NCBI RefSeq assembly: GCF_014279655.1
Contig: NZ_CP047946.1
Span: forward strand, 2,728,001 to 2,792,000
DNA length: 64,000 nucleotides
Reading direction: 5' to 3'
From: Synechococcus sp. ROS8604
GTDB lineage: Bacteria > Cyanobacteriota > Cyanobacteriia > PCC-6307 > Cyanobiaceae
A program made the position numbers and the translations under genes. Under the pieces are notes generated by a model that saw only the letters and a program-made list of their open reading frames with translations, did no database searches and had not been told where the DNA came from. How positions within the stretch are numbered: the stretch's first letter is position 1; each line of letters starts with the position of its first letter. Positions 1 through 64,000 of this stretch are shown here, in pieces.

Positions 1-879
1 CGTCACAGCACGGCTGTGATCACCAATCACCTTGAGAGACGTTTGTTTTGCATCGTCGAGCTGGTGATAGTCAATCCCAGCAAGATCAGCCGCCGCTTGA
101 ATCAGCGGAAAAATCAGGTCTGTTTCGTAGTTATTAGGAACCTTCTGCAGGATCTGAGCCATCCGCTCCAGGCCCAGACCGGTGTCGATGTTTCGATTCG
201 CGAGCGGCGTGAGGGTGCCCTCAGCATCGCGGTTGTATTGCATGAACACCAAGTTGTAAAACTCGATGAAGCGGTCATCGTCCTCGAGATCGATTCCTTC
301 ATCACCGCGTTCGGGCTTGAAGTCGTAGTACATCTCGGAGCAGGGGCCACAGGGCCCGGTCGGGCCAGATGCCCAAAAATTGTCGGCTTCGTCCATGCGG
401 ATGATCCGCTTGGGGTTCACCCCCACCACATCACGCCAAATCTGTTCCGCCTCCTCGTCTTCACGGAAGACACTTACCACCAGATGCTTCGTGTCGATAC
501 CAAAGACATCCGTACTCAGCTCCCAGGCCCACTCAATCGCCTGCTGCTTGAAATAATCGCCAAACGAAAAGTTGCCGAGCATCTCAAAAAACGTGTGATG
601 CCGCGCCGTACGGCCCACGTTCTCGATGTCGTTGGTGCGAATGCACTTTTGACTACTTGTGGCCCGCGGCGCTGGCCGCTTCTGCTGCCCGAGGAAGACC
701 GGCTTAAACGGCAACATCCCCGCAATGGTGAGCAACACCGTTGGATCTTCTGGAATCAGGGAGGCGCTTGCCATCACCTTGTGGCCCCGCTCCTCATAGA
801 AGCTCAGGAATGCCGCCCGAATCTCCGCACCGGTGCGGGGGGTGGCAGCAGCGGATCGCGACGAACGTGCAACAGCCAT
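1..879 (-). CDS. alaS: Alanyl-tRNA synthetase, N-terminal part (gene runs off the left edge)
   Basis: Class II aminoacyl-tRNA synthetase that charges tRNA-Ala in the cytoplasm. The reverse-strand reading frame gives 293 residues of the catalytic core. They include the family signatures around [34 protein letters not shown] and [13 protein letters not shown], and [15 protein letters not shown]. The start is the ATG at 879; the residues before the conserved [12 protein letters not shown] are a short low-complexity leader. The editing and C-terminal domains lie outside the window. It is transcribed divergently from the small membrane-protein gene to its right, with only about 34 bp between start codons if that gene begins at 914. 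Identification is very secure. Confidence 0.97.
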
Positions 880-913
880 GGCGGATTCCGCGTCAACAAC
901 AGATCGAACGGCC

Positions 914-1330
914 ATGATCGCCCCTGAGCCGCCGCGCCCCGTCGTCGCACCGTCTCCTTCCACCGACAGCCGCGATCGCCTGCGCCGCCTCTCCATTGGC
1001 TGGGCCTGTCTTGCTGGCCTAACAGCAGGCCTTTGCAGCCTCCCCTTTGGGCTTGAAATAGCCGTGCGATCCGGTGGCTGCGGATTGTTTTATGGCCTTC
1101 TGGCCTTTCATCTCGAGCGCGTTGACTCCAACGACTCTCACCTGCGCGCTGGCCTCGTTGGAGCGGTCTGTGGGTTACGAAGCCTGGGAATGTCGTTACC
1201 TTCCCCCTTGGCAGGGGCCGATGCCCTGGCAGTATTGGGATTGGATCTCCTCATTGGGTGGTTGCCGTTGATCGGCAGTGCACTCGTGGTTTACGGAACC
1301 CAACGCATGTTTTCTGCGTCGCGGCCATGA
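914..1330 (+). CDS. Small hydrophobic membrane protein, function unknown
   Basis: A 138-residue protein if started at the ATG at 914. An upstream in-frame ATG at 878 would overlap the alaS start codon and is less likely. After a Pro-rich N-terminus there are about three to four hydrophobic stretches: roughly residues 26-45, 50-65, 80-95 and 100-125, the last around [20 protein letters not shown] do not recognise a named family. Its TGA stop overlaps the ATG of the SNF2 helicase gene (ATGA at 1327-1330), so the two are probably co-translated. The overlap is visible; any functional link is inferred. Confidence 0.75.
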
Positions 1331-4300
1331 GCCTGCTGCACGCCACCTGGCTCCCAGCCATTCGTACTCCGACCAGCTCTGGACGAGCTGCCCTTTTAGT
1401 GTGGGCTGACACGTGGCGCGTTGCCGAACCCGCAGGCCCAAGTACAACCCCCGCCCTTCACCCCTTCACCCTCAGCCCAGATGATCTCAGGGCCTTGCTG
1501 ACGGAACGGGATCTCTTGCCCGACGGCATTATTGACGCCATGGCATGCCTCACTCTGCCGAGCCGCAGCGTGAAGCCCCGAAAGAAACGTGGCACAGCAA
1601 CCAGCAGCACTCAAGAACCGGGCTGGACAGGCCTTCCCTTACAAGCTGGAGAGCCGATCCCCAAACAAACAGAGTGGTGGCCTTGGCAGGTACAGGGCCT
1701 CGCCATTGAACCAATGGCAGCTACCGCCTGGCTCTCCAAACTTCCTCTTTCAGGACGACATCCTGACTTAGCTGATGAGTTGCGCTGGTGGAGTCACATG
1801 CAGCGATGGTCCCTCAGCCTCGTCGCACGAAGTCGCTGGCTCCCGCAAGTCGAGCTAAGCAAGGGTGAGGGCTATCCCCATCGCGCCCGCTGGGTACCGC
1901 TCCTGAATCGGGAAGAAGACCGGCGCCGTCTTGAGGACCTGGCCTCAGGGCTTCCTCTCGTTGCCACCTGTGCCCTGCCTTGGCGAGAACCCACCGGCAA
2001 ACGCAGCAACCGGATCACCAGGCTCAGACCAGAAGCCATGCGCGCCGCGAATCCAGTGGCTTGCTGCCGGCCTCGCAGCGGACGACTACGGGTCGCCACG
2101 CTGTTGGCCGATCTGATGGATGCGCAACTGCGCAAAGGCTTCACCCCTAACCATGAAGGCTTGGATCCCCTGCTACGCGCCTGGGAGGAGGCCTTGAGCT
2201 CGGAGACAGGTGAGCTCCAACTCAGCGATGAAGACACCGAGCGCCTAGCCACCGCCAGTCATCACTGGCGTGAAGGGGTTGCTGGAAATGTGGCAGCGGC
2301 CCGCGCCTGCTTGGAACTGGCAACACCAGCAGACGATGAGGACCTGTGGCCACTGCGCTTCTTCCTGCAAGCGGAAGCAGATCCAACCCTCAAGCTGCCC
2401 GCGGGAGCAGCCTGGGCGGCAGGCCCCAGCGGCCTCCAACTCGGGGAAATCAAGGTGGATCAGCCCAGCGAGGTCTTGCTCGAGGGCATGGGCCGAGCCC
2501 TGACCGTGTTCCAGCCGATCGAACGCGGGCTGGACAGCGCCACACCCGAGAGCATGCAGCTCACACCAGCTGAAGCCTTTGTTTTGGTGCGCACAGCAGC
2601 CAGACAGCTACGGGATGTGGGCGTAGGCGTTGACCTACCACCAAGCCTTTCTGGAGGGCTGGCCAGCCGGCTTGGCCTCGCCATCAAGGCAGAGCTCTCC
2701 GAGCGCTCGCGAGGCTTCACGCTCGGTGAAAACCTCGACTGGAGCTGGGAGCTGATGATCGGCGGGGTGACGCTGACCTTGCGAGAACTTGAGCGACTGG
2801 CGGGAAAGCGCAGCCCTCTGGTGCGTCACAAAGGCGCTTGGATCGAACTACGCCCCAATGACCTCAAAAATGCGGAGCGCTTTTGCGCCGCCAATCCAGA
2901 CCTGAGCCTCGACGACGCGCTTCGGCTTACTGCCACCGAAGGCGACACGATGATGCGCCTGCCGGTGCATCAATTTGATGCTGGTCCGCGGCTGCAAGCC
3001 GTGCTGGAGCAATACCACCAGCAGAAGGCACCAGACCCTCTCCCCGCCCCCGAAGGATTTTCAGGTCAACTCAGGCCCTACCAAGAGCGAGGGCTCGGCT
3101 GGCTTGCCTTCCTGCATCGCTTTGACCAAGGCGCCTGCTTGGCCGATGACATGGGCCTCGGCAAAACGATCCAGCTGCTGGCCTTTCTGCAACACCTCAA
3201 GGCAGAAAACGAACTCAAGCGCTCGGTGCTTTTAATTGCGCCCACATCCGTGCTCACCAATTGGAAGCGGGAGGCAACAGCGTTCACGCCCGAGCTCAAT
3301 GTGCATGAGCACTACGGTCCAAAACGCCCCAGCACCCCAGCAGCACTGAAGAAAGCGCTGAAGGATGTGGATCTCGTGCTCACCAGCTACGGCCTGTTGC
3401 AACGCGACAGTGAACTGCTCGAAAGTCACGATTGGCAAGGTCTCGTGATCGATGAAGCGCAGGCGATTAAAAACCCCTCCGCGAAACAAAGCCAAGCCGT
3501 CCGTGACCTGGCCCGTCCCAAAAAGAACAGTCGTTTTCGCATCGCACTCACTGGCACACCGGTTGAAAACCGCGTCAGCGAGCTCTGGGCCCTGATGGAC
3601 TTCCTCAATCCACGGGTTCTGGGAGAGGAAGAATTTTTCCGGCATCGCTATCGCATGCCAATTGAGCGTTACGGAGACCTGTCCTCCCTTCGCGACCTCA
3701 AGGCCAGGGTGGGACCGTTCATCCTCAGACGACTGAAAACCGACAAATCGATCATCTCGGATCTGCCCGAGAAGGTGGAATTGAGCGAATGGGTGGGTCT
3801 GAGCAAAGAGCAGAAGTCGCTGTATGCCAAAACCGTTGAAGACACCTTGGATGCCATTGCCCGCGCTCCGCATGGCAAACGTCATGGTCAGGTGTTGGGG
3901 CTGCTCACCAAGCTCAAGCAGATCTGCAACCACCCTGCCCTTGCCCTCAAGGAGCAGGGTGCAAGCGAGGATTTCCTCAAGCGGTCCGTGAAGCTGCAGC
4001 GTCTCGAAGAAATTCTGGACGAGGTGGTTGAAGCAGGGGATCGAGCCTTGCTCTTCACCCAGTTCGCGGAATGGGGCAAGTTGCTCCAGGATTATTTGCA
4101 GCGTCGCTGGCGCAGTGAAGTTCCCTTCCTCAGCGGCAGCACCAGCAAAAGTGAACGGCAAGCCATGGTTGATCGCTTCCAGGAGGACCCGCGCGGGCCT
4201 CAGCTTTTTCTCTTATCACTCAAAGCTGGTGGTGTCGGCCTCAACCTCACGCGCGCCAGTCATGTCTTTCACATCGACCGTTGGTGGAATCCCGCCGTTG

Positions 4301-4521
4301 AGAATCAAGCCACGGACCGCGCCTATCGCATCGGCCAAACGAACCGGGTGATGGTGCATAAGTTCATCACCAGCGGCTCCGTTGAGGAGAAAATTGACCG
4401 CATGATTCGGGAGAAGTCCAGACTGGCGGAAGACATCATTGGCTCCGGCGAAGACTGGCTAGGAGGACTTGAAATGGGACAGCTCAAAGAGCTCGTAAGC
4501 CTGGAGGACAACCAATCATGA
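1327..4521 (+). CDS. SNF2-family DNA helicase/ATPase
   Basis: A 1064-residue superfamily-2 ATPase of the bacterial SNF2 group, expected to translocate on double-stranded DNA. The N-terminal half (to about residue 550) is the family-specific accessory region. The motor begins near residue 580. Motif I is DDMGLGKT (about 605-613), motif II is DEAQ (about 709-712), motif III is LTGTPVENR, motif V lies in SLKAGGVGLNLT, and motif VI is the DRAYRIGQ region (about 996). All expected motor motifs are intact. The start at 1327 is chosen because it overlaps the previous stop. The gene overlaps the SWIM-protein gene downstream by ATGA. SNF2 and SWIM genes are often neighbours in cyanobacteria and actinobacteria; their cellular role is not established. 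Confidence 0.93.
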   Translation: MSLLHATWLPAIRTPTSSGRAALLVWADTWRVAEPAGPSTTPALHPFTLSPDDLRALLTERDLLPDGIIDAMACLTLPSRSVKPRKKRGTATSSTQEPGWTGLPLQAGEPIPKQTEWWPWQVQGLAIEPMAATAWLSKLPLSGRHPDLADELRWWSHMQRWSLSLVARSRWLPQVELSKGEGYPHRARWVPLLNREEDRRRLEDLASGLPLVATCALPWREPTGKRSNRITRLRPEAMRAANPVACCRPRSGRLRVATLLADLMDAQLRKGFTPNHEGLDPLLRAWEEALSSETGELQLSDEDTERLATASHHWREGVAGNVAAARACLELATPADDEDLWPLRFFLQAEADPTLKLPAGAAWAAGPSGLQLGEIKVDQPSEVLLEGMGRALTVFQPIERGLDSATPESMQLTPAEAFVLVRTAARQLRDVGVGVDLPPSLSGGLASRLGLAIKAELSERSRGFTLGENLDWSWELMIGGVTLTLRELERLAGKRSPLVRHKGAWIELRPNDLKNAERFCAANPDLSLDDALRLTATEGDTMMRLPVHQFDAGPRLQAVLEQYHQQKAPDPLPAPEGFSGQLRPYQERGLGWLAFLHRFDQGACLADDMGLGKTIQLLAFLQHLKAENELKRSVLLIAPTSVLTNWKREATAFTPELNVHEHYGPKRPSTPAALKKALKDVDLVLTSYGLLQRDSELLESHDWQGLVIDEAQAIKNPSAKQSQAVRDLARPKKNSRFRIALTGTPVENRVSELWALMDFLNPRVLGEEEFFRHRYRMPIERYGDLSSLRDLKARVGPFILRRLKTDKSIISDLPEKVELSEWVGLSKEQKSLYAKTVEDTLDAIARAPHGKRHGQVLGLLTKLKQICNHPALALKEQGASEDFLKRSVKLQRLEEILDEVVEAGDRALLFTQFAEWGKLLQDYLQRRWRSEVPFLSGSTSKSERQAMVDRFQEDPRGPQLFLLSLKAGGVGLNLTRASHVFHIDRWWNPAVENQATDRAYRIGQTNRVMVHKFITSGSVEEKIDRMIREKSRLAEDIIGSGEDWLGGLEMGQLKELVSLEDNQS

Positions 4522-5411
4522 GCATCACCCCACCAAGCGGGATTAACACCTCGATCAGTGACGACGGCCTATCCCAGCAACCCTGGTGGGTTGAGCAGTG
4601 GATGGAGCTCATCAATTCCTACCGCTTTAAAAAGCGCTTGGAACGGGCCTGGGCCTACGCGCGAGAAGGTCATGTGACCTCCATTCGCTTCGAAGGCAGG
4701 CGGGTGCATGCCCGCGTCCAAGGCACAGACGAAGACCCCTACAAGGTGAAGCTCTGGCTCGACGTTCTGAAAGATGAGGACTGGCGCTACGTGCTCGAAG
4801 CGCTCACGATGAAGGCCCGCTGGTCCGCTCAACTCTTGGCCGGGATCATGCCAGCCGACATCGAACGGGCCTTCGCTGCCAGTGGTCGGCGTCTGTTCCC
4901 GTTCAAGCTTCAAGAGGTGAGGAGCGAATGCAGCTGTCCAGACAAAGCCAATCCTTGTAAGCACATCAGCGCCGTTTACTTCTTGATGGGAGAACGGTTC
5001 AGTGAAGATCCGTTTGTGCTGTTCCAGCTGCGCGGTCGCACGCGAGCCAAGTTGCTGGAAGACCTGGCCGCCCATCGCCTTCAGGCACTCCAAACGATTG
5101 CTGAGAGCGCCAACAACGAAGAAGAAGAACCGCTTGCGCTCGACGCGAGCAGCAGCGAACTCAATCCTCCCCATCCTGCGGTTCTGGATCCAACGCTCTG
5201 GTGGCGCTATGACGCTGGCCTCGACGGAGACCTGGTGGTGATCACCCCAGCCATGGAAGGGGACACGGGACTGGACGCGGCGGGAGAACTGCCTCTGGCA
5301 GAAGAGCCCCGCTTCCCGGAGGCCCGCCCCCGTTTCTTGCAGCACCTGCGCGACCAGAGCCAAACCATGGCGCAACAGGCCATGTTGGAGGCGATGGCAG
5401 CGGGGAAATAG
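4518..5411 (+). CDS. SWIM zinc-finger protein
   Basis: A 297-residue protein with a SWIM-type zinc finger. C138, C140, C147 and H149 form the CxCx6CxH pattern in CSCPDKANPCKH, followed by the usual hydrophobic AVYFLM helix. The N-terminal 120 residues are Trp- and Arg-rich, and the tail after about residue 200 is acidic and low in complexity. The gene begins inside the stop codon of the SNF2 helicase (ATGA at 4518-4521), indicating translational coupling and probably a shared complex or pathway. SWIM fingers are known to bind DNA or protein; here a DNA-binding partner for the helicase is an inference. Confidence 0.88.
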   Translation: MSITPPSGINTSISDDGLSQQPWWVEQWMELINSYRFKKRLERAWAYAREGHVTSIRFEGRRVHARVQGTDEDPYKVKLWLDVLKDEDWRYVLEALTMKARWSAQLLAGIMPADIERAFAASGRRLFPFKLQEVRSECSCPDKANPCKHISAVYFLMGERFSEDPFVLFQLRGRTRAKLLEDLAAHRLQALQTIAESANNEEEEPLALDASSSELNPPHPAVLDPTLWWRYDAGLDGDLVVITPAMEGDTGLDAAGELPLAEEPRFPEARPRFLQHLRDQSQTMAQQAMLEAMAAGK

Positions 5412-5414
5412 GCC

Positions 5415-5909
5415 ATGACGGGCATGATTCCAAGCACCAGCGCTCCCTGGTTGAGACCCGAGACCCAGGCGTTAAGCCAGCGCTTGCTGATCTCCTATCA
5501 ACGAGCTTTTGCGCAACATCTCCTGGTGTGTGATCAGGAAGTCCAGTTCCAGCGCACAGCAGCGCAAGAGCTGTTCGCGAATCCCATGGCCGTCCTAGCC
5601 CATGACCATAGGGCTGACCCGTTGCTGACCTATGCCAACAGCACAGCTCTGCGGCTCTGGGGGCACCGTTGGCAGACCATGGTGGGCATGCCCTCCAGGC
5701 TGACGGCTGAAGAGAATGCGCGAAGCGAGCGTGCACGCGCCCTTCAGCAAGCCCATCAACGAGCTGGCTTCAGGGGCTATGGCGGGATTCGCGTGAATCA
5801 TGAGGGCCGACGTTTCATGATTCACAACGCTCAGATTTGGCCCCTATGGAATGAACAGAATGAAGTCTGCGGCCAAGCCGCTGCTTTTTCCAGCTGGTGG
5901 TGGCTTTAA
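5415..5909 (+). CDS. MEKHLA-domain protein
   Basis: A 164-residue soluble protein with the MEKHLA fold (PAS-related). It contains the family core FANPMAVLAHDHRADPLLTYANSTALRLWG and a MPSRLTAEE stretch, ending with the aromatic FSSWWWL. MEKHLA domains occur in plant HD-ZIP III factors and as stand-alone bacterial proteins; their ligand is not firmly known. The ATG at 5415 is three bases after the SWIM-gene stop, so this is probably the last gene of the 914-5909 operon. It ends convergently with the Nramp-like gene. Confidence 0.85.
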   Translation: MTGMIPSTSAPWLRPETQALSQRLLISYQRAFAQHLLVCDQEVQFQRTAAQELFANPMAVLAHDHRADPLLTYANSTALRLWGHRWQTMVGMPSRLTAEENARSERARALQQAHQRAGFRGYGGIRVNHEGRRFMIHNAQIWPLWNEQNEVCGQAAAFSSWWWL

Positions 5910-5952
5910 CCACTGAAATAAGCAGACTGCAGTGAGCAGGATGACTGCTTGT

Positions 5953-7290
5953 TCAGGCACCCCAACCAAACGCCGACCAACCGATAAACAGCAAGCTAAA
6001 GCCTGTCAAAAAGGCCAGGCCAAACCAAGTGAGTACTTGCATCGCAGGACCATCGCGATGCTCCACAGCCACCAAGTCACTGTTCATCGTGTCCATGGCC
6101 ATCCAGGCAAAGACCGGAGCTGTCAGAAAGCTTCCTGTCATTGCACCAAACACAAAATCTTTCACTCCAATCCCACCGCTGAAGGCAAATAGCAGGGCCA
6201 CCAATGCAGCGAAGAGATGAAGAACTAACCAAACAGTGAGCCGACGCTGCTGAGGAGCCGAGGCCAAATCCCCTCGATCGGAGCCCTGAAGCAAGCCTTG
6301 GATCGCAGAAATACTGCGTGGATAGGCATCTAAACAGACAAGCGAGGTGCCAAACATTGCCGCAAAGGCCGCCGGCACAATCACCCAAGCAGCCCAGCCA
6401 CCCATCGCTTCGGTGTAGAGACGAATGAGGTTCTGAGCAAAAGACACCCCACTTCCGGCAAACATTCCCTCCCCGGTTCCATACATCGTGTAAGCCCCCA
6501 AAATCACAAAGAGGGTTGCTGTGACAACAGTGACCACATAGCCAAGGTTGAAATCAAATTCGGCTTCCTTAAACGTGGCTTGATGATGGCTATCTACAGC
6601 GCGAGAGAACATCCACAACGACGGCCAAACGCACATCTCAACAGGACCGGGCATCCAACCCATTAAAGGGATCAAGAACGCCAAATTTGCTGCGGTCCAG
6701 GGAGAGGGAGTCGTGCCCAACCAGGTCGCTGCCACATCCCCAACAGGGCCTCGGAACAAGAGCGTCATTGCTGCCACTCCAGAAAGGATGGTCAACAAAA
6801 CAACCAGCACTTTCGAAAGACGATCCAGCACCCGGTAGTGGCCAAATAGAAGGATCAGACCACTCACCGCCAGCACGGCGATGGCCAAGCCAAAAGTATT
6901 GAAATTCGCCAACATCGGCACATTGGTCAGCAAGAGCCCAGCCACAAAGCTGACTGCCGCAATCGTGAGCGTTCCGGTCACCAAGCTGACCAAAAGATAA
7001 AGCGGAAGATAGAGGCGATTACGACGCTGGAAGCCCTCCAACAACGTCAATCCTGTGGCGGCAGTGAAGCGAGTGCCTACCCGCAGGAATGGATACTTCA
7101 CCAAATTGGTGAGCAGGATCAGGCCCAACAACGCAAAACCAAACCTTGCCCCAGCCGTTGTGGATGACATCAAATGAGACCCGCCAATACAGGCTCCCGC
7201 CATCAAAATGCCCGGACCTAGACTCTGCCTCAAACCAGCGAATGAACGTGCGGCGGAGGTAGTCATAGGAAATGAATGGTTGACGGCCAT
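5953..7290 (-). CDS. Nramp-like membrane transporter lacking canonical metal-site motifs
   Basis: A polytopic membrane protein of about 445 residues with roughly 11 to 12 hydrophobic segments and an Nramp/SLC11-type layout. The first membrane segment (LGPGILMAGACIGGSHLM) aligns with Nramp TM1, and WMPGPVEMCVWPS with TM6. The DPGN and MPH motifs that hold the metal in true Nramps are replaced by ACIGGSHL and MPGPVE, so Mn/Fe transport cannot be assumed. The start is uncertain. The ATG at 7290 follows AGGAG but with only one base of spacing; alternatives are the ATG at 7266 and upstream ATGs at 7320 and 7428. It is transcribed alone, convergent with the MEKHLA gene. Confidence 0.85.
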   Translation of the reverse strand: MAVNHSFPMTTSAARSFAGLRQSLGPGILMAGACIGGSHLMSSTTAGARFGFALLGLILLTNLVKYPFLRVGTRFTAATGLTLLEGFQRRNRLYLPLYLLVSLVTGTLTIAAVSFVAGLLLTNVPMLANFNTFGLAIAVLAVSGLILLFGHYRVLDRLSKVLVVLLTILSGVAAMTLLFRGPVGDVAATWLGTTPSPWTAANLAFLIPLMGWMPGPVEMCVWPSLWMFSRAVDSHHQATFKEAEFDFNLGYVVTVVTATLFVILGAYTMYGTGEGMFAGSGVSFAQNLIRLYTEAMGGWAAWVIVPAAFAAMFGTSLVCLDAYPRSISAIQGLLQGSDRGDLASAPQQRRLTVWLVLHLFAALVALLFAFSGGIGVKDFVFGAMTGSFLTAPVFAWMAMDTMNSDLVAVEHRDGPAMQVLTWFGLAFLTGFSLLFIGWSAFGWGA

Positions 7291-7679
7291 TCTCCTATTC
7301 AGCCTCACGTCATGGACCATCCGTTTATCGGTCGAGATCAAGAAGCTGAACGACTTGAACGCGCACCCAAGGCGGTCGAACACGAACGAAGCCAGAAGTC
7401 CAAGCTTAGTTAATGAACAAGGGGTCAATTTTCGTCCTCTGCGATGAGAGCAAAGGAATTTGCAAGCGAGAGCCCTCCCTCCTCAGAGAGAGGTGGCTTG
7501 ATCTCGATCTATCCCCCGTTCGGCTCTCACGACTTCTCAGTGGCAGCAACCGAACCTGGTGGTCTAGACCGTACCAAAAAGGGCGGTTCTTACACTCCCA
7601 TCTGAGATCAATTCAGCGCAGATTGGCGTTGCGGGAAACACAAACTTCCTGAATTTCACAGCCAATTTGAGATTTACCC
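7291..7679. other. Intergenic region between Nramp-like and Hsp20 genes
   Basis: About 390 bases without a convincing gene; the ORFs across it lack coding character. It should hold the divergent promoters for the transporter and Hsp20 genes. A GAGAGCC/GGCTCTC pair (7468-7474 and 7522-7528) and the hairpin just before Hsp20 are the only structures I see. No clear -35/-10 pair can be assigned by eye. Confidence 0.5.
7619..7669 (+). promoter_or_regulatory. Candidate 5'-UTR hairpin (possible RNA thermometer) before hsp20
   Basis: CAGATTGGC at 7619-7627 can pair with GCCAATTTG at 7661-7669 (nine pairs, one G-U), with a 33-base loop. The right arm ends on the G of the only SD-like GAG (7669-7671), eight bases before the ATG at 7680. 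Thermosensors are known in 5'-UTRs of small heat-shock genes including cyanobacterial hsp17. Whether this hairpin acts that way is inference. Confidence 0.3.
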
Positions 7680-8132
7680 ATGATTACCCTTCGCACATCA
7701 CCCTTCGATTTACTGGATCGCCTTGAGCAGCAAGTTTCACAAGCTGAGCGCGTTCCTGCTGCCGAAGTCATCGAAACCAACGCCAGCTACACCGTGCGGC
7801 TGGAACTACCAGGCGTTGACCACGATTCCATTGATGTCAAAGCCACGGATCGTTCGCTGGTGATCAGCGCTGAACGGCCACCAACCATTCCCGCGGCAGC
7901 CAACCCAACCCCTCCCGAAGCAAACGCAAATGCAGAAGCCGACGCAAACGCAGAAGCAGACGCGCAGCAATTGCTGAGTGAGTTCCGAACCGGAACATGG
8001 AGCCGCAGTTTTCGTTTCGCCAAGCCGCTCGATCGCGACCAATTAGAAGCCTCCTATCGCGACGGCATTCTTGAGATCAGGGCCGCAAAAAGCGACAACC
8101 GCACCACCGTGTCGGTGAAGGTAGAAAGCTGA
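7680..8132 (+). CDS. hspA: Small heat-shock protein, Hsp20/alpha-crystallin family
   Basis: A 150-residue cytoplasmic holdase chaperone that binds unfolding proteins. The alpha-crystallin domain covers about residues 25-145: ASYTVRLELPGVDHDSIDVKATDRSLVISAERPP, then RSFRFAKPLD and the typical YRDGILEIRAAK. Between the two halves, at about residues 75-98, sits an Ala/Asn/Glu/Asp insertion encoded by an 18-bp tandem repeat. The C-terminus is short, with VSVKV in place of a clear I-x-I tail. The gene is monocistronic: a strong terminator follows at 8188. Confidence 0.93.
   Translation: MITLRTSPFDLLDRLEQQVSQAERVPAAEVIETNASYTVRLELPGVDHDSIDVKATDRSLVISAERPPTIPAAANPTPPEANANAEADANAEADAQQLLSEFRTGTWSRSFRFAKPLDRDQLEASYRDGILEIRAAKSDNRTTVSVKVES
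7926..7961 (+). repeat. Two-unit 18-bp tandem repeat within hsp20
   Basis: Units at 7926-7943 and 7944-7961 differ at two positions. They encode an Ala-Asn-Ala-Glu-Ala-Asp repeat in the loop between beta strands of the alpha-crystallin domain. The repeat keeps the frame, so it is a length-variable insertion rather than damage. Confidence 0.8.
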
Positions 8133-8187
8133 AACACCCTGGTGACCACCAGCTGAAGACCACGCGTTCAACGGAAAAGAGGTACGG

Positions 8188-8216
8188 GGCTCCTCGCCAA
8201 GGCGGGGGGCCTTTTT
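8188..8216 (+). terminator. Rho-independent terminator after hsp20
   Basis: The GC-rich inverted repeat GGCTCCTCG / CGGGGGGCC (with G-U pairs, loop CCAAGG) is immediately followed by TTTTT at 8212-8216. It lies 56 bases after the hsp20 stop and separates it from the TRAP operon. Confidence 0.85.
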
Positions 8217-8325
8217 GCAGACCACTGACATACAAAAATCAGACGAAACAGAGGGAAAAGAACTACTCGATAAGATCCGTGGTTGTGCCGTCGCTGAATC
8301 GACGGGCTCCCTGAGGATGCAAGCC

Positions 8326-9462
8326 ATGCAACGACGGCAGCTGCTTCTTTGCGGTGGTCAAGCGGCAGCGGCAGCGGCAAGCGCCGCAGCTTTGAGTGCC
8401 TGCACGATCCGCCGAGCGGAAGAGTCGCGCGCCAGCGGCCTACCCCAAGTGCGCTGGCGCATGGCCACCAGCTGGCCCATCTCCCTCGACACCATCTATG
8501 GAGGTGCCGTCACCATCTGCCAACGCGTTGAGGAGATGAGTGGTGGAGCGTTCCGGATTGAACCTTTTGCAGCCGGCGAAATCGTCCCCGGCCTGGAGGT
8601 ACTGGATGCCGTTCAAGCGCGTTCCGTTGAATGCGGCCACACCGCCAGCTACTACTACATCGGAAAAAATCCAGCCTTTGCCTTTGGGACGGCCGTGCCA
8701 TTCGGCTTGTCTGCCCAACAGCAAAACACCTGGCTGTATTACGGCGGCGGCAACGAGGACATGAATGCCCTGTTTGCCGATTTCGGAACCATGAGTTTGC
8801 CAGCTGGAAACACCGGCGGGCAACTGGGAGGTTGGTTTAAAAAACCGATCCAAAACCTGGCATCCCTTCAGGGCTTGAAGATGCGCATCCCCGGGCTAGG
8901 TGGAAAGGTGATGGCCAAATTGGGCGTCAATGTTCAGGTGCTTCCTGGTGGAGAGATTTACCTGGCTTTAGAGCGGGGCACGATCGATGCCGCCGAATTC
9001 ACCGGCCCCTATGACGATGAAAAGCTTGGGTTAGCCAAAGCCGCGAAACACTATTACTACCCCGGTTGGTGGGAGCCAGGGCCAACACTGATGGCGCTGG
9101 TCAACCGCAAAGCCTGGTCGGACCTCCCGAAGGAGTATCAAGCCATGTTCAGCACGGCCTGTTACGAAGCAAACCTGGGAATGTTGAGCGATTACGAATG
9201 GCGTAACAGCGAAGCCTTGCAACGCATCACCCGCCAAGGCATCAAGCTCGAGCGCTACAGCGATGACATCCTCAAAGCCGCTCGCAGCGCAAGCGCAGAG
9301 ATTTTTCAAGAGCTCGCGGATGCCGACGCAGGATTTAAAGCTTTGCTCGAGCGCTGGCGCTTGTTCCGCCGAGACACCAGAAGGTGGAACAACATCAATG
9401 AATTACCTCTCGCTGAATTTGATGACAGCAGCGAAGGAGATCAACCAGGAGACCAGAGATGA
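8326..9462 (+). CDS. TRAP transporter solute-binding lipoprotein (DctP family, FcbT1/TakP-like)
   Basis: The extracytoplasmic receptor of a TRAP transporter, 378 residues. The start at 8326 gives MQRRQLLL, a twin-arginine-like signal with a long Ala tract and a lipobox LSAC (C26), so it is probably a Tat-exported or lipid-anchored protein. GAGG sits nine bases upstream of this ATG. DctP hallmarks are the TSWPISLDTIYGGA opening, the LKGLK-like LQGLKMRIPGLGGKVMAKLGV, and LPGGEIYLALERGTIDAAEFTGPYDD. The subgroup resembles receptors for mannitol/chloroaromatic or 2-oxoacid ligands; the actual substrate cannot be read from sequence. First gene of the three-gene TRAP operon, overlapping the next by ATGA. 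Confidence 0.92.
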   Translation: MQRRQLLLCGGQAAAAAASAAALSACTIRRAEESRASGLPQVRWRMATSWPISLDTIYGGAVTICQRVEEMSGGAFRIEPFAAGEIVPGLEVLDAVQARSVECGHTASYYYIGKNPAFAFGTAVPFGLSAQQQNTWLYYGGGNEDMNALFADFGTMSLPAGNTGGQLGGWFKKPIQNLASLQGLKMRIPGLGGKVMAKLGVNVQVLPGGEIYLALERGTIDAAEFTGPYDDEKLGLAKAAKHYYYPGWWEPGPTLMALVNRKAWSDLPKEYQAMFSTACYEANLGMLSDYEWRNSEALQRITRQGIKLERYSDDILKAARSASAEIFQELADADAGFKALLERWRLFRRDTRRWNNINELPLAEFDDSSEGDQPGDQR

Positions 9463-10028
9463 ACGGTCGCTTTGCAGGTCTCGTGCGCGCGATCGACGGG
9501 CTGAATGCCGCTGCGGCCTGGATAGCGCGCTGGGCAGTGTTGCTGATGCTCGCGATCGGCTTCTGGAATGTGGTGGGGCGGTATGTGGGATCAGCGATCG
9601 GAATCAACCTCAGCAGCAATGGCCTGATCGAAGCCCAGTGGTATTTGTTTGCCCTGATTTTTCTACTCGGACTGGGCTGGACGCTGCAAAAAGGCGGCCA
9701 CGTTCACGTTGATGTCCTTCAAAGCCGTTGGAGCCCCCGCCGCCGGGATCGCCAAGAACTGAGTTCACTTCTGCTGCTGTTGCTGCCCTTCGCCTTTGGC
9801 GTCATGGCCCTATCGATCGCACCGGCACTACGCGCTTGGAGCATTGGAGAAATGTCTCCCGATCCGGGTGGCTTACCCCGCACATGGTTAAAGACTCTGA
9901 TTCCAGTGGGGTTTCTGTTGCTGGGCCTCCAAGGAGTGGCGGAAGCCTTGCGGCTGCGCTGGAAGCTGATGCATAGGGATGAGCGATCCGATGGTCAGCA
10001 ACCAGCGGAGGGAGGCCCGGACCTGTGA
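9459..10028 (+). CDS. TRAP transporter small membrane subunit (DctQ family)
   Basis: A 189-residue four-helix membrane protein, the small permease of the TRAP system. Hydrophobic segments lie at about residues 20-40, 60-78, 95-120 and 145-165. The conserved DctQ region ALIFLLGLGWTLQKGGHVHVDVL is present, as is the GGLPRTWLKTLIPVGFLLL stretch before the last helix. It overlaps both neighbours (ATGA at 9459 and GTGA at 10025), so the three subunits are translationally coupled. Confidence 0.93.
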   Translation: MNGRFAGLVRAIDGLNAAAAWIARWAVLLMLAIGFWNVVGRYVGSAIGINLSSNGLIEAQWYLFALIFLLGLGWTLQKGGHVHVDVLQSRWSPRRRDRQELSSLLLLLLPFAFGVMALSIAPALRAWSIGEMSPDPGGLPRTWLKTLIPVGFLLLGLQGVAEALRLRWKLMHRDERSDGQQPAEGGPDL

Positions 10029-11416
10029 TTGAAATCGAATCCATGGGTTGGGTGCTGAGTTTCGACCCCTCAGCGGTGCTCGCACCCGGGATGTTTCTGG
10101 CCCTGATCGTGACCCTGCTGAGCGGATTCCCAGTGGCTTTCTGCCTGGGAGGCATCGGCGTGATTTTCGCGCTGTTTGGGATGCTCAGCGGCGAAATCGA
10201 ACCTCAATTCGTGAGTGCGCTTCCCCAACGGATTTTGGGAATCATGGGCAACTTCACGTTGCTGGCGATCCCCGCTTTCGTGTTTATGGGGTCGATGCTG
10301 GAAAGCTCAGGGATCGCCGAACGCTTGCTGGAGAGCATGGGTCGCGTGCTGGGACGCGTCCGCGGCGGACTGGCCCTCGCCGTGGTGCTGGTTGGCTCAC
10401 TGCTTGCCGCCACCACCGGTGTGGTCGCGGCAACGGTCACAACAATGGGAATGATTTCTCTGCCGGCCATGTTGAAGGCTGGCTACGACAAAACGCTGGC
10501 CACGGGCGTGATCGTGGCATCGGGAACCCTGGGGCAGATCATCCCTCCCAGCATCGTGCTCGTCGTCCTCGGCGATCAGCTGGGAATCTCGGTTGGAGAC
10601 CTCTTCATGGGCGCCTTGCTTCCTGGCCTGTTGATAGCGGCGGTGTTTGCGATCTATGTGCTGGTCATCAGTGCACTCAAGCCCGAACTCGCCCCCCAAC
10701 TGCCTCAGGCTGAACTGGGCGCCACCCAGCCGCTGCAGCTGGTGCAATCGATGCTGCCGCCTTTGTCCTTAATCCTGATCGTGCTGGGGAGCATCTTTTT
10801 CGGCATCGCCACCCCAACGGAAGCGGGCGTGATTGGTGCGGTAGGCGCAATCCTTCTGGCCGCTCTCAATGGAGGCTTCAGCCGCAAGCAACTCTCCAAG
10901 GTGTGCGAAAGCACGATGAGAACTACGGCCATGGTGATGGCCATCCTGCTGGGATCCACCGCCTTCAGTCTTGTCTTCCGCGGCATCGGCGGCGATCAAC
11001 TCATTGCTGACGTGCTCCTCAACCTCCCGGGAGGTCGGGTTGGATTCCTGGTGTTCAGCATGCTGATCATCTTTTTGCTCGGCTTCTTCATCGATTTCTT
11101 TGAAATCGCATTCATTGCAGTGCCGTTGCTTTTACCAGCAGCGCGGCAGCTGCTGGGCCCCGATGCTCTGATCTGGTTTGGCGTGATGATCGGGGCCAAT
11201 CTGCAAACGTCCTTTCTCACCCCACCCTTCGGATTCGCTCTCTTCTATCTCCGCGGCGTTGCACCCAAGGAGGTGAAAACCCGGGATATCTATCGGGGGG
11301 CCTTGCCTTTTGTTGGCTTGCAGGTGGCCGTTTTGACTTTGATCATCGCCGTTCCAGGATTAGTGGACTGGTTACCTCGCCTTACAGCTGCGATGACACC
11401 TGGACCATTGGCCTGA
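10025..11416 (+). CDS. TRAP transporter large membrane subunit (DctM family)
   Basis: A 463-residue, about 12-helix sodium- or proton-coupled permease forming the transport channel with DctQ. Conserved DctM segments include AIPAFVFMGSMLESSGIAERLLE, GVVAATVTTMGMISLPAML, the SGTLGQIIPPSIVLVVLGDQ helix hairpin, and QTSFLTPPFGFALFYLRG near the C-terminus. The start is GTG at 10025, inside the dctQ stop; an ATG at 10043 is the alternative. All three TRAP components are intact, so the system looks functional. Confidence 0.94.
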   Translation: MIEIESMGWVLSFDPSAVLAPGMFLALIVTLLSGFPVAFCLGGIGVIFALFGMLSGEIEPQFVSALPQRILGIMGNFTLLAIPAFVFMGSMLESSGIAERLLESMGRVLGRVRGGLALAVVLVGSLLAATTGVVAATVTTMGMISLPAMLKAGYDKTLATGVIVASGTLGQIIPPSIVLVVLGDQLGISVGDLFMGALLPGLLIAAVFAIYVLVISALKPELAPQLPQAELGATQPLQLVQSMLPPLSLILIVLGSIFFGIATPTEAGVIGAVGAILLAALNGGFSRKQLSKVCESTMRTTAMVMAILLGSTAFSLVFRGIGGDQLIADVLLNLPGGRVGFLVFSMLIIFLLGFFIDFFEIAFIAVPLLLPAARQLLGPDALIWFGVMIGANLQTSFLTPPFGFALFYLRGVAPKEVKTRDIYRGALPFVGLQVAVLTLIIAVPGLVDWLPRLTAAMTPGPLA

Positions 11417-11452
11417 CGTTCTCCGTAGAGTTCAGGTCAGCGAGTAACTGCT

Positions 11453-13228
11453 ATGGCCACCTCCAGCTTGAAGCCATCAGTGACTGCATCCAGCACCAGT
11501 CCGAGGCTCACCCTGCAATCGGAAGTGATTGCTGCTGACAGCAGCACGATTCGTTCCCTCGACTGGGAGCGAAGTCGTTTTGATATTGAATTTGGCCTGC
11601 GCAACGGCACCACCTACAACGCGTTTCTGGTGCGGGGTGAACGCACCGCCCTGATTGATACGAGTCACGCCAAATTTCGCGACACCTGGTTGCCGCTCTT
11701 AAAGGAGCAAATCGATCCCAAACAGATCGATTACCTGATCGTGAGCCATACCGAACCAGACCACTCAGGGCTGATTGGCGACCTGATTGACCTAAACCCT
11801 GAGATCGAAATTGTTGGATCGAAGGTGGCGATTCAATTCCTAAACGACCAGGTCCATCGTCCGTTCCGCTCTCGAGCCGTCAAAAGCGGAGAAGAGCTCG
11901 ATCTCGGCATCAATCCTGAGAGCGGCGTGCAGCATCGCTTTGAGTTTTTAAGCGCACCCAACCTGCACTGGCCAGACACGATTTTTTCGTTTGATCACGG
12001 CAGTGGGATTCTCTACACCTGCGATGCCTTTGGGCTGCACTACTGCTCAGAAGAGGTCTTTGACAGCGACCCTGGCGCCATTGCACCGGATTTCCGCTTC
12101 TACTACGACTGCTTGATGGGGCCCAATGCCCGCAGCGTGCTTCAAGCCCTCAAGCGTATGGATGGGCTGCCCGAGATCAACACGATCGCAGTGGGTCATG
12201 GCCCTTTGCTTCGCCACCACCTCAGCCACTGGATCAACGATTACCGCGAATGGAGCGGGCAACGCAATAAGGGCGAAAGTTACGCAGCGGTCTGTTATTT
12301 GAGCCAATACGGCTTCTCTGATCGCCTAAGTCAGGCGATTGCCCACGGCATCGGCAAAACCGACGCCCAGGTTCAGCTGATCGACCTGCGCGCCACCGAC
12401 GCCCAAGAGCTCACAGCCCTGATCAGTGACGCCAAAGCTGTGGTGGTTCCCACCTGGCCAGCAAGCCCTGATGCTGAACTACAAAGCAGCATCGGCACGT
12501 TGTTGGCTGCCTTGCATGGCAAACAGCTCGTGGGGGTCTACGACGCCTTTGGTGGAGATGATGAGCCGATCGATTCGGTGGCCGGACAGCTCCGCAGCCA
12601 GGGACAAAAAGAGGCCTTTTCCCCCCTCCGCATTCGCCAGCTTCCTCAAGGTGGCGACTACCAGCGCTGCGAAGAATCAGGCACCGACCTGGGCCAACTC
12701 TTAACGCGCGACAAAACGATCGCAGCCATGAAAAGTCTGGACGGCGATCTCGACAAAGCGCTTGGCCGTCTCAGCGGTGGGCTTTATGTGGTTACTGCCA
12801 GCCAGGGCGATGGCGACAGCCTGCGCCGTAGCGCGATGGTGGCGAGCTGGGTCAGTCAGGCCAGTTTCACGCCACCAGGCATCACCGTGGCCGTGGCCAA
12901 GGACAGGGCCATCGAGGCTCTGATGCAGGTTGGCGACCAATTTGTGCTGAATATTCTCCGAGAGGACAACCATCAACAACTTCTCAGACATTTTCTTAAA
13001 CGCTTCCCACCGGGCGCCGACCGTTTCGCAGGCATCAATGTGCTGGAGGAGGAGGCCGAAGGCGGTCCCGTCCTCGGAGACGCACTGGCCTACCTCGGCT
13101 GTCGCGTAGAACAACGCATGGAAGGCCCCGATCACTGGGTGATCTATGCCGTGGTGGAACAGGGGAATGTCGCTGACGCCAATGCCATCACTGCCGTCCA
13201 TCACCGCAAAGTCGGGAACCACTACTAA
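11453..13228 (+). CDS. flv3: Flavodiiron protein with complete diiron ligands (Flv3 type)
   Basis: A 591-residue class C flavodiiron protein. In cyanobacteria the Flv1/Flv3 pair passes electrons from photosystem I to O2, making water. Three domains in order are metallo-beta-lactamase-like (about 25-265), flavodoxin-like (about 275-420) and NAD(P)H:flavin-reductase-like (about 435-590). All canonical diiron ligands are visible: H99, E101, D103, H104 (HTEPDH), H172, D191 and H249. This makes it the Flv3-type subunit. The stop and the next start share one base (TAATG at 13226-13230), so it is co-translated with flv1. The first gene begins 37 bases after the TRAP operon. Confidence 0.93.
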   Translation: MATSSLKPSVTASSTSPRLTLQSEVIAADSSTIRSLDWERSRFDIEFGLRNGTTYNAFLVRGERTALIDTSHAKFRDTWLPLLKEQIDPKQIDYLIVSHTEPDHSGLIGDLIDLNPEIEIVGSKVAIQFLNDQVHRPFRSRAVKSGEELDLGINPESGVQHRFEFLSAPNLHWPDTIFSFDHGSGILYTCDAFGLHYCSEEVFDSDPGAIAPDFRFYYDCLMGPNARSVLQALKRMDGLPEINTIAVGHGPLLRHHLSHWINDYREWSGQRNKGESYAAVCYLSQYGFSDRLSQAIAHGIGKTDAQVQLIDLRATDAQELTALISDAKAVVVPTWPASPDAELQSSIGTLLAALHGKQLVGVYDAFGGDDEPIDSVAGQLRSQGQKEAFSPLRIRQLPQGGDYQRCEESGTDLGQLLTRDKTIAAMKSLDGDLDKALGRLSGGLYVVTASQGDGDSLRRSAMVASWVSQASFTPPGITVAVAKDRAIEALMQVGDQFVLNILREDNHQQLLRHFLKRFPPGADRFAGINVLEEEAEGGPVLGDALAYLGCRVEQRMEGPDHWVIYAVVEQGNVADANAITAVHHRKVGNHY

Positions 13229-15057
13229 TGGCAACATCGAACCTCGAGGCCCCTGCAGCAACGACGCGGCAAGTGATCAGCCTGCCCATCGATGACGGAC
13301 TCACTTGCCTGCGGGGGCTGAGTCCTCAACGGCTCCGATTCGAATTGGAATATGCGCTGGAGCGGGGCAGCACCGCCAATAGCTTTTTGTTTGATGCCGG
13401 CACGGATGGCGAGGGCCAGCATCAGACCGCACTCCTGGTGCATCCTCCCGGCAAGGCCTATGACAAGGCCTTCCTCCCGGCTCTTGCCGGCCTGCTTCCC
13501 GCCGAAACCACCGCACTCAAGGTGGTGGTTGGCCACGTCAATCCCAACAGGGTGGCGCTGCTCCGCGATCTGGCAGGCCTCTACCCCGAGCTCGAACTGG
13601 TTGCCTCCAACGCTGGAGCCAAGCTCCTAGGAGAACTCTGGTCACAACGCAAACCTGCACCCCCGGGACAGGAGAGCGAACAGCCAGAGATCCCTGACCT
13701 GCCATCCATCCAGGTGATCCGCCAAGAGCAAACCCTCTCTCTCAGCCATCGGCACCAGCTTCAACTCGTTCCCGCTCCCACCCCCCGATGGCCAGGGGGT
13801 CTGCTGGCGTTTGAAGAATCCCTCGGACTTCTGATGAGCGGCAAGCTGTTTTCGGCGCACATCTGCACCCATGAATGGGCTGAGTCCGGACGCAGTGCAA
13901 CGGAAGAAGAGCGGCGTCACTTTTATGACTGCCTCATGGCACCGATGGCAGGCCAAGTGGACTCGCTTGTGGAGCGCCTTGAAGAGCTGGATATCACCAC
14001 AGTGGCGCCGGGTCACGGTCCAGCCATCGACACCAGCTGGCGCAGTTTGTTCAATGACTACAGGCGCTGGGGCGAAAGCCAACAGCAAGCCAGCTTGTCG
14101 GTGGCCCTGCTGTTTGCCAGTGCTTACGGAAACACGGCTGCCATTGCTGATGCTTTAGCTCAGGGTGTTGGCCGCACTGGGATTCGCATCACCAGCCTCA
14201 ACTGTGAGTTCACACCTCCCGACGAACTCATCAACACGATCAACCAAGCAGACGGCATTTTGATCGGCTCACCAACGCTCGGCGGCCATGCGCCAACCCC
14301 GATCGTCTCCGCCTTAGGGACACTTCTTGCCGAGGGGGACCGCAGTAAGCCCGTGGGCGTTTTTGGCAGCTTTGGCTGGAGCGGTGAAGCCATCGACCTG
14401 CTGGAGAACAAGCTTCGTGACGGCGGATTTCACTTTGCATTCGACCCCATCCGGGTGAAGTTCAGCCCCGACGCAGCGATGATTCGAACCCTCGAAGAAA
14501 CCGGCACCCGGTTCGGTCGCGAGTTGCATCGAGAGCAACGCAAACAGCAGCGACGTAGCGGCGGCGGGCTCAGTGAAAGCCGCAGTGATCCTGCCGTTCT
14601 TGCCCTCGGTCGGGTCGTGGGATCCCTCTGCGTTCTCACCGCGCGCAAGGGTGAACTCTCCGGCGCCATGATTGCGAGCTGGGTCACCCAAGCCAGTTTC
14701 ACGCCACCGGGATTCACCGTGGCCGTTGCGAAAGATCGAGCCGTTGAAGCCCTCCTGCATATCGGCGATTGCTTTGCCTTAAACGTGCTCGCCGAAGGGC
14801 GCGAGAGCGGGCCCATGAAGCAATTCCTGCAACCATTTGAGCCTGGAGCGGATCGCTTTGCCGGCCTGGAATTGAAAGCCAGTCCACGGGAACAGCCCTT
14901 GCTGCCAGATGCCTTGGCCTGGATGGAAGCAACGGTGAAACAACGCATGGAATGCGGCGATCACTGGCTGATTTACGCCGAGGTCTCCCATGGAGGCGTG
15001 CTCGATTCCGAAGGCGGCACGGCGGTGCATCAGCGGCGCAGCGGCGCGAACTACTAA
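13228..15057 (+). CDS. flv1: Flavodiiron protein with substituted diiron ligands (Flv1 type)
   Basis: A 609-residue paralog of the preceding protein with the same three domains. Its beta-lactamase domain has lost most iron ligands: the HxExDH motif reads H103-V-N-P-N-R, R187 and K206 replace the later His and Asp, and the GHGP histidine remains. Such substitution is typical of cyanobacterial Flv1, which works as a heteromer with Flv3. The flavodoxin domain has a classic ASAYGNTAAIADAL phosphate loop, and the flavin-reductase domain is intact (SWVTQASFTPPGFTVAVAKDR). It is coupled to flv3 by a one-base overlap. Confidence 0.92.
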   Translation: MATSNLEAPAATTRQVISLPIDDGLTCLRGLSPQRLRFELEYALERGSTANSFLFDAGTDGEGQHQTALLVHPPGKAYDKAFLPALAGLLPAETTALKVVVGHVNPNRVALLRDLAGLYPELELVASNAGAKLLGELWSQRKPAPPGQESEQPEIPDLPSIQVIRQEQTLSLSHRHQLQLVPAPTPRWPGGLLAFEESLGLLMSGKLFSAHICTHEWAESGRSATEEERRHFYDCLMAPMAGQVDSLVERLEELDITTVAPGHGPAIDTSWRSLFNDYRRWGESQQQASLSVALLFASAYGNTAAIADALAQGVGRTGIRITSLNCEFTPPDELINTINQADGILIGSPTLGGHAPTPIVSALGTLLAEGDRSKPVGVFGSFGWSGEAIDLLENKLRDGGFHFAFDPIRVKFSPDAAMIRTLEETGTRFGRELHREQRKQQRRSGGGLSESRSDPAVLALGRVVGSLCVLTARKGELSGAMIASWVTQASFTPPGFTVAVAKDRAVEALLHIGDCFALNVLAEGRESGPMKQFLQPFEPGADRFAGLELKASPREQPLLPDALAWMEATVKQRMECGDHWLIYAEVSHGGVLDSEGGTAVHQRRSGANY

Positions 15058-15088
15058 CGGACTCCGCGAAGCAAGCGCATTGACCCCG

Positions 15089-15121
15089 AGCGCTAACTCA
15101 TAGTGAGTATGAGTTAGCGCT
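15089..15121. promoter_or_regulatory. Perfect 13-bp-arm palindrome between flv1 and rubrerythrin gene
   Basis: AGCGCTAACTCAT (15089-15101) and its exact reverse complement (15109-15121) flank the seven-base spacer AGTGAGT. The right arm ends 27 bases before the rubrerythrin ATG. There is no T-tract, so it is a poor Rho-independent terminator. A -10-like TAGTAT starts at its right edge. It could be an operator or an mRNA stem. It does not match the usual PerR/Fur consensus. Confidence 0.7.
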
Positions 15122-15148
15122 AGTATCAAATGATCGGCTCATCAATCT

Positions 15149-15862
15149 ATGGATCTTTCCAAGCCTTCCACCCAGGCCAACATCGAAGCGGCCTTTGGCG
15201 GCGAAAGCATGGCCAATCGCAAGTACCTGTTTTTTGCCGATGTCGCCAAGAAACTCGGCCGCAGCGATCTCGCCAAACTTTTCCGCGACACCGCCGCCCA
15301 AGAAACAGAGCACGCCTTTGCTCACTTCCGGCTGCTCCATCCAGAGCTCGTAGTCAGCGACCCCAGTGCGCTCAGCGACGACGACAAACAGGTCTTGCTC
15401 AGCCGCTGCCTAGAGCTTGCCATCGAAGGCGAAACCTACGAATACACCACGATGTATCCGGAGTTTGCTGCGCAAGCCCGCAACGATCGTGATCACGGAG
15501 CTGAAGCTGAGTTCAAGGAACAGACCAGCGAATCCAAAGAACACGCAGGCATCTTCAAAACAGCGGCCAAAAACTTCGGACTGCTCACACCCATCGAACA
15601 GCACCATGCCGAGTCCTATGGCGTTGCCCTCCAAGCCCTTCAAGGCAAGGGCCAAGCAGGACAGGCCGATGAGGCGGTAGCCGGCAAATGGATCTGCAAG
15701 GTCTGCTCGATGATTTACGACCCAGCAGAGGGTGATCCCGACTCCGGAATCGAGCCCGGAACCCCCTTCGAAGCGATTCCAGATGATTGGTCTTGCCCCA
15801 TCTGCGGTGTTCGCAAAGCCAGCTTCGTGCCCTATCGAGAAGCGGAATTAAAGGCCGCCTGA
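15149..15862 (+). CDS. rbr: Rubrerythrin (diiron peroxidase with C-terminal rubredoxin domain)
   Basis: A 237-residue NADH-linked hydrogen peroxide reductase. The ferritin-like four-helix domain (about 8-165) carries the diiron ligands in QETEH (E52, H55), in EGETYEY (about E94) and in the helix with E131-H132. The rubredoxin domain has C183, C186, C216 and C219 in CKVC and CPICG. The start is the ATG at 15149; no strong SD is visible. Position directly after flv1, behind a large palindrome, suggests joint or stress-responsive control. The oxygen/peroxide theme of the cluster supports the assignment. Confidence 0.94.
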
Positions 15863-16046
15863 AGTTCGCCACAGGCGTGCAGATCATCCAGCACTGCAAT
15901 CACTCAAGGTCAAGGTCCGTCAACGTGCATTCCACTCGCGGCGGAACCTGCGGCCTTACCAATAACGGATAGCTCTGCGACGGCAGCCATGCCCTGAAAG
16001 CAGAGATATCAGCCAAAATTCAGCGTGCATGGTGGAAATTCTGGGC

Positions 16047-16571
16047 ATGAACAAAACAAACACAAGCGATGTGTTGGTGATCACAGCAAGCAACGGCGAA
16101 AACCTCAAGCTGGCCCAGCGCTTTGTTGAGACGGCGGGAAACCTAGGCCAATCGGCAGAGCTACTCGATCTCACAACCATCGACCTGCCCTTATTCACCC
16201 CCAGAGCTCAAACGCAAGGCACACCGGAGGCGATCGCCCCCCTCGAAGCCCAACTCATGGCCTCCCCTCGCTGGGTGATCTGTGCACCCGAATACAACGG
16301 CTCGATTCCGCCCTGCCTCACCAATGCGATTGCCTGGCTATCTGTGCAAGGCGACGACTTTCGGGCGCTCTTCAACAGCCGGCCAATCGTCATCGCCACC
16401 TTCTCCGGAGGCGGGGGCATGGAACTCCTTCTATCTCTTCGCATCCAGCTCACCCATCTCGGGGCCGAAGTGGTGGGTCGTCAACTGCTCAGCAATCACG
16501 CCAAACCAGCCAAGGACGACACCATTCAGGACTTACTGCATCGCCTAGGACAAAAACAGGCCCTCCAATGA
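16047..16571 (+). CDS. NAD(P)H-dependent FMN reductase
   Basis: A 174-residue flavodoxin-fold reductase of the FMN_red family that supplies or uses reduced FMN. Signatures are the N-terminal VLVITASNGENLKLAQRF phosphate loop and APEYNGSIPPCLTNAIAWLS, which binds the flavin ring, followed by TFSGGGGMELL. The start at 16047 is favoured; an in-frame ATG lies at 16029. Its stop overlaps the pirin ATG (ATGA at 16568), so the two form a pair. Physiological substrate unknown. Confidence 0.88.
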   Translation: MNKTNTSDVLVITASNGENLKLAQRFVETAGNLGQSAELLDLTTIDLPLFTPRAQTQGTPEAIAPLEAQLMASPRWVICAPEYNGSIPPCLTNAIAWLSVQGDDFRALFNSRPIVIATFSGGGGMELLLSLRIQLTHLGAEVVGRQLLSNHAKPAKDDTIQDLLHRLGQKQALQ

Positions 16572-17311
16572 CGCCTCCCTCCCACACCTGCCATCCATCG
16601 CTTGTCTTTCGTCCAGCACAAGAGCGCTTCCATAGCTCCAACAACTGGCTGGAGTCATGGCATAGCTTTTCGTTCGCGGGTCATCACGATCCCAACTGGA
16701 TGGGCTTCGGGCCTCTACGCGTCATCAATGACGACACGATTGCAGCAGGCCGGGGGTTTGGCATGCATTCCCATCACGACATGGAGATCATCACCGTGAT
16801 GATCGAAGGAGAACTGCAACACCAGGATTCGGAAGGACACAGTCGTGTGATTCAGGCTGGCGATGTGCAGCGCATGAGCGCTGGAACCGGAATCATGCAC
16901 AGCGAAAGGAACGAAAGCGAACAAACCTGCAGGCTGCTGCAGATCTGGATCGAACCCAGCCGCCTAGCACTCGAGCCTGCCTACGAGCAACGCAGGATGG
17001 CCCTTGCCGATCAGGGTTGGACTTCAGTGCTGGATCCAGACAGCAACGAAGCCATGGCGATCGCGCGACCTGTCCAGCTTTGGCGAACGAAGCTTGCAAA
17101 AAACGAAAGCCTTTCGTTACCGCAACTCGCCTTCTCAAAGGCCTGGATTCAAATGATCAACGGCGAGATCTCGATCTCAAGCGAAACCAGCGCATCCCAA
17201 GCAGATCTTCGCCGAGGCGACGGGCTTGGATTTCATCCAAGCCAAGCAAAGATGAACCAAATCCATTCCTTGAGCGATCAAACCGACTTGCTCCTGTTTG
17301 GATTGGACTGA
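16568..17311 (+). CDS. Pirin-family cupin protein (YhhW-like)
   Basis: A 247-residue bicupin of the pirin family; bacterial members such as YhhW have quercetinase activity. The metal ligands are intact: H67 and H69 in MHSHHDMEI, and H111 and E113 in GTGIMHSERN. The N-terminal WLESWHSFSFAGHHDP and GFGPLRVINDD stretches are family hallmarks. It is coupled to the FMN reductase gene. In vivo function is not established; with the neighbours a stress-related role is inferred. Confidence 0.92.
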   Translation: MTPPSHTCHPSLVFRPAQERFHSSNNWLESWHSFSFAGHHDPNWMGFGPLRVINDDTIAAGRGFGMHSHHDMEIITVMIEGELQHQDSEGHSRVIQAGDVQRMSAGTGIMHSERNESEQTCRLLQIWIEPSRLALEPAYEQRRMALADQGWTSVLDPDSNEAMAIARPVQLWRTKLAKNESLSLPQLAFSKAWIQMINGEISISSETSASQADLRRGDGLGFHPSQAKMNQIHSLSDQTDLLLFGLD

Positions 17312-17539
17312 ACGCACCAACAACATCGGTACACCAAGCCTGAACTTTTTGTTGTATCAAATGCCATTAAAACCGCTCAAATCACAACTTCGACTAGCCA
17401 AATATCCAACAGAATCCTCAAAAACAATCAAACACTGACAAACAGAAAAGCAAAACCTAAAGAAAATCAGTTGTTAGCACTTAAATTTATTTTTTAGCCT
17501 TGAAATAGTTTCAATCAACGTGAACTAACCCCAGCCCCC

Positions 17540-17746
17540 ATGGGATTTCTTGGCGAACCACAATTCGCAGTGCGTTACCGCGGATTCATTCTTTTGCAAC
17601 AGCCAAATCAAAGTTGGCTCGTTCGGCCAGAACGCAGCCCGATGCAATTGCTTCCCTTCAGGACAGCCATCTGTTCGATTGACGATGCAAAATCATTAGT
17701 GGATTGGAAACTCGAAGCCAATCCAAATTTCATCGAAGTTGCCTAG
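17540..17746 (+). CDS. Small conserved-looking hypothetical protein (68 aa)
   Basis: A 68-residue soluble protein with well-balanced coding composition, for example the stretches RYRGFILLQQPNQSWLVRPE and MQLLPFRTAICSIDDA. I recall similar short proteins in marine picocyanobacteria, but no function. It follows a 228-base AT-rich gap (17312-17539) that probably holds its promoter. Confidence 0.75.
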   Translation: MGFLGEPQFAVRYRGFILLQQPNQSWLVRPERSPMQLLPFRTAICSIDDAKSLVDWKLEANPNFIEVA

Positions 17747-17758
17747 ATAAAAAGTTTT

Positions 17759-18028
17759 TTAAGCCGCTTGTGGAGGGGTTGGAGATCCATGAGGCTGCAA
17801 CGGCAACACCAACGTTGCCCAGCGCTCTGGACGCTCCGGGCGTACTCGGCGAGAACGACGCACTCCGAAAGGAACACGAACCACGTTGGTGCCCTCAGTC
17901 ACGAGAGTATGACCTCTGCCTAATGCTGCCTGGAGGCACTCGGGGAGATCAGGCAACTGAAGAGAATCGCGTGATGGAGTTGGAGTTACCGCTCCTTGAC
18001 CGTGAATGTTGGAAATGTCGCTGCTCAT
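17759..18028 (-). CDS. Small hypothetical protein (89 aa), Pro/Arg-rich
   Basis: An 89-residue reverse-strand ORF. The start at 18028 is supported by an excellent SD, AGGAG five bases upstream of the ATG. The N-terminal half has DSLQLPDLPECLQAALG, followed by a basic RRSRRVRPERPERW segment and a Pro-rich tail. No named domain recognised. It is convergent with the 68-residue gene, 12 bases away, and lies upstream-facing relative to gcvP. Confidence 0.65.
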   Translation of the reverse strand: MSSDISNIHGQGAVTPTPSRDSLQLPDLPECLQAALGRGHTLVTEGTNVVRVPFGVRRSRRVRPERPERWATLVLPLQPHGSPTPPQAA

Positions 18029-18122
18029 GTTGTCTCCTGAGACGGAGCAATTGCCGATCAGTGTGCAAACAGGTCAGCATGCGTGGTTGAAATCGAAACG
18101 TTTATTTCCGATTTCCGTGAAC

Positions 18123-21059
18123 TTAACGCATTGCAAGGGGTTCGGCCATCTCTTCAACGCTTGGACAGGTGCAAATCAAATTTCGATCGCCATAGGCATT
18201 GTCGATGCGTGCCACAGAAGGCCAAAACTTGTTGCTGGCTTGTTCAGGAAGCGGAAATGCAGCCTGCTGCCGGCTATAAGGGCGATCCCAGCTATCCGCT
18301 GTGACCGCAGCCAAGGTGTGCGGTGCACGGCGCAGAGGATTGTTCTCCCGATCACTGGATCCGTCTTCGATTGCTGCGGCTTCAGCGCGGATGGCAATCA
18401 TCGCGTCGCAAAAGCGATCCAGTTCTTCCAAGCTCTCGCTTTCCGTGGGTTCCACCATCACCGTGCCCGCCACAGGCCAACTCACCGTTGGGGCGTGAAA
18501 GCCAAAGTCCATCAAGCGTTTCGCCAGATCATCCACTTCCAATCCAGCGGTTCGCTTCAAGCCCCGCAGATCAAGGATGCATTCATGGGCCACCAGGCCA
18601 CTCTCCCCTCGGAACAGCACGGGGTAGTGCGCATCCAAGCGACTCGCGAGGTAGTTAGCGGAGAGAAGGGCGATCGCCGTGGCCTGACGCAGGCCAAAAG
18701 GGCCCATCAAACGCAAATACATCCAGCTGATTGGCAAGATGCCCGAACTTCCCCAAGGGGCAGCAGACACGGCCTGAATGGCCTGCTCTCCACCACAGTC
18801 CATTAGGGGGTGTCCTGGCAAAAACGGCAGCAGATGTGCTGCCACCCCAATCGGACCGACCCCTGGCCCACCACCACCGTGAGGGATGCAGAAGGTCTTG
18901 TGCAAATTCAGATGACAGACATCAGCCCCAAAGGCGCCAGGCCTGCAAAGCCCCACCTGCGCATTCAAGTTGGCACCGTCGAGATACACCTGCCCTCCGT
19001 GCTCATGCACGAGCGCACAAATTTCGCGAATACGAACCTCAAACACGCCGTGCGTTGAGGGATAGGTGACCATCAAGGCCGCGAGAGATGCGCTGTGCTG
19101 CTCCGCTTTGGCGCGCAGATCCTCCACATCCACATTGCCCTCGTCATCACAGGCCACCGGCACCACGCGCATGCCCGCCATCACGGCGCTCGCTGGATTG
19201 GTGCCATGGGCACTCGTTGGGATCAAGCAAACATTTCTAGACGCCTCGCCGCGGGAGCGATGCCAGGCGCGAATCACAAGCAGACCTGCGTATTCACCCT
19301 GCGATCCGGCATTGGGCTGGAGCGACACACCAGCAAAACCGGTGAGTGCCGCCAACCAGGTTGAGAGGTCTTGAACCATCCGCTGGGACCCCTGCTGCTG
19401 ATCGAGCGGAGCGAAGGGATGCATCGCCGCAAACTCCCGCCAACTCACAGGCACAAGCTCTGAAGCCGCATTGAGCTTCATGGTGCAACTCCCCAGGGGA
19501 ATCATTCCGTGCACCAAGGAAAGATCCTTACTCACCAATCGCTGGATGTAGCGCATCAGCTCGGTTTCACTGTGGTAACGGTGAAACACCGACTGCTGAA
19601 GCCAGGGCGCTTGGCGAGAGGGAACGCCACTTAGAGGACCATCCGTGCTCAGCTCGCCGAGATCCGTTGGGACTGGAGCCTCCACCGCTTGTGCCAAGAC
19701 CGCGATGAGACGCTTGATTTCGTCCGAATCCGAGAGTTCATCCAGGCTGATTCCAAAGCCCTTAGCCGTCTCGACTGAGGCTCCGTCAGGCAAGACACGG
19801 AGATTGATGCCTTCGCGTGCTGCCAGGCGATGGACCTGGGGAGCCATCGATCCGTAGACATCAAAACTGTCAAAGCGAGGCGCGGCCTCAAGCGAATAGC
19901 CCAACTGACGCACCGCCTCTTCAAGCTGAAGACGTAGTGCCACCAGCTTGTGCGCCATCGCTTCCAGCCCTTCAGGGCCGTGATGAATGGCATAAAACGA
20001 CGCCATCACAGCCAGCAGCACTTGGGCCGTACAAATGTTGCTCGTGGCTTTGTCGCGTCGAATGTGCTGCTCGCGGGTCTGCAAGGCCAACCGAAACGCT
20101 GGCTGGCCATCCGCATCGCGAGACTGGCCGACAATCCGGCCGGGCACCTGGCGGCGAAACGCATCGCGGGTGGCAAAAAACGCGGCATGGGGGCCGCCAC
20201 CGCCCATGGGCACTCCAAAACGCTGGGTGCTGCCAACAGCGATGTCGGCACCGAGCTCACCAACCGGTGCCAGCAACACCTGGGCAAGGGGGTCCACGGC
20301 CACGGTGACAAGGGCACCGCTGTCATGGGCAGCAGCGATGCAGGCGGAGGGATCCCAAAGCCGCCCACAACGTCCTGGCAATTGGAGCAACACCCCAAAG
20401 ACATCGTCTCCCCAGCGGAACGACTCGGGCTCCACCACCTCCAGCTCCACCCCAATCGGTAGGGCCCTGGTTTGCAACACGGCCAAGGTCTGGGGCAACA
20501 CAGCTGCGTCCACCAAAAAGCGCTTGGCCTGCGGCCGGCGACAGGCGGCAAAGCTCAGGCCCATCGCTTCTGCAGCGGCCGTGCCTTCATCGAGGAGCGA
20601 GGCGTTGGCGATCGGCAAGCCAGTGAGCTCACTGATCAGGGTCTGAAAATTGAACAACGCTTCCAGGCGACCCTGAGCGATCTCAGCTTGGTAGGGCGTG
20701 TAGGCCGTGTACCAAGAGGGGTTTTCGAGCACCTGACGCTGAATGACCGCTGGCGTCACGGTGTCGTAGTAACCAAGACCGATCAGCGATCGCCTGAGCT
20801 GATTGGTGTCAGCCAAGCCACGCAGCTCCGCCAGAGCACTGGCTTCCGTACACCCTCGGGGAAGGTCCTCAACAGGAGGAAGTGCATCAAAAATATTGGC
20901 CGGAACAACCGCACGCAGAAAGGAATTGAGATCCTCAAACCCCAGCGCCTTCAACATCCGTTGTTGCGCCTGATCCCCGGGTCCGACATGCCGGCTCACG
21001 AATGGAGACAGGGTCTCTGCCACCGACGCGTCAGACACACGCTGTTCAAGCAAGGTCAA
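18123..21059 (-). CDS. gcvP: Glycine dehydrogenase (decarboxylating), P-protein
   Basis: A 978-residue PLP enzyme that decarboxylates glycine and passes the aminomethyl group to the lipoyl arm of GcvH, acting in photorespiratory glycine recycling. Both halves of the single-chain P-protein are present. The catalytic lysine is K721 in [18 protein letters not shown]. Other signatures are [11 protein letters not shown] and [14 protein letters not shown]. The length is normal. It is the last gene of the operon 22842 to 18123, about 70 bases after gcvH. Confidence 0.97.
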
Positions 21060-21127
21060 AAGGCCGGATGCGGAGAGGGCGACTGTAAGGAAGTCCCCGC
21101 CGCATTGACGGCCTAATCAAGCCTCGG

Positions 21128-21541
21128 TTAGGCAGCCGCCACCTTGGCGGAGTAGGTCGCTGAATCCATCAACTCCCCAATCTGGGCTGGATCTGACGGG
21201 CGGATGACCAAGAGCCAACCCTCCCCATGAGGATCGTTTTGAAGCTCCTCAGGATTGGCCAACACCGCTTCATTGCGCTGCACCACTTCGCCCGTAATCG
21301 GCGCGTACATCTCCTCAACGGCCTTCACCGATTCCACCGTTCCAAAGCTGGTTCCACGGCTGAGCTCAGACCCCAGCTCAGGCACATCCACAAACACAAT
21401 GTCGCCGAGCTGATCCACGGCGTAGGCGCTCAGGCCAACCCTCACGAGCTCCGCTTCCTGCCGGACATATTCATGACTGTCGGCGAACCGAAACTGGTCG
21501 GGAAAGTCGAAGGCCATCGGGCCAGGAGATGCGGTTGTCAC
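21128..21541 (-). CDS. gcvH: Glycine cleavage system H-protein
   Basis: A 137-residue lipoyl carrier that shuttles the aminomethyl group between P- and T-proteins. The lipoylated lysine is K73 in GTVESVKAVEEMYAP. Family features DSHEYVR, LGDIVFVDVPELG and DPHGEGWLLVIRPSD are present. The ATG at 21541 overlaps the stop of the upstream PLP-enzyme gene; an ATG at 21517 is an alternative start. Confidence 0.96.
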   Translation of the reverse strand: MTTASPGPMAFDFPDQFRFADSHEYVRQEAELVRVGLSAYAVDQLGDIVFVDVPELGSELSRGTSFGTVESVKAVEEMYAPITGEVVQRNEAVLANPEELQNDPHGEGWLLVIRPSDPAQIGELMDSATYSAKVAAA

Positions 21542-22842
21542 CCAGTCTGCGCCAGATCAACCCAACCTGCCGTCCGCAACGCGCAAAGGGCCTTGATCAG
21601 TGCCAGTTCAACATGGGCGCGATGGGTTCCACCTTGCACGTAGAGATTGAAGGGCTCTCGCAGGGGAGCATCCGCCGAAAATTCACTGGTGCTGCCATCG
21701 ATGAAGGTGCCGCCGGCCATCACCAAATCACTGACATAACCTGGCATCGGCCCTGGCACCGGGTCGAGATAGGACCCCACTGGCGAGATCCCCTGGAAGG
21801 CCCGACAAATCACTTTCAAAGCATCTGGGTCTCCGATCTGCACCGCCTGAATGAGGTCACTGCGTGGCTCCCCTGCAGAGGGCTGCACTGGATAGCCCAG
21901 ATCCGCAAACACAGCCGCCACCAAATCAGCACCAATCAAGGCTTCCGCCACCATCTGCGGCGCGAGAAACAAGCCCTGCAACAGCAGGCGATGCAGGTCA
22001 AAACCACTGCCGCCCTCGCTTCCAATCCCTGGAGCTGTGAGCCTGCAACAAGCCTGTTCCACCAGCGAGGCTTTACCTGCCACGTAACCGCCGGCGGGAG
22101 CGATCGTGCCACCGAGATTTTTTATGAGTGAGCCTGCCACCAGATCGGCACCGACCTCAGGAGGTTCCCGCTCCTCCACCAGCTCTCCATAACAGTTGTC
22201 GACGAAACAAACGCAATCGGGCTGCCGCTGATGAATGCGCTCACAAAGGCGTCCAATCGTGTCGATGGAAAGCGATGGCCGCCAGCTGTAGCCACAGCTG
22301 CGCTGAATCAACACCAGCCGGCGGGGGGTTTCTAACGCCGCATCCAATGCAGCCTCATCGACCGCTCCAGAGTTGAGCAGGGGAAGTTCCTCGTAGTGCA
22401 CTCCGAAGTCCCGGAGAGAGCCCTGCCCCTCTCCCCTCAAACCAATCACCTCTTCAAGGGTGTCGTAAGGACGACCCGTAATCGAGAGCATCCGCTCTCC
22501 AGGCCGCAACACCCCGAACAAAGCGGCGGCAATCGCATGGGTGCCACTCACAAATTGGAGTCGCACAGCGGCAGCTTCAGCACCCAGCACCCTGGCAAAC
22601 ACGCGATCGAGCACCTCTCGCCCTTGATCGCCATGGCCATAACCACTTACAGACGCGAAATGCTGGGTCCCAACGCGCTCAGCAGCGAAGGCATTCAGCA
22701 CCTTTTCCAAGCGCACCGACACGCCCTCCGTGCGTTGCTCTGCCATGGGCCTGAGCCGATCTCTCGCTTGCCGAATGCGCGCTTTTGCCCACTGCTCAAC
22801 GCTCGCAGCATCCGTTGCGCCATCCCCAGTATTTGAATCCAT
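21538..22842 (-). CDS. PLP-dependent enzyme of the aluminium-resistance/methionine gamma-lyase-like family
   Basis: A 434-residue fold-type I PLP enzyme of the Met_gamma_lyase (PF06838) type, related to cystathionine gamma-lyases. The Schiff-base lysine is probably K241 in AGSLIKNLGGTIAPAGGY. Other supporting segments are FVSGTHAIAAALFGVLRPG, the cofactor-binding FVDNCYGEL and the C-terminal VQGGTHRAHVELAL. The true substrate is unknown. It is the first gene of the gcvH-gcvP operon, overlapping gcvH by ATGA. The co-translation hints at a role linked to amino-acid or one-carbon metabolism (inference). Confidence 0.88.
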   Translation of the reverse strand: MDSNTGDGATDAASVEQWAKARIRQARDRLRPMAEQRTEGVSVRLEKVLNAFAAERVGTQHFASVSGYGHGDQGREVLDRVFARVLGAEAAAVRLQFVSGTHAIAAALFGVLRPGERMLSITGRPYDTLEEVIGLRGEGQGSLRDFGVHYEELPLLNSGAVDEAALDAALETPRRLVLIQRSCGYSWRPSLSIDTIGRLCERIHQRQPDCVCFVDNCYGELVEEREPPEVGADLVAGSLIKNLGGTIAPAGGYVAGKASLVEQACCRLTAPGIGSEGGSGFDLHRLLLQGLFLAPQMVAEALIGADLVAAVFADLGYPVQPSAGEPRSDLIQAVQIGDPDALKVICRAFQGISPVGSYLDPVPGPMPGYVSDLVMAGGTFIDGSTSEFSADAPLREPFNLYVQGGTHRAHVELALIKALCALRTAGWVDLAQTG

Positions 22843-22958
22843 CTGTCCTTATTCGCACTTTTTGTGCTCAGTTCTTTTACATTCGCATCTTCCAGCCGAC
22901 TCAAGATTCGCCGATTTCTCGTCGTCTGAATCTCTAGATCCGGTGCAAGGAGACTCTT

Positions 22959-23870
22959 TTGGTTACATCCACCCCGGCTGACGCCAGCACCCAACGCGAG
23001 CTGCGCATGCGCGCAGCTGTGATGGCTCCGCGTCAGACGCTCCCCTCAACACAGCGCCGCCTTAAAGGTGGGACCACCAGCTTCATGGTGGTGATCCACG
23101 TGCTGGCAACGGTGGCCTTACTCCCACGCTTTTGGAGCTGGCAGGGGTTAGTTGCCTTCGGCGTTCTGTATTGGATGACCGTGCTTGGCGTCACCCTCGG
23201 CCTGCATCGGCTTGTGGCGCACCGCAGCTTTGAAGTGCCCGGCTGGCTGGAGAGGGTTCTTGTGGTGATGGGCACGCTGGCCTGCCAAAGCGGACCGATC
23301 GATTGGGTGGCTCTCCATCGCCACCATCACCGCTTTTCCGATCAGCCCAATGATCATCACGATGCAGGCCGAGGCTTGTGGTGGAGTCACAGCGAGTGGA
23401 TGCTGCATGACATTCCTGCTCTCAAAGAAAAGCATCGCTATGCGGGCGATCTTCTGAACGATCGTTTCTACGTGTGGCTCGACCGCTGGTTTTTAGTGCT
23501 TCAAATCCCACTGGGATTAGCGCTGTATTGGTACGGAGAGGCCGCAGGAATTCACGGAGGTGGTGTTGGCCTCGTTCTATGGGCCATCCCTTTGCGTCTT
23601 GCTGTGGTGTATCACGTGACTTGGCTGGTGAATTCCGCCACTCACGCGTTTGGCTACCGGAACTTCAACAGTCCTGATCTGTCACGCAACTGCTGGTGGG
23701 TGGCGGTGCTGTCCTTTGGAGAGGGCTGGCACAACAACCACCATGCCTATCCAGATAGCGCGCGCCACGGCTTGCGCTGGTTCGAATTTGACATCACCTG
23801 GATGCACATCCGCCTGCTGCGCAGACTCGGACTCACCCGCAAAGTGCGCCAAGCCCGCTATTCCGGCTGA
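22959..23870 (+). CDS. desC: Acyl-lipid C9-type fatty acid desaturase, first copy
   Basis: A 303-residue membrane diiron desaturase that introduces a double bond into membrane-lipid acyl chains using ferredoxin. The three histidine boxes are HRLVAH, HRHHH and HNNHH, and four hydrophobic segments are present. The start is TTG at 22959, supported by AAGGAG six bases upstream; ATGs at residues 17 and 22 are alternatives. It is transcribed divergently from the gcv operon. A paralog follows at 24662. Its last 13 bases overlap the end of the convergent HTH-like gene. Confidence 0.93.
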   Translation: MVTSTPADASTQRELRMRAAVMAPRQTLPSTQRRLKGGTTSFMVVIHVLATVALLPRFWSWQGLVAFGVLYWMTVLGVTLGLHRLVAHRSFEVPGWLERVLVVMGTLACQSGPIDWVALHRHHHRFSDQPNDHHDAGRGLWWSHSEWMLHDIPALKEKHRYAGDLLNDRFYVWLDRWFLVLQIPLGLALYWYGEAAGIHGGGVGLVLWAIPLRLAVVYHVTWLVNSATHAFGYRNFNSPDLSRNCWWVAVLSFGEGWHNNHHAYPDSARHGLRWFEFDITWMHIRLLRRLGLTRKVRQARYSG

Positions 23871-24610
23871 TCGCTCAGGGTTGCCTTAAAGGGGAGGCGA
23901 CGCCGCAATTCATCAAGAAATGCGGCTGGCGTCGCCCCGTTTTGACCATCCAGCGAGAGATAGGTGGCGTGGAGATCGAGAAACTCCCCATCAAGCTCCT
24001 CAGCTGAGTAATCACGCAGACCGGCCATGACGGCAGCGAAGCGTTCACGCCGTTGGGTTTTGCCAACCGGATAGGCGCTCATCAATTGATCGCGACACTG
24101 ACGCCAGGACTGCCCTCGGCAGAGGCAATCGGCGAGCGCTGCACTCAAAGCGGCCGCTTCCATCGGATCAATGCGCCAATCGAAACCCGGTGGCAAAGGG
24201 GCAAGGCCTACAAAAATCTCCAATAACTGGCCTGCCCCCAACGGCTTGCCGTTGGCACTGATCACGGGCACAGCGCTCACTTTGAGTACCTTGAGCAGAT
24301 CGGGATGCACCTCGGCGAGATGGTCTTGGATCGGATCCAAGCCTGCATCGAGGATCGCATTGGCCTGCCCGAGAGCCAGAAACACCTCGGGGCCGGGAGA
24401 GGCGAGCTTGCCGTTGCGCAAGTTCGAGATTTGGGAGTTGTGAACACGGCCGAGATCAAGGGCATCAGCGAGGGCTGGCAACACCTTGTGAGACCAGCCA
24501 TTGCGCTCGTGCCAGACATGGATCAAGTGCGCCATCGCCCGACGGCCCTCATCGAGCCGATCCCGGTAACCCTTGGTCACATGATCAGAAACGGCTTCCC
24601 CCTTGGTCAC
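23858..24610 (-). CDS. Hypothetical protein with N-terminal HTH-like region
   Basis: A 250-residue soluble protein. Residues about 26-75 contain LPALADALDLGRVHNSQISNLRNGKL, which resembles an XRE-type helix-turn-helix, followed by a helical body of unknown fold. The start GTG at 24610 is one option; a GTG ten codons in and an ATG at 24535 are others. It sits antiparallel between two desaturase genes. It is convergent with and overlaps the first, and is 51 bases from the start of the second. This position makes it a candidate regulator of desaturases, by inference only. Confidence 0.75.
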   Translation of the reverse strand: MTKGEAVSDHVTKGYRDRLDEGRRAMAHLIHVWHERNGWSHKVLPALADALDLGRVHNSQISNLRNGKLASPGPEVFLALGQANAILDAGLDPIQDHLAEVHPDLLKVLKVSAVPVISANGKPLGAGQLLEIFVGLAPLPPGFDWRIDPMEAAALSAALADCLCRGQSWRQCRDQLMSAYPVGKTQRRERFAAVMAGLRDYSAEELDGEFLDLHATYLSLDGQNGATPAAFLDELRRRLPFKATLSDQPE

Positions 24611-24661
24611 TTGATACGGATCCTTATTGGGTGTAGTTTATGGACATCAAGCGGATTAGGC

Positions 24662-25594
24662 ATGGTTTCAAGCACGATCAGAACTCCGTCGCCACCCAGT
24701 CGGCCGGCAGCTTCGCACCTGGCAGCAGCTCAAGCAAGACTTCTTCATCGTCCACGCAAGGGACAGCCTGCGGCCAGCCCTAAAAATCACCAGCATTCCG
24801 TCACGATTGGATTCATGATCGTGATCCACGCCCTCGCGGTTGTGGCCCTTCTGCCTGGCTTCTGGAGCTGGCCTGCTGTGACCAGCCTGCTGGTTCTGTA
24901 CTGGGTCACGGCCTGTCTCGGCGTCACCCTTGGCTATCACCGCCTCCTAACGCACCGATCCTTCCGCCTACCGCAGTGGCTGGAACGATTTTTCGCAACC
25001 TGCGGCGCCTTGAGCTGCCAACACGGTCCGATCGACTGGGTGGGGCTGCACCGGCATCACCACAAGTTTTCCGATACAGATGCGGATCATCACAACAGCC
25101 ATCGCGGCTTCTGGTGGAGCCACATGGGTTGGATGTTCCACCCGATCGAGGCCATGCCTGCGGTGCCCCGTCTCACTGGCGATCTTGTGGGCGATCCCTA
25201 CTACCGCTGGCTGAATGCTCACTTCCTCTGGCTCCAGCTCCCCCTTGGCTTGCTGTTGTTCTGGATCGGCACCGCGACAGGCGCCGGCGGTTGGGCCCTG
25301 GTGTTGTGGGGAATTCCCTTGCGCTTAGTGGTCGTATATCACGTCACCTGGCTTGTGAACTCCGCCACCCATTGCTGGGGAAATGTTGTCTTCGATAGCG
25401 GTGATGCATCACGCAACAACAAGTGGGTTGCAGCCCTCACCTTCGGCGAGGGCTGGCACAACAACCATCACGCCTTCCCCCATTCCGCACGCCACGGCAT
25501 GCAGCCGGGTCAGATCGATCTCACCTGGGAACACATCCGTCTAATGCGCGCTTTAGGGCTCGCCACCAAAGTCCGCCTACCGGTCGCGTCGTAA
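24662..25594 (+). CDS. desC: Acyl-lipid C9-type fatty acid desaturase, second copy
   Basis: A 310-residue paralog of the desaturase at 22959, sharing about 55-60% of residues by eye. The histidine boxes are HRLLTH, HRHHH and HNNHH. The start at ATG 24662 gives a Ser/Pro/Arg-rich N-terminus before the first hydrophobic segment. The same frame is open upstream into the HTH-like gene, but that part is its antisense. Marine Synechococcus carry several desaturases; having two side by side may give different chain positions or temperature responses (inference). Confidence 0.92.
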   Translation: MVSSTIRTPSPPSRPAASHLAAAQARLLHRPRKGQPAASPKNHQHSVTIGFMIVIHALAVVALLPGFWSWPAVTSLLVLYWVTACLGVTLGYHRLLTHRSFRLPQWLERFFATCGALSCQHGPIDWVGLHRHHHKFSDTDADHHNSHRGFWWSHMGWMFHPIEAMPAVPRLTGDLVGDPYYRWLNAHFLWLQLPLGLLLFWIGTATGAGGWALVLWGIPLRLVVVYHVTWLVNSATHCWGNVVFDSGDASRNNKWVAALTFGEGWHNNHHAFPHSARHGMQPGQIDLTWEHIRLMRALGLATKVRLPVAS

Positions 25595-25636
25595 GCTTCG
25601 CAATCGCTTCTCATCGTCAACCTCTTCTAAATCGCC

Positions 25637-26095
25637 ATGGCCAAGCGCGTACAAGTCGTACTCAATGAGGACATCCTCAGCCTGGGCCGTAATGGCGATC
25701 TGGTTGATGTGGCACCCGGATACGCCCGCAACTTCCTGCTTCCCTTCGGGAAAGCTGTTCCCGTCACCCCCGCGGTGATGAAGCAGGTGGAGCACCGCAG
25801 GGCCAAGGAGGCCGAGCGCCAAGCCACCCTCAAGCAGGATGCTGTGGCGTTCCGCACCGCTCTCGACACGATCGGACGGTTCACCGTGAAGAAGCAAACC
25901 GGCGGAGACGACGTGCTGTTTGGCACCGTGACCAATGGCGATGTCGCCGAAGCGATCGAAGCAGCCACCAAGAAAGAAGTGGATCGCCGCGATATCACCG
26001 TGCCCGATATCCACCGCACAGGCTCCTACAAGGTGCAGGTGAAGCTGCACAGCGAAGTCACAGCAGAAATCAATCTCGAAGTTGTTAGCTATTGA
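25637..26095 (+). CDS. rplI: 50S ribosomal protein L9
   Basis: A 152-residue two-domain ribosomal protein. The N-terminal rRNA-binding domain starts [20 protein letters not shown] and contains [17 protein letters not shown], the L9 signature. A long charged connecting helix (about 53-75) leads to the C-terminal domain. It precedes dnaB, a common order in bacteria. Confidence 0.98.
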
Positions 26096-26156
26096 TGCTT
26101 GGCATGGCCTCACGGCCAGCCAGAGTGTGAAGACTTAACGGCGCCAAATCACTTCC

Positions 26157-27572
26157 ATGATGAGTGTCTCCCAACCCGATCACAGCGCGAGTGAAGGTGG
26201 GGGACAGCGGGGCTACGGCAAAGGCCGTCAACGCGATGAGCCCCATTTCGAAGCCCTCCCCGATTCGCTTCCGCCCCAGAACCTGGAAGCGGAAGAAGCG
26301 GTTTTGGGTGGGATCTTGTTGGATCCCGACGCGATCGGCCGGGTTGCCGACGTGCTCCAACCTGAGGCGTTTTATCTAGGAGCCCACCGGGAGATCTTCC
26401 GCACCGCGGTAATGCTCCATAGCCAGGGCAAACCCACCGATCTCACGGCGATGACCGCCTGGCTGGCGGATACGGGATCGCTCGAGAAGGTTGGCGGTAG
26501 CGGCCGCTTGGTGGAGCTGGTGGAACGGGTGGCCTCCACGGCCTCGATCGAACAGGTGGCCAGGCTGGTGATGGACAAGTTCCTGCGCCGGCAGCTGATC
26601 CGCTCGGGCAATGAAGTGATTCAGCTGGGCTTTGACCAAAGCCTGCCGATGGAGCAGGTGCTGGATCAAGCCGAACAGAAGATTTTCGCCATCAGCCAGG
26701 AGAAACCGTCCAAAGGCCTCACACCCACCGCCGAAATCCTTACCAGCACGTTCAACGAAATCGAAAGCCGGTCACTTGGCACCTCGGTGGCAGGCATTCC
26801 GGTGAACTTCTACGACCTGGATGCGATGACCCAAGGACTGCAGCGCAGTGACCTGATCATCGTGGCGGGACGCCCAGCGATGGGCAAAACCTCGATCGTG
26901 CTCAACCTGGCCAAAAACGTGGCGCAATTACACAACCTTCCGGTGTGCATGTTCAGCTTGGAGATGAGCAAAGAACAACTCACCTACCGGCTGCTCTCGA
27001 TGGAGGTTGGCATCGAAGCGGGCCGCCTGCGCACCGGCCGGCTGCAACAGGAGGAATGGCCCTTGCTGGGCCAAGGCATCAACACCCTGGGGCAATTACC
27101 GATGTACATCGATGACAAGCCCAACTCAGGGGTGCTCGAGATGCGCTCGCTCTGCCGGCGGCTGATGGCCGAACAAGGAAAAGAACTTGGCCTGGTGGTG
27201 ATTGATTACCTGCAGCTCATGGAGGGATCCAGCCCCGACAATCGAGTGCAGGAAATCTCGCGGATCACCAGGGGGCTCAAGGGCATGGCCCGCGAGCTGA
27301 ACGTGCCGGTGATCGCCCTCTCTCAGCTCAGCCGCGGAGTGGAATCACGCACCAACAAACGCCCCATGCTCAGCGACCTGAGGGAATCAGGCTCGATTGA
27401 GCAAGACGCCGATCTGGTGCTGATGATCTACCGCGATGAGTACTACAACCCGGAAACCCCAGACCGAGGCATCACCGAGGTGATCGTGACCAAGCACCGA
27501 AACGGCCCCGTTGGCACCGTGAAACTGCTGTTTGAGCCCCAGTTCACCCGCTTCCGCAACCTGGCGGCCTAG
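26157..27572 (+). CDS. dnaB: Replicative DNA helicase DnaB
   Basis: A 471-residue hexameric helicase of the replication fork. The N-terminal primase-interacting domain covers about residues 38-140 and the RecA-like motor about 205-470. Walker A is GRPAMGKTS (K244) and Walker B lies in LGLVVIDYLQLM. The conserved SQLSRGVESR and LSDLRESGSIEQDAD are present. Many cyanobacterial dnaB genes carry inteins; this one is uninterrupted. The start is ATG 26157, with a second ATG at 26160. Confidence 0.97.
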   Translation: MMSVSQPDHSASEGGGQRGYGKGRQRDEPHFEALPDSLPPQNLEAEEAVLGGILLDPDAIGRVADVLQPEAFYLGAHREIFRTAVMLHSQGKPTDLTAMTAWLADTGSLEKVGGSGRLVELVERVASTASIEQVARLVMDKFLRRQLIRSGNEVIQLGFDQSLPMEQVLDQAEQKIFAISQEKPSKGLTPTAEILTSTFNEIESRSLGTSVAGIPVNFYDLDAMTQGLQRSDLIIVAGRPAMGKTSIVLNLAKNVAQLHNLPVCMFSLEMSKEQLTYRLLSMEVGIEAGRLRTGRLQQEEWPLLGQGINTLGQLPMYIDDKPNSGVLEMRSLCRRLMAEQGKELGLVVIDYLQLMEGSSPDNRVQEISRITRGLKGMARELNVPVIALSQLSRGVESRTNKRPMLSDLRESGSIEQDADLVLMIYRDEYYNPETPDRGITEVIVTKHRNGPVGTVKLLFEPQFTRFRNLAA

Positions 27573-27603
27573 GGAATCAATCGGTACGTGGATTGGTCGC
27601 ATT

Positions 27604-27795
27604 TTGCTTTTGGGCGTGGGCTCGTCCTACATCTGCCGTTGGATGCTTAAACCACAACGGCATCGCAACTACGTTGCTGGATGGCTGAAAGCTCTTCGCA
27701 AAACCACCGGTTGGCTGCCGCGTGGTCGTGGCAAGGTGAGGCGATTCGGGATCCGCATGTTTCGCTCCACACTCAGTCCAAGCAACCGCCAATAG
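27604..27795 (+). CDS. Possible small basic protein (about 63 aa)
   Basis: An open frame that runs on from dnaB in another phase. The part after about 27604 (TTG; ATG at 27643 gives 51 residues) reads GSSYICRWMLKPQRHRNYV and GWLKALRKTTGWLPRGRG. It is strongly basic with several tryptophans and looks more protein-like than the antisense frames. There is no convincing SD. Coding status is uncertain. Confidence 0.35.
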   Translation: MLLGVGSSYICRWMLKPQRHRNYVAGWLKALRKTTGWLPRGRGKVRRFGIRMFRSTLSPSNRQ

Positions 27796-27801
27796 CCAGA
27801 T

Positions 27802-28707
27802 TCAGTTAGGGAAAAGTACCTGCCATTGGGTGCGAATTGTCCAGTCACCCAGTAACTCCTCACCAGCAAACTGCGGCTTTACAGCGTTGTAGTAGCCCTC
27901 CAAAGACACCTGCATCGGCTGCCCTCCCAACCGAAAGGAATACCCCAGCCCACCGCCAACAGGCACAATCCAGCCTTTGCCCTCTGGTTGAGTCCAATCA
28001 GAGGCAATGATTGGGGAGGAGATTAAATACCAGCTGCGGTTGAGCTGATAACGCAATAGTCCTCGCACCACCAAAGTATTAACGTCGTCTCGCTCTGGGT
28101 CGCCCGAAAAGGACCAAATATTGCGCATCCGGGCACCAACAATCCATGGGCCGCGATGATAAAAAGCCAGAAAGGCTGGACCTGCAGACACCTTTCCGCT
28201 ATCAACCGTGCCATCACCTGTAGGGAAGACGATCGACGAACCAAGCCCAACTGTCCAGTCTGAACCGAGGTTGGGAACAAGAAAAGCTGTGGGACTGACA
28301 TCTGAGAGGCCAGCCTGATTCTTTTGATCGAAACCCAAAACTGCTGGAAGCCCAGCAGGGGAAACACCGAGCACAGGATCGGCTTGGGGCAAAGAAACAA
28401 AGCGAAAGATCGTTCGCATTAGCACTGTCCAGTCATCATTGATCCGAAATGGAACAACAGGCTGCAATTTGAAGATTTGAATTGACCTGTCCGGAGTTGC
28501 AGAGGGGTCAATCGATCGCGGAGCCCATTGCGTATTAGGGACAACATCCCATTCCGCCCAAAGACGGGTGTATGACGTAATTGGATTAGGACGAGCCCTA
28601 ACTAAGGCCGGAACAGACTCAAGAGAAAGAATCCCAATAGAGCATGCAAAAAGTCGCAATAAAACAAGAGCGATGTGCATCCTTAATGAAAGGCAAACCG
28701 CAGACAT
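27802..28707 (-). CDS. Predicted outer-membrane beta-barrel protein
   Basis: A 301-residue secreted protein. The N-terminal hydrophobic stretch (LVLLRLFACSIGILSL) followed by SVPALVRA looks like a signal peptide. The rest has alternating aromatic/hydrophobic strands typical of outer-membrane barrels (for example GPWIVGARMRNIWSFSGD and PVGGGLGYSFRLGG) and ends in a hydrophobic strand. It resembles the MetA/phenol-degradation-type barrel family, but the substrate is unknown. The start at 28707 or the ATG at 28680 both leave a signal peptide. It lies in the AT-rich stretch between dnaB and mnmG, upstream of which (on this strand) is an AraC regulator. Confidence 0.75.
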   Translation of the reverse strand: MSAVCLSLRMHIALVLLRLFACSIGILSLESVPALVRARPNPITSYTRLWAEWDVVPNTQWAPRSIDPSATPDRSIQIFKLQPVVPFRINDDWTVLMRTIFRFVSLPQADPVLGVSPAGLPAVLGFDQKNQAGLSDVSPTAFLVPNLGSDWTVGLGSSIVFPTGDGTVDSGKVSAGPAFLAFYHRGPWIVGARMRNIWSFSGDPERDDVNTLVVRGLLRYQLNRSWYLISSPIIASDWTQPEGKGWIVPVGGGLGYSFRLGGQPMQVSLEGYYNAVKPQFAGEELLGDWTIRTQWQVLFPN

Positions 28708-28824
28708 CTACTCAATTTTAAAATGCATATCAACAAATTAGCTATACCACTTTAATCAAGCAATGGAGTCAATTCCAATTCAAACTAATGGAGCATTGAG
28801 AAAGAGCAAAAGCAATACAATCAA

Positions 28825-29814
28825 CTAGAAGTCTTGATCCGCAAGCCGCCTTTTCGCCAATGTGTAACGAGGAGTTTCGTTAAATTCGTCCTTATACAGG
28901 CGCGAAAAATGAGAACGTCCGACAAAACCAAAATACGATGCAACACCAGCAACACCGCCAATACCATGCTCAGTACAAAATTCAAGATCCATAAGAGCAT
29001 GTCTGACTTGATGCAAACGCACAGTTCTCACGACCTGGAGGGGAGACATATTGAATTTTTCCTTGCAACCATTAAAGAGTGATGTACGCGATTGATGCAA
29101 CAAAGAGCATAGATCTTGTATTTCAAAAGGCCTTGTCGGCGACGAAGTCGCAAAAGACAAAACCTGCAATGCAGCCGCGTGGCGATCACACCGTTTAAGC
29201 GCAATTCCAACCCTTCGATCGGCATTACTTGTGAAGCACTCAAGCAGAGTTAGCAAAATCTCCTCTACAACAACCTGCTCTGAAGTAGAAATATTATTTA
29301 CATTTAACCAAAATCTTCTCAAGTACGGAATCAGGATGTCACGAACAGGACCACTGAAGAAAATATTATACTTGTCCATAACATGTTGCACTTTTGTGCA
29401 ATTATACTGAGATAATTTCTGAGCCAAGAAATCATTTTCAATGCTGATCGTACAAAAGCAACATTCCGAATGGAGCTGCAGATCAAGATCAAATAAGCCC
29501 GAATTAAACCCAAAAATAGCAGGCTTTTCAATATTCACACCCTGAGCAACAATGACCCTGTTGCCATAGGAAAGATTTTCCGATAAATTGACGGAAAAGA
29601 AACTCTGATCACCTTTCCTTTCAGCGCCAATAGCTACTTTTTTATTAAGCCTTAGCAGCGATAAATTAATATTTTCGAAATTAATAATCTGCATAGAGCC
29701 TTCAAGCGCTCCTTGCTCCAAACATAGAACTGAAGCACCAGAAAACTTTCTATTTAATATTAATTCTATGTCAGCAGCACTTTTAATTCCTTCTCGAACA
29801 GGAACCAGGCCCAA
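28825..29814 (-). CDS. AraC-family transcriptional regulator
   Basis: A 329-residue DNA-binding regulator. The C-terminal AraC/XylS domain (about 225-325) has two helix-turn-helix units, FEIQDLCSLLHQSRTSLFNGCKE and the second ending in YFGFVGRSHFSRLYKDEFNETPRY. The N-terminal 220 residues are a sensory region without a recognised ligand fold; layout resembles EutR-like regulators. The frame opens at TTG 29814 just after a stop, with no nearby ATG, so the start is uncertain. The gene is AT-rich compared with its flanks and may be acquired. It could control the barrel-protein gene downstream (inference). Confidence 0.85.
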   Translation of the reverse strand: MGLVPVREGIKSAADIELILNRKFSGASVLCLEQGALEGSMQIINFENINLSLLRLNKKVAIGAERKGDQSFFSVNLSENLSYGNRVIVAQGVNIEKPAIFGFNSGLFDLDLQLHSECCFCTISIENDFLAQKLSQYNCTKVQHVMDKYNIFFSGPVRDILIPYLRRFWLNVNNISTSEQVVVEEILLTLLECFTSNADRRVGIALKRCDRHAAALQVLSFATSSPTRPFEIQDLCSLLHQSRTSLFNGCKEKFNMSPLQVVRTVRLHQVRHALMDLEFCTEHGIGGVAGVASYFGFVGRSHFSRLYKDEFNETPRYTLAKRRLADQDF

Positions 29815-30051
29815 CTGAGAACAATAACCGCTTTCAATAGCTTACACCAAGACAGAGGAGAAAAGCTCAGCAGAAAGTGTCAAAGGCTACAACAGACATA
29901 AAACAACCCTAATATGCAATGCGCATGACCGCAGCATTAGAAAACAAATGCGTTCTACATATACAATACCGTCTAATAATTACCGAGACCATCAATTCAG
30001 AAAAGAGGTCTTACTATCCACGAATTCACAACGCAACGCTTAAACAACCTC
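29815..30051. other. AT-rich intergenic stretch upstream of the AraC gene
   Basis: Around 240 bases, clearly AT-rich, with no credible ORF. It probably holds the AraC-gene promoter on the minus strand and the end of the coiled-coil gene. Confidence 0.4.
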
Positions 30052-30330
30052 TCAAACAGATTTACGGTGGTTGACCTTTATCATTTTTTCTAAAAAATCA
30101 TTGTAATCGCTGTAGCAGTTACTAGAAAATTCATCGCTTGAAGGATCCTCTACATACAATAAAAGATTATTAATCGCTTTCAGGCGATTAATTTTAGATT
30201 TCAACCGTTCATACTTTCGCAATCTGATTTCATTCTCATTCTCTAAGCTTTCAATCTGATAATTTATCTGTCGTATGCGGGAATTTAAATCTTGTTCATC
30301 ATTCAACAAATTCAGAAAATCTTCAATCAT
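30052..30330 (-). CDS. Small coiled-coil hypothetical protein (92 aa)
   Basis: A 92-residue AT-rich ORF dominated by charged heptad-like sequence (about residues 10-60: IRQINYQIESLENENEIRLR and RLKSKINRLKAINNLL), predicting a coiled coil. Its C-terminus is acidic then basic. No homolog recognised. Only a weak SD-like GAGAT precedes the ATG at 30330. Confidence 0.5.
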   Translation of the reverse strand: MIEDFLNLLNDEQDLNSRIRQINYQIESLENENEIRLRKYERLKSKINRLKAINNLLLYVEDPSSDEFSSNCYSDYNDFLEKMIKVNHRKSV

Positions 30331-30484
30331 GGGGATCTCAAAGAAAAAACTTGAGCAAAAGGCACTAATGGAATTGAGTCGAAATGAATTACCTGTACGG
30401 GCATATTTAAAAGGGATGGACTTTCATCGGAAAATCGAGAGTATGCCATTTCTACTTCCTGAGCAATGCATGAGAGAAGGGTGA
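30329..30484 (+). CDS. Possible tiny protein (51 aa), divergent from the coiled-coil ORF
   Basis: A 51-residue ORF from ATG 30329, beginning with the basic MGISKKKLEQKALMEL and containing LPVRAYLKGMDFHRK. Its start codon overlaps that of the opposite-strand coiled-coil gene, so at most one may be real. No SD is visible. Confidence 0.3.
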   Translation: MGISKKKLEQKALMELSRNELPVRAYLKGMDFHRKIESMPFLLPEQCMREG

Positions 30485-31082
30485 GAGACCGACTTTGAGA
30501 ATCGTTATCGAACGGAACCAAACAGTTGACCTCTTGGGCTAAAAGCAAAACGATTTCGGCTCAATATCGCGAACAAATGAGCTCATTGTATTCAATCTAA
30601 CAAAACATCAAAACCCCACGCATCTCCTATCAAGAGCCAAGCAAAGCAATTGCCACCACCAGAAAAACGTCTTTTCTCTTTGCTTGACGGATACATCCCT
30701 TCTGCAGGGACCAACAAAACAAGGATCAAAGTAAAAGTCCTTCGCAGCAAAGTCAACGCACGTTGCGGGGTCAAAAACCAATCGGTTTAACTGGCTAGAG
30801 GCTGACAATTCGTCTTGCCTATTAGGAAGAAAAATCCCTGTTCGCAAAAGCGTTAGCAATATGCTCTGACGTCTCCCCAAAAACAGCTTCCACATCTAAA
30901 CGTTATTAAATATGGTGTCACTAATCCTATCTTTTTAGGCTCGTAAAACCAAATCAATCGCCGCCATCATCAGTTTCAATGACCGGGCCTAAAGACACTT
31001 CATATTTCTGCCAATCTCAAAACGGAGTGCACTGCTGTGCAAACCCCAAACGAAGTGTTCTCTAAATACGGATAATGGGGAT
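30485..31082. other. Long gene-poor AT-rich spacer before mnmG
   Basis: About 600 bases without a supported gene. Reverse-strand ORFs here (about 60 and 95 residues) lack SD sites and protein-like composition. It should contain the mnmG promoter. I see no tRNA, riboswitch or repeat. Confidence 0.45.
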
Positions 31083-33032
31083 ATGAGCTTCTCTGCTGCC
31101 CCCACCGAATGCTTCGACATGATTGTCGTAGGGGGCGGTCATGCCGGTTGTGAAGCAGCACTTACAGCAGCGCGGCTTGGCTTGAACACCGCCTTGTTTA
31201 CCCTCAACCTCGACCGGATCGCCTGGCAGCCCTGCAATCCTGCCGTTGGTGGTCCGGCCAAAAGCCAACTCGTGCATGAAGTGGATGCCCTCGGTGGCGT
31301 GATCGGACGCCTTGCCGATGCCACCGCCATTCAAAAACGAGTACTCAACGCCAGCCGCGGCCCTGCCGTTTGGGCATTGCGCGCCCAGACCGACAAACGC
31401 CATTACTCCCGGGAGATGCTGAAGCTGCTGCATCACACCCCCAACCTGGCCCTGCGCGAAGCAATGGTGACCGGCTTGGAAGTGGATGGGGATCCAGAGC
31501 AAGCCGGCCAGGCGCGAATCACAGGAGTCCGCACCTACTTCGGCAGTATGTACGGCGCCAAAGCCGTGGTGCTCACCGCTGGCACCTTCCTTGGTGGTCG
31601 CATCTGGGTGGGCCATCAATCGATGTCTGCCGGGCGCGCTGGCGAACAGGCTGCTGAAGGTCTAACCGACGCCTTGAAGCAGCTGGGCTTCCACACCGAT
31701 CGACTCAAAACCGGCACCCCTGCCCGCGTTGATCGGCGCAGCATTGCGCTCGACCAATTGGAAGCACAACCCAGTGATGCCGCTGATCGCTTCTTTTCAT
31801 TTGACCCAACGGCCTGGGCCAGCGGCGAACAGATGAGCTGCCACATCACCCGCACCACAGCATCAACGCATCAGCTGATCAAAGACAACCTGCATCTCAC
31901 TGCGATTTACGGCGGCATCATCGACAGCAAAGGCCCGCGCTATTGCCCCTCGATCGAAGACAAGATTGTGCGCTTTGCCGATAAAGACTCCCACCAAATC
32001 TTCCTCGAGCCAGAAGGACGCGACACCCCAGAGATTTACGTGCAGGGCTTTTCTACAGGATTACCTGAAACGATCCAACTGGAACTGCTGCGCACCCTGC
32101 CTGGCTTGAAGCACTGCGTGATGCTTCGGCCGGCCTATTCCGTGGATTACGACTACCTGCCAGCCACCCAACTCAAACCCTCCCTGGAAACCAAACGGGT
32201 ACGCGGTCTGTTTAGTGCCGGGCAACTTAACGGCACCACTGGCTACGAGGAAGCCGCGGCCCAAGGCCTTGTCGCTGGCCTCAACGCTGCACGACTAATA
32301 GGAGGGCAAGAGTCCGTGCACTTCCCCAGGGAAAACAGCTACATCGGCACGATGATCGACGATCTGGTGAGCCAAGACTTGCGCGAGCCTTACCGGGTGC
32401 TGACCAGCCGCAGTGAATACCGCTTGGTGTTGCGTGGTGATAACGCCGACCGGCGTCTCACCCCTCTGGGCCGTGAGCTGGGACTGATTGACGACCGGCG
32501 TTGGCAGCTGTTCAACGACAAGCTCCAGGCCATGGACAACGAAAAACAGCGCCTTGAGACGGTTCGCCTCAAAGTCAGCGACCCAGTCGCCCCCACCATT
32601 GAGAAAGAAAGCGGGGCTCCGATCCGAGGCTCGATCACACTCGCGGACCTATTGCGTCGATCAGGGGTCCACAGCTCTGATCTCGTGCGCCATGGCCTGG
32701 CCGATCCCGAACTTCCCCTAGCCGTGCGGGAGGGCGCGGAAATTGACATTAAATACAGCGGCTACCTGCAGCGCCAGCAACAACAGATCGATCAAGTGAA
32801 ACGCCAAAGCCTGCGCAAACTCCCCGCCGATCTCGATTACGCCAGCATCGGCACCTTGTCGCGGGAGGCGCGCGAAAAGCTCACGGCCATTCAACCCACC
32901 ACGTTGGGCCAGGCCACCCACATTCCTGGCGTCAGCCCAGCAGATCTCACCGCCCTGCTGCTTTGGCTCGAGCTGCAAAAGCGCCGCTCCCAAAAGAGTG
33001 AGGGTCTCGCCAGCGGCGCCAACTCTCGATAA
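31083..33032 (+). CDS. mnmG: tRNA uridine 5-carboxymethylaminomethyl modification enzyme MnmG (GidA)
   Basis: A 649-residue FAD enzyme that, with MnmE, modifies U34 of certain tRNAs. The N-terminal dinucleotide-binding motif is [12 protein letters not shown], followed by the signatures [21 protein letters not shown] and RALRAQTD-like [29 protein letters not shown] and the C-terminal [15 protein letters not shown] region are also typical. The length is normal. GGGGAT lies directly before the ATG at 31083. Confidence 0.97.
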
Positions 33033-33056
33033 CTTTGCTTCAACAAAAGGTTTGCA

Positions 33057-33767
33057 GTGCCCTCTCGCCTCCCCACATCCACGGCGTATTGGAATCTGCG
33101 CGCTGAACAGGTGATGGATCAGGTGTTCCACGCAGCGGAACCCTCGCTGAAAGCCGTTGACATTCAAGTGGAGCCGGCACCAGATCCAGCCAACAATCCC
33201 GTTGCGGCACCCCTGCCAACAACGCGTCTCAGTATTCAGCCGTGGCAGCAGCTCACCCTGGTCGGTGTGACGCTCGGCGCCCTGCTCTGTAGTGCATGGT
33301 TGGCACGCAGCTGGCAGCTCTCCGAGCAAGCCCTCTACCGCGAGCGCAATCTGGCTCTCACTGAAAAGCTCAAAGCACGCGCCATCCCCTCACCCTCTGC
33401 ACCTCCGAAAGCAACTGAACCTGAAGCAGAACCTGAGACGGTCGCCACACTGCCCAGCCTCGAACCACTCACGCTGCCGCTCAGTGAAGCGATTGCGCCA
33501 ATCACAGTCCCACCCGGCGCCTCCCCCTCCAGCTCAGAGGCAGGTCCTACAGCGCCAGCTCCTATGAGCCAGCCCGCTCTCGTGGGAGTTGTACACGCCG
33601 AAGTGGGGGGATCGGCCATCTTCCAATTAGACAATCAATCACTCTCTGCCACCCCTGGCGAAAGCATCGGTAACAGTGGCTGGTCCCTGCTGAGCCTTTC
33701 CAGCACCGGTGCCGTGATTGAACGCAATGGTGAACGCCAATCCCTCTCGATCGGCGGCGCCTTCTAG
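33057..33767 (+). CDS. Membrane-anchored protein with PilP/GspC-like C-terminus
   Basis: A 236-residue protein starting at GTG 33057 (AAAGG six bases upstream). One transmembrane helix lies at about residues 66-84 (LTLVGVTLGALLCSAWLA). A Pro/Glu/Ala-rich linker (about 105-170) follows. The last 60 residues, PALVGVVHAEVGGSAIFQLD onward with GESIGNSGWSLLSLSSTGAVIERNGE, resemble the beta-rich domain of PilP/GspC pilus or secretion proteins. That resemblance is by pattern only. Confidence 0.7.
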   Translation: MPSRLPTSTAYWNLRAEQVMDQVFHAAEPSLKAVDIQVEPAPDPANNPVAAPLPTTRLSIQPWQQLTLVGVTLGALLCSAWLARSWQLSEQALYRERNLALTEKLKARAIPSPSAPPKATEPEAEPETVATLPSLEPLTLPLSEAIAPITVPPGASPSSSEAGPTAPAPMSQPALVGVVHAEVGGSAIFQLDNQSLSATPGESIGNSGWSLLSLSSTGAVIERNGERQSLSIGGAF

Positions 33768-33803
33768 AGAGAAAGATTCAATCCCAAGTCTGCCAATTGT
33801 CGG

Positions 33804-34472
33804 ATGAATAGCAGAGTTGCATTCTCTCGAATGAGAGATACAACCAGCTCATTGTGGTTCCAGCCGGTGCATCGACAGACATTTGCCGTATTGCTGCTGA
33901 GCGCAATTCTTGCCAGCACAAACGTAGAAGCCAAGCCAGCAAAGCCAAGGAATACGCCAATCCTGACGAGCGTCTCAGACCTTGCACTTCTGGGGCCAAA
34001 AGTAAGGCCGCTGCCTCAACGCTTGTGGCCAATACAACGTGGAGAGAGGATCAGACTCAAGTATCCACTCACCTATCTCGCCCAGGAAGTAAGCCCTTAC
34101 GGTTGGCGATTTTCAGACCATAGAAAGAAGTGGCGTTTACATACAGGACATGATTTGATCGCACCCGCTGGAACAGGAGTGTTGGCTGCACTCTCCGGTA
34201 AAGCCTTGATCGTGCAACCCATCTCTGGATACGGACTGACTGTTGTGCTGGATCATGGCAATGGTTGGCAAACCCTTTACGCCCATTTGCTCAGCGCTCG
34301 AATCAGACCCGGTCAGCTCGTACAAACGGGTGATCGCATCGGAAACGTAGGGAAAAGCGGCTACGCCAGCACCGCCCATCTCCATTTCGAGCTCCGTCGC
34401 CTCAAGAATGAGCAACTAATGGCGATTGACCCTGCCCCACTTCTTCAGCTGCACAAGGCATCGAGACGTTGA
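33804..34472 (+). CDS. M23-family (LytM-type) zinc peptidase
   Basis: A 222-residue exported cell-wall endopeptidase. A signal peptide or anchor is at about residues 26-42. The catalytic zinc site is complete: H113 and D117 in HTGHDL, H161 in LYAHL, and H192/H194 in HLHFEL. GYGLTVVLDHGNGWQTLYAH is a family hallmark. Alternative start ATG at 33831. It may cleave peptidoglycan cross-links. Confidence 0.9.
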   Translation: MNSRVAFSRMRDTTSSLWFQPVHRQTFAVLLLSAILASTNVEAKPAKPRNTPILTSVSDLALLGPKVRPLPQRLWPIQRGERIRLKYPLTYLAQEVSPYGWRFSDHRKKWRLHTGHDLIAPAGTGVLAALSGKALIVQPISGYGLTVVLDHGNGWQTLYAHLLSARIRPGQLVQTGDRIGNVGKSGYASTAHLHFELRRLKNEQLMAIDPAPLLQLHKASRR

Positions 34473-34691
34473 GAGAAGAAATCAAGCGAAAGCCTGACGA
34501 CACGTGAGTCAAAGCACTTATCGAAAAACGCATCCATGCCCCCTCATTAGACATTTATGAATTTAGATCGGTAAATCAAAGTGTAGAAACGTTGCCTTTC
34601 GCCCAGCAAAGCTGGGGGGTTCAGCCTTACTGACACGAACTTCATGAAGTTGAGTGAAATCAGTGCAGCAAATGCGTCTGATGATTCATTC

Positions 34692-34868
34692 ATGAAACAC
34701 GTCTCAATATTGGAGCTCGAGATTCCATTTAGATTTTTTGGAGCGTTAGTCGTGGGTTCTGCCCTAATGATCATGGCTCGTTCTTTTAAAGAAGCTGCAT
34801 TACTTGGCGGAACCTTTCTCTGTGGACTTGGCGCCCTTGAGCTAGCCCTTCGTTTCAGTGGGTACTGA
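34692..34868 (+). CDS. Small membrane protein (58 aa), unknown
   Basis: Starting from ATG 34692 (or 34644, 74 residues), this short ORF has two hydrophobic stretches, FRFFGALVVGSALMIMA and ALLGGTFLCGLGALELAL, separated by RSFKEA, a typical small two-helix membrane protein. The antisense ORF of 148 residues lacks such structure. No family recognised. Confidence 0.5.
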   Translation: MKHVSILELEIPFRFFGALVVGSALMIMARSFKEAALLGGTFLCGLGALELALRFSGY

Positions 34869-35047
34869 ACTGGTATCCATCCACACGCCACCAAAGCTGA
34901 TCGACTTCTGTTCTGCGCACAGGTAAGGCTCGTTAGGGTGCGCCAGATTTCACTGATGCAGCAGGATTTGCAAAGCAAAGCTCCCAACATCAATCGCGAT
35001 TCCGTTTCGGTGGGAGGTGCGCTCTGACCTCACCTTTAGGGCTGGCA

Positions 35048-35647
35048 TTGTCCTCTGGGCTCTTGCCCTCTCCCACTTGTTTATGGGAAGCACCCGCTGC
35101 AACGGTTCTGGCCGGTGATGACCCAGGGGATTTACCCGGCCCTTGGAGACTGATGCTCCTCGGAGACGGCAGTCCAACCCGTCACCTGCGTCTGCTCACA
35201 GGACATCCAGTGTCCGTGGAATTAGTGGCTATGGCAGAAGACCCAGAGGGGCAAGCTGCCCTCGGTTGCCCCAGCGAGGTGAAGGAACTCACGACTCCCC
35301 TCCTCCGCCGTCAAGTCTGGTTGAGCTGTGGCGAACAAACCTTGGCTTGGGCTGAAAGCTGGTGGAACCAGGATGAAGCCAACCAGCACCTGCAAGACCG
35401 CAACCTGCCGATCTGGCTCAGCCTCACCCAGGGGCGCTCAGAGCTCTTTCGCGAAGTGGATGGCTTAGCGCTGGTGCAAGAACCCTGGCTTGAGGACAGG
35501 TTTGGCTGCTCGGGGCCGTTTTGGAGCCGCCATTATCGATTTTTCCGTCAAGGACGAGAGCTCACGGTGATTCGCGAGGTGTTCAGTCCTGCTTTAGAGG
35601 AATGGCTAGGGGCCACTCCACGCCAGCCTCTTCATCTAACTAGATGA
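35048..35647 (+). CDS. Chorismate lyase-like protein (DUF98 family)
   Basis: A 199-residue protein of the cyanobacterial chorismate pyruvate-lyase-type DUF98 family, which makes 4-hydroxybenzoate for plastoquinone. Supporting segments are PWRLMLLGDGSPTRHLRLL, HPVSVELVA, LAWAESWWN and FWSRHYRFFRQGRELTVIRE. The start is TTG 35048, with AGGG six bases upstream and no ATG in the N-terminal part. The assignment rests on remembered family pattern, so it is good but not certain. Confidence 0.75.
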   Translation: MSSGLLPSPTCLWEAPAATVLAGDDPGDLPGPWRLMLLGDGSPTRHLRLLTGHPVSVELVAMAEDPEGQAALGCPSEVKELTTPLLRRQVWLSCGEQTLAWAESWWNQDEANQHLQDRNLPIWLSLTQGRSELFREVDGLALVQEPWLEDRFGCSGPFWSRHYRFFRQGRELTVIREVFSPALEEWLGATPRQPLHLTR

Positions 35648-35650
35648 AGA
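35629..35650. repeat. Near-perfect palindrome across the stop of the chorismate lyase-like gene
   Basis: Ten-base arms TCTTCATCTA (35629-35638) and TAGATGAAGA (35641-35650) are separated by AC. The stop TGA (35645-35647) lies within the right arm. No T-tract follows, so a terminator role is doubtful. Confidence 0.6.
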
Positions 35651-35734
35651 AACCGAGCGTTTTCGCCACATTCGTGCATTTCAACTTGCAGCAGCTCTAG
35701 CGATCGGGATCATGTCGCTAGTTGCGATGGTTTC

Positions 35735-36169
35735 ATGACAACGTCCCAGTGGCTAACCCTCTCCGACCTCGGACACAGATTTGGCCTCTCAGTAAGACAT
35801 TGCGGCCGTGTTCTTGACCATGAAGGATGGCGTGACCACAGCGGACATCCAACCCAAGCTGCGATGACAGCTGGTGCCGTCCAGCAGCACAACAGCCATC
35901 ACCACATTCCCTCAAATCGCTGGAACGCGGACATCTGCGCCGCCGTGCTCTCCGGCCATGGCCAACGTCCGATCAAGCGCAGCGAACAGGTTTCACAGTG
36001 GGTGACATTGCTTGAGGCCATGGAAGAAGGATCGGCCTCGATCTCCATGAGCACCGAACAAATGGCCGAAGACCTGCCCAACGATCTCATTGACGACGTG
36101 AACCATCAGCTCAGCCATCGAGGCTGTCGCTTTCAGGTTCAGCGTCTTGAGGAGAGCAGCAGCTGCTAG
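35735..36169 (+). CDS. Hypothetical protein (144 aa) with HTH-like N-terminus
   Basis: A soluble protein whose first 45 residues (LTLSDLGHRFGLSVRHCGRVL) resemble a helix-turn-helix or MerR-like start. The middle is His-rich, and the C-terminal half is helical and acidic (EQMAEDLPNDLIDDVNHQL). It ends one base before the convergent DUF1269 gene. Family not recognised. Confidence 0.7.
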   Translation: MTTSQWLTLSDLGHRFGLSVRHCGRVLDHEGWRDHSGHPTQAAMTAGAVQQHNSHHHIPSNRWNADICAAVLSGHGQRPIKRSEQVSQWVTLLEAMEEGSASISMSTEQMAEDLPNDLIDDVNHQLSHRGCRFQVQRLEESSSC

Positions 36170-36691
36170 TCAGCCCAACCTGAGGCCTTCAGCCTGCCGT
36201 TTTGCCTTCTCGAGTTGCTCCTTCAGCAAGTCTTCATCGGTATGGCTGAGGTTGGTGTGGATCAACCGGGCGTGGGGCGCATGGCGACGCAAGCGCTCGA
36301 TCACACGATCGGGCGTGGCATCCCTCACTAACAACGCCAAAGCAGCACTGCCCTTCGGCAGGGTTTCCGCGAGTTCTTTCAAAAAGTTGTCGTTGATGCC
36401 CATGTCATTCAGCGAACCCGAGGCAGCACCAGCACCGGCACCAACAGCAAGACCCAACAAAGGATTGGCAAACAACAAACCGATCAACAACCCCCAGAAG
36501 CTTCCGCCCATGGCTCCAGCCGCCGTCATATTGATCGCCTGACGCAAGTGCACATGGCCGTCTTCTCCATGCTCAAGCACCACCGCATCCTCAAGCGCAA
36601 TCAAATGCTCTTGCTGGATCGTGACCAATTCGCGACGGACCTCCTCCGCTTCTTGGGCCTTGGGAAAGCCCACAACCACCAAATTGCTCAT
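36170..36691 (-). CDS. DUF1269-family membrane-associated protein
   Basis: A 173-residue protein. The N-terminal 50 residues resemble a small alpha/beta domain (MSNLVVVGFPKAQEAEEVRRELVTI). A Gly/Ala-rich transmembrane hairpin follows (about 55-90, GAMGGSFWGLLIGLLFANPLLGLAVGAGAGAASG), which is the DUF1269 hallmark. The C-terminus is helical and charged. Function unknown. Confidence 0.85.
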   Translation of the reverse strand: MSNLVVVGFPKAQEAEEVRRELVTIQQEHLIALEDAVVLEHGEDGHVHLRQAINMTAAGAMGGSFWGLLIGLLFANPLLGLAVGAGAGAASGSLNDMGINDNFLKELAETLPKGSAALALLVRDATPDRVIERLRRHAPHARLIHTNLSHTDEDLLKEQLEKAKRQAEGLRLG

Positions 36692-36749
36692 ACAAACAGA
36701 GTGTTTTTAAAAGAGTAGAGATCAATCGATCCAGCGATCAGTCTCGTGA

Positions 36750-37283
36750 TCAGTCCCGTCGCCTGCTGGAGCGAGGTAATGGACGTCTGGATGGGCCAGG
36801 GCCACGGGGCACAGGCTGAGGCGCTGGCGTGATTGCTGGGGGCGCTGCAGAACGGGACCAGCGCTCCACACGAAAGCTTTCGTCATCAGGCCAGCTGTTG
36901 TCATCCTCGCCGTAGGCGGGCTGAGGCTCAGGTACGGGCTCCACAATCTGCTGCCCAACACCTTGCCGCCGTGAGATCGCATCGAGAGGCCGCTTACGAC
37001 TAGATGCGGCAGGCGATTCAGTCCGCAGGGCTGGCTCAACCGGATCCCTCCAGTCTTCTTCTTCGTCCATCAGCCAATCGATCTTGTCGCCGACCCAGCG
37101 ACCCACGGTTTCGAGATCCATGCCAGGACGGGCTCCTCCACCTGGCCTTCGCCCAGGTCGCGTGCCAGCCACACCATCCACCAGCTGACGACCGGTTGCA
37201 AGCCACTGATCCAATCGCCGGTCACCAGAGTCCTGACTGCGCTGCACCTGACTGCGCTGCCGCGGTTGAAAACGTCCATCCAT
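36750..37283 (-). CDS. Low-complexity Arg/Pro-rich hypothetical protein (177 aa)
   Basis: Contains a conserved-looking N-terminus, QRSQVQRSQDSGDRRLDQWL followed by ATGRQLVDGVAGTRPG, a middle WVGDKIDWLMDEEEDWRDP and a Pro/Arg-rich disordered tail. I recall similar proteins in marine Synechococcus and Prochlorococcus, without function. It is 9 bases downstream of the 31-residue microprotein on the same strand, so it probably belongs to the sprT-like operon. Confidence 0.75.
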   Translation of the reverse strand: MDGRFQPRQRSQVQRSQDSGDRRLDQWLATGRQLVDGVAGTRPGRRPGGGARPGMDLETVGRWVGDKIDWLMDEEEDWRDPVEPALRTESPAASSRKRPLDAISRRQGVGQQIVEPVPEPQPAYGEDDNSWPDDESFRVERWSRSAAPPAITPAPQPVPRGPGPSRRPLPRSSRRRD

Positions 37284-37292
37284 GTCCTGACC

Positions 37293-37388
37293 TTAACGAC
37301 GACGCTGCTGCAGCCAACGCTCCCTTTGCCAACCGATCAACGCAATGGACACCCCGCCAGCTTCTAGGACCCAAAGAAACAAATCCAT
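37293..37388 (-). CDS. 31-residue membrane microprotein coupled to the SprT-like gene
   Basis: An ORF of 31 residues, reading MDLFLWVLEAGGVSIALIGW then a basic tail QRERWLQQRRR. It looks like a single transmembrane helix with a positive C-terminus. Its ATG lies one base after the TGA of the SprT-like gene (TGAGATG), with AGGA five bases upstream. The next gene follows 9 bases after its stop. Context and SD support translation. Confidence 0.65.
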   Translation of the reverse strand: MDLFLWVLEAGGVSIALIGWQRERWLQQRRR

Positions 37389-37389
37389 C

Positions 37390-38019
37390 TCAATCCTGAG
37401 CGGGGGCAGGTACATAGCTGAGTAGACAACTCACGTGCCAGTGACCGTCATGATGCCGATCACAGCACAACCTGCAAGCCGCTTGCCTGACCCGGCGCCG
37501 ATAGGGAGTCCGCTGTTCACAGATCGGACAGCTGGCAATCCAACGCGGGGGGCTTTGCTGAACCGGAAAACGATGGCGAATGCTCACCTTGAATCGGGAT
37601 TGAGAGGCATTAATCGCCTCCATCTGAGCCCGAAAACAAGGGCCATGACCCTCCCGTTGACCCAACACCAAATCCACCCAGGCATGAATCATTTCATGAC
37701 AAAGAGTGCTCTCGGTGGCGCAGCGAGGCAAAGGATCCAGCAAGGGTTTTGAGAGCACAATCTCCCGACCAAGAGGCGGTGCAACCGCCGGCCCGCGGCG
37801 ATAAAAGCCCGCCGTCTTGCGCATCCGCCCATCACTCCAGCGCAAGGAGACCAGGGGGCCTGTGCCCCGCACTAGGCCGCCATCGAAATGTTCTCGATTA
37901 AGCCTGTGAAACAAAGGCAGCAGTGGCTCGAGGGGCATGGGGACTGAGAAAGAAGCCAAACAGCACGAAAGTCGGCTCAGTCTGCCTCGTTCCTGCATCC
38001 AGTCGGTCAGAATCTGCAT
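37390..38019 (-). CDS. SprT-like zinc metalloprotease
   Basis: A 209-residue protein of the SprT-like family. The HExxH zinc motif is H108-E-M-I-H112 in TLCHEMIHAWVDLVLGQREG, followed by the family GHGPCFRAQMEAIN. A C-terminal zinc ribbon has CPIC, then CRLCC. SprT/Spartan relatives can cleave DNA-protein crosslinks in eukaryotes; the bacterial role is not established. ATG 38019 or 37938 may be the start. It leads a tight operon with the microprotein and the 177-residue gene. Confidence 0.85.
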   Translation of the reverse strand: MQILTDWMQERGRLSRLSCCLASFSVPMPLEPLLPLFHRLNREHFDGGLVRGTGPLVSLRWSDGRMRKTAGFYRRGPAVAPPLGREIVLSKPLLDPLPRCATESTLCHEMIHAWVDLVLGQREGHGPCFRAQMEAINASQSRFKVSIRHRFPVQQSPPRWIASCPICEQRTPYRRRVRQAACRLCCDRHHDGHWHVSCLLSYVPAPAQD

Positions 38020-38037
38020 TCATTCGGATGCACCCCG

Positions 38038-40561
<2,524 letters not shown>

Positions 40562-40575
40562 GAATTCTTCTAGGC

Positions 40576-41691
40576 ATGCAAAGCCCAGTTCAGAATCTGC
40601 TTGGGAGCCTCTCAGGTGAGTGGAAACTGAACCTGGAGACGCAGATCCCCAGGAACGACCTCTACAAAAGTCGAATTGCCTCTTCGAGGCCGACGCTGGG
40701 CTTCTTTTTGCTGCTGATCTGTTCAGCTGTGATTGCAACGCTCGGATTGATCTCCAACAGCACCGCTGTGGTGATCGGCGCCATGATCGTGGCCCCACTG
40801 ATGGACCCAATCCTCAGCCTTGCCTTCGGACTCTCGATTGCCGACAACCGCTTGGTGAAACGGTCGGCGATCACGGTGATCATTGGCGTTCTCACTGTGA
40901 TTGCCACGGCAACGCTGTTGGGCTGGATTCTCGATGCCAGTGAGGTGAATCGAGAGATCTACAGCCGAACCGCACCCAACCTGATCGACCTCGGCATTGC
41001 AGTAGCTGCCGCCATCGCCGGATCGTTCACATTGACCCGGGATCGATTGTCCAATTCGATCGCAGGGGTGGCCATCGCCGTGGCCCTGGTGCCACCGCTA
41101 TGCGTCTGCGGAATTGGACTCAGCATGGGCTCGGAAGTCATTGCCGTGTTCGGCCGGGGCAGCGTTGCTGGACTCAGCAATCAGATCTCAGAAGGATCAT
41201 TTTTACTCTTCCTAGCCAACTTAATTGGCATCACAGTTGCCAGCTTGATGGTGTTTTTGTTGCAGCGCTATGGCTCGATTCATCGCAGCTGGCGCAACCT
41301 ACTTGTTTGGCTAGGACTACTCGGCCTGCTGTGCATCCCCTTGGCATCGTCACTCCGAGACTTCAGCATTCGCCAAAACATTGACGCCCAATTTGCCACC
41401 TTTAAAGCAGGACGCGTCAAGCAATTCAAGCTGACCGAAAAGAATCCATACCTCTGGAAAAAAGTAAAATTGCTCTATAGCAATGTTCGCGTTTCCCAGA
41501 ACAACGCCACCATTGAGCTTGTCCTCAATGCCCAAGAAGGGCTGATCACTCAAAAGGTTATTGATGAGCTCCATCAACGGATCATCACGAGAGCAAGAAA
41601 GGATTATGGGATCAACGAAATCAGCGTTAATATCAGTGTGATTCCCAACCAAATCTTCAAATACAACTTTACTGAAGGCAAACAATCATGA
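40576..41691 (+). CDS. DUF389-family membrane protein
   Basis: A 371-residue protein with six to seven hydrophobic segments. The DUF389 hallmark is STAVVIGAMIVAPLMDPIL; also SIAGVAIAVALVPPLCVCGIG. The C-terminal 110 residues are soluble. Function unknown in the family. Its TGA overlaps the ATG of a 56-residue ORF (41688). Confidence 0.88.
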   Translation: MQSPVQNLLGSLSGEWKLNLETQIPRNDLYKSRIASSRPTLGFFLLLICSAVIATLGLISNSTAVVIGAMIVAPLMDPILSLAFGLSIADNRLVKRSAITVIIGVLTVIATATLLGWILDASEVNREIYSRTAPNLIDLGIAVAAAIAGSFTLTRDRLSNSIAGVAIAVALVPPLCVCGIGLSMGSEVIAVFGRGSVAGLSNQISEGSFLLFLANLIGITVASLMVFLLQRYGSIHRSWRNLLVWLGLLGLLCIPLASSLRDFSIRQNIDAQFATFKAGRVKQFKLTEKNPYLWKKVKLLYSNVRVSQNNATIELVLNAQEGLITQKVIDELHQRIITRARKDYGINEISVNISVIPNQIFKYNFTEGKQS

Positions 41692-41858
41692 GCTCACCCC
41701 AAGCCTTCCGCTGGATCAAAACAGAATGTGGTCGAGCTAAGTATGTTGAGCTGGCCTCTCGCAGCGGTGTTGCAGCAAAGCTTCGCTTGGGATGGTTTGT
41801 CGTGATTGCTGCAGCACGGGACCTTCGAACCCCGAATCCAGACCACACTCCTCACTAA
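41688..41858 (+). CDS. Small ORF (56 aa) coupled to the DUF389 gene
   Basis: Starts within the DUF389 stop (ATGA at 41688-41691). It reads MSSPQAFRWIKTECGRAKYV, then a short hydrophobic patch (LGWFVVIAAA) and a Pro-rich tail. The overlap is typical of translated pairs here, but the composition is not distinctive. Confidence 0.45.
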   Translation: MSSPQAFRWIKTECGRAKYVELASRSGVAAKLRLGWFVVIAAARDLRTPNPDHTPH

Positions 41859-42022
41859 TCAATCAAAATCAATCACAAAAGAAATTAAACCCTTAGGAAA
41901 ATTCGCGAACTCAGCACACTCCTATTGGACCAAAAAAAGGAACATCTAAATACAAGAACGTTCGCCATTAACTTGCGATTACATCAGCAAACATCCATTT
42001 AGCCAATAACTTTCAAAGGCTT

Positions 42023-42673
42023 TTATTGAACCTCGCTCGTCTCATCTTTCAAAGCCCGTTGTGCTGCACGCCCCACCAACCAAACCACCGCAACCGTGGC
42101 CAAAATGCCAACCACACGCAGAATCCAGCCCTGTGCTGAAGCTTCTCCAGCGAGCACCTCACCAAAACGAGCAGCATCACCCGCCAAGGCGCCCAAAGCA
42201 CAAAACAAAATAGTGCCGGGAATGATGCCAATTAAACCGATGCTGTAATCACGCAAGCTCACCTCACTGAGGCCATAAACCAAATTCAATAACGAAAACG
42301 GAAACGCTGGAGATAGACGCGTCAACAGCACAAGCTTGAGCCCCTCTTGGCTCACGGCCCTCTCCACAGCCTGAAGCTTTGGATACTGCATCAGACGCTT
42401 GCTCGTCCAATCACGCAACCAATATCGGCCGAGCAAAAACGCGGCCTCTGCGCCGAAACAGGCCCCAACAAACACAATCAGGCTTCCCCACCAAGTGCCG
42501 TAGAGAGCACCCGCCAACATCGAAGCCCATACGCCCGGAAGCAACAGCGTCACCCAAACCGCATAAAGAGGAATGAACACCAGTCCGCCCAAAGGAGAGC
42601 GCAGCCAGAGCATCAATGGCTCGAACCAGGACATTCCCTCAATCATGTGTCCCACATCACCCGAGGCCAGCAT
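42023..42673 (-). CDS. TVP38/TMEM64-family membrane protein (DedA superfamily)
   Basis: A 216-residue integral membrane protein. The VTT-type core FVGACFGAEAAFLLGRYWLRDW and LVLLTRLSPAFPFSLLNLVYGLSEVSLRDY match the SNARE-associated/TVP38 family, members of which transport or scramble lipids. Start uncertain: ATG 42673 or internal ATGs at about codons 10 and 14. It is monocistronic and divergent from the solute-binding protein gene. Confidence 0.88.
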   Translation of the reverse strand: MLASGDVGHMIEGMSWFEPLMLWLRSPLGGLVFIPLYAVWVTLLLPGVWASMLAGALYGTWWGSLIVFVGACFGAEAAFLLGRYWLRDWTSKRLMQYPKLQAVERAVSQEGLKLVLLTRLSPAFPFSLLNLVYGLSEVSLRDYSIGLIGIIPGTILFCALGALAGDAARFGEVLAGEASAQGWILRVVGILATVAVVWLVGRAAQRALKDETSEVQ

Positions 42674-42749
42674 TCCATCGTGATCGTTTTGGTGCCGAAG
42701 GGGATCATGCCTACTTTTACGCTAATGATTGGACAACTGTTCTAGAGGT

Positions 42750-44021
42750 ATGGCAGCAAACCGCCTTTGTGCATCGATCAGAAGGAACAGACACCGACGC
42801 ATCGCTCTCGTTCTGAGCACATCCTTACTTGGGGGCTGTGCCATGACCGACAACCAAGGATCGATCGTGTTGAAGGTGGCGCAAGCCAGCAATGAAAACG
42901 AACAACACTCCGACCATCGTTTTGAGACAGAACGGAAGATCACCAGGAATTTTCAACAGCAATTAAAAGAAATGCAGCCTGGAATCAAGCTGCATCCGTC
43001 GATCTATCCCGAAGAATCTCTAGTGAGGGCGCTGAAAACTCAAACCAACAGCGGCCTAGGACCGGACCTTGTGATTGCAGATAGCAATCAAGCCCTGAGC
43101 CTTCTTGCCTTGGGTCTGACCGATCCCATCAAGCTGACGAAAGAGCGTCAAAACTTGATCAACCCAGCAGCCCTAGAGCGCGTTAAGACAGCCAACGGAT
43201 CCCTAGCGGGGCAACCGGTCTCGCAGTATTTCCAGATGGCTTGCTTCGATAAACGCAAGCTCAAAAAAGCTCCTGAAACACTCAAAGAACTGTCCGAGGC
43301 GAGTGGCACTGGCACGATCTTTGGAATGGTTACCAACCTCCAGGATCTTTACTGGAGCCTTGGCAGCTTCGGGGCGGGCGAGGCATTAACAGCCTCGTTA
43401 GCAGGTCAAAAAGTCACTGTGGCGGCCCATGAACGCCTAACGCAATGGATGCGTTGGCTCAAGGCATCCAGCTATCAGCAAAATATCGTGTTCTTACGAA
43501 ATCAAGCCGCACTTCGAAAGGCGTTTATCAAGGGCGACATGCATTGGATCAGCTGTTGGAGTACCCAGCTACCCCAACTCCGTGAAAAGATCAAAGATCA
43601 TCTCGGCATCGCCCCATTACCAAGTGGAGAGTTTGGACGGGCAACACCGATCACACGCTTGCAAGTTTGGGCTCTTGGTAAAAACTCAAGTAGACGCCAA
43701 CGAGCGGAAAGCCTGAACTTGCTGGATTTCATGGTGCAACCCTGGGCTCAGAAAACCTACGCTCTCACATACCGGACGGGCTTTCCAGTTAATCCTGCAG
43801 CGGCAATGATCGTTAGCAAACAATTACCCCCAGGGTTCTCTAAGTTTAGCGAGGAAGAAAACAAGCGTGTAAGCCGCGGTGATGCCATTGTCTCGGCAAT
43901 TGATGAAAAACCAAGATTAAAAAGAGGGATTCAGTCCACACTCAATGAGTTAATTTTCGAAGGATTGTCTCCCGAAAAAGCGGCCACTGAACTCGAAAAC
44001 CAGATGAAGGCGAAGCGATGA
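42750..44021 (+). CDS. Extracellular solute-binding lipoprotein (sugar ABC-type family)
   Basis: A lipoprotein of 423 residues with lipobox LLGGC (C30) after a basic signal (RRNRHRRIALVLSTS). The body has the family-1 binding-protein layout: GLGPDLVIADSNQALSLLALG, LDFMVQPWAQKTYALTYRTGFPVNP. AGAGG is one base before the ATG at 42750, a short spacing; a TTG at 42729 is an alternative start. No ABC permease or ATPase of its own lies beside it. Instead it overlaps an MscS channel gene (ATGA at 44018). Confidence 0.85.
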   Translation: MAANRLCASIRRNRHRRIALVLSTSLLGGCAMTDNQGSIVLKVAQASNENEQHSDHRFETERKITRNFQQQLKEMQPGIKLHPSIYPEESLVRALKTQTNSGLGPDLVIADSNQALSLLALGLTDPIKLTKERQNLINPAALERVKTANGSLAGQPVSQYFQMACFDKRKLKKAPETLKELSEASGTGTIFGMVTNLQDLYWSLGSFGAGEALTASLAGQKVTVAAHERLTQWMRWLKASSYQQNIVFLRNQAALRKAFIKGDMHWISCWSTQLPQLREKIKDHLGIAPLPSGEFGRATPITRLQVWALGKNSSRRQRAESLNLLDFMVQPWAQKTYALTYRTGFPVNPAAAMIVSKQLPPGFSKFSEEENKRVSRGDAIVSAIDEKPRLKRGIQSTLNELIFEGLSPEKAATELENQMKAKR

Positions 44022-45388
44022 CTCTTTCCATGTCTTATCTCATCACTATCAACCCAGGGGCAATTCTCAACGAGCTCCTGAGCTGGTTGGCATATCTGAG
44101 TCGTGCGACTGTGGTTCTCCAACTCCTTTTAGTTGGAGTTGTGATGGTGGCAGAACAACGTGGCGCACTGCGGCGCCGCGTAGAGCACAGGCTGGTTCCT
44201 GAGTACATCCGAGTGCTGATCGGTCCCCTACTGCTTTTAATCAGTTCCAGTCTTTTCCTTTTAGTGGGCTTGCCATGGGGATTACTACGCTATTTCGGGC
44301 TCCTCTGGCTGGGATGGATGTCATTCACACCCTTAAAAACATTAATTTCACGCATCAACAAAAAGTTTCCTGTTGATGAATTAGAAAGCACATTTTTAAG
44401 ACCAATCTACGTCATCGTGGCCTCAACCTCCTTCATAAGATTAATGGGGAGCACAGAGAATTTGGCACAAACTCCTGTTGCGAACCTATTTGGAGTTGAG
44501 CTCACTCTGGGAAGAATTTACCTCGCGATAATAGCCGTTTATGTAATCATGACGCTCTCCTCAAGGCCTGCAACATTTCTCGCATGGCTTAGTGGTGTGC
44601 TGTTTGGAGTCCGCCCCAGAAACAGGCGCGGCTTGGAACTCCTATTTCGCTACAGCGTGATCACCGTTGGCATCATTGGCGTGGCTTACTTCATCGGCAT
44701 CGACGGAACTGCGTTCATCGCCATCGCTGGCGGATTGTCTGTTGGCATCGGCTTTGGCATTAAGGAAATCATCTCCAATTTCATCAGCAGCATCTGGTTG
44801 CTGTTTGAGGGATCAGTTCGCCCCGGAGAGATTCTGATGATCAACGGCGACCCCTGCACAGTGCGAAAACTGGGGCTTAGAGCGACACAATTACGACGCG
44901 GACGTGATGGAGCCGAACTATTGATTCCGAATCAAAACTTCTTCACGCAAGAAGCCACATCATTCACCGCAACGGAAACATCAAGACGTGATGGAGTGGT
45001 CGTTGGTGCCGCCTACGAGCACGACCCAGACATCATCGTGGAGCTATTAAAAACAATTGCAGAAAAACACAAAAAAGTTCTGGAATACCCTCCAGTCAAT
45101 GCTTTTGTGATCGACTTCGCAGAGTCTTCGATTAATTACAAGGTTCTTTTCTGGGTCTCCAACCCCCTCGATGCCTTTGAAGTCGGTAGTGATATACGAC
45201 GAACAATCTGGAAGCAATTTGAACAGAAAGGAATCACCATTCCATTCCCACAACGTCAGGTCTATCCAATGGAGTGGCCTCCCAGCCTGCAACAAAGCCT
45301 GCACTCAACTGGAGGCGGAGGTGTAGTGACGCAAGGCGTACAGCCAGAACTGACGGGCAGCGATGAAAAACCCCACAGCGAGGCCTAA
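44018..45388 (+). CDS. MscS-family mechanosensitive channel, large form
   Basis: A 456-residue membrane protein. About five N-terminal hydrophobic segments precede the MscS core. The pore helix region is AIAGGLSVGIGFGIKEIISNFISS, followed by the beta domain (FEGSVRPGEILMINGDPCTV) and an alpha/beta C-terminal domain. A 25-residue tail (after about 430) is low complexity and overlaps the convergent ABC permease gene by 84 bases. It is coupled to the upstream binding lipoprotein gene. Osmotic release of solutes is the known family role. Confidence 0.9.
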   Translation: MTLSMSYLITINPGAILNELLSWLAYLSRATVVLQLLLVGVVMVAEQRGALRRRVEHRLVPEYIRVLIGPLLLLISSSLFLLVGLPWGLLRYFGLLWLGWMSFTPLKTLISRINKKFPVDELESTFLRPIYVIVASTSFIRLMGSTENLAQTPVANLFGVELTLGRIYLAIIAVYVIMTLSSRPATFLAWLSGVLFGVRPRNRRGLELLFRYSVITVGIIGVAYFIGIDGTAFIAIAGGLSVGIGFGIKEIISNFISSIWLLFEGSVRPGEILMINGDPCTVRKLGLRATQLRRGRDGAELLIPNQNFFTQEATSFTATETSRRDGVVVGAAYEHDPDIIVELLKTIAEKHKKVLEYPPVNAFVIDFAESSINYKVLFWVSNPLDAFEVGSDIRRTIWKQFEQKGITIPFPQRQVYPMEWPPSLQQSLHSTGGGGVVTQGVQPELTGSDEKPHSEA

Positions 45389-46093
45389 TCCAAGCCAGAG
45401 CGTGGGGGCGTTTGCCCGTCCCAGTACAACTTCAGCCGGAACAGTTGTTAGAAATGCCACCGGAATCACTATGGTAAACAGCAAATGCAAGGGGGCTGGG
45501 TAGGCCGCTACGGGATAGCGACCAGAGGCCAACACAGCCCGCAAAACCTCCGTTGCATTCCAGGTTTTCACAAACCAAATGCTGGTCGCTGCAATTAAAA
45601 ACCAAAGGGAATACAGGATCAATCCACCAGCCAAGAGCATCAGCAACACCACCGCAAAGCCTCCTGGCGACAACGAAGCGCCAGCCTGTTGCCCACCCCA
45701 AATCACTAACAACAAACCAAGGACGATCTCCGGCAACCCTGCTGGCGAGATCGTTCGCAACGACAACCAAAACTGACTGTCAATTGGCTTGAGCAAGATG
45801 AAATCAAGCGTGCCTTCTCGCACATGGGTCACGATCGAAGACAGGTTGGGGCGCAACCAAGTGCTCGCCACACCATCGAGAACGGTATAAAAACCTTGAA
45901 CAATCAAGGCTTCATTCCAGCTCCAGCCACCCAACGCTCGTCCTGGTCCAAAAAAGAGCGACAGCATGAATAAGCTGCCAAGCAAACTCAAGCCAACAGC
46001 TACCAGCTCAATCACAACATTGAGTTGATACTCCAGCTGCGAAGCCACGGCTGTTCCCCAGAATCGACGGAGACTTTTGAAATAACGCCCCAT
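45305..46093 (-). CDS. ABC-2-type exporter permease (second of two)
   Basis: A 262-residue permease of the COG3694 type with six hydrophobic segments; conserved stretches include THVREGTLDFILLKPIDSQF and the C-terminal FWLYALRHYTSASS. It is the last gene of the minus-strand ATPase-permease-permease operon and abuts the partner permease (stop of one and start of the next within one base). Exported substrate unknown. Confidence 0.9.
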   Translation of the reverse strand: MGRYFKSLRRFWGTAVASQLEYQLNVVIELVAVGLSLLGSLFMLSLFFGPGRALGGWSWNEALIVQGFYTVLDGVASTWLRPNLSSIVTHVREGTLDFILLKPIDSQFWLSLRTISPAGLPEIVLGLLLVIWGGQQAGASLSPGGFAVVLLMLLAGGLILYSLWFLIAATSIWFVKTWNATEVLRAVLASGRYPVAAYPAPLHLLFTIVIPVAFLTTVPAEVVLGRANAPTLWLGLGLAVGFFIAARQFWLYALRHYTSASS

Positions 46094-46891
46094 TCAGGCC
46101 CCCATCGCGCTGTAACGCCGAACCCCAGCGCGCCAAAGCAGAAGAACAAGCGGCAACAGCAGCACGATCCAGGTCAACTGGATTGCAAATCCAGCCAACA
46201 TGTCCACAGGCTGTTCGGCTAAAACGCGCGCCGGAAAGTCAATCAGATAGGGGAATGGCGTCCATTGAGCAAATGTGCGCACAAAGGGAGGGAATGCTGT
46301 GATCGGAGCAAGAAGCCCAGACAAGAAAAGAAAGGGAATAAACAACAACCTCTCCAGAGCACTGGCCTTCTCACTCCAAAAACAAAGGGAAGCAATCAGG
46401 CTTTGCAACAGAAAAGCGATCGAGAAGGCCATCCATGTGGCCAACCAAGCCAGCACAAAGTGCCCCAAAGATGGCACCCAGAAGGCCTTGGGCTGAATCA
46501 GAAAGAAGATCGCGGTAATCACCGCAGCAAAAGGCAAGCGCGTGAGCTGCTCGCCAAGATGACTTGCCACATAACGCCAAAGCGGATGAAGTGGCTGAAG
46601 AAGATAAGGAGACAATCTGCCAGTGAGAGCATCTTCTTCAAAGGCGTAAATCATCCAAACAACAGAAAACTGCCGAACCAAAAAAGCACTTAAAAAATAA
46701 CGATCAAGGCCTACACCATCCATCCCCAACACTCCGCGCGCATCACTGCCATTCCAAAGGCTGAGCATGATGAAAGGGAGCACACCAGAAAGAGCCCACA
46801 GGGCAATTTCGGCTCGATATTCCAACATATGGGCATATTCCGTGCCCAACAAAACACGAATAATTTTGCGATTGAGTCCAAAAATCCGCAT
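46094..46891 (-). CDS. ABC-2-type exporter permease (first of two)
   Basis: A 265-residue permease of the COG4587 type with six hydrophobic segments. Typical segments are YRAEIALWALSGVLPFIMLSLW and EEDALTGRLSPYLLQPLHPLWRYVA. It lies between the ATPase gene (one-base overlap at 46891) and the second permease, so all three subunits are co-translated. The half-transporters probably form a heterodimeric channel. Confidence 0.9.
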   Translation of the reverse strand: MRIFGLNRKIIRVLLGTEYAHMLEYRAEIALWALSGVLPFIMLSLWNGSDARGVLGMDGVGLDRYFLSAFLVRQFSVVWMIYAFEEDALTGRLSPYLLQPLHPLWRYVASHLGEQLTRLPFAAVITAIFFLIQPKAFWVPSLGHFVLAWLATWMAFSIAFLLQSLIASLCFWSEKASALERLLFIPFLFLSGLLAPITAFPPFVRTFAQWTPFPYLIDFPARVLAEQPVDMLAGFAIQLTWIVLLLPLVLLLWRAGVRRYSAMGA

Positions 46892-47979
46892 TAGACGCTT
46901 CCCTGGCGAAACAAATCACCAATCAGCTGATCAATCGGGGGATCATTCACCTCCAGATCACGCACTTCAAAGCGTTCCAACAGTTGGGCCACCACAGCCG
47001 TGAGCTCATCAGGCTGCACACGCAAGTTGACCTCGCAGTCGCAGCAACTGTCGAGCCGGCCAAGGCCCGCAAACGCTTCAGCCCCAACGGGTGCAGCAAG
47101 TTCCAGACGAACATGGCGCTCAGGCGCGAGCCGACTGGCCAAGCGATCAAGCGGGCCGTCATGGAACAAATGCCCCTGATGAATCAACAACACGCGCGGA
47201 CATAGGGCAGTGATATCGGCCATGTAATGGCTCGTGAGCAGCACAGTGGCACCAGTTCTTTGGTTGTAGTCCGCTAAAAACTGCCGCACCCTCGACTGCG
47301 CATTCACATCCAAGCCAAGGGTGGGCTCATCAAGAAACAACACCTCAGGTTGGTGAAGCAAGGCAGCGAGCAGCTCAGCTTTCATGCGCTGGCCCAACGA
47401 CAACTTGCGAACAGGACGGGTGAGCTCCTCACCCAACTCCAATAAATCAGACAGCTCGGAGATACGGCGCTTGGCGTCCCGATCACTAATGCCATACACA
47501 GCAGCATTAACCCTCAAGGAATCCATCGGCGGCAGATCCCAAAGCAATTGCTGCTTTTGCCCCATCACCAGTGTGATCCGACGCAAAAAATCGGGATGTC
47601 GCTTTTGTGGTTGATGACCTGCAACGACCACCTGACCTGCACTGGGATAGATCAACCCACACAACATCTTCAAGGTGGTGGTTTTCCCGGCGCCATTGGC
47701 ACCAAGAAATCCCACCATCTCTCCAGGGGCAATGCTGAAGCTGATGTCACGCACGGCGTGCACATCACGGTGTCGCCTGCGCATGAAGTGTTTCAAGGTT
47801 CCAGATAAACCCGGTTGCTTGTCGGCAACCCGGTAAATCTTGCTGAGGCCTTCAACCTCGATCACAACAGAACCATGAGCAACTTGTGGATGTAGGGAAC
47901 GTTGTGGCGCCACGTGAATGGGAGTTTTAAAGCAGCTGCATTTGGACTGAACATAAGCAGCTGAGAAGGCAGACTGCAT
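46891..47979 (-). CDS. ABC transporter ATPase (exporter, COG4586 type)
   Basis: About 362 residues from the ATG at 47979; a GTG at 47994 and an internal GTG just before VIEVEGLSKIY are alternative starts. Walker A is GANGAGKTT, the signature is LSLGQRMKAELLAALL, Walker B is VLFLDEPTLGLD, and the switch His lies in LLTSHYM. After the nucleotide-binding domain comes a 90-residue C-terminal extension typical of this exporter group. It powers the two adjacent permeases. It is divergent from a second MscS gene. Confidence 0.92.
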   Translation of the reverse strand: MQSAFSAAYVQSKCSCFKTPIHVAPQRSLHPQVAHGSVVIEVEGLSKIYRVADKQPGLSGTLKHFMRRRHRDVHAVRDISFSIAPGEMVGFLGANGAGKTTTLKMLCGLIYPSAGQVVVAGHQPQKRHPDFLRRITLVMGQKQQLLWDLPPMDSLRVNAAVYGISDRDAKRRISELSDLLELGEELTRPVRKLSLGQRMKAELLAALLHQPEVLFLDEPTLGLDVNAQSRVRQFLADYNQRTGATVLLTSHYMADITALCPRVLLIHQGHLFHDGPLDRLASRLAPERHVRLELAAPVGAEAFAGLGRLDSCCDCEVNLRVQPDELTAVVAQLLERFEVRDLEVNDPPIDQLIGDLFRQGSV

Positions 47980-48003
47980 GAAGCAAGTCACCACGATGGC
48001 TCA

Positions 48004-49077
48004 ATGAAAGAAGAGATCATTCAAGACGTGAATTTGATCCACTCCAACACTGGAGTCTTGATTGGAACTGTGGTCCTCATCCTGCTCTGGCTTGTCCTTG
48101 GGCTGATGGAGCGGAGAGGGCAACATCTTGGAGGAATGATCGCGAGAGCAATCCGTAAGCCATTGCTGCTAGGACTCAGCTCCTCTCTGTATTTGGGCTG
48201 GCTGGGTCGTCAAATCGCCAACAATGTGGAATGGCTTGATGGCAGCAATGCCATAAAACTCTCAGCCACCATCACAATCCTCGCCGTCATGTGGGCGCTG
48301 AGCCGATTAGGCCATGCCGTGATGGAGACCAGGCGTTTTGAGCGCTGGCTCCAGATGGACGACCCGAAAGATCGGTCGATGGCCATCAGTTTTATCGGCC
48401 GGATCTACACCATCTTGATCCTGGTGATTGGCTCTGGCGCCTTGATGCTCACCTTCGGCATTCCAGCCACTGCCCTCGCTGCTCTGGCAGGTGGTGCAGG
48501 CGTCGGCCTGGCCTTCGGAACGCAAAATATCTCCCAAAACTTTTTTTCCGGTTTCATGCTGTTCTTCAACCGTCCCTTTAAGGAGGGAGATTGGATCAGT
48601 ACGGACGGAATGGAAGGAACCGTTGAAAACATCGGCTGGTATCACACACGCCTACGCACCTTTGAGCGCCGACCAATGTATATCCCCAACGCAGTCTTTG
48701 CGACCAATAGCATCATCAATCCTGGACAGATGTATAACCGCCGGATCCTGGCCAATATTGGCTTGCGATATGAAGACATCCCGGCGATGGATACGATTAC
48801 CAAACAAGTGCGCGAACTCCTCAAAAGCCACAACGCCATTGACACGAATCAGATCATTCTTGTGCACTTCAATGCTTGGGAAAGCTCATCCCTCAATCTT
48901 CAGGTTTACTGTTTCACTAAAACCACAAATTGGCAGGATTACCTAGACATTCAGCAGGAAGTTTTTCTGGGGATTGCAAAAATCGTGAAAAACAATAATG
49001 CCGATTTCGCCTTCAATTGCACAACTCTCTATCCCGCGCCCAATTTAAAACCAGAGCAACTATTCCCCTCCAATTGA
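48004..49077 (+). CDS. MscS-family mechanosensitive channel
   Basis: A 357-residue channel: about four N-terminal hydrophobic segments, the pore helix ALAGGAGVGLAFGTQNISQNFFSGFML, then the beta domain with FNRPFKEGDWISTDGMEGTVENIGWYHT and a C-terminal alpha/beta domain. It is shorter than the MscS at 44018 and not closely similar, so they are separate subtypes. It begins 10-25 bases from the ABC ATPase gene in divergent orientation and ends 10 bases from the end of valS. Confidence 0.92.
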   Translation: MKEEIIQDVNLIHSNTGVLIGTVVLILLWLVLGLMERRGQHLGGMIARAIRKPLLLGLSSSLYLGWLGRQIANNVEWLDGSNAIKLSATITILAVMWALSRLGHAVMETRRFERWLQMDDPKDRSMAISFIGRIYTILILVIGSGALMLTFGIPATALAALAGGAGVGLAFGTQNISQNFFSGFMLFFNRPFKEGDWISTDGMEGTVENIGWYHTRLRTFERRPMYIPNAVFATNSIINPGQMYNRRILANIGLRYEDIPAMDTITKQVRELLKSHNAIDTNQIILVHFNAWESSSLNLQVYCFTKTTNWQDYLDIQQEVFLGIAKIVKNNNADFAFNCTTLYPAPNLKPEQLFPSN

Positions 49078-49087
49078 TACTCACTTT

Positions 49088-51832
49088 TCATCCCAAATCC
49101 GCCAACCGTCTGCGTGCCAGGTCAGCCTGAGCCTCCGCTTCAGCAAGCTTTGCCTTGCATTCAGCCACCACCTCTTGCGGAGCCTTGTCCGCAAAGTTGG
49201 GATTGCTGAGGCGTCCTGCTAGCCCCTTGATCTCCTTCTCTGCTTTGGCGATGTCTTTTTCAAGACGACCCTGAAGCGCTTCCAGATCCACAAGGCCTTC
49301 AATGGGCAGCAACACCTGCAACTCACCGCTGATGCCAGCGAGTGCTTTCGCAACAGGTGCAGCCTCGGCCTGAGCCTGCGTCATCAACTCCACCGATTCC
49401 GCTCGCGTGAGCGCGGTGATATCAGGAGTCCCTTGCTCCAACACTGCCATCAGCTCTGGGCGGCTCGTCACGAAACGAACGGGCACCGATTGGGATGGCT
49501 TTAAGCCCGCCACAGCTCGCAAATTACGAACCACTCGGATCGCAGCGATCAACTCGGAAAAAGACGCTTCCAAGCCATCATCCAAAGCAACCTCGTCCAC
49601 AGCCGGCCAAGGCTGAAGCGCTAACAACGTGATGTCGGGCTCAGCCGTCACGCTGTGCCATAGCTCTTCAGTGAGATGGGGCATCAACGGATGCAACATC
49701 ACATGCATTTGGCTGATCACCTTGGCCAGCACTTGTTTGGCCGTGTGCTGATCCGCCAACGCTGCAGCGCTGGGCTCCTCGCCTGGATTTAGGCGTCGCT
49801 TGCTCAGTTCCAAGTACCAATCGCAAACATCGTTCCAAGCGAATTCATACAAACCTTTTGCAGCTTCACCAAGGGCGTAACTGCTGTATCGCGCTGCCGT
49901 TTCCCGGTTCACGCGCGCCAACCGCGACAAAATCCAGCGGTCGGCAAGCTGCAACGCTGAAACCTCTGGCTCCCCCAGCTCTGCTGGTATGGCCCCACCC
50001 AGATTCATCAAGGCGAACCGGGTGGCATTCCAGAGTTTGTTCGCGAAGTTACGGGAGGCCTCAACCGTGGCGGAGGTGTCCTTCTTGCGGTCGTAGTCCA
50101 GGCGGATGTCCTGACCCGCACCCGCCACCTCCCGCACCAAGGCGAAACGCAGGGCATCGGTGCCATAGCGCTCAATCAACAAAAGCGGATCGATCCCGTT
50201 GCCGGCGCTTTTGCTCATCTTGCGGTTCTGCTCGTCCCGCACCAGGCCGTGGATATAAACGTCCTTGAAAGGCATCTCACCGGTGAAGGCGCCGGCCATC
50301 ATCGTCATCCTGGCCACCCAGAAAAAGATGATGTCGAAACCCGTGATCAGGGTGCTGGTGGGGTACCAACGCTGAAAATCAGGTGCATTCTCATCAGGCC
50401 AACCCAGGGTTGAAAACGGCCACAACCCACTGGAAAACCAGGTGTCGAGCACGTCTTCGTCCTGCTCAATGCGGGCCTCAGCTCCAAACTTTTCTTTGGC
50501 TTGGGCTAGCGCATCGGCTTCATTCCGAGCCACCACATAAGGAGTGGTGTCGGTGTAGTTGCCGCCGGTTTCACTAATCACAAACCAGGCGGGGATGCGA
50601 TGGCCCCACCACAACTGACGGCTGATGCACCAGTCGCGAATATCCGTGAGCCAGTCGCGATAGACCTTTTCCCAGCGCTCAGGAATAAAGCGAGGGTCCT
50701 GTTTCTCGAGTGCTTCTCGACAGCGAGCTGCGAGAGGCTCGGTGTTCACAAACCACTGGGTAGAGAGCAGGGGCTCCACTGGCACCTTGCCCCGGTCGGA
50801 GTGGGGAACGCTGTGCCGATAGTCCTCCACCTTGACCAACAAACCCTCCTCGTCGAGGGCTGCCACCACAGCCTGACGCGCCTCAAAGCGATCCATGCCT
50901 TCGAAGCGGCCGGCTTCGGCATTCATCGTGCCGTTCTTGCGCATCACCGTGATCTGAGCCAAACCGTGACGCTGCCCAATCGCAAAGTCATTGGGGTCAT
51001 GGGCCGGTGTGACCTTGACGCAGCCAGTGCCGAACTCTTTCTCCACGTGATCGTCGGAAACGATCGGGATCTGACGGCCCGTAAAAGGAAGGTCAAGGGT
51101 CTGACCGACGAGATGGGCATAGCGCTCATCGCTGGGGTTCACTGCTACTGCCGTATCACCGAGCATGGTTTCTGGCCGCGTCGTGGCCACCTCGAGATGG
51201 CCATCCCCACTGCTGAGCGGGTAGCGAAAATGCCAGAGATGGCCATCCACCTCTTTCATCTCCACCTCCAGGTCACTCACCGCGGAGCCCGAGGCAGGAC
51301 ACCAATTCACCAGGTATTCACCGCGGTAGATCAAGCCCTGCTCATGGAGACGAACGAAGGCCTCTTTCACCGCCTCGCTAAGACCTTCATCCAACGTGAA
51401 GCGTTGTCGCTTCCAGTCGACGGAATACCCCAACCGGCGCAACTGGTCGACAATGCGACCACCACTTTCTGCTTTCCACTGCCAGGCCCGCTCCAAGAAG
51501 GCCTCACGGCCAAGGTCATGGCGCGTCTTGCCCTCTTCCTTCAGCTGCTTCTCAAGGATCGTCTGCACTGCGATCGAAGCGTGATCCGTGCCCGGCAGAC
51601 AAAGCACATTTTTGCCCGCCAACCGTTGATAGCGCACGATCGTATCGATCAGAGCCGTATTAAAGGCATGCCCCATATGCAGGCTGCCGGTGACATTGGG
51701 CGGCGGGATCACGACCGCAAACGGTTCACCCTCAGCCTCAGGATCCGGATGAAAGGCTCCCTCGTCCTCCCAAGCCTTCTGCCATCTGGCTTCTGTACCA
51801 ACCGGGTCATAGGTCTTGGCCAGATCCGACAC
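49088..51832 (-). CDS. valS: Valyl-tRNA synthetase
   Basis: A class I synthetase of about 914 residues. The HIGH motif is HMGH in [15 protein letters not shown], the KMSKS motif is [13 protein letters not shown], and a CP1 editing domain ([19 protein letters not shown]) and C-terminal coiled coil ([19 protein letters not shown]) are present. The open frame extends to 51901, but the conserved protein starts near [15 protein letters not shown]; the GTG at 51832 is the likely start. Confidence 0.96.
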
Positions 51833-51923
51833 GGGTAGAGCCCATACAAGCCATTCATGGTCGCAAAAGACGTTTTCGAGCGGCTTGACAGCGATGATCA
51901 AACAGCGTCAATGCCAAAGATCC

Positions 51924-52211
51924 ATGGGCTCCACTTCCAACGATCTCAGCACTGCCATCCAGCAGATGCTTGAAACTGTGGCCCAGAACGATGAGCTCAA
52001 GAGGGGCTTGCGGATGGCCACCACAGCGGCTGCCGTTAGCGAGGTGGCAGCAAAGGCAGGGTTTGAGATCGCCCCTGGTGCACTCGTGAAGCATTACGCC
52101 CAACGCCTGCTCGAGGCGTCCGATGCAACCGCAGTCCACAATTTCGATCTCTGCAGCTGGGATGCCGGAGAGCTTCTATGGGCGATGAACAATTGGCGTG
52201 TTCAGGACTGA
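51924..52211 (+). CDS. Nif11-like domain protein (95 aa)
   Basis: Starting at ATG 51924, this 95-residue protein carries a Nif11-type helical pattern (IQQMLETVAQNDELKRGLRM then AKAGFEIAPGALVKHYAQRL). Nif11 domains serve as leaders of prochlorosin-type peptides in marine cyanobacteria, but also occur in stand-alone proteins. Here there is no double-Gly cleavage site or Cys/Ser/Thr-rich core; the C-terminus is VHNFDLCSWDAGELLWAM. It is divergent from valS and convergent with the 2OG oxygenase gene (10-base overlap). Confidence 0.65.
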   Translation: MGSTSNDLSTAIQQMLETVAQNDELKRGLRMATTAAAVSEVAAKAGFEIAPGALVKHYAQRLLEASDATAVHNFDLCSWDAGELLWAMNNWRVQD

Positions 52212-52834
52212 GCAAGCCGCTTGAGGTACTCCTTCTGAGCCCCAGCATTAATCCAACCTGTTGCAATCGTCTTGCTCAAATCTGGATTCACACGCCCCCG
52301 ATGAATGTGGGATGGGCCTGCTGGGAATATCACTAATTTGCCGCGTTCGGCAGGTTCGTGATGGTTTTGCCAATGGAATTCCGTACCGGCCTCTTCCACG
52401 GTGTCGCAATAAAGAATCCAAGCCAAGACACGATGCACTGGCTCAGTCGCTTCATCGCTGATGGTCCAATCGCAATGCCACTGCTTAAAACCTTCTCCAG
52501 GCGCATAGCGCTGCAGGTTGAAGATGGGCATCACAAACAACTCCTGATCCGGGCAAACCGAACGGAACAGAGGTCTTTCGTCTAGGTAGCGCTCTAATCC
52601 AGCGGCCACGCCGCGCGAGATCACCTCAGATAATCCAAAGGCATCTGGATCACTGCGATCAATCGCAACCAAACTGATATCCGTAGACACCTTGGCCGGT
52701 TCGTCTGCACCGCCTGGCCCAAAGGCCACCCCAGCCCGCTGAAGATCCGTGCGCCGATCAAAAAAGGCCATGGCACCATCAGCCACCGCTTCAAAACCAG
52801 CGTTGCGATACCGAGCGATTAAGTCTGTAGACAT
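52202..52834 (-). CDS. 2-oxoglutarate/Fe(II)-dependent oxygenase
   Basis: A 210-residue double-stranded beta-helix enzyme of the prolyl-4-hydroxylase type. Iron ligands are H120 and D122 in QWHCDWT, and H178 in SHIHRGRV; K188 is the likely 2-oxoglutarate anchor. LAWILYCDTVEEAGTEFHW is also typical. Substrate unknown. Its ATG overlaps the stop of the 166-residue gene upstream, so the two are coupled. Confidence 0.88.
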   Translation of the reverse strand: MSTDLIARYRNAGFEAVADGAMAFFDRRTDLQRAGVAFGPGGADEPAKVSTDISLVAIDRSDPDAFGLSEVISRGVAAGLERYLDERPLFRSVCPDQELFVMPIFNLQRYAPGEGFKQWHCDWTISDEATEPVHRVLAWILYCDTVEEAGTEFHWQNHHEPAERGKLVIFPAGPSHIHRGRVNPDLSKTIATGWINAGAQKEYLKRLAQS

Positions 52835-53334
52835 CAGGATTCAGGACGTTTCCAGGGAATCGCAACAACACCATCGAGAGCTTGCCACTCGCTGCGATCG
52901 GCACTCACAAGCTCCAACAAATCAACCCGCTTTAAGGCACGGGTCAAACACTCGGGAGCCAAAACTGAAGGATCTTGTGGAGCCTGAGACAGCAACAGCA
53001 CCTGAGAATCCGCTGGATCCGCCAAAACATGGAGCTCAAGATCACCCAGCTCTCGCTCAAAAAATGTGCGGCGCATCCGAGTGGTAATCCGTTCACCAAG
53101 GGCCTGAGCGAAATGCTCAAAACTCTCCTTATCCGTGGATAGTCCGCAATTCAGCGCAAGCCAGATCATTAATTTGACCCAGCTATCCACAGTCCAAAGC
53201 GGTTGAAAACTGAGGCGGTGCTGTCGAATCAGCTCCAAAAGAGCAAAGTCCACAAGGGTTCCCTGCAGTTGATCAGGATCCGGAAGGCTCATACCGAACA
53301 TCTGCTGCAAGACATCTTCCCCCCTGGAGGTCAA
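52834..53334 (-). CDS. Hypothetical protein (166 aa) coupled to the oxygenase gene
   Basis: A soluble helical protein with patches LVDFALLELIRQHRLSFQPL and WVKLMIWLALNCGLS. It resembles unnamed picocyanobacterial proteins; I do not recognise a domain. The stop is shared with the start of the oxygenase gene (TGATG), suggesting co-translation and possibly a joint pathway. Divergent from the 85-residue gene, 29 bases away. Confidence 0.75.
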   Translation of the reverse strand: MTSRGEDVLQQMFGMSLPDPDQLQGTLVDFALLELIRQHRLSFQPLWTVDSWVKLMIWLALNCGLSTDKESFEHFAQALGERITTRMRRTFFERELGDLELHVLADPADSQVLLLSQAPQDPSVLAPECLTRALKRVDLLELVSADRSEWQALDGVVAIPWKRPES

Positions 53335-53363
53335 ACTGGTAACGCCAACGACCGGCTCGGACC

Positions 53364-53621
53364 ATGACCCTGGATCTCAACGATCCCGAACTCGAATTCT
53401 CGGATCTGGTTTACGCCTATCAGAGCTGGGTGATGGCCGTCATCAATGACGAGAAGCTCGAAGGCGATGACCAGCTCCTGACAGACGAGATCGCCGAAGA
53501 CGCCCTCAACGCCATGAGATTCCTCCCAGGCGAAGTAACGAGCGCGATCGAAACGTCCCTTGCCCGTGTCTACGACGTGGATGCCGACGAACTAGCGGAC
53601 TTGCTGTTCCCCGAAGACTGA
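53364..53621 (+). CDS. Small acidic hypothetical protein (85 aa)
   Basis: Strongly acidic, all-helical protein (LEFSDLVYAYQSWVMAVIND, VYDVDADELADLLFPED). The composition and clear ATG at 53364 support coding. I recall similar cyanobacterial proteins without function. It is followed 39 bases later by the SDR gene. Confidence 0.8.
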   Translation: MTLDLNDPELEFSDLVYAYQSWVMAVINDEKLEGDDQLLTDEIAEDALNAMRFLPGEVTSAIETSLARVYDVDADELADLLFPED

Positions 53622-53660
53622 TTCCAACAGCGAGACTGGACGCTCTCTGACGCCTGCTCC

Positions 53661-54581
53661 ATGGGCTGGACCCTGAAGGACATCCCAGACCAAACTGGAC
53701 GCGTGGCCCTCGTCACCGGGGCCAACAGCGGCCTGGGCTTAGAAACCACGCGTGCGCTTTTGCAAAAAGGTGCCACCGTGCTCATGGCATGCCGCAGCCA
53801 ACGCAAAAGCGAAGCGGCACGCCGTGACTTGCTGGATCTCGGCAGAACGGGCGTTGACCTGTTGGATCTTGATTTATCCGATCTCAACATTGTTGAACGT
53901 TGCGCCAACGTTGTCCAAGAGCGATACGGACGCCTGGACCTGTTGATCAACAACGCGGGCCTGATGGCACCGCCAAGACGGTTGAGCGTCCAAGGCTTCG
54001 AGATGCAGTTTGCTGTGAACCATCTTGGGCACATGGCTCTCACCCAAAGGCTTCTTCCCCTGATGGAAGGCCGCTCTGATGCGCGTGTGGTCACGGTGAC
54101 CTCTGGCGCTCAATATTTCGGCAAAATGCAGTGGTCAGATCTGCAAGGTGAGCAGCGCTACGACCGATGGAGTGCCTACGGCCAAAGCAAATTGGCCAAT
54201 GTGATGTTTGCGCTCGAGCTCAACCAGCGGCTTCAGCAGCAAAACAGCACCGTGATCTCTCTCGCCGCCCATCCAGGCCTGGCCCGTACCAATCTTCAAC
54301 CAGTCTCCATTGCCGCGACCGGTGCCTGGCAAGAGTCCCTGGCCTACCGGCTCATGGATCCCTTATTCCAAAGTGCCGCGATGGGCGCACTGCCCCAATT
54401 GCATGCAGCAACAGCAAGCAACGCTAAGGGTGGAGAGCATTTCGGTCCAGGTGGGTTTGCCTCCATGCGTGGAATGCCAACACGTCAGCCTGTGGCCCGT
54501 ACGGCCAGAGACCCCCAACAACGCGAGCGTCTTTGGACGACCAGCGAAGACATGATTCAATCCACAATGAGCAAGGTCTGA
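53661..54581 (+). CDS. Short-chain dehydrogenase/reductase (protochlorophyllide reductase/retinol dehydrogenase-like)
   Basis: A 306-residue classical SDR. The NAD(P) motif is TGANSGLG (about 19-26), NNAG at about 97-100, and the catalytic triad S148, Y173 and K177 (YGQSK). LINNAGLMAPP and AVNHLGHMALTQRLLP match the WWOX/retinol dehydrogenase subgroup related to POR. It lacks enough POR features to be called chlorophyll synthesis. It sits directly before the Fur-family gene (6 bases). Confidence 0.88.
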   Translation: MGWTLKDIPDQTGRVALVTGANSGLGLETTRALLQKGATVLMACRSQRKSEAARRDLLDLGRTGVDLLDLDLSDLNIVERCANVVQERYGRLDLLINNAGLMAPPRRLSVQGFEMQFAVNHLGHMALTQRLLPLMEGRSDARVVTVTSGAQYFGKMQWSDLQGEQRYDRWSAYGQSKLANVMFALELNQRLQQQNSTVISLAAHPGLARTNLQPVSIAATGAWQESLAYRLMDPLFQSAAMGALPQLHAATASNAKGGEHFGPGGFASMRGMPTRQPVARTARDPQQRERLWTTSEDMIQSTMSKV

Positions 54582-54587
54582 ATCACC

Positions 54588-54986
54588 ATGAAGACCCAGC
54601 CGTCCGCAAGCCGAAATCGACAACAACGCCTGCTCGAAGCCTTGCGTAGCTCTGGCGACGAAATGAGTGGGCAACAGCTTCATCGTCTCTTAGAGAACGG
54701 GGCTAGCGCCATGGGACTCGCCACGGTGTACAGGAACCTCAGGCAACTGCAGCAACAGGGTCTTGTGCGCTGCCGGCATTTACCCACCGGGGAGGCCCTT
54801 TATGCCCCGATTGAACAGGACCGTCATCACCTCACCTGCGTGGACTGTGGAAGGACCCAAACATTGGATCGTTGCCCGATTCACGGACTCTCCATCTCAA
54901 CCGAAGAACAGTCTGGCTTCAAAATGTTGTTCCACACCTTGGAATTCTTCGGCATTTGCTCTGAGTGCCAACACAATCAGCCTTAA
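54588..54986 (+). CDS. Fur-family metal regulator (Zur-like)
   Basis: A 132-residue repressor. The winged-helix part (about 10-75) has GLATVYRNLRQLQQQGLV, the family DNA-recognition stretch. The structural zinc site is C84, C87, C124 and C127, and His residues in HHLTCVDC and LFHTLEFF provide the regulatory site. The short N-terminus and the absence of a PerR-like Asp/His pattern make Zur more likely than PerR, but this is inference. No Zur-box was identified by eye. Confidence 0.88.
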   Translation: MKTQPSASRNRQQRLLEALRSSGDEMSGQQLHRLLENGASAMGLATVYRNLRQLQQQGLVRCRHLPTGEALYAPIEQDRHHLTCVDCGRTQTLDRCPIHGLSISTEEQSGFKMLFHTLEFFGICSECQHNQP

Positions 54987-55004
54987 TCAGCCTGCACACA
55001 CGGA

Positions 55005-55208
55005 TCAACTTCCACTGCAGCGGTTGACGGCAAAGGCCCGTTTCTGAGCAAAACTACCTTTGGCTTCCTGAATGACTTCATCCACACAATGGTCAAAATA
55101 TCGAGCCTGATTTGCAATCGGAGCAATTTGGACCGAGAAATAAATCACAGAAAATGTAGCCAGCACTGGATATAGATGGGCATTAATCAGATCGCGTGCT
55201 TTTGACAT
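55005..55208 (-). CDS. Small membrane protein (67 aa)
   Basis: A 67-residue protein starting at ATG 55208, with GGGGAG six bases upstream. One hydrophobic helix (about 13-30, YPVLATFSVIYFSVQIAPI) is followed by a polar tail ending in AVNRCSGS with two cysteines. I recall related small proteins in picocyanobacteria. It is convergent with the Zur-like gene. Confidence 0.75.
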   Translation of the reverse strand: MSKARDLINAHLYPVLATFSVIYFSVQIAPIANQARYFDHCVDEVIQEAKGSFAQKRAFAVNRCSGS

Positions 55209-55421
55209 GGACTGCTCCCCAAGGATCAAGCTTGATCATGACCAATCTGCAGCCAAAAGAAACCATCCAACAAGAAATCGTTTCATTCCTTACGGAACAA
55301 AAATGAATGACATCTGAGCGAATCCATGTCCGCAAATCGCATTTCGCCAAATCACCTATCGCCACAAAATCACTGCCTAAACGAAAGAAATTAGCGTAAG
55401 CAAGACCAAGGCGCAAACCAT

Positions 55422-55444
55422 AAAAAACCCCGCATGACACGGGG
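55422..55444 (-). terminator. Rho-independent terminator for the 114-residue gene
   Basis: On the minus strand, CCCCG and CGGGG pair around a seven-base loop and are followed by TTTTTT (A-tract at 55422-55427 on plus). It sits about 40 bases past the stop of the 55486-55830 gene. Confidence 0.8.
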
Positions 55445-55485
55445 AAAAGACAGATTACAGCAACCCATTTAAAACCAAAGAGATC

Positions 55486-55830
55486 TCACCACTTCACTCG
55501 AATCTTCCCACCGTTAGGGCCTTGGAATGTAACGCCACCTTCTGGTTTCTGAGGTTCATAGCGAGGCCCCCAGTTAATTGGCCTACGCCCTTTCCACCAG
55601 TCTCCGTTGCGCTTGCAAACACCACGACCTTCGTAGTGATAGCCGATCGCACAAACTTGATGGTCCCGCCTGTTTTTGGGTTTGCAATATCCAGAGCTGT
55701 ATCCCGCGCCCGTCTGAACCCAGTGCCGATTAGGACCACAATTTTGCGCCGCACTCACAGGCAGGCCAGCAAAAGAGAGTGATTGCAATGCGGCAAAGCA
55801 GGCAATTGCCACATATTCAACTTTCAGCAT
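55486..55830 (-). CDS. Secreted Cys/Trp-rich small protein (114 aa)
   Basis: The signal peptide is clear: MLKVEYVAIACFAALQSLSF then LPVSAA with cleavage near residue 28. The mature part has four Cys in C-N/Y/K contexts (QNCGPNR, SGYCKPK, HQVCAIG, RGVCKRN) and is basic with many Trp and Gly, suggesting a disulfide-stabilised exported protein. No family recognised. It has its own terminator. Confidence 0.75.
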   Translation of the reverse strand: MLKVEYVAIACFAALQSLSFAGLPVSAAQNCGPNRHWVQTGAGYSSGYCKPKNRRDHQVCAIGYHYEGRGVCKRNGDWWKGRRPINWGPRYEPQKPEGGVTFQGPNGGKIRVKW

Positions 55831-56085
55831 CCAGTTCCCCTACAAATTCCAACCATGGCTCTTGACTGCCTGGATGTCAGCCAATCTTTGCAATGTTTCC
55901 TCATCGCTCGAGCGAGCAAAGCGCGAGCCAAAAAAGGCATTCGGCCGTGGTCAACGCTAAACCACTATTTAAAAAGATCGTATCGACGGCTCAGCACAAA
56001 CGCGTGTTCGGGCGATGGGGGGATTTCACTGTCACGCCACACTCGATCAACTAGCGATTATTTGTGGGTTCTGAATTGAATTCAA

Positions 56086-56256
56086 ATGTCCACTGAAATT
56101 CGTAATTGGGATGTTGTTGCCAAAGCTATGGAGGCATCAGGTGCAACATCGAGCCAAATGTATCAACGCGCCAAAGCATTAGCCCAAGGCAAACTTGACC
56201 CAATGCCAACCAGTGTTCCTGAGGCTCCTTACAGCATTTCAGCGATTGCTGGTTAA
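56086..56256 (+). CDS. Small protein (56 aa)
   Basis: A 56-residue ORF starting MSTEIRNWDVVAKAMEASGA, with a helical middle and a Pro/Ser-rich C-terminus. Codon composition looks protein-like and the antisense ORF (66 residues) does not. It is followed by a strong stem-loop at 56288. No SD is clear. Confidence 0.6.
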   Translation: MSTEIRNWDVVAKAMEASGATSSQMYQRAKALAQGKLDPMPTSVPEAPYSISAIAG

Positions 56257-56287
56257 TCACAACACGCCACTCAAGTCGTCCTTCAAC

Positions 56288-56319
56288 GTGTCCTGCCGCC
56301 TTCACTGCCGGCAGGACAC
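56288..56319. terminator. Strong stem-loop (terminator-like, no T-tract)
   Basis: GTGTCCTGCCG (56288-56298) pairs exactly with CGGCAGGACAC (56309-56319) over a ten-base loop. It lies between two small genes. The lack of a T-run on either strand makes Rho-independent termination uncertain; it may stabilise an mRNA end. Confidence 0.55.
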
Positions 56320-56356
56320 ACTTCATTCACAACTGATCAATCTCAGCGCAAGTTTT

Positions 56357-56539
56357 ATGTCCATTCAGCAGACCTGTAAACGCTACGCCATTCGATATCG
56401 AGATTCATGCGGATCGCCTCATGAAGACAATGTCTATGCCTCAGATGCAATGGAGGCACAACATTTAGCAATGGAGTTCAACGAAGAACTCATGCAAAGG
56501 CCCCACAGCATTACAGCTGTCCTTCAAACACCTGAATAA
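56357..56539 (+). CDS. Small protein (60 aa)
   Basis: From ATG 56357 this ORF reads MSIQQTCKRYAIRYRDSCGS then a soluble acidic/helical part (DAMEAQHLAMEFNEEL). The composition is protein-like. The frame is open upstream, but that region is the previous gene and its hairpin. Function unknown. Confidence 0.6.
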   Translation: MSIQQTCKRYAIRYRDSCGSPHEDNVYASDAMEAQHLAMEFNEELMQRPHSITAVLQTPE

Positions 56540-56942
56540 CGCAACTCAATACATGAGTGAAGGAAGCCCATAAACGAGGTTTAAGAGTATGGCGCATGCT
56601 TAAAGCAAAAACAGACCGTTCAAGACTCACGCCAAGACGAAATAGTCAGGTCCTGAAACCGAACCTTCCGATACGGCTGCCCCCCTTCCAGGCGTAGGGG
56701 AGCAGATCTAGACAGACCTGAGCCCACTTGGAGACATCGATAACCACAATAATCCTCCATACCCCAATGGGCTTCGTCACCAGAGATGGCGAAGGTCACG
56801 ACAAGGTGTATGCCAAAAAGCCACAAATGAACGCTTGGCCATGCTTGGCTTCGTTGCTGCCGTAATCACAGAAATAAATACGGGCGAGAGCTTATTGCAT
56901 GCGATCGGGCTTTAACAAGCTCAAAAATGATCATTTTATCGA
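56540..56942. other. Spacer with a doubtful reverse ORF
   Basis: About 400 bases. A reverse ORF at 56620-56826 (ATG-start version 46 residues, reading MEDYCGYRCLQVGSG and a tail VRFQDLTISSWRES) is the only candidate. It has no SD and uncertain start, so I do not annotate it as a gene. The rest is featureless and should hold the promoter of the 56943 gene. Confidence 0.35.
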
Positions 56943-57143
56943 ATGAAAACCATGAAACTATTCTCTGCCCTTGCTGCCATTACTCTGATGACTGTTCCAG
57001 CACAGGCAACGATGGGAGCAAAACCAAATCTCTTCAAGGAAATACTTTATTACGCCGAGGGGCGACAACACCCTGACCACCCACTGCATGGATTTTTCTG
57101 GCCTATGTTGCGATATAGGCAATTAAAGCATTCAATAACTTAA
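56943..57143 (+). CDS. Small exported protein (66 aa)
   Basis: A clear signal peptide, MKTMKLFSALAAITLMTVPAQA, with cleavage after AQA near residue 22, leaves a mature part of about 44 residues, rich in His, Tyr and Pro (ILYYAEGRQHPDHPLHGFFW). ATG 56943 starts it. No family recognised. Confidence 0.6.
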   Translation: MKTMKLFSALAAITLMTVPAQATMGAKPNLFKEILYYAEGRQHPDHPLHGFFWPMLRYRQLKHSIT

Positions 57144-57331
57144 AAGCCAAAAGCAAAGGGGGCCTGCACATTCAGGCCAAGGAAATCAACAAGATAACTC
57201 CGAGCAGCTTGACCATTACCCAGGACACGCTGCTCGCCTTGTCGGATGGAGCTCTTATCTAGTTTTTCAGCACACATTCAGACGAATGCTTCACGAACAA
57301 ACCCATATCCAAACAAGTCACTAGCGAAAAC

Positions 57332-57532
57332 TCATCCAGCCTCAAGTTCAAAAGACTGTTCAAGCAAACAACGGAACAGCTGATCTTTGCTTTCTGCTAA
57401 AAACTGTTGCTCGAGGGGATCACCGCCAGGCCAATTGCGCAGCGCATCGCAAGTGGTTTTGTACGCCAATCGCAACGCTTCTCGGCTTAAGTGGACAGTC
57501 GCGACGATTTCTTCGGAATGATCCTGTGACAT
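57332..57532 (-). CDS. Small acidic hypothetical protein (66 aa)
   Basis: A helical, acidic protein (SEEIVATVHLSREALRLAYK, CLLEQSFELEAG). It follows 11 bases after the stop of the 52-residue gene on the same strand, so the two may be co-transcribed. Related short proteins occur in marine picocyanobacteria, from memory. Confidence 0.7.
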   Translation of the reverse strand: MSQDHSEEIVATVHLSREALRLAYKTTCDALRNWPGGDPLEQQFLAESKDQLFRCLLEQSFELEAG

Positions 57533-57543
57533 GGGATAACTCG

Positions 57544-57702
57544 TTATTTTTCAGAAATGACCCGTGCTGTAGCAGCCTTTTGCATGAAGTAAAGGTCTAA
57601 AAGCTGTCCAGCTACTTCTTTAAGCTCATCCATATCGCTGGCCTGTTGGATAGCCCCCTGAAGCCGAAGCTTCTCGAATTGGAAGTGGAGAGGCAAACCC
57701 AT
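57544..57702 (-). CDS. Small helical protein (52 aa), phage/cyanobacterial-type
   Basis: Reads MGLPLHFQFEKLRLQGAIQQ followed by ASDMDELKEVAGQLLDLYFM and a short basic end. The pattern (two amphipathic helices with QLLDLYFMQK) recalls a short protein family I have seen in picocyanobacteria and cyanophages. The ATG is at 57702. It is upstream of, and probably in one transcript with, the 66-residue gene. Confidence 0.65.
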   Translation of the reverse strand: MGLPLHFQFEKLRLQGAIQQASDMDELKEVAGQLLDLYFMQKAATARVISEK

Positions 57703-57867
57703 GGCGAAGCAGTCATTCCAATCAAATGTAAAGAACCATCAAGATTCAATTGGTAGTCATTTCTACTCAAAGCAAATCCCATGTCTCGGCCCATGGCCAT
57801 GCGCCATGGAGTGCAGCTCTAGCTGGTCGCGCCGCAGCAAACACGGACTTTTGAAGGTGAGCTGAGA

Positions 57868-57939
<72 letters not shown>

Positions 57940-57995
57940 TTAGACAGGGATTCTGCCTGAAGATGGCAGGCTACGTCCAACATTGTTTCTAAAGC

Positions 57996-58514
57996 ATGGC
58001 TTCCGGCCGGAAGCACGATCGCGCCACCTGTGTCCTCGCTCTGATCTACGGGGCCATCTGGTGGCCATGGCTAGGGATCAGTGGTGCCGCCGGCAGTGCC
58101 GCGGCCTTTTTATTCGGCGGCCTCTTTCTTTCTCCTGATCTCGATATCAATTCCAGGCCCTATCAACGCTGGGGTGTGCTGCGCTGGCTGTGGTGGCCCT
58201 ACCAACGCCTGATCCATCACCGCTCGGTGCTATCGCACAGTCCATTCCTAGGAACGGCGATTCGGCTCGCCTATCTCAGCCTCCTCGTAGCGGCGATCAG
58301 CTGGCTAGGCAGCCGTTGGGGAACGCCTACGCCAGATCAATGGCGCAGCTGGCTGCAACAGGCATGGAACGAATCATCAAACGCCATTTTGATCGGGCTG
58401 ATTGGTCTTGAAGCAAGCGCTTGGCTGCATCTGATTCAGGACGGGGACCCCATGCCAAAACTGCCGATCAAGCGTCCGCTGTCTCACAAACGAAGACGCC
58501 GACGCCGAGGTTGA
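57996..58514 (+). CDS. DUF2227-family membrane metal-dependent hydrolase-like protein
   Basis: A 172-residue membrane protein with about four hydrophobic segments. Metal-binding-type motifs SGRKHDRAT, LSPDLDI, HHRSVLSHSPF and WLHLIQDGDP match the DUF2227/YdjM-like family. The C-terminus is strikingly basic (HKRRRRRRG). Its end runs into a 6-bp repeat. Function unknown. Confidence 0.8.
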   Translation: MASGRKHDRATCVLALIYGAIWWPWLGISGAAGSAAAFLFGGLFLSPDLDINSRPYQRWGVLRWLWWPYQRLIHHRSVLSHSPFLGTAIRLAYLSLLVAAISWLGSRWGTPTPDQWRSWLQQAWNESSNAILIGLIGLEASAWLHLIQDGDPMPKLPIKRPLSHKRRRRRRG

Positions 58515-58534
58515 CCTTGACCTAGACCTTGACG
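58511..58534 (+). repeat. Four-unit 6-bp tandem repeat
   Basis: TTGACC TTGACC TAGACC TTGACG spans the stop of the DUF2227 gene and the 85-base spacer before mazG. The last two units are imperfect. Confidence 0.7.
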
Positions 58535-58599
58535 CCCTCGTTGGGCACGGCTGGTGGCTGTCCTGCCAACGAGACTTAAAGACTCCTCCACCTACCCCC

Positions 58600-59442
58600 A
58601 TGAGCGACGCCATGCACGATCTGGTCGAGGTGGTCGCGCAATTACGCGACCCCGACCACGGTTGCCCTTGGGACCTCAAGCAAACGCATCAGACCTTGGT
58701 GCCCTATGTCCTAGAGGAAGCTCACGAAGTCGTGGACGCGATCCGCCATGGGGATGATCGGCACCTCAAGGAGGAGTTAGGCGATTTGCTTCTGCAAGTG
58801 GTGCTCCATGCCCAACTTGCTCAGGAACAACAACGCTTCGATCTCGACGCGATTGCGCGTGGAATCACGGACAAGTTGATTCGCCGCCATCCGCATGTCT
58901 TTGGCCATGCAGAAGCCCATGACAGCGAAACCGTCTCCGCGAATTGGGACAGCATCAAAGCCGCAGAACAAGCGGAACGGGGAGAGGTTTCCTCCGAATC
59001 AACCAGCCCATTGAGCGATCAACTCACCAAGAAAGTCCGTGGACAACCCGCTCTGGCTGGAGCGATGACCATCTCGCGCAAAGCCGCAAAGGCAGGGTTT
59101 GAGTGGGATGACATGAAGGGGGTTTGGGACAAAGTGCATGAGGAGCTTGATGAACTCAAGGAAGCGGTGTCTTCTGGTGATCAACAACATGCTCAGGAAG
59201 AGCTTGGTGACTTGTTGTTCACGCTTGTGAATGTGGCTCGCTGGTGTGAGATCCAGCCGGAAGAAGGCCTCGCCGGCACCAACCAGCGCTTTCTCGATCG
59301 CTTCTCTCGCGTGGAAACCGCCCTGGGAGGAGATCTCCAAGGACGCAGCATCAAGGAGCTTGAAAGGGTGTGGCAACAAGCAAAGCTGGCAATCCGTGCT
59401 GAACAAGCCTCCAAGCCCACAGCACCCAACAACCACCCCTGA
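58600..59442 (+). CDS. mazG: Nucleoside triphosphate pyrophosphohydrolase MazG
   Basis: A 280-residue all-alpha NTP pyrophosphatase that removes aberrant or excess nucleotides. Both MazG-type halves are present: DPDHGCPWDLKQTHQTLVPYVLEEAHEVV with EELGDLLLQVVLHAQLA, and KVHEELDELKEAV with EELGDLLFTLVN. Magnesium ligands are the EExxE and ExxxD residues. The length matches cyanobacterial MazG. Convergent with the arfB-like gene. Confidence 0.95.
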   Translation: MSDAMHDLVEVVAQLRDPDHGCPWDLKQTHQTLVPYVLEEAHEVVDAIRHGDDRHLKEELGDLLLQVVLHAQLAQEQQRFDLDAIARGITDKLIRRHPHVFGHAEAHDSETVSANWDSIKAAEQAERGEVSSESTSPLSDQLTKKVRGQPALAGAMTISRKAAKAGFEWDDMKGVWDKVHEELDELKEAVSSGDQQHAQEELGDLLFTLVNVARWCEIQPEEGLAGTNQRFLDRFSRVETALGGDLQGRSIKELERVWQQAKLAIRAEQASKPTAPNNHP

Positions 59443-59464
59443 CAGGGAGCAAGCGCCCCATCGA

Positions 59465-59899
59465 TCAATCGTCCAAGGACGGACGCTGTTGGCGATTTCT
59501 TTTGATCTGACCGCGACGCCCTTTGGCCTCAAGCCGTCGCTGCACCGCACCTCTGCCAGGCCGCGTAGCCCGGCGCTGGGGAGGCGGTGGCTTCAATCCC
59601 TCACGCAACAGATCAGCAAGCCGAGCCATCGCTCGCTGGCGGTTTTGCCACTGAGATCGCTCCTCTGCTGCCACCACACGCACACAACCATCCACCAGTC
59701 GCGATCCCAGTACCTCCATCAATCGTTGTCGCCGAAAGGGGCCCAGCGCCGACGAATTCGCCAGATCGAACACCAGCTCAACCCTAGAATCCGTGGTGTT
59801 CACGCCCTGCCCTCCAGGACCTGAAGCGCGAGAAAACCGCCATTGAAGCTCCCTTGAAGGGATCACCAGGCGAGCATTCACGGTGAGGTCCTGGGGCAT
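59465..59899 (-). CDS. arfB: Peptidyl-tRNA hydrolase ArfB (YaeJ) type
   Basis: A 144-residue class I release-factor-like protein that frees stalled ribosomes. The GGQ motif lies in SRASGPGGQGVNTTDSRVEL. The C-terminal 30 residues are basic (RRLEAKGRRGQIKRNRQQR), as in ArfB tails that enter the mRNA channel. ATG at 59899. Confidence 0.9.
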   Translation of the reverse strand: MPQDLTVNARLVIPSRELQWRFSRASGPGGQGVNTTDSRVELVFDLANSSALGPFRRQRLMEVLGSRLVDGCVRVVAAEERSQWQNRQRAMARLADLLREGLKPPPPQRRATRPGRGAVQRRLEAKGRRGQIKRNRQQRPSLDD

Positions 59900-60021
59900 C
59901 GTTCCAGCACTCCGTCACGGCATCAATCGCTGAACGACCGACTGACACCCCTGACCTTGGCATTTCGCCCTCAAGCCGGTGCTGGTTTTAGCTGGATGGA
60001 GCGAACGTCTAGCGACCCGCC

Positions 60022-60885
60022 ATGACCACGGCACCTCAGACCAGTGGCAACTGGATCGATGAGCACCACAACGGCGTGCGCTACGGCCTGGAGGGACGCG
60101 TGCTGGTGGACGAGACCAGCCCGTTTCAGCGCATCACTGTGATCGATAGCCAGCGCTACGGGAAAGGACTCCTCTTGGACGGCTGCTGGATGACGGCAGA
60201 ACACCAGGAACGCCACTATCACGAGCCATTAGTCCATCCTGCGCTCTGTTCGGCCGAGGCCATCGAGCGCGTGCTGGTGATCGGCGGTGGTGATGGCGGG
60301 ACCGCCCGCGAATGCCTGCGCCACCCAGGGGTGAAGCACCTCGACATGGTGGAGATCGACCGCCGGGTTGTGGAGCTCAGTCAAGAACACCTCCCTTCAA
60401 TCGGAGGCGGGTGCTGGAACGACCCCCGCTTCCAGCTGAGAATTGGGGATGGAATCGCCTGGGCTGCTGAAGCTGAAGACGCGTCTTACGACGTTGTGCT
60501 GGTGGATGGATCCGACCCCACGGGGCCCGCGGAGGGCCTGTTCAACCGTGCCTTCTTTGGCCACTGCTGCCGCATCCTCAAGCCGGGGGGTGTCTTTGCC
60601 ACTCAAAGCGAATCACCCGAAGCCTTCCGCCAAGTGCACATCGACATGGTGAAGGTCATTCGGGAGCTGTTTGGCCACGCTGATCCTCTCTACGGCTGGG
60701 TGCCGATGTATCCCAGTGGCTGGTGGAGCTGGACCTTTGCGGCAAAGGATGGGCCCCGTTACCTCACCGTTCAAACCGAACGCTCCACGGCCGTGGCCGA
60801 AGGGTGTGCCATCTGGAGTCCCCGCTGGCAGCAAGGAGCCTTCCACACCATTCCAGCCTTCATTGAACGGGAACTCAATCCATGA
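60022..60885 (+). CDS. speE: Spermidine synthase (polyamine aminopropyltransferase)
   Basis: A 287-residue enzyme transferring aminopropyl from decarboxylated SAM to putrescine. The dcSAM-binding GGGDGG (88-93) and [11 protein letters not shown] are present, with the catalytic region [17 protein letters not shown]. Polyamines matter for ribosomes and stress. Its TGA overlaps the agmatinase ATG (60882-60885), so the pair is co-translated. Confidence 0.95.
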
Positions 60886-61763
60886 CCAATCCAACAACCC
60901 GAACGATTGATCAGAACCTGTTTGACGATGAGGGTGCCATTTTCATGGGAGCACGGCGCAATCCAAGCGGATGCCGCGTGGCCCTCTTTGGCGTTCCCTA
61001 TGACGGCACCACCTCATTCCGCCCTGGCACCCGCTTTGGCCCAGCCGCGATTCGTGAGGTGAGCACAGGTCTTGAGACCTACTGCCCCCAGCTGGATCGG
61101 GACCTCGAAGACCTCGCTTACGCCGACATAGGAGCTGTTGAGATTCCCTATGGCGATCCGGAGCCCGTTGTGAATGCCGTGCGCCACGCCACCAGCACAG
61201 TGCTAGCTGCAGGGCTGAAACCGCTGATGCTTGGCGGTGAGCATTCCATCAGTTCTGGTGCGGTTGCTGCTGTAGCGGAGCAACACCCCGACCTCGTGCT
61301 CGTGCAACTCGATGCCCATGCCGACCTCCGGCAAGAGTGGCTTGGAACCCGTCACAGCCATGCCTGCGCCATGCGCCGCTGTTTGGAGGTGCTTCCCAGC
61401 CAACAGCTCATGCAGATTGCGATCCGTAGCGGCACCTGTGATGAGTTCAAAGAACTGCGTCGCAGCGGACGCCTGATCTCCATTCAAGACATCCCGGAGC
61501 GAATGAACGCGCTCAGGGGACGGCCGATCTACCTCACGGTGGACCTCGACTGGTTCGACCCGGCTGTGATGCCAGGGACAGGGACCCCAGAACCAGGTGG
61601 ATTTGTGTGGAACGATTTCGCAGCCGTCATCAACGAGCTAAACCATCACCGCCTCATCGGCGCAGACGTGGTGGAACTCGCTCCCCAACTCGATCCGAGT
61701 GGGATCAGTAGCGTTTTGGCGGCCAAAGTCACACGCAGCCTGCTGCTGTTGCTGGCCCAATAG
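60882..61763 (+). CDS. speB: Agmatinase (ureohydrolase family)
   Basis: A 293-residue manganese enzyme that turns agmatine into putrescine and urea. Metal ligands are H121 (GGEHSIS), D144, H146 and D148 (DAHADLR) and the two Asp of [25 protein letters not shown] is the family N-terminus. Coupled to speE, giving consecutive polyamine steps. Related guanidinohydrolases could have different substrates, so agmatinase is likely but not proven. Confidence 0.9.
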
Positions 61764-61800
61764 GCAACGCAAACCATCGCTCAGGCATTCAATCAACGGC

Positions 61801-61893
61801 ATGAAACATCAAACAACCAAGCATGAAAGACTTGGCATTGATAAGCCCCCTAGCCCTCAAGCCTCAACAAAGAAGCCAAAACGACCAAAATGA
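61801..61893 (+). CDS. Possible tiny basic protein (30 aa)
   Basis: Reads MKHQTTKHERLGIDKPPSPQ then ASTKKPKRPK. It is highly basic and low in complexity, sits 38 bases after speB, and has no SD. Coding is speculative. Confidence 0.3.
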   Translation: MKHQTTKHERLGIDKPPSPQASTKKPKRPK

Positions 61894-61907
61894 ATGCTGA
61901 GCCGCAT

Positions 61908-62168
61908 TCACAGCCGAACTGTTCGTTCGGAAACCTGATCAGACGTTTGCATCGAATCACAAAAATCCAACTGACGATCCATTGGGATCAACAGAGGCTC
62001 CTGAAGATTGAGCTCGGGAAGTGATGGTGGACGACACGTCCAGTGGTGACAAAACACCTGGTTCGCCAACTCCGCATGAACGGAGAGTCGTCGTAACCGA
62101 CACCATCCAGATCCTGTTGCTGCAGGGGGAGTGCAGTGCACGCAGGATTGACAACTTGACTGAGTCAC
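61908..62168 (-). CDS. Cys-rich small protein (86 aa)
   Basis: The GTG start at 62168 has AGG six bases upstream. The protein has seven Cys and several His (SCQSCVHCTPP, GWCRLRRL, FCHHWTCRPP), suggesting a metal-binding site. The second half is Leu/Pro-rich. I recall similar proteins in marine Synechococcus. Lies antiparallel between speB and gcvT. Confidence 0.75.
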   Translation of the reverse strand: MTQSSCQSCVHCTPPAATGSGWCRLRRLSVHAELANQVFCHHWTCRPPSLPELNLQEPLLIPMDRQLDFCDSMQTSDQVSERTVRL

Positions 62169-62320
62169 ATCTCACCTGCCGAAACGCGTGCTCAGACTAA
62201 GGACGCTTGCCAAAGCGGACCACAAAACCGCCGCAATCTGCTGCTTTGCTTCCAATTCCAGAATTGATCCCAATTCAAGCGCAAATTGGTTCATAGGATT
62301 TAAGCGCCAGCACCTCAGTC

Positions 62321-63433
62321 ATGGACAAGAACTTCACACCGCTCCATGACCTCTGCATCGCGGCCGGAGGTCGCATGGTGTCTTTCGCTGGATGGGAGAT
62401 GCCCGTTCAGTTTTCAGGGCTCATGGCTGAACACAAGGCCGTACGCAGCGAAAGCGGCATGTTTGATATCTCCCACATGGGAGTTCTGCGCATTGAAGGT
62501 GCCAATCCCAAAGATGCTTTACAAGAACTCGTACCAAGTGATCTGCACCGAATCGGTCCGGGGCAAGCCTGCTATTCGGTGTTGCTGAATGAGCAGGGCG
62601 GAATCATTGATGACTTAATCATTTACGACCTCGGGCCATCGTTGGTAAACGCGAACCACGAAACCTTGCTGGTTGTGATCAATGCAGCTTGCGCAGAAAC
62701 CGACACAGCCTGGATTCGCCACCATCTTGAGAAAGCTGATCTGCAGGTCCTCGACGAAAAGAAGGACGGGGTGTTGGTCGCTCTCCAAGGGCCAACGGCC
62801 ATCAGCCTGCTGGAGCGATTGAGTGGCAGCGATCTCAGCGAGCTACCGCGCTTTGGCCACTGCAGTCTCAACATTCACGGGCTGAAAGCTCCGGTTTTCA
62901 CAGCCCGCACGGGCTACACCGGAGAGGATGGCGTGGAGCTGCTGCTCAACGCAGACGACGGACGGCAGCTCTGGCAGCAATTGCTTGAGGAGGGCGTGAC
63001 ACCCTGCGGCCTTGGCGCTCGCGACACCCTGCGACTGGAAGCCGCCATGCATCTCTACGGCCAAGACATGGACGCCGGCACCACCCCCTTTGAGGCGGGC
63101 TTGGGGTGGCTGGTGCATCTGGAGATGCCAGCCAGCTTCATCGGACGGGACGCGCTTGAACAAGCCGCTGAACAGGGACCGTCCAAGCGTCTGGTGGGCT
63201 TGAAGCTGAAGGGGAGGTCGATTGCTCGCCACGATTACCCCGTCATCCACAACGGGACGACCGTGGGCGTGGTGACAAGCGGCAGCTGGTCTCCCACCCT
63301 CGAAGAGCCCATTGCTCTCGCCTCCGTTCCCCCAGCCCTCGCCAAACTCGGCACAGAGCTGAGTGTGGAGATCCGTGGGCAGCTGCAGCCGGCCACTGTC
63401 GTGAAACGCCCCTTCTATCGCCGTTCCCAGTAG
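62321..63433 (+). CDS. gcvT: Aminomethyltransferase, glycine cleavage T-protein
   Basis: A 370-residue T-protein releasing ammonia from the GcvH-bound aminomethyl group to tetrahydrofolate. Signatures are [51 protein letters not shown] and SFIGRDAL. It stands apart from gcvP/gcvH (about 40 kb away). The ATG at 62321 follows a spacer in which no glycine riboswitch is evident. Confidence 0.97.
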
Positions 63434-63447
63434 AGGCACGGGCTCCT

Positions 63448-63473
63448 GGGCACAGGTTGTGGGCACAGGCTGT
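63448..63473 (+). repeat. 13-bp direct tandem repeat between gcvT and aspS
   Basis: GGGCACAGGTTGT (63448-63460) is followed directly by GGGCACAGGCTGT (63461-63473), then GGG. One mismatch. It lies 15-57 bases after gcvT and about 30 bases before the aspS start. Confidence 0.75.
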
Positions 63474-63504
63474 GGGAAACTCGCCTCTCTCCAGCGAAAC
63501 TCCC

Positions 63505-64000
63505 ATGCGCAGCAACGGATGCGGCGACCTGCGCGACACGCACATCGACGAAACCGTTCAGCTCTGCGGCTGGGTGGATCGTCGCCGCGACCATGGCGGG
63601 GTGATTTTTATCGACCTGCGCGACCGCAGCGGCACGGTTCAAATCACCGTGGATCCCGACCTAGGTGCTGATGCCTTTGCCGTTGCCGAACACTTGCGCA
63701 GTGAAACCGTCTTGCAAGTCGAGGGATTGGTTCGGGCCCGTCCTGGTGAGTCGCTGAATGACCGACTGGCCACCGGTGCGGTGGAGGTTTTAGCGAGCAG
63801 CATCCACGTGCTCAACAGGGTGAAGGGCACGCTGCCCTTTCCTGTGTCTGTGCATGACGAGGAAAACACGCGCGAAGAACTGCGCCTCCGCCACCGCTTC
63901 TTAGATCTGCGCCGCAAGCGCATGAACGACAACCTGCGCTTGCGTGCCCAAACGATCCAAACGGCACGGCGATTCCTTGAAGACGAAGGGTTTATCGAAG
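63505..64000 (+). CDS. aspS: Aspartyl-tRNA synthetase, N-terminal part (runs off the right edge)
   Basis: 165 residues of a class II synthetase starting at ATG 63505: [20 protein letters not shown], then the anticodon-binding OB fold ([30 protein letters not shown]) and the beginning of the catalytic domain ([15 protein letters not shown]). In cyanobacteria this enzyme may be non-discriminating (Asp and Asn); that part is outside the window. Confidence 0.96.

Follow-up and report, generated by a model that had tools for sequence, protein, structure and literature searches.

The window analysed here, a stretch of 64 kb, carries a pair of flavodiiron protein genes followed by a rubrerythrin gene. 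The flv3-type gene (11453-13228, + strand) is the first of the pair, the flv1-type gene (13228-15057, +) comes next, and rbr (15149-15862, +) encodes a rubrerythrin of 237 aa with a C-terminal rubredoxin domain. Downstream of rbr lie genes for an FMN reductase and a pirin (16029-17311, +) with a 4-nt overlap, which could form part of one redox unit with rbr. Direct reading of the window reveals a perfect inverted repeat between flv1 and rbr, AGCGCTAACTCATA-GTGAG-TATGAGTTAGCGCT, at 15089-15121, with exact arms of 14 nt (15089-15102 and 15108-15121, not assigned to a strand) around a 5-nt loop. Its first base is separated by 31 bases from the flv1 stop (15057) and its last base by 27 bases from the ATG of rbr (15149), the presumed controlled gene. 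An earlier note on this DNA, which described arms of 13 bp around a 7-base spacer, had seen the same object one pair shorter, and the 27 bases to the ATG that it gave, as well as a TAGTAT at the repeat edge, agree with our coordinates. This TAGTAT (15121-15126, +), likewise read directly, is a -10-like hexamer that begins at the edge of the repeat, and transcription of rbr would be expected to start near 15133. No sigma-70 consensus promoter was called at the repeat.

Among the 16 short-range inverted repeats of at least 12 bases in the window, the one upstream of rbr is alone in being perfect, the remaining 15 being imperfect overlapping palindromes. Simple arithmetic, done without a tool, gives an expectation of about 0.002 perfect repeats of such a kind in 64 kb. 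A search of the 2.88-Mb genome with a single arm, allowing up to 2 mismatches, returned 11 matches, two of which were the repeat itself, compared to 19 for the reversed control. The repeat thus occurs as a single copy, and a mobile or genome-wide repeat was rejected on this ground. The perfection of the palindrome is a strain-specific feature: among seven close relatives (L010-L016), only L016 is perfect too, one to three pairs being mismatched in the remaining six, with the inner dyad kept. Such strain-specific perfection is all that would speak for a chance or mobile repeat, a reading to which we give almost no credence in view of the single genomic copy and of a position that is kept across many related genomes.

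What recurs in other genomes is the inner part of the repeat, a 21-bp dyad, AACTCATAGTGAGTATGAGTT, at 15095-15115 (likewise without strand). We collected rbr loci from 31 genomes of the genus, 21 of them with a full-length rbr, and from 80 named contigs, the two sets overlapping in part. The upstream regions were surveyed row by row without L001 and L002, which are copies of L009, and without L043, whose contig starts inside rbr. A dyad with the consensus (CT)AACTCATACTCACTCCGACTT(AG) was found upstream of the gene with at most five substitutions in 82 of 100 rows, and with at most three in 66. Its start lies 43-137 nt ahead of the ATG in these 66 rows, and in 58 of them within the narrower range of 53-66 nt. 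Many of the rbr loci also have -10-like hexamers after the dyad, as judged by eye. Arm conservation in relatives, which the earlier note had set as a test, therefore held, and its proposal was not refuted.

From 52 non-redundant rbr sites an alignment of 46 rows was built, with six poorer or displaced matches (L045, L049, L051, L057, L059 and L060) excluded by hand, so that the profile is somewhat sharper than the full set of sites; the bases C5, A8 and G17 of the dyad are invariant in these rows. The matrix derived from them has its top match in the window at the dyad (28.5 on the + strand, 32.5 on the - strand). Of the 79 testable loci among the 80 contigs, 65 had a match scoring at least 8 in the 200 nt that precede rbr, compared to four such matches elsewhere in 616 kb, many of the counted rbr sites having themselves trained the matrix. 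No match of at least 8 was present upstream of rbr in the other 14 testable loci (L069, L079, L085, L086, L091, L095, L096, L098, L099, L101, L105, L108, L112 and L115), L043 being untestable since its contig begins in the gene, and the dyad was also absent upstream of rbr in the genus loci L026-L029. The earlier note had assigned the site to the flv-rbr cluster, which does not agree with its distribution: the site follows rbr and does not need flv1, as it is kept in five loci (L050, L052, L054, L063 and L070) where the 4 kb upstream has no flv1 match. Moreover, the scan of the window gave no strong match just before flv3, the other top matches being 11.5 at 17709 and 9.2 at 11572, within the flv3 gene.

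Several variants and oddities were observed along the way. The upstream region of rbr in L018 / L137 (genome G020) has 19-bp arms, CGAACCCTAACTCATACTC GTTAT GAGTATGAGTTAGGGTTCG, which amount to four half-sites. L095 has a variant array, TAATCCGTATCCGTTACGGGTATGGATTA, with the half-site ATCCGT, which lies below detection by the profile and may be a diverged PerR box; ends resembling this variant, ATGGATTA, occur in L093, L100 and L110. Picocyanobacterium-like rbr sequence was furthermore found in records titled Gammaproteobacteria (L043) and Bifidobacterium breve (L074), which are probably mixed or mislabelled bins.

A perfect repeat in an intergenic region could also act as RNA, either as a 3'-end stem of the flv mRNA, as the earlier note had suggested, or as a leader structure of rbr. 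In the strain studied here the stem is indeed perfect and folds better than shuffled sequences (z -2.54, 3 of 200 shuffles equal). A functional RNA stem should however show covarying pairs, and across the 46 rows base pairing was found in 72.4% of cells compared to 72.8% in shuffled columns, which leads us to reject the stem. Of the ten pairs examined, pair 4-26 is broken in half of the rows, and three others (7-23, 10-20, 11-19) are broken in the majority. RNAalifold found no consensus structure for the alignment, no terminator was called at the repeat, which has neither the compensatory pairing nor the T-tract of an intrinsic terminator, and a search of Rfam with positions 13000-17500 gave no match up to E = 1. 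A motif lying upstream of the -10-like element would, in addition, be absent from the rbr mRNA. We consider an RNA hairpin very unlikely for these reasons.

The arms instead vary between two interchangeable half-site spellings, ACTCAT and AGTCGG/AGTCGT, the kind of variation predicted for a site read by a protein dimer. In the window, direct reading together with the alignment of rbr sites gives a Fur-like array of three half-sites, ordered 6-6-1-6, at 15096-15114 (+): ACTCAT (15096-15101), AGTGAG (15102-15107), a single T (15108) and ATGAGT (15109-15114). On the - strand the array reads ACTCAT-ACTCAC-T-ATGAGT. Fur sites have been proposed to be arrays of hexamers (PMC3293774).

The rbr profile was compared with published operators. 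In Anabaena sp. PCC 7120, the consensus of FurC (PerR) is given as CAAAATCATAACGACTTTG, and FurC is described as binding the promoters of ntrC, prxA and srxA among others (PMC10406281). The Anabaena ntrC box is CGAACTCATAACGACTACG, 11 nt before the ATG; this promoter is bound by FurC, and its expression was unchanged on overexpression of furC (PMC10406281). The FurC consensus scored 18.9 against the rbr profile and the Anabaena ntrC box 23.7, with 0 of 5000 shuffles as good in either case. The 19-bp stretch that aligns with the FurC box lies at 15099-15117 (+; offset 6 of the 25-column profile), and an additional ACTCAT half-site to the left of this stretch completes the 6-6-1-6 array. Other boxes matched poorly, with 2.7 for the Zur box (256 of 5000 shuffles as good), 5.8 for the RexT motif (400 of 5000), and 3.7 each for the Bacillus subtilis Per and Fur boxes (21 and 95 of 5000, respectively), the last two scored with TTATAAT/TGATAAT half-sites and still somewhat better than their own shuffles. 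The statement in the earlier note that the repeat has no match to known PerR/Fur boxes thus stands for the AT-rich B. subtilis-type boxes and fails for the Anabaena FurC consensus. In the literature we found no published PerR box or rubrerythrin operator from picocyanobacteria; a database prediction, for example in RegPrecise, may exist. The site would accordingly be a predicted FurC/PerR box in a clade for which we found no published one, of a kind already known from Anabaena.

Further copies of the dyad were sought in the 31 genomes of the genus, with a pattern taken from the rbr sites and then with a profile built from rbr sites only (R1). The pattern search is weak on its own, giving 93 matches compared to 51 for the reversed control, with both strands counted and each palindrome hence counted as 2. 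With R1, a dyad was found upstream of leuA in the genome studied here (22.2 bits, E 3.7e-4), its box ending 21 nt before the ATG. This dyad, AACTCATAGTCATTCCGACTA at L149:5767-5787 (G000:C1:1064766-1064786), varies little across most of the genus, and the 21-mer, identical or with one change, was matched by the pattern in 23 of 31 genomes, the gene being read as leuA in G000 and G001. Such a leucine gene is not an obvious peroxide gene. A second box lies 4 nt before the ATG of ntrC, the gene for NTRC (a thioredoxin reductase that also carries a thioredoxin domain), with 12.6 bits and E 0.41 (matrix score 18.3) in the genome studied here and up to 18.1 bits in other genomes.

A box was also present before a 2-Cys-type peroxiredoxin gene in all seven genomes read (G002, G003, G004, G005, G008, G009 and G022), the family having been checked for one of them (AhpC/TSA peroxiredoxin), and before a second peroxiredoxin gene in G003 and G019. 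The labels "2-Cys" and "1-Cys" for the two proteins are ours, given from sequence features, the domain searches giving AhpC/TSA peroxiredoxin. A box before sulfiredoxin was found in one of the genomes read, G002, where the ORF of 90 aa has sulfiredoxin as its best PDB match (E 9.8e-23) and falls into none of the Pfam or NCBIfam families at E <= 0.001 (ParB_N at E 0.02). In the genome studied here, no box was found before a 2-Cys-type peroxiredoxin gene. Hence, of the peroxide-defence targets known for FurC, ntrC stands behind the box in this genome, and the peroxiredoxins and sulfiredoxin only in parts of the genus. NTRC and sulfiredoxin serve the 2-Cys peroxiredoxin and rubrerythrin is itself a peroxidase, so that these genes form one pathway, into which leuA does not fit. 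Another candidate target, purU (G002/G011/G022), was rejected, as the box in G002 lies at the start of the sulfiredoxin ORF, and in G011 (L154, 2459 onward) a box is present with no ORF of at least 75 aa beginning behind it. Matches at 868069 of the genome studied here (E 0.86) and in L189, L194 and L195 look like chance.

This genome encodes three Fur-family proteins (109, 72 and 66 bits), the best-scoring of which is Fur-like. The second, L230, is the candidate PerR; its gene lies outside the window (G000:C1:1795775-1796239, - strand), and it matches PF01475 with 72.0 bits (cut-off 23.1). The third is encoded in the window at 54588-54986 (+), with 66.7 bits to PF01475 and no NCBIfam family above cut-off, and its size and two CxxC motifs suggest a Zur-like protein. 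The L230 protein aligns with B. subtilis PerR (2fe3) at E 1.5e-10 and keeps His37, His91, His93 and Asp104, with Gln for Asn61 and Gly for Asp85; it is without the Cys4 zinc site, and C136/C139 are absent. In 68 homologous rows (including one identical pair), the three His, Asp104 and the Gln at position 61 are found in 68/68, position 85 is Gly in 66 and Ser in 2, and the position of C99 is Ser or Thr throughout. Fur rows have Glu at 104, and Arg occupies position 61 in six Fur rows and in the Zur-like row. Asp104 has been described as setting PerR apart from Fur, and residue 61 as deciding the choice of box in B. subtilis (PMC8638851). In a tree of 75 rows, which has its one Zur-like row on a very long branch and does not include the Anabaena FurC sequence, the PerR type groups with 28 homologues that belong to other families in its class, apart from the Fur rows and the Zur-like row, on a branch with support of 100/99. 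A core with no more than 2 mismatches is present in the promoter of perR itself in 5 of 10 genomes of the genus and in 4 of 27 from the further family, cores with 3 mismatches arising by chance; this makes a weak case for predicted autoregulation. The perR promoter of the genome studied here (L230, G000) is without a convincing box and has in its place GATGCGATCAATAAAATTGCATTAG, which contains a different, imperfect dyad.

Joint inheritance of dyad and regulator was assessed in 81 genomes of the family, with the PerR type called at E <= 1e-15; it was found in 37 genomes, the remainder being PerR-negative in the sense of not found, with some assemblies incomplete. R1 matches at E <= 0.05 occurred in 29 genomes, 29/29 with PerR, and at E <= 0.1 in 34, of which 30 have PerR and four, with weak matches (E 0.054-0.097), do not; both cuts are given since the stricter one was picked after the table was known. 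Eight PerR-positive genomes had no R1 match at E <= 0.05. The gene rbr is present in 25/81 genomes, 25/25 of them PerR-positive. The upstream regions of leuA (found in 71/81 genomes) and ntrC (66/81) were then scanned with the matrix built from rbr sites only (cut-off 8), the ntrC regions beginning at the blast match and thus including some N-terminal codons. The dyad was found at leuA in 31 of 37 PerR-positive compared to 1 of 34 PerR-negative genomes (Fisher 7e-13), and at ntrC in 23 of 32 compared to 0 of 34 (8e-11), P values that are nominal and overstate the case because the PerR-negative genomes are AT-rich and probably represent few independent losses. Shuffled PerR-positive upstream regions passed the cut in 1 of 1850 cases for leuA and 2 of 1600 for ntrC. 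Six leuA and nine ntrC promoters of PerR-positive genomes are without the dyad, and the one PerR-negative genome with a leuA box (G032) has an assembly that is 85% complete. The 14 PerR-negative genomes with completeness of at least 95 have two Fur-family proteins in 13 cases and three in G055, none of the PerR type at E <= 1e-15; near-complete PerR-negative genomes thus keep other Fur-family proteins, which makes those proteins unlikely readers of the dyad.

Co-inheritance as such cannot name the protein, and the small PerR-negative genomes have lost many genes. Another dimeric regulator, lost alongside PerR by coincidence, could therefore own the operator, and the perR promoter without a box in the genome studied here would fit such a case. 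Opposed to this are the fit of the dyad to the FurC box, which was derived from bound promoters, the targets ntrC, prx and srx shared with those given for Anabaena FurC (PMC10406281), the presence of a box at perR in some members of the genus, the other Fur-family proteins kept in PerR-negative genomes, and the poor match of the RexT, Zur and Fur boxes. We judge a different regulator improbable. The earlier note had suggested that the repeat could be the operator of an oxygen/peroxide regulator, with a -10-like element at its edge, and this is supported by a dyad that is conserved in relatives and fits the FurC (PerR) box; the regulator it called unknown now has a strong candidate in the FurC-type PerR, on the basis of co-inheritance.

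The sequences directly show a dyad that is conserved, recurs at other genes, resembles the FurC box and is inherited jointly with PerR. Beyond this, we propose with high confidence that the repeat is a predicted operator for PerR/FurC, adjacent to the rbr -10 element on its upstream side, through which rbr would most likely be repressed as long as peroxide has not inactivated PerR. PerR loaded with metal would occupy the 21-bp dyad as one dimer, or as two over overlapping half-sites. The dyad lies between flv1 and TAGTAT, with its centre about 28 bp ahead of the predicted start of rbr transcription. Bound PerR would keep RNA polymerase off and rbr repressed. Once peroxide had inactivated PerR, rubrerythrin would be produced along with NTRC, joined in some strains by peroxiredoxins and sulfiredoxin. 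We are more confident of what the operator is than of the sign of regulation; we infer binding, sign, inducer and transcription start from the DNA.

The same operator and the same PerR could also work in the opposite direction, with bound PerR activating rbr and peroxide lowering its expression. The boxes at leuA, ntrC and some perR genes of the genus lie just downstream of a -10-like hexamer and over the expected start (by eye), which would be the position of a repressor. At rbr the box lies directly upstream of a -10-like element, likewise placed by eye, with its centre near -28 and over the -35 region, a difference that would favour activation. The Anabaena rbrA box is also upstream of its -10, and this gene is grouped with targets that FurC is suggested to activate (PMC10406281). 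A centre near -28, with -10 and start both predicted, would however span the -35 region and spacer, which is unusual for an activator, and switching off rbr under peroxide makes little sense for an enzyme that removes it. Activation is a possibility that we take seriously and consider unlikely, and repression by PerR remains our preferred reading.

Read as a PerR operator, an anonymous palindrome becomes part of a testable picocyanobacterial PerR regulon with rbr, NTRC, peroxiredoxins, sulfiredoxin and, unexpectedly, leuA. Picocyanobacteria are among the most abundant photosynthetic organisms. The loss of the dyad at leuA and ntrC in genomes without a PerR match resembles the break-up of a peroxide regulon in the course of genome reduction, which would bear on the poor peroxide tolerance of Prochlorococcus. 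A specificity rule can also be offered, in which Gln at position 61 goes with ASTCRT half-sites. More tentatively, and with rather less than even confidence, this may represent a third DNA code of the Fur family, in which ASTCRT is paired with Gln at the residue that sets specificity, where Fur has Arg and classical PerR has Asn, and in which two dimers would bind the 6-6-1-6 array at rbr, ntrC and leuA, peroxide would be sensed unlike in B. subtilis PerR (without Cys4 and Asp85), leucine synthesis would be tied to redox state, and operators would have decayed at retained genes after the loss of PerR.

Compared with known systems, the operator is closest to the Anabaena FurC box, with which it shares the sequence of the 19-bp core, the dyad form and the targets ntrC, prx and srx, as well as a box upstream of the -10 element at rbr(A) and one just before the ATG at ntrC. 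It differs in the extra ACTCAT half-site of the picocyanobacterial rbr, leuA and ntrC sites, in leuA being among the targets, and in the perfect palindrome of the window's copy. The candidate protein belongs to the same Fur family (PF01475) as B. subtilis PerR and has the same His37/His91/His93/Asp104, whereas it has no Asn61, no Asp85, no Cys4 site, and Ser or Thr in place of the second Cys of the first CxxC. The B. subtilis Per box and the Fur 7-1-7 box likewise have the dyad geometry of the Fur family, with TTATAAT/TGATAAT half-sites in contrast to the ASTCRT seen here. RexT, with the motif ATTCG-N15-CGAAT, and PedR, with RWWTRGGYNNYY (PMC13421787), similarly exert redox control over thioredoxin-linked genes, but their motifs differ, for PedR as judged by the published motif alone. 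Finally, Zur of the related strain Synechococcus WH8102 is a Fur-family regulator with a described box (PMC9337993), but that box matches poorly, and the PerR-negative genomes without the motif retain other Fur-family proteins.
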